From the NCBI GenBank assembly GCA_021372575.1, contig JAJFUE010000094.1:1-41255 (forward strand): a stretch of 41,255 nt of DNA. Direction: 5' to 3'. Each line of letters opens with the position of its first letter. Positions within the stretch are counted from its first letter, which is position 1. Shown here piece by piece: positions 1 through 41,255 of the stretch. The notes under the pieces were generated by a model, which saw only the letters and a program-made list of their open reading frames with translations, was not told the origin of the DNA and did not search any database. The translations under genes and the position numbers were made by a program. Source of the stretch: a bacterium (GTDB lineage: Bacteria; Sumerlaeota; Sumerlaeia; MVZB01).

Positions 1-21
1 CGGCGGCCGATTTGGCCGCCG
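1..21. terminator. GC-rich hairpin beyond the 3' end of the first minus-strand gene
   Basis: Arms CGGCGGCC and GGCCGCCG pair perfectly around a GATTT loop. The hairpin lies just beyond the stop codon of the minus-strand gene ending at 46. Any U-tract would lie outside the window, so a terminator role is inferred from position only. Confidence 0.4.
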
Positions 22-23
22 CT

Positions 24-50
24 TTCACGATTCACGATTCACGATTCACT
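24..50. repeat. Tandem GATTCAC word repeat
   Basis: Three consecutive copies of an 8-base word, ACGATTCA, run straight into the stop codon of the minus-strand gene at 46. It resembles the GATCCACGA repeat at the sigma-factor stop (3788-3811) and the GATTGACGATTTACG repeat near the right edge (41179-41204). Confidence 0.7.
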
Positions 51-1908
51 TCGTCTCCGCCGCCGGGGTGGCCTTGGCCTCGGGGCCGGCGAGCGGCTCG
101 GGAATGCGAAGGCGCGCGGGCAGCTGGCGCACCGACGGCGCGATGAACTTGGGCAGGTCCTTCTGGATGACCGTCGCCAGTTCCGCCGTCGATGCCAGCG
201 GGATCTTGATGCCCTTGGCCTGGTCCTTTTGCGCGAGCAGCGACTGCGCGTTCCATTCGGCGCTCAGCAGCGGCGGCAGCGCCGGATACGAGGCATCGAC
301 CGAGAACTTGACTCCCGTCACGTTGAGCGGTTGCGGGAAATTGGCCTTGTTGCCGGTTTCCATCGACTGCACGAACACCTGGCCTTCGGCCTCGCTCATG
401 CCGAGGTCGATCTGCATGCGCAGCGTGAACGGGCTGTTGGCGTTGAATTGAATCTGCATCGGCGTCGAAAGCATGTTGCGCAGGGCGTCGTTGATCTGCG
501 GCTGGACGGTCATCGCGTTGCCGTTGACGCTCCACACGGCGTCGAGCCGCCACGGCACATACGCGAGCGACTTCCGCAACTGGCTGTAGCCGTCCTCGCG
601 TCCCTTCTGTTCGGCCGCGAAGCGCAGGTTCAACGCGGCGACTTCGGCCGGCAGCCACGGGTTGGGGCTGGCGCCGCCCTTGAGCTTGAGGCCCTTGAGC
701 TCAGCGAGCCGCTGGCCGACCGCCTCGCGGATTTCGGGGATCATCTGCTCGGGGGTGTAGAAGACGGTTTCGAGCGTGGCGATGGCGGCGTCGGTCTTGC
801 CAGCGGCGGCGTTCTGCTGCGCCTCGACGAGGCGCCGGGCCGCCTTGGCCTGCACCTGAAGCTGCGTCGAGCCGCCGCTGGCGGCGGCGACCTCGTCGAG
901 CAGCCGCGCGGCCTCGGCGTAATTCTTCTGGCCGATGTCGGCGCGGGCATAAAGCGTGTCGGCCAACGGCAGCTTGCCCGGCTCCATCCAGATGTGCAGC
1001 TTGTCAAGCGCGGTCTGGTACTGCCCCTGCGCGATGTTACGGCCGATCAGGTCGGCCATCAGGTCATTCATCGGCATTTCGATCATGCGTTTCAGTTCCG
1101 GATCGTTGCCGACCCATTCCGGGTGCTGCACGAACGCCTTCGAAAGCAGGTCCTGCAGGTCGTAATAGCGGCTGGCGCGCTCGGCGTCGGTCGTCTCGCC
1201 GAACCGCTCGGCCAGTTCGGAGTAAATCTTCGGCAGCATCGGGATGACGGTGCTGTCGGACTTCAGGTTGTCCGGCCACAGCGCCTCGGCGAAATATTCG
1301 GCGGCGAGCATCAGGTTGGGCCGGTTGCCCTGGTTGAGCTTCTGGTCGATCAGCGTGTGCGCGGCATCATAGCTCGGATCGGTGCGCAGCGCCTCGATCA
1401 GCTTTTCATTGCCCAAGTCGTTCTGCACGCGGTCGTAGGCATCCTTGGCCTCGCGAAGCAGGTCCTGGGCTCGGTGGCGCCGCTCTTCGGGCGTGCCGCC
1501 GCTGCGTTCGATCGTCACGATCTTGCGGTCGAGCTGGCTCATTTCGTCGCGCAGTTTCTGGTCGGTGGCGTTCAGCGCGCGGGCCTGCTCGAGCTGCGCG
1601 CGCGCCACGGACGCCTGATTGCGGCGCAGTGATTCGTTCGCCTTGTCCAGCAGCAGCCGCACGTTCTCGTTCGGCTTCTGGACGACGATCTCGCGGATGC
1701 GGCTGCGCGGCACCGGCACGAGCGTTCCGCGCACGTTGATGTTGATGTAGTATTCGTTCTGACTCTGGATGACCCCTTCGAGAGTCCGGTCGTTGTCGGT
1801 TACGATGCGGTCGGCCCAAGCCGCCGGCGTCAGAACGACGGCGGCAATCAACGGCATGGCCACGCGCGCAAGTCGGGCCGGGATGAATGCGGCGAAACGA
1901 TTTTTCAT
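46..1908 (-). CDS. Exported coiled-coil/repeat protein, hypothetical (620 aa)
   Basis: The ATG at 1908 is preferred over one 19 codons upstream. From 1908 the protein begins with a clean signal peptide (basic MKNRF start, hydrophobic stretch, cleavage after AWA), while the upstream extension is polar and has no ribosome site. A short beta-rich segment (about residues 33-75, DRTLEGVIQ to PRSRIREIV) resembles the SH3-like region many planctomycete-type exported proteins carry. A coiled-coil, TPR-like helical region follows, with many heptad-like Gln/Arg/Glu stretches, and then a long alpha/beta C-terminus. No catalytic motif was recognised. It lies downstream of, and in the same direction as, the ECF sigma and anti-sigma-like genes, so it may belong to the same transcription unit. 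Export is well supported; function is unknown. Confidence 0.8.
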   Translation of the reverse strand: MKNRFAAFIPARLARVAMPLIAAVVLTPAAWADRIVTDNDRTLEGVIQSQNEYYININVRGTLVPVPRSRIREIVVQKPNENVRLLLDKANESLRRNQASVARAQLEQARALNATDQKLRDEMSQLDRKIVTIERSGGTPEERRHRAQDLLREAKDAYDRVQNDLGNEKLIEALRTDPSYDAAHTLIDQKLNQGNRPNLMLAAEYFAEALWPDNLKSDSTVIPMLPKIYSELAERFGETTDAERASRYYDLQDLLSKAFVQHPEWVGNDPELKRMIEMPMNDLMADLIGRNIAQGQYQTALDKLHIWMEPGKLPLADTLYARADIGQKNYAEAARLLDEVAAASGGSTQLQVQAKAARRLVEAQQNAAAGKTDAAIATLETVFYTPEQMIPEIREAVGQRLAELKGLKLKGGASPNPWLPAEVAALNLRFAAEQKGREDGYSQLRKSLAYVPWRLDAVWSVNGNAMTVQPQINDALRNMLSTPMQIQFNANSPFTLRMQIDLGMSEAEGQVFVQSMETGNKANFPQPLNVTGVKFSVDASYPALPPLLSAEWNAQSLLAQKDQAKGIKIPLASTAELATVIQKDLPKFIAPSVRQLPARLRIPEPLAGPEAKATPAAETK

Positions 1909-2033
1909 GGCTCGCAAAAATCCTTTTGGGGGGGCATCGAAATCGGTTTCGTCAAGGCGCGACAAAACCCCGGCGGAACACGGAAGTCCACCAACGCCAT
2001 GCTGCCATAGCCGACGAACACACGCAATAGGAA

Positions 2034-2115
2034 GCTAATGAGCCATGAGAGATGAGCCATGAGAGATGGGTTATGAGATGAAAAGATGAAAATATCTCAT
2101 CTCTCAGCGCTCATA
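2034..2115. repeat. Tandem and inverted GAGATGAGCCAT repeat in a spacer
   Basis: The 14-base word GATGAGCCATGAGA is repeated, followed by TTATGAGATG. The inverted partner CTCATCTCTC comes after a short spacer at about 2096-2105. In the minus-strand transcript this would fold as a long imperfect hairpin between the anti-sigma-like gene and the downstream exported-protein gene. Confidence 0.65.
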
Positions 2116-2117
2116 GC

Positions 2118-3692
2118 TTATTTCCGGCCTTCGTCCACCAGGACCGTGAGCGGGATCGTCGCGGGGCGGCCGGCGACGCGCTGCGTCGCGGTGGTCGGTT
2201 CGGTTTTGCCGCGCATCAGGTCCTCGCCTTGAATGATCGCGAACTGGTTCGGCTCGGCGTTTTCGGTTTCACCGGCCTTGATCCCCAACTGGCCAAGCCG
2301 CTCGATGAACCCGGCCATGTTGGCCTGCGGGATCGACGCGTCGATGCGCCAGATCGCGGGAACCGCGCGGATCTGCTGGACACCCTTGACCAGGCCGCCG
2401 CACGCCGAGATCACCTGCTGGATTTGAATGTGCGTCAGTTCGTGATGCAGCGTCGGGCGCGGCGTCGCCGACACGCCGCGAAGCGACGACTTCTGCGGCG
2501 GCTCAACCTGCACCGTGGACGGCACCCCGCCGGCGAACGTTTTCGTTCCGGCGCCGCGTTGTCCCCCGACGCCCTGACCGAAGGCGCGGACCGCTCCCGA
2601 GGCCGGCTGCATCGCGCTCGCGTGAGGAGCCTGCATGGCTCCCTCGACCGCATCGCTTGCCGGCGGCAGGACGATCCGCATGATGATCTTGTCCTCGGCC
2701 GAAGCCGTCACGATCGATCCGGCCGTGGCCGGTTGTTTCATCGCCGCCGCGCGATCGATGACCTGCGCGTTTTTCCCCTTGACCGCCGGCTGCGGCAACG
2801 ATGCGATCGAGCGGCCCTGAAGCGGATGCATCCTGGGCTTTGCGACGCCCTGGCCCGGCGTGGCGATCAGATCCTCTTGGGATTCCACAGCCGCCGCGGC
2901 CGCCTCGGATTTCATGCCGGCGGGAAGGGCCGCCGCCATGACTTTTGAATCGGTTGTCTTCACCGACGACTCGATCGCCTTGGCCAGTTCCTTTTCAATC
3001 GGAGCGGCCTGTGTTTCCGCGGCCTTGGAGGTCGGCGCCGGCGTCGGCGAGGGCGTCCGGACCGCGGCGATCAATTTTTCGGCCTCTTTTGGGGCGGGCT
3101 TGGGCGATGCGGGACGCGCCTTATCAGCGCCTGTCGCCTGCGCCAGTTCGCGCCCGGATTCGGTTGCCTTCTTATCCCTGCGCGCCAGCTCGGGCTTGAC
3201 GGTCGCCTTCGGGGGCGTGTAACTGGCCAGGCCTGCGTTGCCGTTGGTCTTGGGATTCGGCAACGGCGCGACATCATAGGCCACCTGGATCGTCTGGCCG
3301 CCCATCCGGTCGTGAACGATCAGCCACATGAGCTGCGTGAAGCAAACGAGGATCACCGCCACGGCGAGGCCCCAGCGCAGCGTCGGCGTGAACCACGCGG
3401 GGATCGTGATCACTTGGGCGCGCGGGCGTTCGGGCTCCGGTTGCGGCGCCGGCAGTTCGGCGTTCATCCGGGCGAACACGGCTCCGGCCAGTCCCTTCGG
3501 GGCGCGGTTCGGCCCATGGCCGGCAAGCATCGAGGTGAGGGCGCGCTCGCGGCTCAAACAATCGGCCAGCGCCGGATCCGACGCGGCCAGCGCCTCGAGG
3601 CGCGCCTGTCCGTCGGCGTCCAGCTCGCCGGCCCACAGCGCCTCGAGCAGCGCGTCAAATTCAAGCGGGGTTTTTTCGTCAAAGTTGTTCAT
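2118..3692 (-). CDS. Single-pass membrane anti-sigma-like protein (524 aa)
   Basis: The gene follows the ECF sigma gene in the same direction after a 116-base spacer. Its layout is that of a membrane anti-sigma factor. An acidic helical N-terminus (residues 5-80, including FDALLEALWAGELDADG and LAASDPALADCLSRE) would be cytoplasmic. One strong transmembrane helix (about 105-127, LRWGLAVAVILVCF) follows. A long Ala/Pro/Lys-rich linker and a C-terminal folded part (about 430-520) would lie outside. The HxxxCxxC zinc motif of ZAS-type anti-sigma factors is absent, so binding to sigma is inferred from position and topology, not from a signature. The C-terminal region has a ferredoxin-like feel (ISACGGLVKGVQQIRAVPAIWRI), but I do not recognise a family. 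Confidence 0.75.
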   Translation of the reverse strand: MNNFDEKTPLEFDALLEALWAGELDADGQARLEALAASDPALADCLSRERALTSMLAGHGPNRAPKGLAGAVFARMNAELPAPQPEPERPRAQVITIPAWFTPTLRWGLAVAVILVCFTQLMWLIVHDRMGGQTIQVAYDVAPLPNPKTNGNAGLASYTPPKATVKPELARRDKKATESGRELAQATGADKARPASPKPAPKEAEKLIAAVRTPSPTPAPTSKAAETQAAPIEKELAKAIESSVKTTDSKVMAAALPAGMKSEAAAAAVESQEDLIATPGQGVAKPRMHPLQGRSIASLPQPAVKGKNAQVIDRAAAMKQPATAGSIVTASAEDKIIMRIVLPPASDAVEGAMQAPHASAMQPASGAVRAFGQGVGGQRGAGTKTFAGGVPSTVQVEPPQKSSLRGVSATPRPTLHHELTHIQIQQVISACGGLVKGVQQIRAVPAIWRIDASIPQANMAGFIERLGQLGIKAGETENAEPNQFAIIQGEDLMRGKTEPTTATQRVAGRPATIPLTVLVDEGRK

Positions 3693-3724
3693 GTTGTCCC
3701 CCCCCGTCCCCTCAACCCGCCTCG

Positions 3725-3768
3725 TTCGTGCTCGTGCTCGTGCTCGTGCTCGTAATCGTAATCGAAAC
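3725..3768 (+). repeat. GCTCGT/AATCGT hexamer repeat, copy 1
   Basis: Four tandem GCTCGT hexamers are followed by AATCGT AATCGA. A near-identical array in the same orientation lies about 11.9 kb away at 15628-15661. It sits in the spacer between the sigma and anti-sigma-like genes. Short reading frames through it encode Val-Leu/Arg-Ala dipeptide runs and are not genes. Confidence 0.8.
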
Positions 3769-3787
3769 TTGCACGTCCGCTCATCTC

Positions 3788-3811
3788 ACTCGATCCACGA
3801 TCCACGACTCA
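3788..3811. repeat. Tandem GATCCAC word at the sigma-factor stop codon
   Basis: CGATCCACGATCCACGACTCAC is built from an 8-base word and overlaps the stop codon of the sigma gene. It has the same architecture as the GATTCAC array at 24-50. Confidence 0.5.
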
Positions 3812-4417
3812 CAGATACGGTTCCATCAACTTCCGCAGTTCGGTCCGCGCGCGGTTGATCCGCGACTTGACCGTCCCCATCGAAATGTCGAGCGCCTCGG
3901 CGATCTCCTCGTATGAAAGTTGGTCGGCGAACCGCATCAAAAGTATCTGGCGATGATCCTCGCCGACCTGGTTCAGTGCCTTGTTCAGCGCCTCCATCGT
4001 CTGGCTGGCGGCGGCCTGCTGCCGGGGCGAAGGCCCGCTGTCGGGCGGCTCCCACTCGCGGTCGTTCTGGTCTTCGTCCTTTGCCAGCTCCGAGAGCGAG
4101 AACGTGATTGACCGCCCGCGCCGCCTCAGGTAGTCCATCCGGTTCAGCGTCTGGTTGTCGGCGATCCTCGCCAGCCACGTCCAGAACTTGGCCTCCCCGC
4201 GATACTGCCCGATCTTGCGGAAGCACAGGACGAACACCTCCTGCGCCACGTCCCAAGCCTCGTCGGCGTCGCCGATCCGGTAAAGGATCCGCCGCCATAC
4301 CCGGTCCTGGAAATGGGCGATCAGCCGCTCCATCGAGTCGCGGTCGCCGCGTTGGGCAGCCTCGATCCAATTGATCACCTGGTCGTCCGTAACGGCTGCG
4401 GCATCACGCCCGGACAT
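3809..4417 (-). CDS. ECF-family RNA polymerase sigma factor (202 aa)
   Basis: Region 2 (about residues 25-95, DRVWRRILYRIGDADEAWDVAQEVFV to FWTWLARIADNQTLNRM) and region 4 (about 140-200, LLMRFADQLSYEEIAEALDISMGTVKSRINRARTELRK) are both complete. Sigma region 3 is absent, as in ECF sigma factors. The ATG at 4417 is chosen because the 66 codons upstream have no family similarity and read through the likely promoter. The next gene encodes a transmembrane protein of anti-sigma layout, the usual partner arrangement. A linker of acidic/Pro residues between the two sigma regions is longer than in the smallest ECFs. The regulon is unknown. An autoregulatory promoter is suggested by the sequence at 4447-4472. 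Confidence 0.93.
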   Translation of the reverse strand: MSGRDAAAVTDDQVINWIEAAQRGDRDSMERLIAHFQDRVWRRILYRIGDADEAWDVAQEVFVLCFRKIGQYRGEAKFWTWLARIADNQTLNRMDYLRRRGRSITFSLSELAKDEDQNDREWEPPDSGPSPRQQAAASQTMEALNKALNQVGEDHRQILLMRFADQLSYEEIAEALDISMGTVKSRINRARTELRKLMEPYL

Positions 4418-4446
4418 TCTTGCCGCCTGCGCCGCCTGTATAGGTT

Positions 4447-4472
4447 GACACGGGGGAGATGGTTTTTGTTCC
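4447..4472 (-). promoter_or_regulatory. Candidate ECF-type promoter of the sigma gene
   Basis: Read on the minus strand, GGAAC (4472-4468) is followed after 18 bases by GTC (4449-4447). This is the general form of ECF-dependent promoters (GGAAC, 16-18 bases, GTC). The predicted start would lie roughly 20-25 bases before the ATG at 4417. It is a short motif, so chance occurrence is possible. Confidence 0.35.
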
Positions 4473-4506
4473 AAATTGTCCGACACTGAAATGGTCCCGA
4501 ATCCGC

Positions 4507-5037
4507 TTACGATGACCCGGCCGTCTTTTCGCGCGGTGCATACCGGAAACTGGCCAGCAGCCACAGGCCGATCCCGATGCAAATGGCCGAATCGGCCACG
4601 TTGAAGATCGGCCAATGAGCTTTATCGAACCAGTGAGCGTCAATAAAATCAACAACATAACCGAGCCGGACACGATCAATCAGGTTGCCGACCGCGCCGC
4701 CCAGGATCAGCCCCAACCCGATCCTCAGGCCCTGTTCCGCAGGCCCGAACCGCCACGCCATGACCGCGATCACCACGCTGATCAGAACCGAGAACCCGGC
4801 GAGCATGCCCGTGTGCCCGCTGGCGATCGACCATGCCGCCCCGGTATTGACCACGTGCCGCAGGTCCAGCAGCCCCGGCACGAGCGGCACCGGCACGCTC
4901 TCCTCCAGATACAGCACGACGATCATCTTGCTGAGCTGGTCCAAAACGCACGTCACCAGGGCCAGAATGACAAAAGTGACGCGGCTGACAGGCCGCGTCG
5001 GGTTGGTCAAGGTATAGATAGGGTGCAGAAGTTTCAT
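4507..5037 (-). CDS. lspA: Lipoprotein signal peptidase (signal peptidase II)
   Basis: This inner-membrane aspartyl protease cleaves signal peptides from diacylglyceryl-modified prolipoproteins. The 176-residue product has the four hydrophobic segments of the family and the conserved blocks: NTGAAWSI, the GGAVGNLIDRVRLGYVVDFI block with the first catalytic aspartate, and FNVADSAI with the second. I chose the ATG at 5037 because the 23 upstream codons translate the ATGA-type repeat in the spacer. No clear Shine-Dalgarno sequence precedes it. It is last in the ileS-dksA-lspA run. Several predicted lipoproteins in this window would be its substrates. Confidence 0.95.
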   Translation of the reverse strand: MKLLHPIYTLTNPTRPVSRVTFVILALVTCVLDQLSKMIVVLYLEESVPVPLVPGLLDLRHVVNTGAAWSIASGHTGMLAGFSVLISVVIAVMAWRFGPAEQGLRIGLGLILGGAVGNLIDRVRLGYVVDFIDAHWFDKAHWPIFNVADSAICIGIGLWLLASFRYAPREKTAGSS

Positions 5038-5039
5038 AG

Positions 5040-5158
5040 GAATGATGAATGATGAGTGATGAATGATGAATGAAATGATGGAAATCGAAGCGAGTGCTGC
5101 GGTCACCCGTTCATCGAATCACATTCATCATTCATCATTCCTCATTCATCATTTATTT
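5040..5158. repeat. Long imperfect inverted repeat built of ATGATGA words
   Basis: The left arm (5040-5072) is a tandem of AATGATG/GATGAATG words. The right arm (5122-5154) is its near-complement, made of ATTCATC words. About 50 bases of non-repeat sequence separate them. The structure fills the spacer between dksA and lspA and would form a long hairpin in the polycistronic mRNA. Confidence 0.7.
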
Positions 5159-6048
5159 CAAAGTCCTTTGCGCGCGCGGACCTTCTCATAGCGCTGGCGG
5201 CAGTCCATGCACAGGTGCGCGTGCGGGCGCGCGATCAGGCGCTGAATGCCGATCTTGTTGCCGCACGCCAGGCACAGGCCGTAGTGGTTGATGTTGTGAT
5301 CGATCCGCTCGAGCGCCTCATCGACCAGCTCCAGCCGCTCCTGTTCGATCGTGCGCAGGCCAAGGCTCGCCTCGGCCGTCTGCAGGTCGGTGGCGTGCTC
5401 GGCCAGGTGCATCGAGTAGCCGGGCCGTTCCGTCGTCTCGTCCAGTGCGACACGGCTGATGCCCTGAAGCCCCTCGAGTTCGTGAAGGAGCCGTGCGCGC
5501 TCGTCACGGAGCGCCTCGCGCAGCTTGTCGATCTCCTTGCGCGTGTAGGGGGTCTTTTTCGGGAACTGCTTGGGCGCGTCGGCCAGCAGGATGCCGTTAT
5601 ACATCCCGGTCGGCCGGTCGATCTCGACGATGTATTTATGCGCATGTGCGCGCTGGGCGGCCGCAAGCTGCGCGGCCTGTTTGGCTTCGACCTTGACGGC
5701 CGGCTTGACCGTCTCGGCGGGCCGAGTCTTCTTGCCGGTGGGGGCAACAACCTTGGCCATCGGTTTCGCGGCCTTTTTCGGCGCGGCCTTCTTCGCGACG
5801 GCAGTCTTGGGGGCGGCCTTTTTCGGCGCGGCCTTCTTCACCACGATTTTCTTGGCCGGCTTCTTGGGCTCGGGCTTCCTTGCGACGACTTTTTTGGCCG
5901 CAGCCTTTTTGGGCGCAGCTTTTTTGGGGGCGGCGGCTTTTTTTGGCGCGGCCTTGGGAGCTTTTTTCGGCGCGGCGGCTTTTTTCGGCGCGGGTTTTTT
6001 TCCGGCTGGAGCCTTCACACCCTTCTTTGGTGCTTTTTTGGTGGCCAT
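5158..6048 (-). CDS. DksA/TraR-type zinc-finger protein with Lys/Ala/Pro-rich tail
   Basis: The C-terminal ~120 residues have the DksA/TraR layout: a helical region (IDKLREALRDERARLLHELE), then ERIDHNINHYGLCLACGNKI and a four-cysteine zinc finger (C259, C262, C280, C283). Such proteins bind in the RNA polymerase secondary channel. The first ~125 residues are a histone H1-like tail of KKAAPKKA/PKKAAAK repeats, which is far from the typical ~150-residue DksA. The conserved coiled-coil tip acidic pair is not obvious. The start ATG lies 6 bases after the ileS stop codon, so the genes are almost certainly cotranscribed. The tail probably binds nucleic acid; that is inference. Long plus-strand frames here are mirror images of the repetitive tail. 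Confidence 0.88.
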   Translation of the reverse strand: MATKKAPKKGVKAPAGKKPAPKKAAAPKKAPKAAPKKAAAPKKAAPKKAAAKKVVARKPEPKKPAKKIVVKKAAPKKAAPKTAVAKKAAPKKAAKPMAKVVAPTGKKTRPAETVKPAVKVEAKQAAQLAAAQRAHAHKYIVEIDRPTGMYNGILLADAPKQFPKKTPYTRKEIDKLREALRDERARLLHELEGLQGISRVALDETTERPGYSMHLAEHATDLQTAEASLGLRTIEQERLELVDEALERIDHNINHYGLCLACGNKIGIQRLIARPHAHLCMDCRQRYEKVRARKGL

Positions 6049-6054
6049 GCTTGT

Positions 6055-8850
6055 TCAGCTTATCCTTCCCACAACGTCGGCACATCGCGGGCATAATCCC
6101 GGATGTTTCGGATGCTGACCCACTTGCGGGTCAATCATCCAACAGCGTTCGCACTTGCTGCCGGCGGCTTTTGCCACCGCGATCCCACCGGCGGCGCCTG
6201 TGGCGGACGCCGGCGATTGAATTTGAACGTCTGAGACAATAAACAGATTTTTCAAAAGCGCAAGGTTTTTAGTTAAGAAGTCAAATTGATCAGCATCAAC
6301 AGCCGTGATTGTGACCGTCGCGTCGAGGCTGTGGCCGATCTCCTTGGCCCGCCGTTTCTCCTCCAGCGCGCCGCTCACCCGGCCGCGCAACTCAAGAACT
6401 TTCTCCCACTTGGCGTTCAGTTCAGCGTCGCGCCACTGGGGCTTAAGTTCCGGCATATCAGCCAGATGCACGCTCTTCTCGGGCCCCATCTGGCCGAACT
6501 GCCACACCTCGTCGGCCGTGAAGACCAGGATCGGCGCCACCAGCCGCACGAGCGCGTCAAGCAGGTGATGGCAGACCGTCTGGGCCGCCCGCCGCGTCGG
6601 GTCGTCCGGCGCCGAGCAGTAAAGCCGGTCCTTGACCACGTCCAGGTAAAGCGCGCTCAGGCTCACGCCGCAGAAGTTATGGATGTAATGATACACCCGG
6701 TGGAACTCATACTTGTCATACGATTGCCGCACGCGCTCCACCAGCTCGTCGAGTTGCCCCAAAATCCAGCGGTCGAACTCCTCGAGCTTCTCGTACGGCA
6801 CCGCCTTGGCCGGCTCGAAGTCGAACAGGTTGCTCAGCAGGAACTTGAAGGTGTTGCGGATGCGGCGATACGCCTCGCTGATTTGCTTGAGCTTGTCGCG
6901 TGCGATGCGCACGTCGCTGCGGTAGTCTTCGGAGACCACCCACAACCTTAATCCGTCGGCGCCGATCTGCTGGACGATCTCCTGCGGCGAGATGACGTTG
7001 CCCTTGCTCTTGCTCATCGGCTCGCCCTTTTCGTCAAGGACGAAGCCGTGTGTCAGCACGCGCTTGAACGGGGACTTGTCGCGCGCGCCCATCCCGACCA
7101 GCAGCGACGCCTGGAACCAGCCGCGGTGTTGGTCCGCGCCCTCCAGATACATGTCGGCCGGGCTGGACAGCCCCTCGCGCTGCTCAAGGACGGCGATGTG
7201 CGTCGATCCGGAATCGAACCACACGTCCAGGACCTCGAATTCCTTCTCGAACTGGTCGGGGCGGCCTTCGCCCGTTGGCTCATACACGAAATCGTCGGGC
7301 CAGAACGTCTCGAGCGGCTCGCTGAACCAGGCGTCGGTCCCTTTTTCGCGCACCACGGCGATGAACTTGTCCATGATGCGCAGGTCGAGGATCGATTTGC
7401 CTTCCGTCTTCGAGTGGATCGACGGGATCGGGACGCCCCACGCCCGCTGCCGCGACAGGCACCAGTCCGGGCGCGCCTCCACCATGTTGTAGATGCGGTC
7501 GTGGCCCCACTCCGGGATCCATTCGATGTCGTGGTCGATGGCTTTCATCGCGCGCTCGCGCACGCCGCCCTGGTCCAGCTCCATGAACCACTGTTCGGTC
7601 GCGCGGAAGATGATCGGCTTGTGCGAGCGCCACGAGAACGGGTATTGGTGCGTGATCTTGCCGTGGCCGAGCAGCAGGCCCTCGAGCTTGAGCTTTTCGA
7701 CGATCTTGGGGTTGGCGTCGAAGACCTTCATCCCCTGCATTTCGAGGTAGTCGGCCGTGAAGCGCCCGGCCTCATCGACCGGCACGAACACCGGCAGGCC
7801 ATACTGGCGGCCGATGTGGAAGTCGTCGGCGCCGTGGCCCGGGGCCGTGTGGACGCACCCCGTCCCGGCCTCGAGCGTCACGTGCATGCCCATCATCACC
7901 AGGCTCGACTTGCCCGGGAAGATCGGGTGGCGGCAGACCTTGCCCTCCAAGGCGCGCGGGTTGACCTTGCCCACGATTTTGGCGTCCGTCAGCGAGCACG
8001 CCTTGACAAAGGACTCATACAGCTCTTTGGCGACAATCAAGTGCTCGTCGTCGATCTTGACAACCACGTATTCGAACTCGGGGTGCAGGCAGACGCCGAG
8101 GTTGGCCGGCAGCGTCCACGGCGTGGTCGTCCAGATGACGATCGAGACGCCGTCGAGCCCCTCGAGGCCCGGCACGGACCCGGAATCCACGAGCGGGAAT
8201 TTCACATAAATCGAGTCCGACGTGTGTTCCTGGTATTCGATTTCGGCCTCGGCGAGCGCCGTCTGGAAGTCGGTGTCCCAGAACACGGGCCGGAAGCCCT
8301 TGCGCACGAGTCCGCGCGCGACGATCTCGCGCAGCGCGCTCAGAATGCCGGTCTCGACCTGCGGCTGAATGGTCAAATACGGGTGATCCCAGTCGGCCTC
8401 GATCCCCAGCCGTTTGAACTGTTCGCGCTGGATGTCGATCCATTTCTTCGCGTAGTCATGGCACTCGCGGCGGAACTTGACGGGGTCCAGTTCGCGCGCC
8501 TTGTGCCCGAGTTTCTGCATGACCTTCTGCTCGATCGGCAGGCCGTGGCAGTCCCACCCCGGCACGAAATACACCCGGTGCCCGATCATCGTCTGGTAGC
8601 GGACCAGCAGGTCCTTGAGAATCTTGTTCAGGGCGTGGCCCATGTGGATGTCGCCGTTGGCGTACGGCGGCCCGTCATGCAGGATGTATTCCTTTGCGTC
8701 CTTGCGATTCGCGAGAATCTGGCCGTAGAGGTCTTCTGCCAGCCACTTGGCGAGCATTTCCGGCTCGCGCTGCGGCAGTTTGGCCTGCATCGGGAAGTCC
8801 GTGCGCGGCAGGTTGAGCGTGTCCTTGTAATCGATCTTTTCCTGGTCCAT
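6055..8850 (-). CDS. ileS: Isoleucyl-tRNA synthetase
   Basis: A class I aminoacyl-tRNA synthetase that charges tRNA-Ile in the cytoplasm. The 931-residue product is full length. It has the HIGH-type motif HMGH at about residues 69-72, following DGPPYANGDI. The CP1 editing-domain region includes the typical WTTTPWTLPAN and TAPGHG blocks. The KMSKS-type motif is MSKSKGN. A C-terminal zinc-binding segment has CERC and CPRC pairs, as in eubacterial-type IleRS. The ATG at 8850 follows a short AGG element. It is first in an operon with the DksA-like gene (6-base gap) and lspA, and is driven by the promoter at 8901-8928. Confidence 0.97.
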   Translation of the reverse strand: MDQEKIDYKDTLNLPRTDFPMQAKLPQREPEMLAKWLAEDLYGQILANRKDAKEYILHDGPPYANGDIHMGHALNKILKDLLVRYQTMIGHRVYFVPGWDCHGLPIEQKVMQKLGHKARELDPVKFRRECHDYAKKWIDIQREQFKRLGIEADWDHPYLTIQPQVETGILSALREIVARGLVRKGFRPVFWDTDFQTALAEAEIEYQEHTSDSIYVKFPLVDSGSVPGLEGLDGVSIVIWTTTPWTLPANLGVCLHPEFEYVVVKIDDEHLIVAKELYESFVKACSLTDAKIVGKVNPRALEGKVCRHPIFPGKSSLVMMGMHVTLEAGTGCVHTAPGHGADDFHIGRQYGLPVFVPVDEAGRFTADYLEMQGMKVFDANPKIVEKLKLEGLLLGHGKITHQYPFSWRSHKPIIFRATEQWFMELDQGGVRERAMKAIDHDIEWIPEWGHDRIYNMVEARPDWCLSRQRAWGVPIPSIHSKTEGKSILDLRIMDKFIAVVREKGTDAWFSEPLETFWPDDFVYEPTGEGRPDQFEKEFEVLDVWFDSGSTHIAVLEQREGLSSPADMYLEGADQHRGWFQASLLVGMGARDKSPFKRVLTHGFVLDEKGEPMSKSKGNVISPQEIVQQIGADGLRLWVVSEDYRSDVRIARDKLKQISEAYRRIRNTFKFLLSNLFDFEPAKAVPYEKLEEFDRWILGQLDELVERVRQSYDKYEFHRVYHYIHNFCGVSLSALYLDVVKDRLYCSAPDDPTRRAAQTVCHHLLDALVRLVAPILVFTADEVWQFGQMGPEKSVHLADMPELKPQWRDAELNAKWEKVLELRGRVSGALEEKRRAKEIGHSLDATVTITAVDADQFDFLTKNLALLKNLFIVSDVQIQSPASATGAAGGIAVAKAAGSKCERCWMIDPQVGQHPKHPGLCPRCADVVGRIS

Positions 8851-8900
8851 CTGCCTGTTATCCGTCCGAATTACAACCCCATCGATAGATGAAGGTCGCT

Positions 8901-8928
8901 ATTCTAGCAGGAACTTACGAAAACACAA
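8901..8928 (-). promoter_or_regulatory. Sigma-70-type promoter for ileS
   Basis: On the minus strand, a -35 box TTGTGT (8928-8923) and a -10 box TAGAAT (8906-8901) are separated by 16 bases. Transcription would start some 45 bases before the ileS ATG. No T-box leader (no antiterminator bulge sequence or specifier loop) is visible between the promoter and the gene. Confidence 0.6.
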
Positions 8929-9027
8929 AAAAATAGTAAGAGAGACAACCCTCGCCCGAAACCTTGCAGATTGATACCGTCTGTATCAAATTGCATAGAT
9001 CTGCGAAGAAAAAACAAATGTCAGCAG

Positions 9028-9170
9028 GTCGCTTCGGCTCGAAGCGACATCTCTGGTCCAACCAAAAGTTTTGCCCGAATGATTACGGTGTGGGAGAGGC
9101 CCGAAGGGCCGGCAGGTTGTAGCCGGGGTGCGAGCGCAGCGAGCCCCCGGTGAATGGCCCCCATACACCC
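9028..9170. repeat. Cluster of REP-like hairpins upstream of ileS
   Basis: In the 370-base gap between ileS and the methyltransferase gene there are three palindromic units. One has arms GTCGCTTCG (9028-9036) and CGAAGCGAC (9040-9048). Another is GGCCCGAAGGGCC (9098-9110). The third is the GC-rich segment CCGGGG...CCCCCGG (about 9123-9151) around GTGCGAGCGCAGCGAG. They are typical of dispersed intergenic repeats. I see no gene in this gap. Confidence 0.5.
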
Positions 9171-9219
9171 GAGCCCCGAAGGCGGCGTCAGAGATTTCCT
9201 TCTGCCTCCCTCAGTTGGT

Positions 9220-9966
9220 TCACCTCAGCATCAGCGCGAACACACCCCAGCCGAGGTATTCGCGGGTATATGCGGCGTAGCGTTCGGGCGCCGGGGTCAG
9301 TTCGGCCCGGACTTCTTTCGCGAAGTCGTCGTCGGGATTCGCATCGAGCCAGCGGCGCATCGTCAGCCACTTGGCGGCCTCATATCGGTCCCAGCTGTCC
9401 TGGTTCGCCAGAACCATTTCCACGACGTCGTAGCCGAGCTTGCCGAAGGACGCGAGAAGTTCCGGAAGCAACAGAAAATCCGATATGGAGCCGGCGTGGC
9501 ATTGCCTGGCGACCTCTTCCGTCGGCGGCAATTTCAGCCAGTACGGCTCGCCGATGAGGATGATCCCTCCCGCGCGGAGACTCCGGGCCAGCAACTCGAT
9601 CGTGCCGGCAACACCGCCGCCGATCCAGGTGGCGCCGACACACGCCGCCACGCCGACCTTTTCGTCGACAACGTAACCGGCGGCATCTCCATGGATGAAC
9701 TCGACGCGATCGGTGACGCCAAGTTCGATGCCGCGGAGTTTCGCCTGCTGCGTGAACAGCGGGCTCATGTCGATACCAGTGCCGCGGATCCCGTAATCGC
9801 GCGCCCACGTGCACAACATCTCGCCCGAACCGCTGCCGAGGTCGAGCACGCGGGTCCCGGCCTCCAAACGCAACGCCGCGCCAAGGGCGGCAAGCTTTTC
9901 CGGCGTGAACGGGTTATGGATGCGATGAGCGCTTTCCATAACGTTGAAAATGCGCGGAATGTCCAC
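9220..9966 (-). CDS. SAM-dependent class I methyltransferase (248 aa, GTG start)
   Basis: The Rossmann-type glycine-rich motif VLDLGSGSGEM is followed by GIDMS (acidic SAM-ribose contact), the DAAGYV block and GGIILIGEPYW. This layout matches the small cytoplasmic YjhP-like methyltransferases that begin DIPRIF and contain ESAHRIHNPFTPEKL. The start is the GTG at 9966: it precedes DIPRIF, which is where that family begins, and has an AGGAG site 8 bases upstream. An upstream in-frame ATG would lie within the promoter. The substrate is unknown. The gene stands alone between ileS and the mobile region and has its own promoter at 9986-10014. Confidence 0.85.
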   Translation of the reverse strand: MDIPRIFNVMESAHRIHNPFTPEKLAALGAALRLEAGTRVLDLGSGSGEMLCTWARDYGIRGTGIDMSPLFTQQAKLRGIELGVTDRVEFIHGDAAGYVVDEKVGVAACVGATWIGGGVAGTIELLARSLRAGGIILIGEPYWLKLPPTEEVARQCHAGSISDFLLLPELLASFGKLGYDVVEMVLANQDSWDRYEAAKWLTMRRWLDANPDDDFAKEVRAELTPAPERYAAYTREYLGWGVFALMLR

Positions 9967-9985
9967 TGCAGAAACTCCTGTATCA

Positions 9986-10014
9986 ATTATCCCGGTGACA
10001 GCTATCAGATTCAA
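9986..10014 (-). promoter_or_regulatory. Promoter of the methyltransferase gene
   Basis: A -35 box TTGAAT (10014-10009) and a -10 box GATAAT (9991-9986) on the minus strand are separated by 17 bases. The predicted leader is very short, with the AGGAG ribosome site only about 10 bases after the -10 box. This supports the GTG at 9966 over any upstream start. Confidence 0.6.
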
Positions 10015-10129
10015 TCCGTTTCCGCAATGAATGAAACTCGCGCCCTCCCGATAATCGGCTGCATGGCGGTCAGCGGAACGCAGGCGGGCGGGCGCTTAAA
10101 AGAGACTCATTCCGAATTCACAGCGGCCG

Positions 10130-10148
10130 AAACAATCAATTTGTTCAA
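10130..10148 (+). repeat. 19-mer repeat, isolated copy
   Basis: AAACAATCAATTTGTTCAA matches the 19-mer found at 14799, 15058, 15173 and 15716. Here it abuts the RAYT stub and runs into ATTGTTT, so it can fold on itself. Confidence 0.6.
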
Positions 10149-10167
10149 TTGTTTGCCCGCCGAAAGC

Positions 10168-10244
10168 TCGCCCCGGTGCGTGACGTGATAGGGAACCCCC
10201 TCGACGACGCGTGCCAGTCTTGCCATTTAGTCGATGTCCCCGAA
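10168..10244 (-). pseudogene. 5' stub of a RAYT (IS200-like) transposase with its terminal repeat
   Basis: An ATG at 10226 begins the reading MARLARVVEGVPYHVTHRG, the characteristic N-terminus of REP-associated tyrosine transposases in this window. Homology stops after about 19 codons. Just upstream of the ATG lies the terminal word GATGTCCCCGAAA (10232-10244), equivalent to the right ends of the other copies. The rest of the gene is missing. Confidence 0.7.
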
Positions 10245-10431
10245 ACCTCATGAAATCGGTTTTCAAAGAGCAGTTTCTAAAAAGAATGAGGCGAACGTCC
10301 CCGATTTCCCGATTGAATTTTCTAAGAACGGCGAATTATATCATGCGAACGTAGCCGAATTTCAACTGCGTCCCCAAAACCGCCGAAACCTGTTCCCCGC
10401 CTCCCCCGAAACCCGTCCTCATATTCCATAC
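10245..10431. repeat. Leftover RAYT-end words between the stub and the AT-rich gene
   Basis: This stretch holds isolated terminal-repeat-like words: GAACGTCCCCGATTT (10293-10307), GCGAACGTAGCCGAATTTC (10347-10365) and GCGTCCCC (10369-10376). They look like ends of lost or fragmented elements. I see no gene here. Confidence 0.45.
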
Positions 10432-11142
10432 TCACCAAGGCCATCGTAAAACTTGTTGTTGTAACTCTTCAGAAACGATGCGCTCGGGATACTGAGGGTC
10501 CGGCGGAAATTCATATATAAAACAGTCTATAATAAACTCCGGATATTGTTCACTTAATGGGGATGGCCAGCCGAAAATACCGCAAAATTCTTTAAGAATA
10601 TGCATCCCGGGTGGAACACCGTCTTGCAAATGAGTATAGTCCTCGGATTTCTCGAACGAAAACATTTCACCATCCCATGAATAAAATAGGTTACCTTTAC
10701 CATTAATCGTGCACCCAATAGTTCTTTCTCGTTGGACATGTTCTCTTAATGCGACATTGAGATTAAAATGATATCTCGTGTTTTTTGGTATGGTTGCATC
10801 ATAACGTCTTGCGAATTGATAGTCATTCCAAAATGCATCCATTGTATCAACTTTCAATCGAGGCCCCGCCGTTCTTGTCAAATCGGCAGCCGCTCCAAAC
10901 AGAAAATTTGAATACAATGAATATTTTTTATTCCTTCCCCGACAGAATAAATATCTACGAGTAGGATTCATGACCAGAGGCTTCAACGAAACCATAGCTG
11001 TTTTCAAATCATCGAATTTTTTTTCCTGATACTCAAAGGGCCTGCCTTGACCCTTTCGTATGGCGGCCTGAATGTTAATCACATCAATGGGATTAACTTC
11101 GCCAACAAAGGCTATAGAATTAAAAATTGATATTCCTTCCAT
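10432..11142 (-). CDS. Hypothetical protein, AT-rich, 236 aa
   Basis: The frame is open with a good GGAGAG ribosome site 7-8 bases before the ATG at 11142. That site lies within the end of the upstream 72-codon frame, so the two are probably translationally coupled. The product is soluble, has no signal peptide or membrane helix, and is rich in aromatic residues (FFYSWDGEMFSFE, FCGIFGWPSPL, FIYEFPPDP). No family was recognised. Base composition is clearly more AT-rich than the flanking core genes, which suggests horizontal acquisition. It lies inside the mobile-element cluster. A small cytoplasmic partner such as an immunity-type protein is possible, but nothing in the sequence proves that. 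Confidence 0.65.
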   Translation of the reverse strand: MEGISIFNSIAFVGEVNPIDVINIQAAIRKGQGRPFEYQEKKFDDLKTAMVSLKPLVMNPTRRYLFCRGRNKKYSLYSNFLFGAAADLTRTAGPRLKVDTMDAFWNDYQFARRYDATIPKNTRYHFNLNVALREHVQRERTIGCTINGKGNLFYSWDGEMFSFEKSEDYTHLQDGVPPGMHILKEFCGIFGWPSPLSEQYPEFIIDCFIYEFPPDPQYPERIVSEELQQQVLRWPW

Positions 11143-11144
11143 TA

Positions 11145-11363
11145 CTACTCTCCAAAAAGAAATAAAGCTGCTGCTACATCAGGAATCCCTGCTCCGTTCA
11201 CGTCAGCATTCATAATGCCGGTGAACGCTTCTGATTCATATGCCACACTGTTTCGATACGATATATTTACATTAACAATTTCTCCAGAAGGCGATCTACC
11301 AAGAATTTTGGGAATTTCGGGGACGTTCGACCATATTTTTTTATCAAAACAGCTCAAGCTCAT
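11145..11363 (-). pseudogene. 3' remnant of a gene fused to a RAYT element end (72 codons)
   Basis: The first ~21 codons (MSLSCFDKKIWSNVPEIPKIL) are translated from the end of the adjacent RAYT element: the same words occur at the end of the third element's frame. Only the remaining ~50 codons (GRSPSGEIVNVNISYRNSVAYES to the end) belong to an older gene, which was apparently truncated when the element inserted. The C-terminus NADVNGAGIPDVAAALFLFG is reminiscent of a calcium-binding dockerin-like repeat, but too short for a call. It ends 2 bases before the ATG of the 236-aa gene. Confidence 0.55.
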
Positions 11364-11727
11364 TTTGATCCTCCTCGGCGGGCTTGGGTTTGCGACCCCG
11401 GCAGCGCGCGCCGACCATCCGGCCGAGCCGCTCTTGTCCTACTGCCTTCGCCAGCGAGTCGGGCCGCCCCGGCCAATAGGTGAACGTGATTGCTCATCAG
11501 CCACCAACCCCAACTCCAAAGCTCCGCGTCGTTGGCCCACACCGCCAGGTCGGCGACGTAAAGCTGGCGGTCGCGGTCGTTGAAGAACACCGTCCGCCGC
11601 TGATTGCCGCGATGCGTCACGTGATACGGGACCCCGGGCAAGACAATGCGCGCCATGCGTGCCATGACTCAGCCTTGATCATGATTCCCGAATTCTCAAG
11701 AAAAAACAATTGGTCGAGCGTCCGTAT
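11316..11727 (-). mobile_element. RAYT element 1 with terminal inverted repeats
   Basis: The left end is TTCGGGGACGTTCGACCA (from 11316). The right end, read in reverse, is ATACGGACGCTCGACCA (ending at 11727). Both are followed by T-rich sequence, which gives imperfect terminal inverted repeats of about 26 bases. The element contains one decayed transposase. Confidence 0.7.
11344..11665 (-). pseudogene. REP-associated tyrosine transposase, internally deleted
   Basis: The N-terminus MARMARIVLPGVPYHVTHRG and the HUH-type motif NHVHLL are intact. After this the frame shifts and about half of the protein is missing. The C-terminal ERLGRMVGARCRGRKPKP to ELELF-stop is recovered in another frame, ending at 11344. 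Compared with the complete 245-residue copy, the catalytic tyrosine region (RYIELNPVRAGLV) has been lost, so it cannot be active. Confidence 0.8.
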
Positions 11728-12254
11728 GCCGAGTGAAGGTGTTCGCGGTCTTGAAGGATGAAAGGAGCCTTCCACGCTAATTGCCTGTTCAGCGTGTAGC
11801 GCCCCATGGGGCGTGTCCGGGCGACCGGAGCGCTCAAGTTCATGGGGTCAAGCCGTCGGCCCGCGAGGGCGCGGCGGCGGCGAAACGACGGGCCGCAACA
11901 ACAGTGAACCCAGGAGAGCCTCGAGAGACTTCAATCCGCAGGTCGAGTCCTTGGACGTTGGGCGAAGGCTGAAACTCCCACGGCCATGCAACGGGCCTCG
12001 ATGCCGGGGAGCTGCGGCGGGGTCGGCGGGGCGGCACGCCGTGAAAGAACGCGAACGCAACTCGGAAGACCTGTCCCGGCGGCGGGGGCGACCCGCGGGC
12101 CGGATCGCATAAGGCCAACACCGAAACCGATGCCGGGCCGGGGCAGGAGTCGGAGGGGTCCATAGTAGCCGCGAAGCGGGGCAACGCCCGTGGAGCCAAG
12201 GGACCCTGGTTGTTCCCAAGCCGGGAAGGAAGGAAAGCACAGGAGGCGATTGTC

Positions 12255-12491
12255 ATGCGCGAGCATCGACTGCGAACGCCCGAAGACAAAGTGCGGAGAC
12301 TTCAGCAACGGCTGAGCCTCAGCGCCAAGCTGGATAAACAGCGGCGCTTTCATCAACGGTTGAGAAAGTGGCTGATGCGACGACGCCAAAGACGCGGGAT
12401 GGGATACTCGCAATATCCCGCGGCACGGCTTTACGAGGCCCTGGGCCTGTATCGCCTGGCAGACCCGGCGGCCCGGCGTCGCGGCGCATGA
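12255..12491 (+). pseudogene. Group II intron reverse transcriptase/maturase, reduced by deletion (78 aa)
   Basis: AGGAGG at 12241 precedes the ATG at 12255. The first ~33 residues (MREHRLRTPEDKVRRLQQRLSLSAKLDKQRRF in essence) match the N-terminus of intron-encoded proteins, where KVRRLQ and KAKA-type segments precede the RT domain. The last ~45 residues (RKWLMRRRQRRG, YPAARLYEALGLYRL) match the maturase C-terminus. RT domains 0-7 are absent, so an in-frame internal deletion of several hundred codons is inferred. The frame remained open. Confidence 0.75.
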
Positions 12492-12512
12492 CTGAGGAAG
12501 AAGGGGAACTCC

Positions 12513-12550
12513 GAAAGCCGTGTGCGGGAGATCCGCACGCACGGTTTGAT
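12513..12550 (+). ncRNA. Group II intron domain V hairpin
   Basis: The 34-nt catalytic hairpin keeps its AGC triad, the internal bulge and the four-base loop GAGA. It is the most conserved part of the intron and anchors the call. Confidence 0.8.
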
Positions 12551-12703
12551 GAGGGGGCGCAGGAGACGGGATGCATGGACTGGCGGCCATTTGCCACGCC
12601 ACCGGAAACGGCCGATACACCGGAAGCCGCCGACCTAAACACACCCGCGCCTGCGCTCTATTCTACCCGATAATTCGAACATTGATGATTTCCCCGATTC
12701 CAA

Positions 12704-13057
12704 TTAAGTTATGTTATCTTTATCTCCTTTACTAAGCATGCGTCGATTTTTCCATAATCTTATATTTCCGTATATTCCAGAAAAAAAAAGAAGCGAATAT
12801 CCAGTTCCCATCAAAAAATAAAATATTATAAACTCTGACAATGTTACATAAAAAAAATGACTACCTTGCTGAAGACGATAGGTTATACCCATTGTTTGGT
12901 TTGGATAAGAACGCGAAGGGTCCAATTCATAACGAAAGAAAAATAATATTGATGCAAACACTAATCCCATCCCCACGGTGCCCACCTTTAAATACATCGT
13001 TTCACTCAATAACCACCGTTTTGCCCTCTGAAGGAAAGCCTTCGCCTCACTGGTCAT
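12704..13057 (-). CDS. Small membrane protein, hypothetical (117 aa)
   Basis: There are two hydrophobic helices (about residues 25-43, VGTVGMGLVFASILFFF, and about 70-93, FYVTLSEFIIFYFLMGTGYSLLFF). The N-terminus is basic and the tail (RLWKNRRMLSKGDK) is charged. AGAGGA is located 6 bases before the ATG at 13057. An eight-codon frame ending in TGA overlaps this start and may be the tail of a disrupted upstream gene: RAYT element 2 inserted about 90 bases upstream. AT-rich relative to core genes. No family was recognised. Confidence 0.6.
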   Translation of the reverse strand: MTSEAKAFLQRAKRWLLSETMYLKVGTVGMGLVFASILFFFRYELDPSRSYPNQTMGITYRLQQGSHFFYVTLSEFIIFYFLMGTGYSLLFFSGIYGNIRLWKNRRMLSKGDKDNIT

Positions 13058-13144
13058 ACTTCATCCTCTTTAGTCATTAAATATATACGCCAATGGGGTA
13101 GTTACCAATCTGGCGCGAATCAGACCTATCTGAATATCGGGGAA

Positions 13145-13971
13145 TATCGGGGACGTGCACTTTATTTAATTTCATTTAAACAACTCCAATTGATTTTCTT
13201 CGTCTTCGCGCCGGGTCGGCTTGCGGCCGCGGCGGCGGGCTCCGACGCTGCGGCCGAGCCGGGCTTCGATCGACTCCGTAAAAGCTTCGTCGCCGCACGG
13301 GCGGCCCGTGTTGGTCGCCTGCCGCAGCCGCTCCATCGCCTCGTCCTCCCCCTCAAGCGCCATGGCCAGCCACGCCGCCCACCCGATCGGTCGCCCATCA
13401 AGCGGGTGGCGCTGCACGCCGCCGAACGGCCGCTCCGGCGCCAGCAGCGGCGCGCCGGCCTGCCCGCCGCCGGTCAAGTGCGCCGCGGCGCTCGACCATG
13501 GCCAATCCTCGGCACGCGCCACCAGCCCGGCCCGCACCGGGTTGAGCTCGATGTATCGGACCGCCGTCCAAAGGTGCGACTCGTCGAGCGGCGTCGAGTG
13601 AAAACGATTTGCCCACAGATGGCCTGTCCAGCCGCGCGGGGCATGCACGCGCCGCGCATGGCGCTGGTGCACCATCCCCACTGCGCGCGCCAGCGAGTCC
13701 GCGCGCCGCGGCACGACCAACAGGTGCACGTGATTGCTCATCAGGCAATAACCCCACACCGACAGCTCCGCGTCGTTGGCCCACACGGCCAGGTCGGCAA
13801 GATAAAGCTGCCGATCGCGGTCGCAAAAGAAAACGTCCCGCCGCTCATTGCCGCGGTGGGTCACATGATACGGCACTCCAGGCAAGACGATGCGCGCCAT
13901 TCGAACCATGCACCAGATTTTCTGAACTCAACGGTTTTCTCAACAAATAAATGAAGTGCACGTCCCCGATT
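13145..13971 (-). mobile_element. RAYT element 2, complete, with perfect 15-bp terminal inverted repeats
   Basis: The left end ATCGGGGACGTGCAC (13146-13160) and the right end GTGCACGTCCCCGAT (13956-13970) are exact inverted copies. Each is followed inward by similar TTTATTT/CATTT sequence. The left end is preceded by a partial duplicate (TATCGGGGAATATCGGGG), as if a second end had been captured. The element holds one intact transposase gene. Confidence 0.85.
13172..13909 (-). CDS. REP-associated tyrosine transposase (RAYT, Y1/IS200-like)
   Basis: A single-strand DNA endonuclease/transposase of the HUH Y1 superfamily. The 245-residue product has the family N-terminus (RMARIVLPGVPYHVTHRGNERR), the metal-binding HVH at residues 60-62 (MSNHVHLL) and the candidate catalytic tyrosine Y119 in RYIELNPVRAGLV. 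WPWSSAAAH follows, then a basic C-terminus (GARRRGRKPTRRE). RAYTs act on REP palindromes rather than as classic insertion sequences, but here the gene is bounded by perfect 15-bp terminal repeats. It is the only full-length copy of four in the window and may mobilise the decayed ones. No strong ribosome site is seen. Confidence 0.9.
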   Translation of the reverse strand: MVRMARIVLPGVPYHVTHRGNERRDVFFCDRDRQLYLADLAVWANDAELSVWGYCLMSNHVHLLVVPRRADSLARAVGMVHQRHARRVHAPRGWTGHLWANRFHSTPLDESHLWTAVRYIELNPVRAGLVARAEDWPWSSAAAHLTGGGQAGAPLLAPERPFGGVQRHPLDGRPIGWAAWLAMALEGEDEAMERLRQATNTGRPCGDEAFTESIEARLGRSVGARRRGRKPTRREDEENQLELFK

Positions 13972-14264
13972 TTCGGGTGGCTCTTGCAAAAGTGTCGAAT
14001 GGAAACGGTCGGATCGGATTGAGCCGCGCCTTCAGCGCTCCATGCTCGGTTGGGCATCCGTGTCCTGGGGCTTCGCTTTGCTGCGCCCCAAGCTGGGATG
14101 AATTCGCGCCTGTGGCGCTTTGGTTATCAGCCAATTCGATTTCGAACACCTCGCACGAGCCTGGAGATAGCGGGAAACCGTTGAAAACGGTTTCCGAGGG
14201 GAAAGGCTGCGCATACCCCGCGTTAAAAACGCGGGGTTACTTCGATCGGGTGATAGCCATGAAT
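13972..14264. repeat. Palindrome-rich spacer between RAYT elements 2 and 3
   Basis: No gene is seen. Two perfect 10-bp-stem hairpins occur: GGAAACCGTT/AACGGTTTCC (14173-14195, loop GAA) and ACCCCGCGTT/AACGCGGGGT (14215-14237, loop AAA). Before them lies a GC-rich segment with TGGGGC...GCCCCA pairing (about 14076-14095). These are REP-like and could be substrates of the neighbouring transposase. Confidence 0.55.
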
Positions 14265-14789
14265 ATCGGGGACGTTTGACCATATATATTTATCAAAACA
14301 GCTCACGCTGGTTTTGATCCTCCTCGACGTGTTTGGGTTTGCGGCCGCGGCGGCGGGCTCCGGCGGTGTGGCCGAGTTGGGCCTCGATCGATTCAATAAA
14401 TGCCTGGTTGCCGCAGGGGCGGCCGGTGTTCGTCGCCTGTCGCAGGCGCTCCATCGCCTCGGTGTCGCCTGCGTGCGCGAACGCGAGCCAGTGCGGCCAT
14501 CCAATCGGCCGGCCGCTGATCGGATCGGGTTGATCGCCGCCGAAAGGACGTTCGGGCGCCAGCAGCGGCTCTCCGGCCTGCCCGCCACCGGTCGCATGTG
14601 CGGCCGTGCGTGACGCTGATGCACCATGCCCACCGCTCGCGTCGGCGAATCCGCCCGCCGCTGATTGCCCCGGTGCGTCACGTGATACGCCACCCCGGGC
14701 AAGACGATACGCGCCATTCGAGCCATGCTGCAGACTCTCTCACGATTCCGAATTTCTCAACAAAATAATAAAAATAGACGTCCCCGTAT
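14265..14789 (-). mobile_element. RAYT element 3, decayed
   Basis: The left end ATCGGGGACGT (14265-14275) and the right end ACGTCCCCGTAT (14778-14789) are inverted copies, flanked inward by A/T-rich sequence as in the other copies. It contains a deleted and frameshifted transposase. Confidence 0.75.
14293..14726 (-). pseudogene. REP-associated tyrosine transposase, deleted and frameshifted
   Basis: The N-terminus MARMARIVLPGVAYHVTHRGNQRR jumps directly to DSPTRAVGMVHQRHAR, so the HVH motif region is deleted. A second deletion removes the catalytic tyrosine region. The C-terminal third (LLAPERPFGG, SGRPIGWPHWLAF, AMERLRQATNTGRPCG, GARRRGRKPKHVEED) continues in a different frame to a stop at 14293. 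It is clearly homologous to the intact copy but inactive. Confidence 0.8.
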
Positions 14790-14798
14790 TTGGGCCGT

Positions 14799-14817
14799 AA
14801 ACAATCAATTCTTTCAA
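14799..14817 (+). repeat. 19-mer repeat bracketing cassette 1, left
   Basis: AAACAATCAATTCTTTCAA. An inverted copy lies at 15058-15076, so the pair brackets the 77-codon gene. The ribosome site and ATG follow directly. Confidence 0.7.
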
Positions 14818-14831
14818 TGCAGGGAGGACGC

Positions 14832-15065
14832 ATGAATACGGAGAAGGCCATCAAGGCCATGGAGGACCGCAGCCTGATCATCGGGCTGCGGCTGCAGAAG
14901 CTCATCGAGAAGGAGTTGCGCGCGAACCGGCTGATCGAGTTGCGCGATCTTTACGTCTTGTCGCGCGTTCAGGTCCAGGTGATGTCGGCGGCGGCCATCA
15001 ACCGCGGTCGCATGATCTCGAATTACATCCAGCTCCTGACGCTTCGCCGGGAACGAATTGAATGA
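14832..15065 (+). CDS. Small helical protein, probably phage-derived (77 aa)
   Basis: GGGAGG stands 5 bases before the ATG at 14832. The product (MNTEKAIKAMEDRSLIIGLR... LTLRRERIE) is almost entirely helical and charged, without signal peptide or Cys. No family was recognised. The following bracketed segment contains a terminase remnant with the same kind of start, so a phage origin (for instance a small packaging or regulatory protein) is plausible. It is bounded by inverted 19-mers, the right one overlapping its stop codon. Confidence 0.6.
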   Translation: MNTEKAIKAMEDRSLIIGLRLQKLIEKELRANRLIELRDLYVLSRVQVQVMSAAAINRGRMISNYIQLLTLRRERIE

Positions 15066-15076
15066 ATTGATTGTTT
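15058..15076 (-). repeat. 19-mer repeat bracketing cassette 1, right (inverted)
   Basis: On the minus strand it reads AAACAATCAATTCATTCAA. It overlaps the stop codon of the 77-aa gene. Confidence 0.7.
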
Positions 15077-15100
15077 TCACCGTTGTGAAAGTATTGGGCT

Positions 15101-15151
15101 ATATATTAATTAAAAAAAAGACCTATATATCTCTTTTTTTTTAATTATATA
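15101..15151. terminator. A/T-rich 20-bp hairpin, terminator-like in both directions
   Basis: Arms ATATATTAATTAAAAAAAAGA and TCTTTTTTTTTAATTATATAT pair with one or two bulges around an AT-rich loop. The runs of T and A make it terminator-like on both strands. It sits exactly between the two 19-mer-bracketed segments. Confidence 0.5.
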
Positions 15152-15172
15152 TCGCAAACCTTTCAGCCCCGA

Positions 15173-15191
15173 AAACAATCAATCCTTTCAA
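15173..15191 (+). repeat. 19-mer repeat bracketing cassette 2, left
   Basis: AAACAATCAATCCTTTCAA, one base from the consensus. A GAGGAG ribosome site and an ATG (15213) follow. Confidence 0.7.
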
Positions 15192-15212
15192 ATCAATGAG
15201 GAGATTCCGGCC

Positions 15213-15609
15213 ATGAACAAAGAGGCCATCATTCAAGCCATCAACCGGTTCTATCCGTTCGGGGCGGAGGGATATCTGAATTTCTTTACCGAAAGCCGCG
15301 TGCGCTTCAATGCATGCAGGAGGCTCGCAGACGGGCTGGAAGGCCATGGATGCTGGATATCTCGCGATTCCTCGCCAAGGGCGGCAAATCGGCCAGGATC
15401 GCGGCTCTCGAGCCGTGCCTGCGCAACGGCTGGCTGATGCTGAACAGCTTCCTGCCGACGCGTTTTATTCCCAGCTCGGCGACTAACCGCACGTGCGGCA
15501 CGACGACATGCTCGACGCCGTCGCCGTCGCCCATGCCGCGTCCGGCTACGGCCACGGCCTCAAGATCAAACCCGAGACCGTGAAGCGAGCCGACAAGGTG
15601 CTGTTCTAG
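15213..15609 (+). pseudogene. Phage terminase large subunit C-terminus, frameshifted remnant
   Basis: Starting at the ATG at 15213 (GAGGAG site upstream) the frame reads MNKEAIIQAINRFYPFG to RRLADGLE. Similarity then moves to a second frame (WMLDISRFLAKGGKSARIA, ALEPCLRNGWLMLNSFLP) and a third (QLGD-stop-PHVRHDDMLDAVAVAH to KRADKVLF-stop at 15609). ALEPxLRNG and HDDMLDAxA are features of the RNase H-like nuclease domain of large terminases, which cut concatemeric phage DNA during packaging. At least two frameshifts and one in-frame stop show decay. The first ~40 codons may come from a different small phage gene. Confidence 0.72.
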
Positions 15610-15627
15610 AGCGTTTGCGAAGGTAAT

Positions 15628-15661
15628 CGTGCTCGTGCTCGTGCTCGTAATCGTAATCGAA
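15628..15661 (+). repeat. GCTCGT/AATCGT hexamer repeat, copy 2
   Basis: AATCGT, then GCTCGT three times, then AATCGT AATCGA. Over 30 bases it is essentially identical to the array at 3725-3768 and has the same orientation. Confidence 0.8.
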
Positions 15662-15715
15662 TCGGCACCGACCTTCGAAACCGAGCCATCCCGATTACGC
15701 CGTTGCCGCATTGCC

Positions 15716-15734
15716 TTGAACGAATTGATTGTTT
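15716..15734 (-). repeat. 19-mer repeat bracketing cassette 2, right (inverted)
   Basis: On the minus strand it reads AAACAATCAATTCGTTCAA. It closes the segment that began at 15173. Confidence 0.7.
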
Positions 15735-15770
15735 CCGGCCCCGAACAAAAAAAAGCCGCAACGGCATGCG

Positions 15771-15918
15771 GGAACCGCGACAGCGGTTCGACAACACGCA
15801 CTGCGCCTGCTTTGTCGAACCGATAAATCGGTTCGGGACTGACGGCCTGCCGACCGTGGGTTGCCGAAACAGCATCGGCAACCCACGGCTTTGAACGTCG
15901 AACCGCTGTCGCGGTTCC
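15771..15918. repeat. Cloverleaf palindrome: 22-bp outer arms enclosing two hairpins
   Basis: The outer arms 15771-15792 and 15897-15918 (GGAACCGCGACAGCGG...) are perfect inverted repeats of 22 bp. Inside are two perfect hairpins: CGAACCGAT/ATCGGTTCG (15816-15835) and a 14-bp stem CCGTGGGTTGCCGA (15854-15867) with its complement (15875-15888). The architecture is the same as at 40591-40711. It is either a dispersed repeat element or a structured RNA. No gene is present. Confidence 0.75.
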
Positions 15919-15931
15919 AATTTCAAAAAAA

Positions 15932-15960
15932 ATCTCTGTGTCTCTGATTCTCTGTGTTTC
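15932..15960. repeat. CTCTGTGT word repeat
   Basis: TCTCTGTGTCTCTGATTCTCTGTGTTTCTG is a tandem of CTCTGTG/TTCTCTG words, next to the 3' end of the lipoprotein gene. Confidence 0.5.
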
Positions 15961-15998
15961 TGCCAGGGTGAAGCGAGGCTGTTGCGGTCTCCCGCTGT

Positions 15999-16469
15999 TC
16001 ATTGTTGACGAAAGATTTTGGTGTCGCCTGTTCTCGGATTCATGATCTCCCATTCGACCCTGTATTTGCCGGTCTCCGGGATGAGATAGAGATTAATTTC
16101 CGAACCCCATCTTGGCGTGAATTCCTTCGGAGGATTAAGCACCACATCCATTTGGGTTCTCTTCCCGCCAGGGGGAAGTTGGCGCTCGGTTTCAGTTAAA
16201 GGGCACCAGGATAAAGTAATCTTCTGCATAGGTTTGTTTCGAAAAAGAGCCACGCCATGCGATGATCCAGGTGTAAGAATCCCAACCATGACAATGCCCT
16301 CTCTCGTCTCGGTGAGCTTGAACTCATCTACCCAAACAGTCTCCTTGCCTTCGTTAATACAACTGAATGAGTAGTCATAGCTCGCGGGGAGCAGACGTGC
16401 ACAACCTGTCGCCAGCAGGGTGAGTATTGTAATGATCAGGATCTTACTCGTCTGGATTACTCGACACAT
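15999..16469 (-). CDS. Small lipoprotein, hypothetical (156 aa)
   Basis: A type II signal peptide is present: a basic N-terminus, a hydrophobic core IIITILTLLA and the lipobox LATGC, with the lipidated cysteine at residue 23. AGGAG lies 8 bases before the ATG at 16469. The mature part is a compact beta-rich domain (VWVDEFKLTE, GIVMVGILTPGSS, KITLSWCPLTE, YRVEWEIMNP). I do not recognise the family. It is likely anchored to the outer or inner membrane after LspA cleavage. It lies downstream of the oxidoreductase in the same direction, but the terminator at 16493-16530 separates the two. Confidence 0.82.
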   Translation of the reverse strand: MCRVIQTSKILIITILTLLATGCARLLPASYDYSFSCINEGKETVWVDEFKLTETREGIVMVGILTPGSSHGVALFRNKPMQKITLSWCPLTETERQLPPGGKRTQMDVVLNPPKEFTPRWGSEINLYLIPETGKYRVEWEIMNPRTGDTKIFRQQ

Positions 16470-16492
16470 TTTATTGCTCCTTTTTTGGCCCG

Positions 16493-16530
16493 AAAAAAAT
16501 AGGGTGGGTCCGCGTTACCGAACCCACCCC
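16493..16530 (-). terminator. Rho-independent terminator after the oxidoreductase gene
   Basis: On the minus strand the stem GGGTGGGT...ACCCACCC (16529-16522 with 16509-16502) is followed by ATTTTTTT. On the plus strand the same stem is followed by CCGGTTTTTT, so it may work in both directions. Confidence 0.75.
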
Positions 16531-16556
16531 CGGTTTTTTACGTCGATTCGTTTCGC

Positions 16557-17960
16557 TTAGAAATCAGCCATCACCAGCGGCTCGCGGGTCTTCCACGCCC
16601 CGCGCGTGAAGTCGGGGAAATCGACCGCCTTGCTGCGGTTGCTGAGCGATTGCGAGCTCAGCTCGACGATGCAGCTCATCGCGACGCCGTCATAGATGTC
16701 CTGATCGAACGTATGGCCGGTCTGCAGCGCGCGGATGAGGCGGAAGTCCTCGATGAAGTCCATGCCGCCGTGCGACATGCCGGTGCCGGCCCCGCCGTAT
16801 TTCTTGTAAAGCTCGTGCTCGAACTCGGCTACGTATTTCGTGATGTCATCCCATTCATGGGCAAGGTAGCCCTGTTCGGTGCGCTTCATCGGCGTGCGCC
16901 CCTCGACGAAGATCTTGTCGGGGTAGCCCTGGAAGATGCCCTTCGTCCCCTGCACCATGTTGATGCGCGTATACGGGCGCGGCGTGTTGGTGTCGTGGAC
17001 GACGTAGATCGTGTAGCCCTTCTTGGTCTTGATCATGCTCGTGTTGATGTCGCCGGCCTGGTAGTTCTGGTGGCGGCGCGGATCGGACTCGGGCAGGTGT
17101 TCCTTGGCCCACAGGTTCATGCCGCGCGCCGGCGTGCTCATCGAGACGAGGTAGTCGAAGTAGTCGCCGCGATTGATGTTCATGCAGTTCATGATCGGCC
17201 CAAGGCCGTGGGTCGGATAAAGATTGCCGGTCTTGGGATCGCGGCTGAACTTCCAGCGCCACTTGCCCTCTTCCTTGTACGGCGTGTTGTAGAGCTTGAC
17301 GTCGCGCAGGTCGTGGTTGTAGCCGCACTCGCCGTGGATGATCTCGCCGAGCAGCCCCGAGCGCACCATGTTCAGCACCATCAGCTCGCTGCGGCCGTAG
17401 CAGCAGTTTTCCATCATCTGGCAGTGGCGGTTGGTCCGTTCGCTCGTCTCGACCAGCTTCCAGCAGTCCTCGACGGTCAGCGCGATCGGGACTTCGCTGG
17501 CGGCATGCTTGCCGTTTTCCATGGCCGCCAGGCAGATCGGGACGTGCAGGTCCCACGGGGTGGCCGTATAGATCAGGTCCACATCTTCTTCGGCGCAGAT
17601 GCGCTGCCAATCCTGCGGGCCGTTATAGACTTTCGGCGCGGGGTGCCCGGCCTTGGTGATGATGCCGCTGGCGCGGGCGGTCAGTGCCGGGGCGATGTCG
17701 CACACGACCGTGACCTGGCAGTGGTCCTTCATCTTGACGAGGCTGCGCAGGTGGTTCGAGCCCATATTGCCAACGCCGATGAACGCGATCCGGACGAGCG
17801 GAATCGGTTTGGACGTGATGTCCTTGAAGCCTCCGGCGGCGGCCGGAAGTTCCGCCGATTTTCCCAGGATCTTATTGGCGCCGGCGCAACCGGCCAGCCC
17901 GAGCCCCGCGGCAGCCGCGGCCGCAGAAAGCATAAAATCGCGACGTGAAAACGAACCCAT
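16557..17960 (-). CDS. Gfo/Idh/MocA-family oxidoreductase, Tat-exported
   Basis: This is a 467-residue NAD(P)-dependent sugar/inositol-type dehydrogenase. The N-terminus has a twin-arginine motif (SRRDFM), an Ala-rich hydrophobic stretch and a lipobox-like LAGC, so the protein is folded in the cytoplasm and exported, perhaps as a lipoprotein. The Rossmann motif IAFIGVGNMG is at about residues 57-66. The region around EVPIALTVEDCWKLV corresponds to the EKP-type catalytic stretch of the family, here with EVP. The large second domain follows. AGGAGG stands 7 bases before the ATG. Such exported members are very abundant in planctomycete-like bacteria, where they are thought to act on glycans. The substrate is unknown. 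Confidence 0.92.
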   Translation of the reverse strand: MGSFSRRDFMLSAAAAAAGLGLAGCAGANKILGKSAELPAAAGGFKDITSKPIPLVRIAFIGVGNMGSNHLRSLVKMKDHCQVTVVCDIAPALTARASGIITKAGHPAPKVYNGPQDWQRICAEEDVDLIYTATPWDLHVPICLAAMENGKHAASEVPIALTVEDCWKLVETSERTNRHCQMMENCCYGRSELMVLNMVRSGLLGEIIHGECGYNHDLRDVKLYNTPYKEEGKWRWKFSRDPKTGNLYPTHGLGPIMNCMNINRGDYFDYLVSMSTPARGMNLWAKEHLPESDPRRHQNYQAGDINTSMIKTKKGYTIYVVHDTNTPRPYTRINMVQGTKGIFQGYPDKIFVEGRTPMKRTEQGYLAHEWDDITKYVAEFEHELYKKYGGAGTGMSHGGMDFIEDFRLIRALQTGHTFDQDIYDGVAMSCIVELSSQSLSNRSKAVDFPDFTRGAWKTREPLVMADF

Positions 17961-18063
17961 CGTATGTCCTCCTGTAAATTTGCGACCACCATTCTAAACG
18001 CATTTCACTAACACATTGTCAATTCTCTGTCAAGAGATTCACAGCTATTAAGAAAAATATTTC

Positions 18064-18091
18064 TTGACAACCAATATCATTATTGTGTAAG
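18064..18091 (+). promoter_or_regulatory. Promoter of the AT-rich three-gene cassette
   Basis: A perfect -35 box TTGACA (18064-18069) is followed after 16 bases by TGTAAG (18086-18091). It points to the gene at 18148 and gives a leader of about 50 bases. Confidence 0.6.
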
Positions 18092-18147
18092 CTCACGCAG
18101 TTGTAATAAAAAATCTTCTTAACATGGAAGAAAGAAGCTTTTCTAGC

Positions 18148-18954
18148 ATGAAGAACACTATTCAAATCGGCGTAGTTGTGTTATTTGCCATTATCAACAT
18201 TTCGGCTCATGCTGAGCAAAATTATTGGAAAGAGGAGGAAACCAGTTTGCGATCGGCGAGTAAGCCGCATTCCAACCTTGTTAACAATGGTAACCTGATA
18301 ATCAATCCAAGCGGCGATTCCACCGCAACATTATCATCCTGCACCGCCAATGGTAGCATCGAAGTATATGCAAAACAGACTACTGCAACCGGTTATTCGA
18401 ATGGAAATGCGAGTTATACCTATCAAAAATCAGTAACATGGATTGGTCCGGATCCAGCACCGTGCAGATCTTTAAGTTTTACCGCGACAGGAGGCGGTAG
18501 TGAATCTGTTACCGTAACGTGTGCTGTAGGTGCAGGCTGTTCGTCATCAGTGTCGGCAGCTGGAAGTGGAAATTGTTCATCGCTCGGGAATGCAAGTGCA
18601 GGCCTCGCAATGCAGTCGATTTCAATTAGTGCCCAATATAGCGGTGCGACACAGCAAGTTGATATGTCAGGAGCATTTGGTGCGACTGTGAATGTAAATG
18701 AACCTGGGGCCAGTGTTACTGGTTCTTTTAATGGTTCATCCAGCTGGTCAACGTCTGGCACGGGATCTAAATCCGGATCTGCAAGTTACTCTGTGAAAGC
18801 GGATCGGAGTTATAATGCTAACACGAGTAGCAATTATACACGATCCCGTAGTGGTAATGTGACAATCACTTCCAGCGCAACGGCGGAGTCCGCTAGCGAA
18901 AACGGGAAAACTGCTCTGGGTGCAGCAAGTTCAATGGTGAATATTTCGATTTGA
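18148..18954 (+). CDS. Exported Ser/Gly/Thr-rich protein, hypothetical (268 aa)
   Basis: The ATG at 18148 gives an immediate signal peptide (MKNTIQIGVVVLFAIINISAHA), whereas an upstream in-frame ATG at 18124 has no ribosome site and adds a polar leader. The mature protein is low in charge and dominated by Ser, Gly, Thr, Ala and Asn. It has beta-strand-like alternation and several cysteines (SSCTANG, PAPCRS, TCAVGAGCSS, GNCSSLG), which suggests a secreted beta-rich or adhesin-like surface protein with disulfides. No family was recognised. It is the first gene of a cassette much more AT-rich than its neighbours. The intergenic hairpin at 18973-19020 follows directly. Confidence 0.72.
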   Translation: MKNTIQIGVVVLFAIINISAHAEQNYWKEEETSLRSASKPHSNLVNNGNLIINPSGDSTATLSSCTANGSIEVYAKQTTATGYSNGNASYTYQKSVTWIGPDPAPCRSLSFTATGGGSESVTVTCAVGAGCSSSVSAAGSGNCSSLGNASAGLAMQSISISAQYSGATQQVDMSGAFGATVNVNEPGASVTGSFNGSSSWSTSGTGSKSGSASYSVKADRSYNANTSSNYTRSRSGNVTITSSATAESASENGKTALGAASSMVNISI

Positions 18955-18972
18955 ATTATGGTGGTAAAATTA

Positions 18973-19020
18973 TTAAATGTATCCTGCGAAGGCGTCACCG
19001 CCTTAGCAGGATACATTTAA
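18973..19020 (+). promoter_or_regulatory. 48-nt near-perfect hairpin between cassette genes 1 and 2
   Basis: Arms of 22 bases (18973-18994 and 18999-19020) pair along their whole length except for one G/A mismatch, around the loop TCAC. No U-tract follows, so it is more likely an mRNA-stabilising or processing structure, or a partial attenuator, than a simple terminator. Confidence 0.65.
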
Positions 19021-19040
19021 AATGCAAGAAAGGGTTAAAT

Positions 19041-20813
19041 GTGCCCTGGTTAAGGTTCATAGTGTCATTGTTGATTGTGGCTTTCTGTTTCGAATCATTA
19101 GGTCTCGAATGTCGTTGCGAACCTCTCACGACGACAGAATCACTCGTTATTGTAAAAGATCAAGTTAATAGAAAGGTGGAAAGAATTAAAAAAGATATTC
19201 AATATAATTATGAAATGAGAGACAGGTCGAACCTTTTATTAAGAAAAGAAGCGGTAGACACGTTTCTCCTCCCGATTTATGTGATCATGGAGTTGCAGGG
19301 TGACAAGTCTATTGATTTGTTCAGGCATTTTCGATACAACTATAATAAGGAGTGTAATACCACAACTAAAATAAATCATAATATACATGCCCAACTCGAC
19401 AAATCAGTTGAATTTCTAAAATGCAATAATATGGAAGGAATAAAAGCGCAAATATTTTCATGCTCTTACCCATATCGAGGTGCAGATTATCCGTTAATTA
19501 TGTCGGGTTCTGCGTTTATTAGCAAAGATAAGTACGTTTACAATATAGAATGGTATGAGCCTTATTTGGCCAATAGAGATTTAGTTTTCCCGGTTCACCC
19601 GGAAGATCTCACGATTGATTGGGATGGAAATAGACTATGCATGTATGTTAGGGAAACCAATGAAGAGCCGATTGTTGAATATCGAAAATATTCCGGTCCG
19701 GTATTTAATAATCCAGAGAAATTATATAGTGTATATGATTCTACAAGCTTAATTCCATTTATGCAGATAAATGTAGAGGATTGTTCAAATAAAAACAATA
19801 AGTATTATACTTATATGAATAATCAGATAATACGGGATACGGAGTTGAAGTGGGAGGGTGGGTTGATTAAAGAAATTGTTGTTAATCAGTATCCCATTCA
19901 ACTTCGGCATGTTTCGGATGAGGTGTTCAATATAAAAAGGGAAATTGATGGAAGTGAATATAAAACAGAGGATTATTCGCCTCAAATGCAGGTGAATTAT
20001 CTAGAGTCGGGACGTGAGTTGCGGTTTTTGTTTGAGAGTGCAAGGCGTAATGAAAGGCGCGTAGTAATCCCAAGTATCTTAAAAATGTACTTGAAAAATA
20101 GTTTGCTATTTGAAGGCAGGTATGATAATTTCACTAAAGTTGACGCAGTACATAAGGCTGTTGAAATGCGACAACAAGATAGGGTTGAGGTTGAGGTTGA
20201 AAGAAGGGATATGAAAAGCCTCTATGTGGATATAGTGCAAAAAGCAAAATATCCACGAATTAGATACAGGGGTTTGGATGAGATTCATAATTCAAGTTCG
20301 GGATTGATGAAGAGAAAGAAAATAAAATATAATGCATATGCGGCAATACTTATGCGGGATAACGATCAATTAAGTAAGACCTTGGTTGAATATAAAAATA
20401 TATTGCATGATTCCAATGTAAGCATGGATTTTTACATATTCTCGCTCGAAGCGTTGGCTCAGATGGCGTATGAACATATCGGCGATGATGCCGGTTGGAT
20501 GGTTGCAAATACATTTCTGGCAAATGCTTATGCCGAATGTTCTCCAGATGAGCTTCAATTCCATGTGTACAGATTAATTGACCAATGTCGTTTGGGATTT
20601 GCGCTTATGGCGGTAGATGTCTATGCATCAAGAAACGGGGACTGTTCGTCTAAAAGTTGGGTGAATGAGCTAAGAGAATCTGTCAATCAAATGTATGTTG
20701 CCCCAGATTCAATAAAGCAATGGGTCAATTATCCCTACTATAATCAACAAATGGTGGTCAATATGAAAATAAAAAAAATGAGGGAGGAGCAACATCGTGC
20801 AGTTGCGAAGTAA
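19041..20813 (+). CDS. Exported protein of unknown function (590 aa, GTG start)
   Basis: The GTG at 19041 is preferred to the frame's first ATG (18951). The ATG would translate the hairpin, while GTG has an AAAGGG site about 7 bases upstream and opens a signal peptide (PWLRFIVSLLIVAFCFESLG). The mature protein is large, soluble and rich in Tyr, Asn, Arg and Glu. It has a mixed alpha/beta middle (YPLIMSGSAFISKDKYVYNIEWYEPY, LTIDWDGNRLCMYVRE) and a helical C-terminal third (LVEYKNILHDSNVSMDFYIFSLEALAQMAYEHI). I recognise no domain. It overlaps the next gene by 17 bases, so the two products are probably made together. The gene is strongly AT-rich. Confidence 0.75.
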   Translation: MPWLRFIVSLLIVAFCFESLGLECRCEPLTTTESLVIVKDQVNRKVERIKKDIQYNYEMRDRSNLLLRKEAVDTFLLPIYVIMELQGDKSIDLFRHFRYNYNKECNTTTKINHNIHAQLDKSVEFLKCNNMEGIKAQIFSCSYPYRGADYPLIMSGSAFISKDKYVYNIEWYEPYLANRDLVFPVHPEDLTIDWDGNRLCMYVRETNEEPIVEYRKYSGPVFNNPEKLYSVYDSTSLIPFMQINVEDCSNKNNKYYTYMNNQIIRDTELKWEGGLIKEIVVNQYPIQLRHVSDEVFNIKREIDGSEYKTEDYSPQMQVNYLESGRELRFLFESARRNERRVVIPSILKMYLKNSLLFEGRYDNFTKVDAVHKAVEMRQQDRVEVEVERRDMKSLYVDIVQKAKYPRIRYRGLDEIHNSSSGLMKRKKIKYNAYAAILMRDNDQLSKTLVEYKNILHDSNVSMDFYIFSLEALAQMAYEHIGDDAGWMVANTFLANAYAECSPDELQFHVYRLIDQCRLGFALMAVDVYASRNGDCSSKSWVNELRESVNQMYVAPDSIKQWVNYPYYNQQMVVNMKIKKMREEQHRAVAK

Positions 20814-21990
20814 TAATCAATTTGCCAACTATGGCATTTGCTTGTTAGTAATTATTATTTTTGTAAATGCATACTCTGTGGACGCCGCATTATTGCAAAA
20901 TATGGTAAAACGAGCTGTGGACCAATATCCGGAGTTGCCTCCCGAGCAAAAGACTCTAATATCGAATATGATTTTAAACAAACTACCAGAAGCATTAGAA
21001 ATAAGTGGCGATAAAGAAGGCGTGTTTAATGATCAGTTCAGTTATTATTTGCATGATGAAATGCCCAATCTGGGTTCCGCCGCGGGTGAAGAATTAGATT
21101 TTAATGTAGATGTGATTGCATGGTCATTAAAGAATTATTATACTCTACCTTCAATAAATGAACAAGATCGCGCGAAAGCACGACAAGTGTTTATGAATAC
21201 AGACTCGGGAGTCAGGTTGTATATTCAAAGAGAGTATGTTGATACTCCCCGAGATATTCAGAACAAAATAGCGGATCTCATTAAGAAGAAATATGAGTCG
21301 ATGAGACCGAAAATCGGAAATTATTTCTTTCCCTCATGGTTAAGGATATCTGGTCCATCGCCAGAAAAGGATGTAATATATCAGCATCTGAAAGAACATC
21401 CCTTTCTGAGTAATAAGGCCAAGGCTTACGAATCAGTCAAAACTATTCTTGGCGACACGTCATTGCCCATGGATTCCCGCAAGGTGCATGTCGACTTCTT
21501 TATAAACAGAGAGGCAAATTTAATATCAAGCGCTTTACTCACAATGATGCTAAAAAGTTACGATCTCGAATTGTTTACAAGAGACAAGCAATATATCGGG
21601 TGGACAAAGGAAATGTATGAGAGAGGAGCAAGGATCGCTGCATTGCGTAGTAAAGAGGCTGAACGGGCGGTTCGTGATCATCAATCCAGATCTGAATTTC
21701 AAAGAATTAAAAGCAGGATAATGCAAGACGCCCCTCTCATCACAGGGGATAATATGGTTCTTCTCCGAAAATCGGGAACTACCGATACTATACAAGTGGC
21801 AACAAGTGTGGTAGTCACTTCTATAACAAAAGAGAAGTCAGCATATGTATCTATCCAGACACAATCTCCGCGTTCAGATAATATAGTCCGAAAAAAACAC
21901 TCATTCACATATTTGACTTCGCTAATCGTGTGCACAATCACATTAATCGCAATATTCATTCGAAGGAAAATGAAAAGGCACGGGATCTAA
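20797..21990 (+). CDS. Exported protein with C-terminal membrane anchor, unknown (397 aa)
   Basis: The GTG at 20797 has an excellent GGGAGGAG site 7 bases upstream, inside the end of the previous gene. The N-terminus is a signal peptide (ICLLVIIIFVNAYSVDA). The mature domain is mostly helical and charged. Near the C-terminus a single hydrophobic helix (about residues 369-388, FTYLTSLIVCTITLIAIFI) is followed by a basic tail (RRKMKRHGI), so the bulk of the protein is held outside the inner membrane. This resembles anchored or sorted surface proteins, but no sorting motif such as LPxTG or PEP is clear. No family was recognised. Confidence 0.75.
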   Translation: MQLRSNNQFANYGICLLVIIIFVNAYSVDAALLQNMVKRAVDQYPELPPEQKTLISNMILNKLPEALEISGDKEGVFNDQFSYYLHDEMPNLGSAAGEELDFNVDVIAWSLKNYYTLPSINEQDRAKARQVFMNTDSGVRLYIQREYVDTPRDIQNKIADLIKKKYESMRPKIGNYFFPSWLRISGPSPEKDVIYQHLKEHPFLSNKAKAYESVKTILGDTSLPMDSRKVHVDFFINREANLISSALLTMMLKSYDLELFTRDKQYIGWTKEMYERGARIAALRSKEAERAVRDHQSRSEFQRIKSRIMQDAPLITGDNMVLLRKSGTTDTIQVATSVVVTSITKEKSAYVSIQTQSPRSDNIVRKKHSFTYLTSLIVCTITLIAIFIRRKMKRHGI

Positions 21991-22028
21991 TCAACCTTTT
22001 TGGGTCTCTCGAAGAAGAATTGCCCCAC

Positions 22029-22058
22029 TTGACATTGTTCCATCTAAGAGGCGTTAAT
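22029..22058 (+). promoter_or_regulatory. Candidate dnaE promoter
   Basis: TTGACA (22029-22034) is followed after 18 bases by GTTAAT (22053-22058). The -10 box is weak. It lies some 35 bases before the chosen dnaE start. Confidence 0.4.
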
Positions 22059-22092
22059 AATCTTGGATGTCAGTGGGAAAGGCGCGCTTCGC

Positions 22093-25000
22093 ATGACCAG
22101 CCTCGGCAAGTTTGTTCACCTCCACGTTCACAGCACCTACAGCACGCTGGACGGGGCCAATGCCCTGCCCAAAATGGTCGAGCGTGTCAAGGAACTCGGC
22201 ATGGGCTCCATCGCCCTGACCGATCACGGCAACCTGTTCGGCGCGCTGTCGTTCCAGAAGGCGTGCCAGGCCGGCGGCATTCACCCGGTGTTCGGTTGCG
22301 AGACTTATTTAAGCCCGACGACGCGCACCGATCGCCAGTCGCAGCAGGCGCGCACGCGTTACCACTTCCTGATGCTGGCCGAGACGCTCGAGGGCTGGCA
22401 GAACCTCTCCAAGCTTGTCAGCCTCGGCTTCCTCGAAGGCTTCTACTACAAGCCGCGCATCGACTGGGAGCTGCTCGAGCAGTATTCCAAGGGCCTTATC
22501 GCGACGACCGCGTGCATCCAGGGGCCGATCTGCCAGGCGATCCTCGAGAACCGCCGCAAGGACGCGCTGGCCCTGCTCGACCGCCACCTGCAAGTCTTCG
22601 GCCGCGAGAACTTCTTCATCGAGCTCATGGAGCACGGCATCCCCGAGCAGCGCATCCTGAACAACGCGCTGATCGAGCTCGCGCGCGAGCACAACATCCG
22701 CATGATCGCGACGAATGACTGCCATTACCTCACGGCCAAGGACTACGACGCGCACGACGTCATGCTGGCCGTGCAGACCGGCAAGCAGATCAGCGACCGC
22801 GACCGCCTGCGCTTCGAGCAGAACGAGTTCTACATCAAGAGCCCCGACCAGATGGAGGCGCTGTTCGGCAACATCGACGGCGCGCTTGCGAACACCGTCG
22901 CGATCGCCGAGCGCTGCAACGTCGAGATCCCGCTCAGGCAAAAGCTCCTGCCGCGTTACATCACCCCCAACGGTGAGCCCGCCAACGAATACCTGCGCGG
23001 CCTCGTCAGCGACCGCCTGCCGAAACGCTATGGCGACCGACTCTCTCAGGAGCACCTCGACCGCGCCGAAATGGAGCTCGGCGTCATCGAGCGCATGGGC
23101 TACGTTGATTACTTCCTCGTCGTCTGGGACTTCATCGACTGGGCCAAGCGCCACGCGATCCCCGTCGGCCCCGGCCGCGGCTCCGGCGCCGGCTCGATCG
23201 TCGCCTACGCCATCGGCATCACCGACCTCGACCCGCTGGTGAACGGCCTGTTCTTCGAGCGCTTCCTCAACCCCGAGCGCGTGTCGATGCCCGACTTCGA
23301 CGTCGATTTCTGCTTCGAGCGGCGTGGCGAGGTGATCGAATACGTCCGCAACAAGTACGGCCACGACTGCGTCTCGCAGATCATCACGTTCGGCACGATG
23401 AAGGCCCGCAACTCGATCCGCGACGTCGGCCGCGCGATGGGCATGCCGCTGCCCAAGGTCGATCAGGTCGCCAAGCTCGTCCCCGGCGGCCCCAAGGTCA
23501 CGCTCACGGCCGCGCTCGGCGACGACCCCACGCACCCCGAGTTCGCCTCGGCCGATTTGAAACAATTGTATGATTCTGACGCTGAGGTCCACGACCTGAT
23601 CGAGAAGGCCCGCGGCCTCGAGGGCGCGATCCGCCAGCCCGGCACGCACGCCGCCGGCGTCGTCATCTGCGACAAGCCGCTCATCGACCACATCCCGCTC
23701 TATCGCCCCGCCGAAGAAGGCGCGATGCCCGCCACGCAGTTCACGATGACCGAGGTCGAGGAGATGGGCCTCCTAAAGATGGACTTCCTCGGCCTCAAGA
23801 ACCTCACGCTCATCCAGCACTGCATCGACTCGATCAACGACCGCGAGGTGATCGGCCTGACCGCCGAAAAAATCCCCACCGAGGACGACAAGGCGTTCGA
23901 GATCCTGCAGGCCGGCAAGGGCCTCGGCCTGTTCCAGCTTGAATCGAGCGGCATGCGCAAGCTCCTCACCGACTTCAGGCCGACCCGCTTCAGCGACATC
24001 GTGGCGCTCATTTCGCTCTATCGCCCCGGCCCGATGGACTCCATCCCCGACTTCATCGCGCGCAAGAACGGCACGACCCCCATCGTCTATGACCACCCCG
24101 ACCTCGAGCCGATCCTGCGCGAAACCTACGGCCTGTTCGTCTATCAGGAACAGGTCATGCAGGTCGCGCAGGCCCTCGCCGGCTACACGCTCGGCGGCGC
24201 CGACCTGCTGCGCCGCGAGATGAGCAAGAAAAAAGCCGAGGAGATGGCGAAGGAGCGCGTCAAGTTCACCGCCGGCTGCGACAAGCGCGGCATCGACCGC
24301 GAAACCGCGACCCGGGTCTTCGACACGATGGAGAAGTTCGCCGCCTACGGCTTCAACAAGAGCCACGCCGCGGCCTACTCCGTCATCACCATGCAGACCG
24401 CGTGGCTCAAGGCGCACTACCCGATCGACTTCTACGCCGCCCTCATGACGAACGAAATCGGCGGCGACGACGCCAAGATGGCGATGTATTTCGACGAGGT
24501 CCGCGCCGAGGGGATCCTGATCCTGCCGCCCGACGTCAACAGCTCGCGCGTCAACTTCGCCGCCGACGGCCCGAACATCCGGTTCGGGTTATCGGCGATC
24601 AAGGGCGTCGGCGCCAACGCCGTCGTCGGGATCCTTGCCGAGCGCGAGGCCAACGGCCCGTTCAAGTCGCTCCAGGATTTCATCGCGCGCTGCGACAAGC
24701 GGCTCATCAACTCAAAGGTGATCGAGTGCCTCATCAAGTGCGGCGCGTTCGACTTCACCGGCTTCAATCGCCCGAGCCTGCTCGCCGTAATGCCTGACCT
24801 GCTCGAGCTGGCGGGATCGGCGCGAAAAGACGCGACCGACAATCAGACCTCGCTGTTCGACATGATGAGCGAGGACGACGCCGCGGACCTCAACGCCGAG
24901 ACGCCCGTCCCGCGCCTGCCCGATTGGAGCGACAAGGAGCGGCTCGAGACCGAGAAAGAACTCGTCGGCTACTACCTGTCCGGCCACCCGCTCGACCGCT

Positions 25001-25587
25001 TCCAGGCCGATTTCGACGCGTTCTCCGGCGTCTCGTCGGCCGACATCATGACGCTGCCCAAGGACGAGCCCGTCGAGTGGGTCGGGCTCATCAAGGCGAT
25101 CAACGCGCGCACCGACCGCAAGGGCCAGATGTTCGCCTTCGTCACGTGCGAGGACCGCGCCGGCAACCTCGAGCTGGCGGTCTTCGCCGAGGCGTTCATG
25201 AAATACCGCGAGCTGATCCGCGAGGGCGAGATGATCTTCGCGCGCGGCAAGGTCAACCTGTGGAACGACAAGCGCAGTGTGGTCGTGTTCGAGGTGCAGT
25301 CGATCGACAAGCTGCGCGAGGACCGCGTGCGCGCCGTCGAGATCGGCATCAACTGGCGCCAGGTAAGCGAGGCCGGCCTGACCAGCCTGCTCGAGATCGC
25401 CGCGCGCCACCGCGGCAGAAGGAAATTGTGGTTCGTTCTGAAAGACGGCACCGGCGAACTCCGAGTCGAAGCCGGCAACGGCTACGGCGTCCAAATCGAC
25501 TCCACCCTCATCCACGACCTGCAAAAATCCGACTTGGTCCAATCCATGCGCTACATCGTCAAAAAGCAATCTGACGAATACCGCTAA
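22093..25587 (+). CDS. dnaE: DNA polymerase III alpha subunit
   Basis: This is the replicative polymerase catalytic subunit, 1164 residues, full length. Its order is the N-terminal PHP domain (FVHLHVHSTYSTLDG, LTDHGNLFG), the palm with the catalytic aspartates in SMPDFDVDFCFERRGEVIEYV, the fingers/helix-hairpin-helix region and the C-terminal OB fold (VEWVGLIKAINARTDRKGQMFAFVTCEDRAGNLELAVF). GPGRGSGAGS and KSHAAAYSVIT are further family blocks. The ATG at 22093 fits the family start (MTSLGKFVHLHVHS), while an upstream ATG at 22063 adds only 10 codons without a ribosome site. Codon use is strongly GC-rich, contrasting sharply with the preceding cassette. Confidence 0.97.
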   Translation: MTSLGKFVHLHVHSTYSTLDGANALPKMVERVKELGMGSIALTDHGNLFGALSFQKACQAGGIHPVFGCETYLSPTTRTDRQSQQARTRYHFLMLAETLEGWQNLSKLVSLGFLEGFYYKPRIDWELLEQYSKGLIATTACIQGPICQAILENRRKDALALLDRHLQVFGRENFFIELMEHGIPEQRILNNALIELAREHNIRMIATNDCHYLTAKDYDAHDVMLAVQTGKQISDRDRLRFEQNEFYIKSPDQMEALFGNIDGALANTVAIAERCNVEIPLRQKLLPRYITPNGEPANEYLRGLVSDRLPKRYGDRLSQEHLDRAEMELGVIERMGYVDYFLVVWDFIDWAKRHAIPVGPGRGSGAGSIVAYAIGITDLDPLVNGLFFERFLNPERVSMPDFDVDFCFERRGEVIEYVRNKYGHDCVSQIITFGTMKARNSIRDVGRAMGMPLPKVDQVAKLVPGGPKVTLTAALGDDPTHPEFASADLKQLYDSDAEVHDLIEKARGLEGAIRQPGTHAAGVVICDKPLIDHIPLYRPAEEGAMPATQFTMTEVEEMGLLKMDFLGLKNLTLIQHCIDSINDREVIGLTAEKIPTEDDKAFEILQAGKGLGLFQLESSGMRKLLTDFRPTRFSDIVALISLYRPGPMDSIPDFIARKNGTTPIVYDHPDLEPILRETYGLFVYQEQVMQVAQALAGYTLGGADLLRREMSKKKAEEMAKERVKFTAGCDKRGIDRETATRVFDTMEKFAAYGFNKSHAAAYSVITMQTAWLKAHYPIDFYAALMTNEIGGDDAKMAMYFDEVRAEGILILPPDVNSSRVNFAADGPNIRFGLSAIKGVGANAVVGILAEREANGPFKSLQDFIARCDKRLINSKVIECLIKCGAFDFTGFNRPSLLAVMPDLLELAGSARKDATDNQTSLFDMMSEDDAADLNAETPVPRLPDWSDKERLETEKELVGYYLSGHPLDRFQADFDAFSGVSSADIMTLPKDEPVEWVGLIKAINARTDRKGQMFAFVTCEDRAGNLELAVFAEAFMKYRELIREGEMIFARGKVNLWNDKRSVVVFEVQSIDKLREDRVRAVEIGINWRQVSEAGLTSLLEIAARHRGRRKLWFVLKDGTGELRVEAGNGYGVQIDSTLIHDLQKSDLVQSMRYIVKKQSDEYR

Positions 25588-25603
25588 AACCCCACCCCCG
25601 TAG

Positions 25604-25624
25604 GCCGCGTTCGCCGAACGCGGC
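25604..25624. terminator. 21-nt palindrome after dnaE (variant of a repeated unit)
   Basis: Arms GCCGCGTTCG and CGAACGCGGC lie 17 bases after the dnaE stop codon. Near-identical palindromes stand at 33962-33982 and 36119-36139. No T-run follows, so it may be a REP-like unit rather than a true terminator. Confidence 0.55.
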
Positions 25625-25873
25625 ATCTGTCAACAGCCAGTTATGCAGTAGCCCGAGCGTCAGCGAGGGATGACCGATTCCATCCATATAAACCCTTCCG
25701 ATCGCAATCCCGGAATTTCAGTCAGGAGTTCAAACTTTAGTTTGCCCCGGCATCTCGAATCACCGACACCGCACCGACCCGATTGACTTCGTGGTTCAGA
25801 TTTCTGTTTCCGTGTATTCCGTGGTTGAAGGCTTTTATATTCCGCACCCAGGACTCAGCACTCAGAACCCGTT
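25625..25873. repeat. Spacer made of dispersed repeat words
   Basis: No gene is seen. It holds GCCCGAGCGTCAGCGAGGG (25652-25670), GTTCAAACTTTAGTTTG, the CGTGG/CCGTG word run 25787-25829 (CTTCGTGGTTCAG, TTTCCGTGTATTCCGTGG) and CAGGACTCAGCACTCAGAAC (25849-25868). All look like short words reused between genes. Confidence 0.55.
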
Positions 25874-26596
25874 TCAACCGATCAATTTCAGCACGAAATA
25901 GTACACGAGCGGCAGGAAGATCGCGGGGAGCATGTTGCCGACCTTGATGACCCGGATGCGCAGCAGGTTGATGCCGATCGCGAGGATCAGCACGTTGCCG
26001 ACGAGCGACATCTGGCTCGTGACCTCGGGCGTGAGATAGGGAGCAATGAATTTCGCCAGCAGCGTGATGCTCCCCTGATACGCCAGGACCGAAACGGCCG
26101 AGAACACGACGCCAATGCCCATCGTCGATGCGAACACGATCGAGCTGACGCCGTCCAGGATCGACTTGGCGAAAAGAATCTCGGTCTTGCCCTCGAGCCC
26201 GTCCTTGAGCGAGCCCACGATGGCCATCGCGCCGACGCAGAACAGAAGGCTCGCGGAGACGAATCCCTGCGCGAAGCTGCCGTCGCCGTCGGCGGCGAAC
26301 TTCGCCTCGAACCACTTGCCGAGGCGGCCGAGCCACGCCTCGATCCCGATCCATTCGCCGATGACGCTCCCGATGACAAGGCTGAAGATCATGAGCATGA
26401 CCGGATCGGTCGAACCGGGCTTGGTGTTGAAGATCTCGTGCAGCGTCCCCGAGACGCCGATGATCACGACGGCAAGCCCGACGGCCTGCATGACGATGTC
26501 GCGGAACCGTTCCGGCAGCCCGTGCTTCACGCGGCTGCCGATCAGGCCGCCCGCAATCACCGCGGCCGTGTTGACGATCGTGCCGAGCCCAATCAT
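25874..26596 (-). CDS. DUF554-family membrane protein (240 aa)
   Basis: Conserved family blocks are visible: LGTIVNTAAVIAGGLIGS at the N-terminus, GVSGTLHEIF, IGSVIGEWIGIE, SASLLFCVGAMAIVGSLKDGL, and LDGVSSIVFASTMGIGVVFSA. About seven hydrophobic segments place it in the inner membrane. The family is thought to be transporter-like, but its function is not established. The ATG at 26596 overlaps the TGA of the upstream glycosyltransferase (ATGA), and GGAGG is about 9 bases upstream, so the two are translationally coupled. Longer frames upstream of this ATG are shadows of that gene. Confidence 0.92.
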   Translation of the reverse strand: MIGLGTIVNTAAVIAGGLIGSRVKHGLPERFRDIVMQAVGLAVVIIGVSGTLHEIFNTKPGSTDPVMLMIFSLVIGSVIGEWIGIEAWLGRLGKWFEAKFAADGDGSFAQGFVSASLLFCVGAMAIVGSLKDGLEGKTEILFAKSILDGVSSIVFASTMGIGVVFSAVSVLAYQGSITLLAKFIAPYLTPEVTSQMSLVGNVLILAIGINLLRIRVIKVGNMLPAIFLPLVYYFVLKLIG

Positions 26597-28803
26597 TTCG
26601 TAACAACCTCCAAATCGCCGTCGCTTTCGTCCTGAATTTTTTCGTCGCGCAGGCTGATCGCGCGCAGGCGGTAATCCGCGCCCGGCGCGACATCCGGAAC
26701 CGTGAACCGGTTCGTGACGGGCACCGGCAGCAGCGCGTTGCCGCTCGCGCCGAGCACGGCGACGCGCCGGCCGGCGCGCCAGAGTTCGAAGCGCGCGTCG
26801 CGGCCGGCGATGTCGGGGCGGGTCTGCCAGACGACCGTCAGCTCCCCGCCCGCGCGGATCTTCTGGCCGCCGTTGGGCTCGATGACGAGCATGTTGGGCA
26901 GGCCGACCGCCATGCCGCCGAAAATGGCGTCGCCTTCGCCGGAAATCGGCCGCACGCGCACGGCGTCGATCCCGCCGGCCCAGGCCTCGCGCGGCAGGTC
27001 GATCGTGCGCGCCGCGAATCCGCGCGCCGGAGCGGCCGGGATCATGACGCGCGCCACGGCCGCGTTGCCGCTGAACACCTCGACGCCGAACTGGTGATTG
27101 CCGTCGAGCGCAAGCTGCGCCTGGCTTGCGAACGCGGGCTTTTCGAGGCGGATAAAAATGCCGTCCCTGGGCGGAATCATCTGGTTGCCGCGCGAGTTCC
27201 ACGCGATGACCGGCAGCGGCGTCTGCTTGACCGGCACATCGACCATGAACGTGTACGGCGAGCCGTAGAATTCGCGGTTGATCAGGTCATTGTAAAATCC
27301 AAAATTGAAGCGCGCGATCTCGCCGAGGCGCCCCGCGCTCAGCAGCGGCCCGCGCGTGAGGCGGCACAGATGATCGTAATACTCGGCGAGGTCGCGGTCG
27401 GCGATCCGGTTTTTGCCGCTGCGCAGCGTCTCGACGTAGCCGTCGGGGATGCGCCGCTCGAAGTGGCCGACGCGCCAGAAGATCGTCCGGCGCGCGGGCA
27501 GCCGCGCAAGGAGCGGGTCGGCGAGTGCGTATTTGTCGAGGATGTAAACCGACGCGCCCGCATTGAAGCCGGCGATGCCGATCGCCTTGTACGGAATCAC
27601 CTCGCGCGGGCCTTCGGCGTCGGCGCCCGAATAGCGCTTGAGGCTCAGGTCGCGGCTTGCATGGTCGAGGCCGGAGACTCCGTGGTAAAACGCGCGCTCG
27701 TCGGCGATGCCGTTCTGGTCGATGTAGTCTTCGCTGTAGGTCGGGTGCGCGTAGCCGGTTTTCGCCAGTTCAAGAAGGGTGGGGAAACCGATCGCGAGCG
27801 CGACGGCGAACGCGCAGGCGCGCGCCCACCACGCAAGCTCGAGCCGCGCCAGGATGACGATGGCCGCGAGCATCGGCGCGCCGAAGAAACGACCGCTCAT
27901 GAAATCCCCGCCGATGTGAACGATGTAAAGCAGATAGAGGAACGAGCCGCCGGCGACGGATCGCAGCGCGCGGTCGCGTTTTGTGATCGCCGCCGCGATG
28001 CCGAGGCCGGTGACGAACAGCGTCACCGGATCGAGCTTGATGCTGTTCAGGAAATAGAAGCAACCCTGCTCCCAAAGCCAGCGGTGCGGGAAACCGGTGA
28101 AGGCTTTCGCATACGCCGAATTGGGGAGCGCGAACCCGTAATAAAAAAGCGAGAACAATTCCCAAATCAGCAGCGGCAGCGCCATCAGGCCCACGCGGCG
28201 CCAGTTGAACCGGCCGCGCTCGAGCCACAGCTGATAAAGCATCGGCGGTCCGAACAACAGGACGTTGTCGAGGCGGTTCAGCACGCCGAGCGTGGCAATC
28301 AGCGCCAGGCGCGGAATGCGATCGGCGGTCGGGCGATCGTCGAAGAACTCCGCATAAAACCACGCCAGCAGGAAGAAGCTCAGGACGTTTTCGAGACCGG
28401 AGGTCGAGTATTCGATGAAGGATTTTGATAGCGCAAGCAGGCCGAACGCCAGCAGCGCGCCTCCGCTCGAAACCGCCACGCGCCGCGCGAGCACGATCAA
28501 GGTGCTGACGGCCAACGCGACGGAAACGACGATCGGCGTATAGAAAAATTCCCAGGTGATGACGGTCGAAATCGTGAGGACGATCAGCCACAGCGGGTGC
28601 GTGTAAGCCTGCACGCGCTCGCCGGGATTATAAACCAGGCCGTGGCCGGTCAGGAAATTGGCGATCGTGCGCAGCGTGATGTAGGCGTCGTCGCTGACCC
28701 ATGCCCGCCGGACGATCAAAAACACGATGAAACAGCCCAGCAGCAGCAGGACAAACCTCGCCCCGTCGCGAATCCTGTCCTGTGCCTGCGTGGTCCCGGC
28801 CAT
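26593..28803 (-). CDS. GT-C-type membrane glycosyltransferase (AftB-like)
   Basis: The 736-residue protein has an N-terminal helix followed by the acidic loop WVSDDAYITLRTIANFLTGHG and NPGERVQAYTHPLW. This is the signature region of polyprenyl-phosphate-sugar-dependent GT-C transferases such as mycobacterial AftB, in which the DD pair is catalytic. Eight or more further hydrophobic segments follow, then a soluble C-terminal beta-rich domain (about residues 540-735). The family transfers sugars from a lipid carrier outside the inner membrane. The acceptor here is unknown. The start is taken as ATG 28803; a GTG three codons earlier is an alternative. It is coupled to the DUF554 gene. Confidence 0.82.
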   Translation of the reverse strand: MAGTTQAQDRIRDGARFVLLLLGCFIVFLIVRRAWVSDDAYITLRTIANFLTGHGLVYNPGERVQAYTHPLWLIVLTISTVITWEFFYTPIVVSVALAVSTLIVLARRVAVSSGGALLAFGLLALSKSFIEYSTSGLENVLSFFLLAWFYAEFFDDRPTADRIPRLALIATLGVLNRLDNVLLFGPPMLYQLWLERGRFNWRRVGLMALPLLIWELFSLFYYGFALPNSAYAKAFTGFPHRWLWEQGCFYFLNSIKLDPVTLFVTGLGIAAAITKRDRALRSVAGGSFLYLLYIVHIGGDFMSGRFFGAPMLAAIVILARLELAWWARACAFAVALAIGFPTLLELAKTGYAHPTYSEDYIDQNGIADERAFYHGVSGLDHASRDLSLKRYSGADAEGPREVIPYKAIGIAGFNAGASVYILDKYALADPLLARLPARRTIFWRVGHFERRIPDGYVETLRSGKNRIADRDLAEYYDHLCRLTRGPLLSAGRLGEIARFNFGFYNDLINREFYGSPYTFMVDVPVKQTPLPVIAWNSRGNQMIPPRDGIFIRLEKPAFASQAQLALDGNHQFGVEVFSGNAAVARVMIPAAPARGFAARTIDLPREAWAGGIDAVRVRPISGEGDAIFGGMAVGLPNMLVIEPNGGQKIRAGGELTVVWQTRPDIAGRDARFELWRAGRRVAVLGASGNALLPVPVTNRFTVPDVAPGADYRLRAISLRDEKIQDESDGDLEVVTK

Positions 28804-28883
28804 AAGAGTCACCCGGACTTCACGGTAGGTGAAACCGCGGGCTCAAGCAATACGAAATCCGAGTTAGTAGGCAGAGGTGCGTT

Positions 28884-31271
28884 TCAGTGATCCGGATTCG
28901 TCTCGGTTCTTGAAACGATCGACTCGAGCTTTTCCATGGCGAGGGTTTCGCGGACTTTTTCGAGCATCTCGCCGGCGGCGAACGGCTTGCCGATGAACTG
29001 GCAATCGGCGCCGAGGCCGCCGCGGCGAACCATGTCGTCGTCGCTGTAGCCGGACATATACAGGACGCGCACGGGTCCGAACTCGAGCGACAGGCGCTCG
29101 ACCAGGCCGCGCCCGCCAAGCTTCGGCATGACCAGGTCCGTCATGACCAGATCGACCCTGTCGCGGTTCTGGCGATAGACCTCGAGGCCGGCCAGGCCGT
29201 CGGCGGCGGTCAGCACCGTGTAGCCGGCCTTGTCCAGCAGCGTTTCAGTCAGGTTGCGCACCAGCTCGTCGTCCTCGACAAGCAAAATGGTTTCCTTGCC
29301 GCCGGCAGGCTCGGAGGCCACGGTCTCGCGGGAATCCCTGCCGCGCGCGCTGAGCAGCCGCGGCAGCAGGATCTGGAACGTCGTGCCGCGGTCGATGTTG
29401 CTGCTGACGCGCACGTCGCCGCCGCTCTGCTTGACGATGCCATAGACGGTCGATAGTCCCAGCCCCGTCCCCTTGCCCATATCCTTCGTCGTGAAGAACG
29501 GCTCGAAAATATGGGCCTTCGTTTCCTCGCTCATGCCGACGCCGGTATCGGAGATCGAGAGGCTCACGTACGGGCGCGATTCCACGTCGATGTTCGTGGC
29601 CGAAAGCACGATCTTGCCCCCCTTGGGCATCGCGTCGCGCGCGTTGACCACGAGGTTGAGGATGACCTGCTCGATCTGGCCGGGGTCGGCGAGGATCTTG
29701 CCGACCGCCGCGGCCGTGGAAACAGTCAGCTCGATGTCCTCGCCGATGAGCCGCCGCAGCATGTTTTCCATGTCGGCGATGAGGATGTTCAGATCGAGAA
29801 GCTTGGGCTGGAGGACCTGGCGGCGGCTGAACGCCAGCAGCTGGCGCGTGAGGGAACTGGCCCGCTCGCCGGCGCGCTTGATTTCGCCGACGTCCTTGGC
29901 CAGGGGATTGTCGTGGCCGAGCTTTTTCGCCAGCAGGTCGCTGTAGCCGTTAATGACCGTCAACAGGTTGTTGAAATCGTGCGCGATGCCGCCGGCAAGG
30001 CGCCCCACCGCCTCCATCTTCTGGCTCTGGCGAAGCTGCTGCTCCAGCGCGACTTCGGCGCTGACGTCGCGGCCGATCGCGACGAATCCGTTGATGTTGC
30101 CGTCGGCGTCGCGCACCGGCGACATCGTGGTGTCCTGCTCGTACTGCCTGCCGTCCTTGCGCACGTTCACCATGCGGCCGGACCAGATTCTGCCGTTGCG
30201 GACGGTGTCCCAGACATTCTGGAAGAATGCTTCATCGTAGCCCGGGGGGCGGAGCACGCTCGGCGGCCGGCCGACCATCTCTTCCATGGTGAAGCCCGTC
30301 AGATGCTCGAACGCCGGATTGACATATTGGATCCTGCCGTCCACGTCGATGATCATGATCATCTCGGCGGCCTGTTCCACGGCGATGGCGAGCCGCTCAA
30401 GCCCTTCCTCGGCGCGGCGGCGCTCGTCCATCTGTTGCTGAAGCTCGGTGTTGGATCGCGCGAGGGCCTCCGTGCGGCGCCGCACGAGCTCATCGAGCCG
30501 GTCGCGGCCGTCGCGCAGGATTTGATTGAGCACGTTGAAGCTCGACGCGATCCGGCCGATTTCATCATCGTTCTCGACGGCCAGCGGCTCCTGGTTGGGA
30601 TCGTCCGGGTGGGCCGCAAGCGCGGTGAAATGGTCGGCGATCGCGCCGAGGCGGCGGCTTACGATCCGGTGGAACGCCACGCACACGAGCGCCAGCAGGA
30701 CCGCAAAGCCGAACATGCCGGTCATCGTCCGGTTCACGAGCTCGCGCTTGAACCGGTGATGCAGGGATGCATGGGAAACGGCCAGGATATCCACGCGTGA
30801 CGACTGCGCGTCCGGCTGGACGGCGCACGGCAGCACCATCGCGATGCAGCGCTCGCCGTCGATCGTCAGGTCGCCCTGCCACCAGCGCGCCGAAGGCGAC
30901 GTCGCCGAGTCGGATTCGAACAGGGCCTTGATGGCCGCCTGGCCCTGACCGCCGGTCATGCTGGCCAGCTCGCGCGGGCTCACCTGGAACTTGACCAGCG
31001 TGACGCTGGAATTGGCGCAGGTCGATTTCTCAAGCTTTTCGGAGAAGTCGCGCGTTATCTCGCCGACCGGCGTTGAATTGTGCTGGAGGTTGTTGCGCAA
31101 GGTCTGGGCGAGCGTGCGCTCGACCATTTGAAGGACTTCGGCGCGGCCGCGCATCTGCTCGTTGGCGTGCCGCTGCACGTGCGCCCACGCCATGGAGATG
31201 TTGAGCAGAACAAAACCCAGGGCCATCAGGGCCAGCACGGCAAAAAATTTCACGGCGATTCTGCGGTTCAT
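28884..31271 (-). CDS. Hybrid sensor histidine kinase with PAS and receiver domains
   Basis: The 795-residue protein has two membrane helices (about 8-30 and 184-206) enclosing a periplasmic sensor region. A HAMP-like segment, a coiled coil and a PAS domain (about 295-400, IIDVDGRIQYVNPAFEHLTGF) follow. The HisKA H-box is GGIAHDFNN, the N-box is LVVNARDAM, and G-boxes DTGVGM and GKGTGLGLSTV follow. A C-terminal receiver has the phosphoacceptor aspartate in LVMTDLVMPKLGG. It autophosphorylates on His and passes phosphate to its own receiver or to a separate regulator. No output regulator gene is adjacent. The DUF4349 lipoprotein gene lies upstream in the same direction. Confidence 0.94.
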   Translation of the reverse strand: MNRRIAVKFFAVLALMALGFVLLNISMAWAHVQRHANEQMRGRAEVLQMVERTLAQTLRNNLQHNSTPVGEITRDFSEKLEKSTCANSSVTLVKFQVSPRELASMTGGQGQAAIKALFESDSATSPSARWWQGDLTIDGERCIAMVLPCAVQPDAQSSRVDILAVSHASLHHRFKRELVNRTMTGMFGFAVLLALVCVAFHRIVSRRLGAIADHFTALAAHPDDPNQEPLAVENDDEIGRIASSFNVLNQILRDGRDRLDELVRRRTEALARSNTELQQQMDERRRAEEGLERLAIAVEQAAEMIMIIDVDGRIQYVNPAFEHLTGFTMEEMVGRPPSVLRPPGYDEAFFQNVWDTVRNGRIWSGRMVNVRKDGRQYEQDTTMSPVRDADGNINGFVAIGRDVSAEVALEQQLRQSQKMEAVGRLAGGIAHDFNNLLTVINGYSDLLAKKLGHDNPLAKDVGEIKRAGERASSLTRQLLAFSRRQVLQPKLLDLNILIADMENMLRRLIGEDIELTVSTAAAVGKILADPGQIEQVILNLVVNARDAMPKGGKIVLSATNIDVESRPYVSLSISDTGVGMSEETKAHIFEPFFTTKDMGKGTGLGLSTVYGIVKQSGGDVRVSSNIDRGTTFQILLPRLLSARGRDSRETVASEPAGGKETILLVEDDELVRNLTETLLDKAGYTVLTAADGLAGLEVYRQNRDRVDLVMTDLVMPKLGGRGLVERLSLEFGPVRVLYMSGYSDDDMVRRGGLGADCQFIGKPFAAGEMLEKVRETLAMEKLESIVSRTETNPDH

Positions 31272-31311
31272 GGACCCACCCCGGGCGACAACGCGTCCCC
31301 CTGTTCATGTA

Positions 31312-31347
31312 TCGACAATTCAGAGCATGAGCTGAATTGTTTGTCGA
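31312..31347. repeat. Palindrome upstream of the sensor kinase
   Basis: TCGACAATTCAG (31312-31323) pairs with CTGAATTGT...GTCGA (31332-31347), leaving a small bulge around a loop of eight bases. It lies 40 bases upstream of the kinase start, so it could be an operator, a leader hairpin or a REP unit. Confidence 0.45.
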
Positions 31348-31565
31348 TGAAAAAACGGAATCGCCACGGGCTGACCGGACGAATTGTCCCGACCGCCCCG
31401 CCGGAACCGGCATGCTTGCAACCCAAAAAGGAATTGATGCCGTCGTGACGGTTTATCCGGCGCGAAGCATTTCAGCACTGCCGAAAACAGCAATCGCGGA
31501 TCGACTCAGGAAACGGTTCCCCGAGCCAACCCGCGATTGGAGACGATGCCCCTCCTCGCGCGCGG

Positions 31566-32858
31566 CTATTGGAACAGATGCGTGAACGGGGCCTTCCACA
31601 GCGACGGGCGCAGCTTGAGGGTGCCGACCGATTGCGCGACGGGCGCGACGCGCGGGTCGGCCTGGCTGCTCAAGCTGGCGTATTCGATCACCGCGATGCT
31701 GCGGGGCAGGTCGGCGCGGCGCACGATCCACAGGTCGTAATTCCATTCCTCGCCGCCGTGGCCGGACCTCGCGCGCAGGCGCCGGCCTTCGAGCGCCTTG
31801 CTCGTTAACGCCGCGTTGCCGGTTTCGATCACCTGGTAACCGCGGCGCTGGCCGAGCTCGGCCTTGAGCGTCTCGACCCAGAAATCGAGGCTGGCCGTCT
31901 GGCGCGTCTCAACCATCAACAGGCGCACGCGGAAATCCTCGGGCGTGGTGGCCAGCAGGCGCTCGCCGTCGAACCACAGCGGGACGAACCCCGCCGGGAC
32001 GTCGAACCGGAACGCCGGCCCGACGAGCATGCGCGTCGCGAGGCCCGGCCCGCCCAGTGGCGCGCCTTTCCAGACTTCGGCCTGCAATTTATCGACGCCC
32101 AGCTCGTCGATCCACGCGAAGCGGTCGGTGTTGAGGCGCGGCTCGGTCCTCGGCTTCTCGACCGGGCGTTCGCGAAGGTTCACGGTGATCGTCGCGAGAT
32201 CGACCTGGTTGGCGAGCAGGCGCAACTGGCCCTTCATGCGCTCGATCTCCTCGGTCAGGCGGCGGATGTCGGCTTCGATCTTGAGCAGGTCCTCGGCCTT
32301 GACCGCCTTGGTGAGCAGCACGCGCAGGCGGTCGCGGCTTTCCTCGGCCGTCTTGATGCGAATCTCGACATCGACATACTGGTCGGTGACGTCCTGGCTG
32401 GAGATGTCGCGGTCGATCACCTGGCCCATGCCGGCGAGCGACTTGAGCGCCTCGTCGAACCGCTGCGGCGGGACGCGGAACGTGACCGACTCGAGCGTGG
32501 CGTGCTGGACGAATCCGCCGAGCCGCGTGATCAGGCCATGGATCTGTTCGAGCGCCTGGTCGCGGCTTGCGACCTGAAGCCCGAGCGTGGCGGTGTAGAT
32601 CACCTTGCGGTCAGGGGCCGGCGCCTGAATCGGCGGCGCGGGCGCGGCGGCGGTTTGCGAAACGAGGCCGACGGCGGCGCTGGCCGGGGCCGACGCGTTA
32701 ATACCAACATGCCCGCCACGAAGCCTTTCCGCTTGAACAAGCTCGCGGTCGGACAACAAATTGGCGGACTTGTTCCCGTAAGACTTGCACGACGAGCCGA
32801 TCAAAGCCACGCACGCGATCGCAATCATCAGCCTTGTTGCATGCCCAAAAGGTCTCAT
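31566..32858 (-). CDS. DUF4349-domain lipoprotein (430 aa)
   Basis: The signal peptide ends in the lipobox IGSSC (Cys at about residue 24), and AGGAG is 7-8 bases upstream of the ATG at 32858. After an Ala/Pro linker the DUF4349 domain occupies about residues 85-235: KVIYTATLGLQVASRDQALEQI, LGGFVQHATLESVTFRVPPQRFDEAL, DRDISSQDVTDQYVDVEIRIKTAEESRDRL and a coiled coil. The remaining C-terminus is a separate unrecognised domain. DUF4349 proteins are envelope-associated and of unknown function. The 290-base gap to the kinase holds only a palindrome, so cotranscription is uncertain. Confidence 0.88.
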   Translation of the reverse strand: MRPFGHATRLMIAIACVALIGSSCKSYGNKSANLLSDRELVQAERLRGGHVGINASAPASAAVGLVSQTAAAPAPPIQAPAPDRKVIYTATLGLQVASRDQALEQIHGLITRLGGFVQHATLESVTFRVPPQRFDEALKSLAGMGQVIDRDISSQDVTDQYVDVEIRIKTAEESRDRLRVLLTKAVKAEDLLKIEADIRRLTEEIERMKGQLRLLANQVDLATITVNLRERPVEKPRTEPRLNTDRFAWIDELGVDKLQAEVWKGAPLGGPGLATRMLVGPAFRFDVPAGFVPLWFDGERLLATTPEDFRVRLLMVETRQTASLDFWVETLKAELGQRRGYQVIETGNAALTSKALEGRRLRARSGHGGEEWNYDLWIVRRADLPRSIAVIEYASLSSQADPRVAPVAQSVGTLKLRPSLWKAPFTHLFQ

Positions 32859-33056
32859 CAGTCTGCTCCTGCCTGAACATTCAAATCGTAAACTAAAACA
32901 TTAGACTTTTCCGGGCGGAATAGGTTTGATGCGTATGCGGCATGTGTTTAGCACCATTTTTTCAAAGATGGCCCACGCGGAGGGAAAACGTTGAAACGGT
33001 TTTGAACAAGGCACCAAACACATACAGAATTACATTAACAAAAACGGAGAGAACAC

Positions 33057-33701
33057 ATGGCGCGCGCAATAATCTTCATGTTCATTCTATTTGCATTCAT
33101 TATTTCGCCAAGCGCGATGGCGGCAAGGGCGGAGGATCGGCCCACATCGCATGCGGCTCAGCGATTCATCGTATTTAATGACCATGCAACGACTCAGACG
33201 GGGAATGAAGAACCCTATCCTGACGAGCCGGCGCGCATTAAATCTGTTGAAATATTTCAAACCAGAAATGCCGACTATCGCATCGTTACAAACGTCAGCA
33301 TGCAGTTCCAGGGCGGGCAGACGATTGGCAGCCGGCTTGAATTTTCGTTTACCGGCGTGTCGGGCGGCGATTATGTCACGAATACTTCGCACACGCTCTT
33401 TGCCATTAACATTAAAACCAACACCATGGGCGGATACGCATTTGTCGCCGCGGTTTTGCCGACGGGCGATATCATCCTCATCAAGGACCTTCAATCGCGA
33501 CTGGCCAGGGCGTTCAAAAGATCTGACGCGGATAGCGTCCCAAATTACGTGAGCAAAATCGAGGCCGACCGCATTTACGTTTCACCGTGGCCGAATCACT
33601 ATGCGGGGCCATTTGACAAGTCAATCTACGTGGTTCGACTGGACGATGATGGCTGCCTGAAAGCCGTCGGGATCAGGAAACCGGAAAAAGGCGATGATTA
33701 G
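33057..33701 (+). CDS. Small exported protein, hypothetical (214 aa)
   Basis: GGAGAG is 6 bases upstream of the ATG at 33057. The signal peptide is MARAIIFMFILFAFIISPSAMAARA. The mature domain (about 185 residues) has alternating strands (FIVFNDHATTQTG, YRIVTNVSMQFQGGQTIGSRLEFSFTG, TLFAINIKTNTMGGYAFVAAV) and a short C-terminal tail. No family is recognised. It is divergent from the DUF4349 gene across a 198-base intergenic region that must hold both promoters. Confidence 0.78.
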   Translation: MARAIIFMFILFAFIISPSAMAARAEDRPTSHAAQRFIVFNDHATTQTGNEEPYPDEPARIKSVEIFQTRNADYRIVTNVSMQFQGGQTIGSRLEFSFTGVSGGDYVTNTSHTLFAINIKTNTMGGYAFVAAVLPTGDIILIKDLQSRLARAFKRSDADSVPNYVSKIEADRIYVSPWPNHYAGPFDKSIYVVRLDDDGCLKAVGIRKPEKGDD

Positions 33702-33717
33702 CAGGGTGTTGAAATTG

Positions 33718-33876
33718 TCCCGAAGGGACGGCCGCTTTCAGCCCGCTACGACAGTGGCGGGAATAAAGCCCAAGCGGCGACAGAAATATGATCGTCTCTG
33801 TCGTCCCTTCGGGATCATATCTATTTTTGTGTTTGGTCCCAGGGTTTCGCTCTCAACGGCCTCGCTCCACCCTGGG
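33718..33876. repeat. Nested palindromic element downstream of the small exported protein
   Basis: Outer arms TCCCGAAGGGACG (33718-33730) and CGTCCCTTCGGGA (33802-33814) are exact inverted copies. They enclose GCCGCTT/AAGCGGC with CCCGC/GCGGG inside (33731-33778) and GACAGA/TCTGTC (33779-33802). A further pair CCCAGGGT/ACCCTGGG (33838-33845 and 33869-33876) follows. The layout is cloverleaf-like, as in the elements at 15771 and 40591. No gene is seen. Confidence 0.65.
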
Positions 33877-33904
33877 CTTGCGAAGCCGGTGGATTTGATT
33901 TTTT

Positions 33905-33936
33905 CGCGTTCTTTGCCGTTTTGCGTTTTTGCGTGG
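33905..33936. repeat. TTTGCGTT word repeat
   Basis: CGCGTTCTTTGCCGTTTTGCGTTTTTGCGTGG is a run of TTTGCGTT-type words next to the 21-nt palindrome at 33962. Confidence 0.45.
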
Positions 33937-33961
33937 ACGTATTTTTGAGTCAGCATGAAAG

Positions 33962-33982
33962 GCCGCGTTTGGCAAACGCGGC
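33962..33982. terminator. 21-nt palindrome after the M56-LRR gene
   Basis: Arms GCCGCGTTT and AAACGCGGC surround GGC. It lies 15 bases beyond the stop codon of the minus-strand gene and is identical over 25 bases to the copy at 36119-36143. Confidence 0.6.
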
Positions 33983-33996
33983 CTGCAGGGATTGAC

Positions 33997-35661
33997 TCAG
34001 GGGCCGAACGAAATGTCGGTTGCCGGCAGGGCTCGCTGCAGCTCTTTGACGCCGGCTGGTGTTACTTGCGTCCGCCGGAGGTTCAACGACCGGAGCTTCT
34101 TGAGCCGCGTCAAATGTTTCAGCCCTTTGTCCGTGATTCGGGTGTCGGTCAGCCCGAGCCATTCCGTCAGGTTCGTCAGCCCCTTGAGGTGGACCATGCC
34201 GGCATCGGTCACTTTGGTGTTGTCGAGGACCAATCCCCACATCTTCGTCAAGTGCTGGATGTTCTTCAGGCCCTCATCGTCAACCTGCGTGTTCCACAAT
34301 CCGAGGTATGCCAGCTTCTTCAGGCCTCGCACGTGGATCAATCCGGCGCCGGTCACCGAGGTATTCGTCAGGTCCAGGTTCTCCACGTCCGGGAGTTTAT
34401 CCAGGAGCGCAAGGTCGGCATCCGTGACCCTGGTGTCACGCAGGCCGACCCGCACGACGCGGTGGAACGCGTTCGGATCGCCGGGCACCGCGTTCGGATC
34501 GAACACGTTGGGTTGGTTCGGGTTCGGCCTCTGGAAATCGTACATGACCTCGCCGCCGAGTGCGAGAACCGCGGCCACCGCCTCTTTTTGCGCCTGCTCA
34601 CGGCCGGCGCGCCAACCGCTTCGGGTCGGCATCACGACGCACGAGATCAAAACCAGCATCAGAATGCCGGGAAGCGTAAGCCGGGCTATTTTGCGCTGAT
34701 TGAACGGATCGAGTATGCGCCGGATCCGGCCGCCGATTTCGCTTCCACGCTCGCTCAACGTGAGCGCTTTACCCATGACGCAAGCAGAGGCGTTTTGCAG
34801 TTGGTAGTGAACGACCTTGACCAGGCCGTTGCTGTAATCGTTCGCGCTGCCCTTGAGCAGGGTGACGACGGCATCGTCGCACGCCATTTCGCGCTCGGCC
34901 CGAAGCCGGCGAACAGACCACCAGGCGACCGGATTGAAAAAGTGAACTGCGCACGCGATCCATTCAAGAACAATCACACTATGGTCCAGTCGCTTGACGT
35001 GGACCAACTCATGAAGAATCAGGCTGGATTGCTCGTTTTCACTCAGGTTGACAAACAACCCTCCCGGCATGACGATGTGCGGCCTCAGGATCCCGATGAC
35101 CAACGGGGTATCCACGGATTCCGAAAACAACACCGGAATTGACCGGCGCAGTCCGATCAGGGCCGAAAGGCTGTCTGACTTTTCAACGACCCACTCCGGC
35201 GGGCGGACGCCTGAACGCAGGATGAGGCGGCTGAGGCGCCGATGGCGGATCACAATCGACGTCATGAAGAACATAAAACCGGCCAGCCAGACGCCGCCCA
35301 CACATTCTTGAGCGGTCAAGCGGATGTTAAAACCGGGCGATCGGCCCGGCGGGGCGTCGATCGGGCGCGGGGCGCCAGCGATCGATCCGGCGTCCGCCGA
35401 CCACGCGGCCGTCGCGCCGATGCGAGGGACATCGGGCAGGAGATTGACAGCGCCGACGGGAAGCGAGAAACCGACCGGGATGAGGAATTTGGCGATCACC
35501 AGACACCACAAGCCGTATTTGAAGCAGGCCGCGCCCGATTTCCAGGGCCGCGTCATGGCGTAAATCAGGGTCGCCAGAAGGGTTGCCTGCAACGACATCA
35601 CCAGAACATGCCCGGCGAACTCCGCCAGGCCCGCAACGATGCTGCCCGCAACCGCATTCAT
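33997..35661 (-). CDS. BlaR1-like M56 metallopeptidase fused to leucine-rich repeats (554 aa)
   Basis: The N-terminal half has several membrane helices and the M56 zinc-peptidase core: HELVHVKR (HExxH at 217-221) and the third ligand in REREMACDDAVV (about residue 258). After a final helix (about 325-340, LPGILMLVLISCVVM) the beta-lactam-binding domain of BlaR1 is missing. In its place are about six cysteine-free planctomycete-style LRRs (VTDADLALLDKLPDVENLDLTNT, then LGLWNTQVDDEGL and similar). BlaR1 relatives sense a signal outside and trigger cleavage of BlaI. Here the LRRs are the likely sensor or partner-binding domain. ATG 35661 overlaps the BlaI stop codon (ATGA). Confidence 0.9.
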   Translation of the reverse strand: MNAVAGSIVAGLAEFAGHVLVMSLQATLLATLIYAMTRPWKSGAACFKYGLWCLVIAKFLIPVGFSLPVGAVNLLPDVPRIGATAAWSADAGSIAGAPRPIDAPPGRSPGFNIRLTAQECVGGVWLAGFMFFMTSIVIRHRRLSRLILRSGVRPPEWVVEKSDSLSALIGLRRSIPVLFSESVDTPLVIGILRPHIVMPGGLFVNLSENEQSSLILHELVHVKRLDHSVIVLEWIACAVHFFNPVAWWSVRRLRAEREMACDDAVVTLLKGSANDYSNGLVKVVHYQLQNASACVMGKALTLSERGSEIGGRIRRILDPFNQRKIARLTLPGILMLVLISCVVMPTRSGWRAGREQAQKEAVAAVLALGGEVMYDFQRPNPNQPNVFDPNAVPGDPNAFHRVVRVGLRDTRVTDADLALLDKLPDVENLDLTNTSVTGAGLIHVRGLKKLAYLGLWNTQVDDEGLKNIQHLTKMWGLVLDNTKVTDAGMVHLKGLTNLTEWLGLTDTRITDKGLKHLTRLKKLRSLNLRRTQVTPAGVKELQRALPATDISFGP

Positions 35662-36044
35662 TGAGTCCCTTCCTTTCTTTTCCTGATCAGATCCTCGAGC
35701 TCGGCCAGTTCCTTGTCGGAGATTTCGCCGGATTCGACCGCGTGATTGAACAAGCTCGCCAGGTTGCCTTCCGTGACGCGCGCCGCCATCGCGCGGAAAC
35801 TGTGCATCAAGGCCCGGTCGTGAGAGACGCCCGGCTTGTACAAATAGACGGGGCCGATTTTCTTGTGGCGCAGCAAGCCCTTTTTCACCAGCCGCTCCAT
35901 CATCGTCCGCACGGTGGGCTGGGCCCATCCTTCCTTCGCGCTCAATGCCTCAAAGACGTCGCGCACGACGACCTCTTTTTTCTCCCACACAACACGCATG
36001 ATCGACCATTCGGCCGGGGTCAACTCAGATCGCTTTGGCGGCAT
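35658..36044 (-). CDS. BlaI/MecI/CopY-family transcriptional repressor (128 aa)
   Basis: A winged-helix DNA-binding domain spans residues 8-75 (LTPAEWSIMRVVWEKKEVVVRDVFEAL, PTVRTMMERLVKKGLLRHKKIGPVYLYKP). A dimerisation tail follows. The family represses its own operon, and repression is lifted when the partner membrane peptidase is activated. That partner gene overlaps the stop codon. GGAG lies 8 bases before the ATG. A TGTA/TACA-type dyad overlaps the promoter. It is unlikely to be a resistance repressor as such, since no beta-lactamase gene is present and the partner has LRRs instead of a penicillin-binding sensor. Confidence 0.92.
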   Translation of the reverse strand: MPPKRSELTPAEWSIMRVVWEKKEVVVRDVFEALSAKEGWAQPTVRTMMERLVKKGLLRHKKIGPVYLYKPGVSHDRALMHSFRAMAARVTEGNLASLFNHAVESGEISDKELAELEDLIRKRKEGTQ

Positions 36045-36068
36045 GCTCCAGTCTCCATGATGTTAATT

Positions 36069-36103
36069 ATGTAGCTTATCGGTTACATTTGTCGTTTTGT
36101 CAA
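36069..36103 (-). promoter_or_regulatory. Promoter of the blaI-like operon with overlapping dyad operator
   Basis: On the minus strand TTGACA (36103-36098) and GATAAG (36080-36075) are spaced by 17 bases. The inverted repeat ATGTA...TACAT (36069-36088, 10-base spacing) covers the -10 box. TACA/TGTA dyads are the known form of BlaI-type operators, so autorepression is likely. Confidence 0.65.
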
Positions 36104-36118
36104 TAACTTTTTCCAAAT

Positions 36119-36139
36119 GCCGCGTTTGGCAAACGCGGC
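36119..36139. terminator. 21-nt palindrome after the DUF4129 gene
   Basis: Same sequence as at 33962-33982, 13 bases beyond the stop codon of the minus-strand gene, and just upstream of the blaI-like promoter. It could insulate the two units or be a REP-like repeat. Confidence 0.6.
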
Positions 36140-36152
36140 CTGCGGGGGTCGG

Positions 36153-37757
36153 TCACACCTGATGCACGTGGCGGCTGAGCGCGATCCAGTAGGCTTGCAG
36201 CTCGGGGAGGACGGTATCCGGCACGGGCTGGCCCGAATACTCGGCGAACGCAAACCAGTCGGCCAGGAATTGGGCGCGGTCCTCGAAGCCCGTGAGCGGC
36301 TCGGGCTTGTCGGCGACGTATTCGAGCGCGGTGCGGTCCGGCGGGCACGGCGCGCCCATCTGCGCGCACCACGCCAGTGTCGCCGCCCACATATGCTTCA
36401 CGATCGCCGAGGCGTCGCGGGCCGGCGCGCCCGAGCCAAACGGATCCTCGAACGCCGAGAACGCCGGCGCCGCCGCGCGCGCCCGTTCGCGCTTCTCCTT
36501 TTCCTTCCCGCGGCGCTGCGTCCGTTTCCCCTGCGACTCGAGCACGCCCTCGAATCCCCGCTTGGCCATGACCAGGATCACGACCACCAGCACGAACAGC
36601 GCGCACGCCATCGCCAGCAGAACGATGCCCGAAATCAGCTTGCGGAAAAGCTTCGGAACCTGGTCGTTGAAGGCGGCGCGCATCGCCTGCAGGTTTCGAT
36701 ACTCGGGCTCGAAACCGGAATCGCGGTAGGCCTGCGATAGCCCCGGGTCGTTCATGCGGTCGATGTCCGCATAGCGGTCCTTGAGTTCGCGCACCACCTG
36801 CTGGCTGGCCGTCTGGGAAGGCTTCGCTTGCGTGTGGTATCCATACTTGGCTTCCCATCCGCGCCAGCTGGTGAGGACCTGTTCGCGAACGTAAAACCGC
36901 GCGGCGGTCGGCGGTTGCGGCAGGATCCACGCCACCGCGAGCGCGGCGGTGATGGCCGCCACCGCGATCGCCATCCACGTCAGGCCGACCATGTCCGGCA
37001 GCGTCACGTTGCGCTGTTCGAAATAGACCGCCAGCTGCCGCAGGCTCGCCAGCGACAGAAGCGCCAGCGCGCACCACATATAAACGGCGAACCACACGCC
37101 GAGCAGGAACCGCGACGGGTCGCCCTCGGGGAAAATGAACGGCCCGGCCGCGAACACGGGCAGGGCCACGGCGGAGAACCACAGGATAATGCGGCCGGGA
37201 TGGCGCGCCGGGGGCTTTTCCTCCCACTTGGGCTCGAAGACGGCCGTCCCCTTGCCGGTGTCGATGGCATGCAGCTTGAGCTTCCACTTGCGTTTTTTCA
37301 GCGGCGCGCCGCGGGTCAGGATGCCGCTCGAGGCGGCGCGCTCGACGGCCTCGTCCGAATCCACCGAGCACGCCGCCGTGATATGGTGCGAGACCCACCA
37401 CAGGATCGCGTAAAGCATGACGTTCACCGTGAACCCGATGGCCGGGTGAACCCCCGAAGGAAACGTGAGCGCGTGGTAGCCGGCAAACGTGAGGATCGAG
37501 ATCCCCATCGCCAGCGAGTAGGCGCGGGCCTCCGAACGGCCGTGGATGATGCCGAGCCGCTGGATGAGGATGACGCCGAGGGCAAACGCAAGCGTCGCCT
37601 GCCGCAACTTGAGTTCGCCCCCATGGAGGAACACGTTGCGCACGTCGATCAGGTACAGCACGAGCGCCGAGATCATCGCCCACACGCACAGCGGGATGGC
37701 GACGGCCGCGACCTTGTCGGACGTGATCCGCTCAGATGTATTGTCGCCCGATGACAA
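36153..37757 (-). CDS. DUF4129-like multi-pass membrane protein (534 aa)
   Basis: Several hydrophobic helices occur in the first 290 residues. A soluble helical region (about 295-375) follows, then a strong helix (about 385-412, LISGIVLLAMACALFVLVVVILVM), a basic linker and a C-terminal ~100-residue domain (RTALEYVADKPEPLTGFEDRAQFLADWFAFAEYSG). That domain resembles DUF4129, the usual partner of MoxR and DUF58. The start is TTG at 37757, which has GGAGG 10 bases upstream and overlaps the DUF58 gene by 26 bases. A later start is possible. The family is linked to envelope or exopolymer assembly; its exact role is unknown. Confidence 0.78.
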   Translation of the reverse strand: MSSGDNTSERITSDKVAAVAIPLCVWAMISALVLYLIDVRNVFLHGGELKLRQATLAFALGVILIQRLGIIHGRSEARAYSLAMGISILTFAGYHALTFPSGVHPAIGFTVNVMLYAILWWVSHHITAACSVDSDEAVERAASSGILTRGAPLKKRKWKLKLHAIDTGKGTAVFEPKWEEKPPARHPGRIILWFSAVALPVFAAGPFIFPEGDPSRFLLGVWFAVYMWCALALLSLASLRQLAVYFEQRNVTLPDMVGLTWMAIAVAAITAALAVAWILPQPPTAARFYVREQVLTSWRGWEAKYGYHTQAKPSQTASQQVVRELKDRYADIDRMNDPGLSQAYRDSGFEPEYRNLQAMRAAFNDQVPKLFRKLISGIVLLAMACALFVLVVVILVMAKRGFEGVLESQGKRTQRRGKEKEKRERARAAAPAFSAFEDPFGSGAPARDASAIVKHMWAATLAWCAQMGAPCPPDRTALEYVADKPEPLTGFEDRAQFLADWFAFAEYSGQPVPDTVLPELQAYWIALSRHVHQV

Positions 37758-39060
37758 TCTCGTTGAGCCTCCATTCCTTGTCCATGCGATAGACCTCGAC
37801 GCCGCGCGGCACGAGCCATTCGAACGCGCGGTCGTGCGCGATGTTGTTGCAGACCACGAGCAGCAGCACGCGGTAGCCGAGGCCGCGCGCGTCGGAAAGT
37901 GCGGTGATCAGGCCGTCGGTCACGTCGCCGGTAATCACCACGAGCGCTTGGCGGCGCGGGATGTACGGCAGCTCCTCCGGCAGCAGCTTGTCGATCGTCA
38001 GCCCGTCGCTCAACTCGATGCGGCCGAGGTTCTCGAGGATGATCGAGAACTGGTCGGGCGAGGCGCCGGGGCGGATCGCGATCGGCGCCAGCCGGTTGTC
38101 GGCGGGGCGCTTGCCGGCCACGTTGCGCGCCTCGCCGAGGCTGGCGGCGGCGCGCGCCTGCGCGAGCGTGATGCCGGGCAGCCCCAGCGGATCGCGGCCG
38201 TTGCTGAAGAATCCGACGCGCCAACCGCCGTCGGAAAGGAACCGGCATACGGTCGCCGCGATCTCGACGGCCTGTTCGGCGGGGGGCTGCGAAAATTTCT
38301 CGAACGATCGCGCCTCGGCCCATGCCTCCTTGTGAAAATCGAGCACAACCGTCGCGCCGGCCTCGATCACGGGATCGAACAGCCGGGTGCGCAGCGCCCC
38401 GGTGCGGGCGGAACTTTTCCAATGGATGCGCTTGAGCGGATCGCCACGGCGGTATTCGCGCACGCCGCGCGGCAGCGTCGGGTCCTCGAAGATGCTGCGC
38501 GCGGCGGCCAGGTTGCCGAGGCGCGGCTGGCGGCCGGCTTCAAAGTCGGTCAGCACCGAATAGCGCGGCAGGACGGTCACGAAATCGCGGCGCGGCTCGA
38601 CGCGGCAACGCCGGAACAGCCCGAACACGTCGCCGGTCTCCAGGATCAGCGGCCCGATCGGATGGCACCCGCGCCTCGGCGGGATGATCCGGTACGTCAG
38701 GTAAAAGCTTCGGCGCGGCGGCAGGAACAACAACCGCCGCCACGTCCCCTGGCAGCCCGAGTCGGACAGGACCGTCTCCTCCGTGTAAAGCCACAGGATC
38801 GGCCACGGCGCCGGGTTGAACAGCCGCGTCGTCACGTTGACGGGCTCGCCGATCGTGACCACGTCGCGGTCGAGCTCGCGCGTGCAGACCAGCGGCCGCA
38901 GCCACACGACCGTCATGAGCTGCGCCAGGATCAGCAGCCCTAGCGAGACGTAAATCCCCACGGCAAGCAGCCCAACGTGGAACGCGAACAACGCCCACAG
39001 CGCCGCGGCGGGCAACGCCAACCCAAAAATGATGATGAGAAAAACACGGTTATGAATCAT
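37732..39060 (-). CDS. DUF58-domain membrane protein (442 aa)
   Basis: Two membrane helices at the N-terminus (about 8-27 and 29-52) are followed by a beta-rich region. The diagnostic DUF58 motif is VREYRRGDPLKRIHWKSSARTG (about residues 198-219, broken here only by listing). A von Willebrand A-like domain follows (VVLDFHKEAWAEA, VVITGDVTDGLITALSDA). It is second in the MoxR-DUF58-DUF4129 run, whose MoxR AAA+ ATPases act as chaperones for such vWA-like partners. The spacer to the MoxR gene carries an inverted word repeat. Confidence 0.92.
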   Translation of the reverse strand: MIHNRVFLIIIFGLALPAAALWALFAFHVGLLAVGIYVSLGLLILAQLMTVVWLRPLVCTRELDRDVVTIGEPVNVTTRLFNPAPWPILWLYTEETVLSDSGCQGTWRRLLFLPPRRSFYLTYRIIPPRRGCHPIGPLILETGDVFGLFRRCRVEPRRDFVTVLPRYSVLTDFEAGRQPRLGNLAAARSIFEDPTLPRGVREYRRGDPLKRIHWKSSARTGALRTRLFDPVIEAGATVVLDFHKEAWAEARSFEKFSQPPAEQAVEIAATVCRFLSDGGWRVGFFSNGRDPLGLPGITLAQARAAASLGEARNVAGKRPADNRLAPIAIRPGASPDQFSIILENLGRIELSDGLTIDKLLPEELPYIPRRQALVVITGDVTDGLITALSDARGLGYRVLLLVVCNNIAHDRAFEWLVPRGVEVYRMDKEWRLNEIVIGRQYI

Positions 39061-39077
39061 GACTCACACGCATTTTC

Positions 39078-39187
39078 ATTAATGAGCAATGAGAAATGAG
39101 AAACCGAAAACAGAAGCAATCTGCCGCGATCATCGGCGTTTTAATTGTTCATTATTTATTGCTCATTGCTCATTGCTCATTTCTCAT
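39078..39187. repeat. Inverted repeat built of AATGAG words in an operon spacer
   Basis: The left arm AATGAGCAATGAGAAATGAG (39081-39100) and the right arm made of GCTCATTGCTCATTTCTCATT (about 39161-39188) are near-complementary, with about 60 bases between. It fills the spacer between the MoxR and DUF58 genes and resembles the element in the dksA-lspA spacer. Confidence 0.65.
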
Positions 39188-40192
<1,005 letters not shown>

Positions 40193-40363
40193 AAAATCTC
40201 CGCCTCCGTTGCGCAGTGTTATCGTAAACCAAACGGCACCCGAAAGAAACGGGATTGCAGCGATACGCATCGCCTCCGACAGCGGAAGCGCATCGTTTCC
40301 CAATCGGGTTCCATATATTAGTGTCGTGACCGGGGGAAAAGTTTTGGAAAAAAGGCCAAACAA

Positions 40364-40510
40364 AAAAGCAGATCACGAAATTCACGAAAAAAGAGCACGA
40401 AGAAACACGAAAAAGATTTTTGTCGCAGAGAAGCGGAGTTTGGCAGAGAGGCAGAGAATATTTCTGAACTGAAGAATTGAACAGGAGGAAACGGAGGAAA
40501 CGGAGTAATT
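40364..40510. repeat. Three adjacent short-word repeat runs
   Basis: The runs are CACGAAATTCACGAAAAAAG and AGCACGAAGAAACACGAAA (40374-40412), GCAGAGAAGCGG...GGCAGAGAGGCAGAGA (40434-40467) and GGAGGAAACGGAGGAAACGG (40484-40503). Different words with the same architecture follow one another in a gap of 645 bases without a gene. Confidence 0.6.
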
Positions 40511-40590
40511 TCTTTTGGCTGAAGTTCTGTTGCCGGCTCATGCCGATCTACAACCTACACGGCGATAGCGCCGGGTTCGCCAAATATTAT

Positions 40591-40711
40591 GTGGAGTGCG
40601 GCAGCTTGCTGCCGCTTTGTCCGGGCAAGCTTGCTTGCCCGTGACTGGCTGGTGTGCGGACGGGGAGCAAGCTCCCCTGGGTCTAAGCGGCAACAAGCTG
40701 CCGCACTCCAC
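40591..40711. repeat. Cloverleaf palindrome: 27-bp outer arms enclosing two hairpins
   Basis: Outer arms 40591-40617 and 40685-40711 (GTGGAGTGCGGCAGCTTG...) are inverted repeats with one mismatch in 27. Inside are GGGCAAGC/GCTTGCCC (40623-40640) and GGGGAGCAAGCTCCCC (40662-40677). The architecture is the same as at 15771-15918. No gene is seen; short frames here are repeat translations. Confidence 0.8.
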
Positions 40712-40837
40712 ATGGGTGTACATGCGAAAGTGGCGCGAAAACGGGCGGGCTGTTTCGGCGGAGGGGGGAAAGTGTGGAACGCTTCAATGGGGGTGAGGTA
40801 TTACCGGCGGCGGTGCCGGGGAGAGGTATTACCTCGA

Positions 40838-41255
40838 TTATGGCGGGGAGGTTAGGAGATCGGCGCGGATGGAATCAAGCAGATTGCTGGAGCCGGGGAA
40901 GGTCGGGCGGCTCGTGATCGATTCGAGGAGTTTCGATTTGATTGGGTCGGCAGCCTTGCGGCTGGAACCGGCCGATGCGGGGAGTGGCAGGCTTCCGAGC
41001 GGCGATTTGCCGATCGGGAGATCGGCGATCCCGGGAACAGCGAGACCGTTCGCGGATACCAGCGCGACGGTTTGGTCGTAAAGCTTTTTGGTCTTGGCGG
41101 CGATTTCCTCGATCGAACGGTACGTGGGGACCGAAGGGACTGCCGGGACGCATGGAACCGAAGTCGCGGGAGCGTGGGATTGACGATTTACGATTGACGA
41201 TTGAGGCTTGGGGGAATCGGTTATCGGCGCGGTTGAATGGGAATCTATGGCCGGA
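40838..41255 (-). CDS. 3' end of a gene entering from the right edge, hypothetical
   Basis: A minus-strand frame without any start codon is open from the window edge (41255) to TAA at 40838, giving at least 138 codons. Codon third positions are mostly G/C over the last ~110 codons (VPTYRSIEEIAAKTKKLYDQTVAL, ANGLAVPGIADLPIGKSPLGS, PIKSKLLESITSRPTFPGSSN), which supports coding. The part nearest the edge translates a tandem GATTGACGATTTACG word (41179-41204) in frame and is Ser/Pro rich. No family was recognised. The overlapping plus-strand and other minus-strand frames have poorer codon structure. Confidence 0.5.
   Translation of the reverse strand, partial: PAIDSHSTAPITDSPKPQSSIVNRQSHAPATSVPCVPAVPSVPTYRSIEEIAAKTKKLYDQTVALVSANGLAVPGIADLPIGKSPLGSLPLPASAGSSRKAADPIKSKLLESITSRPTFPGSSNLLDSIRADLLTSPP

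Follow-up and report, generated by a model that had tools for sequence, protein, structure and literature searches.

The window analysed here is a 41,255-nt stretch of bacterial DNA, in which three plus-strand genes form a cassette between a minus-strand gene for a GH109-type Gfo/Idh oxidoreductase and dnaE. The cassette, referred to below as copy 1, contains the following features.

18064 to 18091, plus strand: promoter- or operator-like box, TTGACA-N14-TGTGTAAG, lying 5′ of g1 and common to copy 2 (see below)
18148 to 18954, plus strand: g1, encoding an exported, Ser/Ala/Gly/Thr-rich protein of 268 aa, a putative secreted substrate
18973 to 19020, plus strand: hairpin between g1 and g2, a 22-bp inverted repeat with a loop of 4
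19041 to 20813, plus strand: g2, with a GTG start, encoding an exported soluble protein of 590 aa
20797 to 21990, plus strand: g3, with a GTG start, encoding a helical protein of 397 aa, a putative membrane-anchored helper

The three reading frames are where the initial annotation had placed them, and all three products carry the N-terminal hydrophobic, export-type segments claimed for them. The abrupt compositional shift that it described also holds, as GC content goes from 0.61–0.64 in the oxidoreductase gene to 0.35–0.48 in the cassette and then to 0.59–0.66 in dnaE. GC3 is 0.375, 0.362 and 0.379 for g1, g2 and g3, respectively, against 0.872 for the oxidoreductase and 0.913 for dnaE. The reported overlap of g2 and g3 is indeed 17 nt (20797–20813), with GGGAGGAG just 5′ of the g3 start codon, and AAGAAAGGG lies 5′ of the g2 start codon. 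No secretion genes were found near copy 1. An exact 14-nt direct repeat, GGCACGGGATCTAA, is present inside g1 (18757–18770) and again as the last 14 nt of g3 (21977–21990), which may be due to chance. Elsewhere in the window, one intact and two truncated transposase genes of the Y1, REP-associated type lie on the minus strand at 11360–14726, all starting M-RMARIVLPGV-YHVTHRGN. Group II intron pieces lie on the plus strand (RF02003 D1–D4 at 11752–11903 and RF00029 at 12513–12704), with no maturase-sized open reading frame between them.

The g1 product starts with MKNTIQIGVVVLFAIINISAHA-EQ and has a signal peptide at about residues 1–22. It is rich in Ser, Gly and Thr with several Cys, as first read (S 20%, A 12%, G 10%, T 9%, five Cys), and is also rich in Tyr and has few charged residues. 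The g2 product contains a conserved WYEPYLANR in its middle region, and its C-terminal third could be helical-repeat-like, as far as the secondary structure in a model of low confidence shows. In g3, the C-terminal membrane anchor is confirmed as a hydrophobic segment at residues 369–392 followed by an IFIRRK tail, and the N-terminal hydrophobic segment resembles a cleavable signal.

No convincing domain was found for any of the three proteins in Pfam, NCBIfam, PHROGs, PADLOC or PDB, in agreement with the first reading, and their families are undescribed in the libraries searched. Two weak Pfam matches, GramPos_pilinD3 (E = 0.019) and Glyco_hydro_17 (E = 0.0065), both fell below the cut-off and were rejected. 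AlphaFold2 without homologues gave models with pLDDT of 35–38, too poor for fold comparison or a chaperone-fold test. The cassette is an orphan three-gene exported unit that is invisible to standard family libraries.

The genome of the window (4.63 Mb, 95.6% complete, 1.9% contaminated) contains the cassette twice, a key feature that, like the hairpin between g1 and g2, is absent from the initial annotation. When its own genome was searched with g2, a full-length homologue was found (g2′, P0005; E = 7.6e-68, 29% identity). It belongs to copy 2, at 42763–46658 of contig C132, where the order g1′-g2′-g3′ is as in copy 1 and the frames are likewise intact. g2 and g2′ are 29–31% identical over about 540 aa, with a Smith–Waterman z of 101 against shuffled sequences. 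Directly 3′ of g2′, overlapping it by 1 nt, is g3′ (P0006), which was independently found with g3 (E = 1.1e-8) and shares 20% identity with it (z = 17). Translation of g3 is coupled to that of g2 through this overlap, whether of 17 nt or of 1 nt. Both g3 and g3′ end in a hydrophobic segment, residues 344–368 in g3′, and then IFIRR and basic residues.

Directly 5′ of g2′, a signal-peptide protein is encoded (g1′), which was not retrieved with g1 as the sole query. The two align at about 22% identity across about 230 residues and share C, TW-G--P--CR and SY positions, giving a z of 4.8, a score reached in 0 of 1000 global and 3 of 1000 local shuffles. From the three z values, g2 and g3 are certain homologues of their copy 2 counterparts, and g1 is a probable one. 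Judged from these alignments, g1 is among the fastest-changing parts of the cassette.

In both copies g2 and g3 adjoin g1. With identities of 29% (g2), 20% (g3) and about 22% (g1), the kept adjacency is unlikely to have persisted by chance. The layout is retained at 20–30% identity while g1 and g3 are free to diverge, which argues that the three parts have been selected together as one exported unit. A three-gene export unit that is under selection and occurs twice in this genome is well supported.

The initial annotation proposed a secreted substrate with a periplasmic and an anchored helper, to be supported by g2–g3 adjacency across distant genomes with a variable g1 and refuted if no genome held g2 and g3 together. 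The pair is present twice, and its adjacency is kept beside a variable g1 in the diverged copy 2, in the same genome; no other genome searched has it. The proposal is thus supported in part, and the biochemical roles come from inference. By analogy, g1 probably encodes a secreted protein that evolves fast and is produced in excess, with g2 as a periplasmic and g3 as a membrane-anchored helper.

Searches for g2 homologues, with g2 alone or with a two-sequence profile, found none in 98, 40 and 386 genomes, the 386 being relatives, and none in plasmids, phages and viral contigs. The g3 profile gave two marginal short matches in the 386 genomes, at the level expected by chance. A search of genome contigs for related loci found none; pattern scans covered 85,000 species but are insensitive, so that distant relatives may exist elsewhere. 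Fourteen WYEPY-pattern matches in genome contigs were rejected as chance by profile search. Synteny with relatives was uninformative, as one contig ends upstream of dnaE and the other holds unrelated genes. The contig assignment of copy 1 looks sound, because the adjoining dnaE shares 65–67% identity with its counterparts in the two genomes from the same family.

An alternative is that the cassette is AT-rich foreign cargo, brought in twice from a phage, plasmid or mobile element, and has either no function or one that does not concern secretion. GC3 across the cassette genes, at 0.36–0.51 against 0.79–0.91 for host genes, would fit such an origin, as would the absence from all relatives searched, two of the same family among them, and the transposase remnants and group II intron 4–7 kb upstream. 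However, the cassette ends lack a mobility gene or terminal repeat, and phages, plasmids and viral contigs give no match. Moreover, recent neutral insertion cannot account for two copies that share 29% identity and both keep their frames intact. We consider foreign cargo quite unlikely.

Copy 2 begins 355 nt 3′ of a complete type II secretion system (T2SS) operon on the same strand, with the gene order I-J-G-K-L-M-C-like-D-E-F-H. Secretin (5.9e-35), ATPase (T2SSE, 1.2e-128), platform protein (T2SSF, 1.1e-56) and pseudopilins are thus found in one operon. The T2SSK, T2SSM and N_methyl matches are weaker, and pseudopilin G (L079:1445-1882) was recognised because it resembles the T2SSG protein of L072. 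Genes divergent from the T2SS operon encode exported TPR and beta-helix proteins, an ECF sigma factor accompanied by a zinc-finger anti-sigma-like protein, and a MauE-thioredoxin-like protein. This rare T2SS island (L006:186-10409 and L038:11525-19495) has about 47–55% GC and its own ECF sigma factor. A comparably close relative of the secretin was found in 1 of 40 genomes of the phylum (G034, a member of the same class, 42% GspD identity), in a similar operon.

T2SS carries proteins out of the cell after they have folded in the periplasm. With copy 2 adjoining such a system, a T2SS substrate with its chaperones becomes the leading hypothesis, and the MauE-thioredoxin-like protein in the island would suit Cys-containing substrates. 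The operon is also the sole concrete functional lead; the surface display or envelope modification offered in the initial annotation found no specific support. Several observations count against a T2SS role. Of the two copies, one adjoins T2SS, so that the link rests on one adjacency, and the G034 operon has a MauE protein alongside but no cassette. In addition, copy 2 seems to have its own upstream box and may therefore be transcribed apart from the T2SS operon, the Cys count of g1 is odd, and the searches gave no homologue in other genomes that would strengthen the pattern.

A small, patchily distributed operon with a fast-diverging g1, one copy of which is close to a secretion machine, could also be an antagonism unit, in which g1 would act against other bacteria after secretion and g3, perhaps together with g2, would be a membrane-anchored immunity or processing factor. 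We find this highly improbable, since no toxin or immunity family is matched, a conserved 590-aa partner is unusually large for immunity, and g1, as the member of low complexity, is not a compact domain.

The hairpin between g1 and g2 has a folding energy of −32 kcal/mol (z = −5.6). At the equivalent place between g1′ and g2′, copy 2 has a hairpin whose 15-bp stem is perfectly paired and whose loop is of 3 (−33 kcal/mol, z = −5.8). The two hairpin sequences are unrelated, and no other occurrence of the copy 1 arm was found in the genome, indicating that position is conserved and sequence is not. REP-type dispersal of the copy 1 hairpin was rejected, as its arm occurs at that site only. A simple intrinsic terminator was also rejected; with no T run following the stem on the plus strand, a role in stabilisation, processing or partial stopping fits better.

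The hairpin after the first gene, which suggests an excess of g1, also fits an alternative, a surface-structure system independent of T2SS, with g1 as a fibre, sheath or matrix subunit and g2 and g3 as periplasmic and membrane assembly factors. The Ser/Gly/Thr/Tyr-rich, fast-evolving, low-charge g1 would suit it. Secretion operons for curli- or Fap-like fibres likewise encode a small exported, structural-looking subunit and exported accessory proteins. In contrast to those operons, neither copy of the cassette has a gene for an outer-membrane channel, pore or secretin, g1 lacks repeats of the fibre-subunit type, and copy 2 adjoins T2SS. A T2SS-independent surface structure is accordingly rated unlikely.

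The box 5′ of g1′ is TTGACA-N14-TGTGTCAG at L006:10709, giving the shared pattern TTGACA-N14-TGTGTMAG. At up to one mismatch, this pattern has two sites genome-wide, one at each cassette, although these two sites served to define it. In the 160-nt upstream stretches, 9 of 1000 shuffles gave an equally good two-block match, and TTGACA occurred in both stretches in 13 of 2000. The common box is thus suggestive of a control element. For the claim that the cassette has its own promoter, this common box is the sole support: TTGACA at 18064 lies within it, but no sigma-70 site near 18064 passed a generic scan, and promoter-like sites in the region are at chance level (13 found, 14.3 expected). Between the divergent oxidoreductase gene and g1, TGTCAA/TTGACA hexamers cluster at 18008–18069, possibly as a shared operator, and a minus-strand TTGACA-N12-TGTGTTAG in the cluster points toward the oxidoreductase.

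The best explanation as a whole is that of an export unit whose product leaves through T2SS, to which we tentatively assign a probability of roughly 0.42. First, g1 would be transcribed from the shared type of upstream box and its product exported by Sec. Second, the g1–g2 hairpin would protect the end of the g1 message or pass only part of transcription onward, setting g1 in excess over g2 and g3. Third, in the periplasm, the large, soluble g2 and the helical, anchored g3 would be devoted to folding or escorting the Cys-containing g1 product. Finally, the g1 product would exit via the T2SS next to copy 2, which would serve copy 1 in trans. A bolder form, which we regard as doubtful, is that the cassettes represent an undescribed class of T2SS accessory, in which a soluble g2 and a C-terminally anchored g3 prepare a fast-evolving family of Cys-containing substrates with the excess set by a position-conserved hairpin.

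The way in which T2SS recognizes substrates has long been an open question, and few of these substrates are known to have dedicated chaperones. With two paralogous cassettes in one genome, each matching a helper pair to a diverged substrate, partner specificity could be probed by helper swapping.

Among known systems, the cip-cel cellulosome operon has its stoichiometry set by intergenic stem-loops (PMC4423207). In that operon, as in the cassette, a stem-loop of high stability immediately follows the gene for the first, presumably abundant, extracellular component. The cassette differs in that the hairpin is seen at two loci rather than in a family-wide series, and in that no cellulosome component is encoded.

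Some T2SS substrates need dedicated membrane-anchored chaperones, which are encoded alongside them and have no mutual sequence similarity (PMC4713064). In the lipase/Lif foldase and CpaA/CpaB pairs (PMC4713064), as in the cassette, the gene for a Sec-exported substrate lies beside that for a membrane-anchored, periplasm-facing helper, with T2SS in the same genome. What g3 has in common with those helpers is location, not sequence, as no lipase chaperone match was found for g3 (Pfam, E ≤ 1) or g3′ (Pfam, E ≤ 0.1), nor in NCBIfam. The class is defined by an N-terminal transmembrane domain and a periplasmic C-terminal region, together with a requirement in secretion (PMC4713064), whereas the clear anchor of g3 is C-terminal, and g3 would conform only if its N-terminal segment stayed uncleaved. 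Because an N-terminal anchor is not clearly present, we do not class the cassette with the T2SS chaperone cassettes. Unlike either pair, it also has an extra large soluble partner, g2. By analogy, the cassette would work like a substrate–chaperone cassette, yet stand outside that class by definition.
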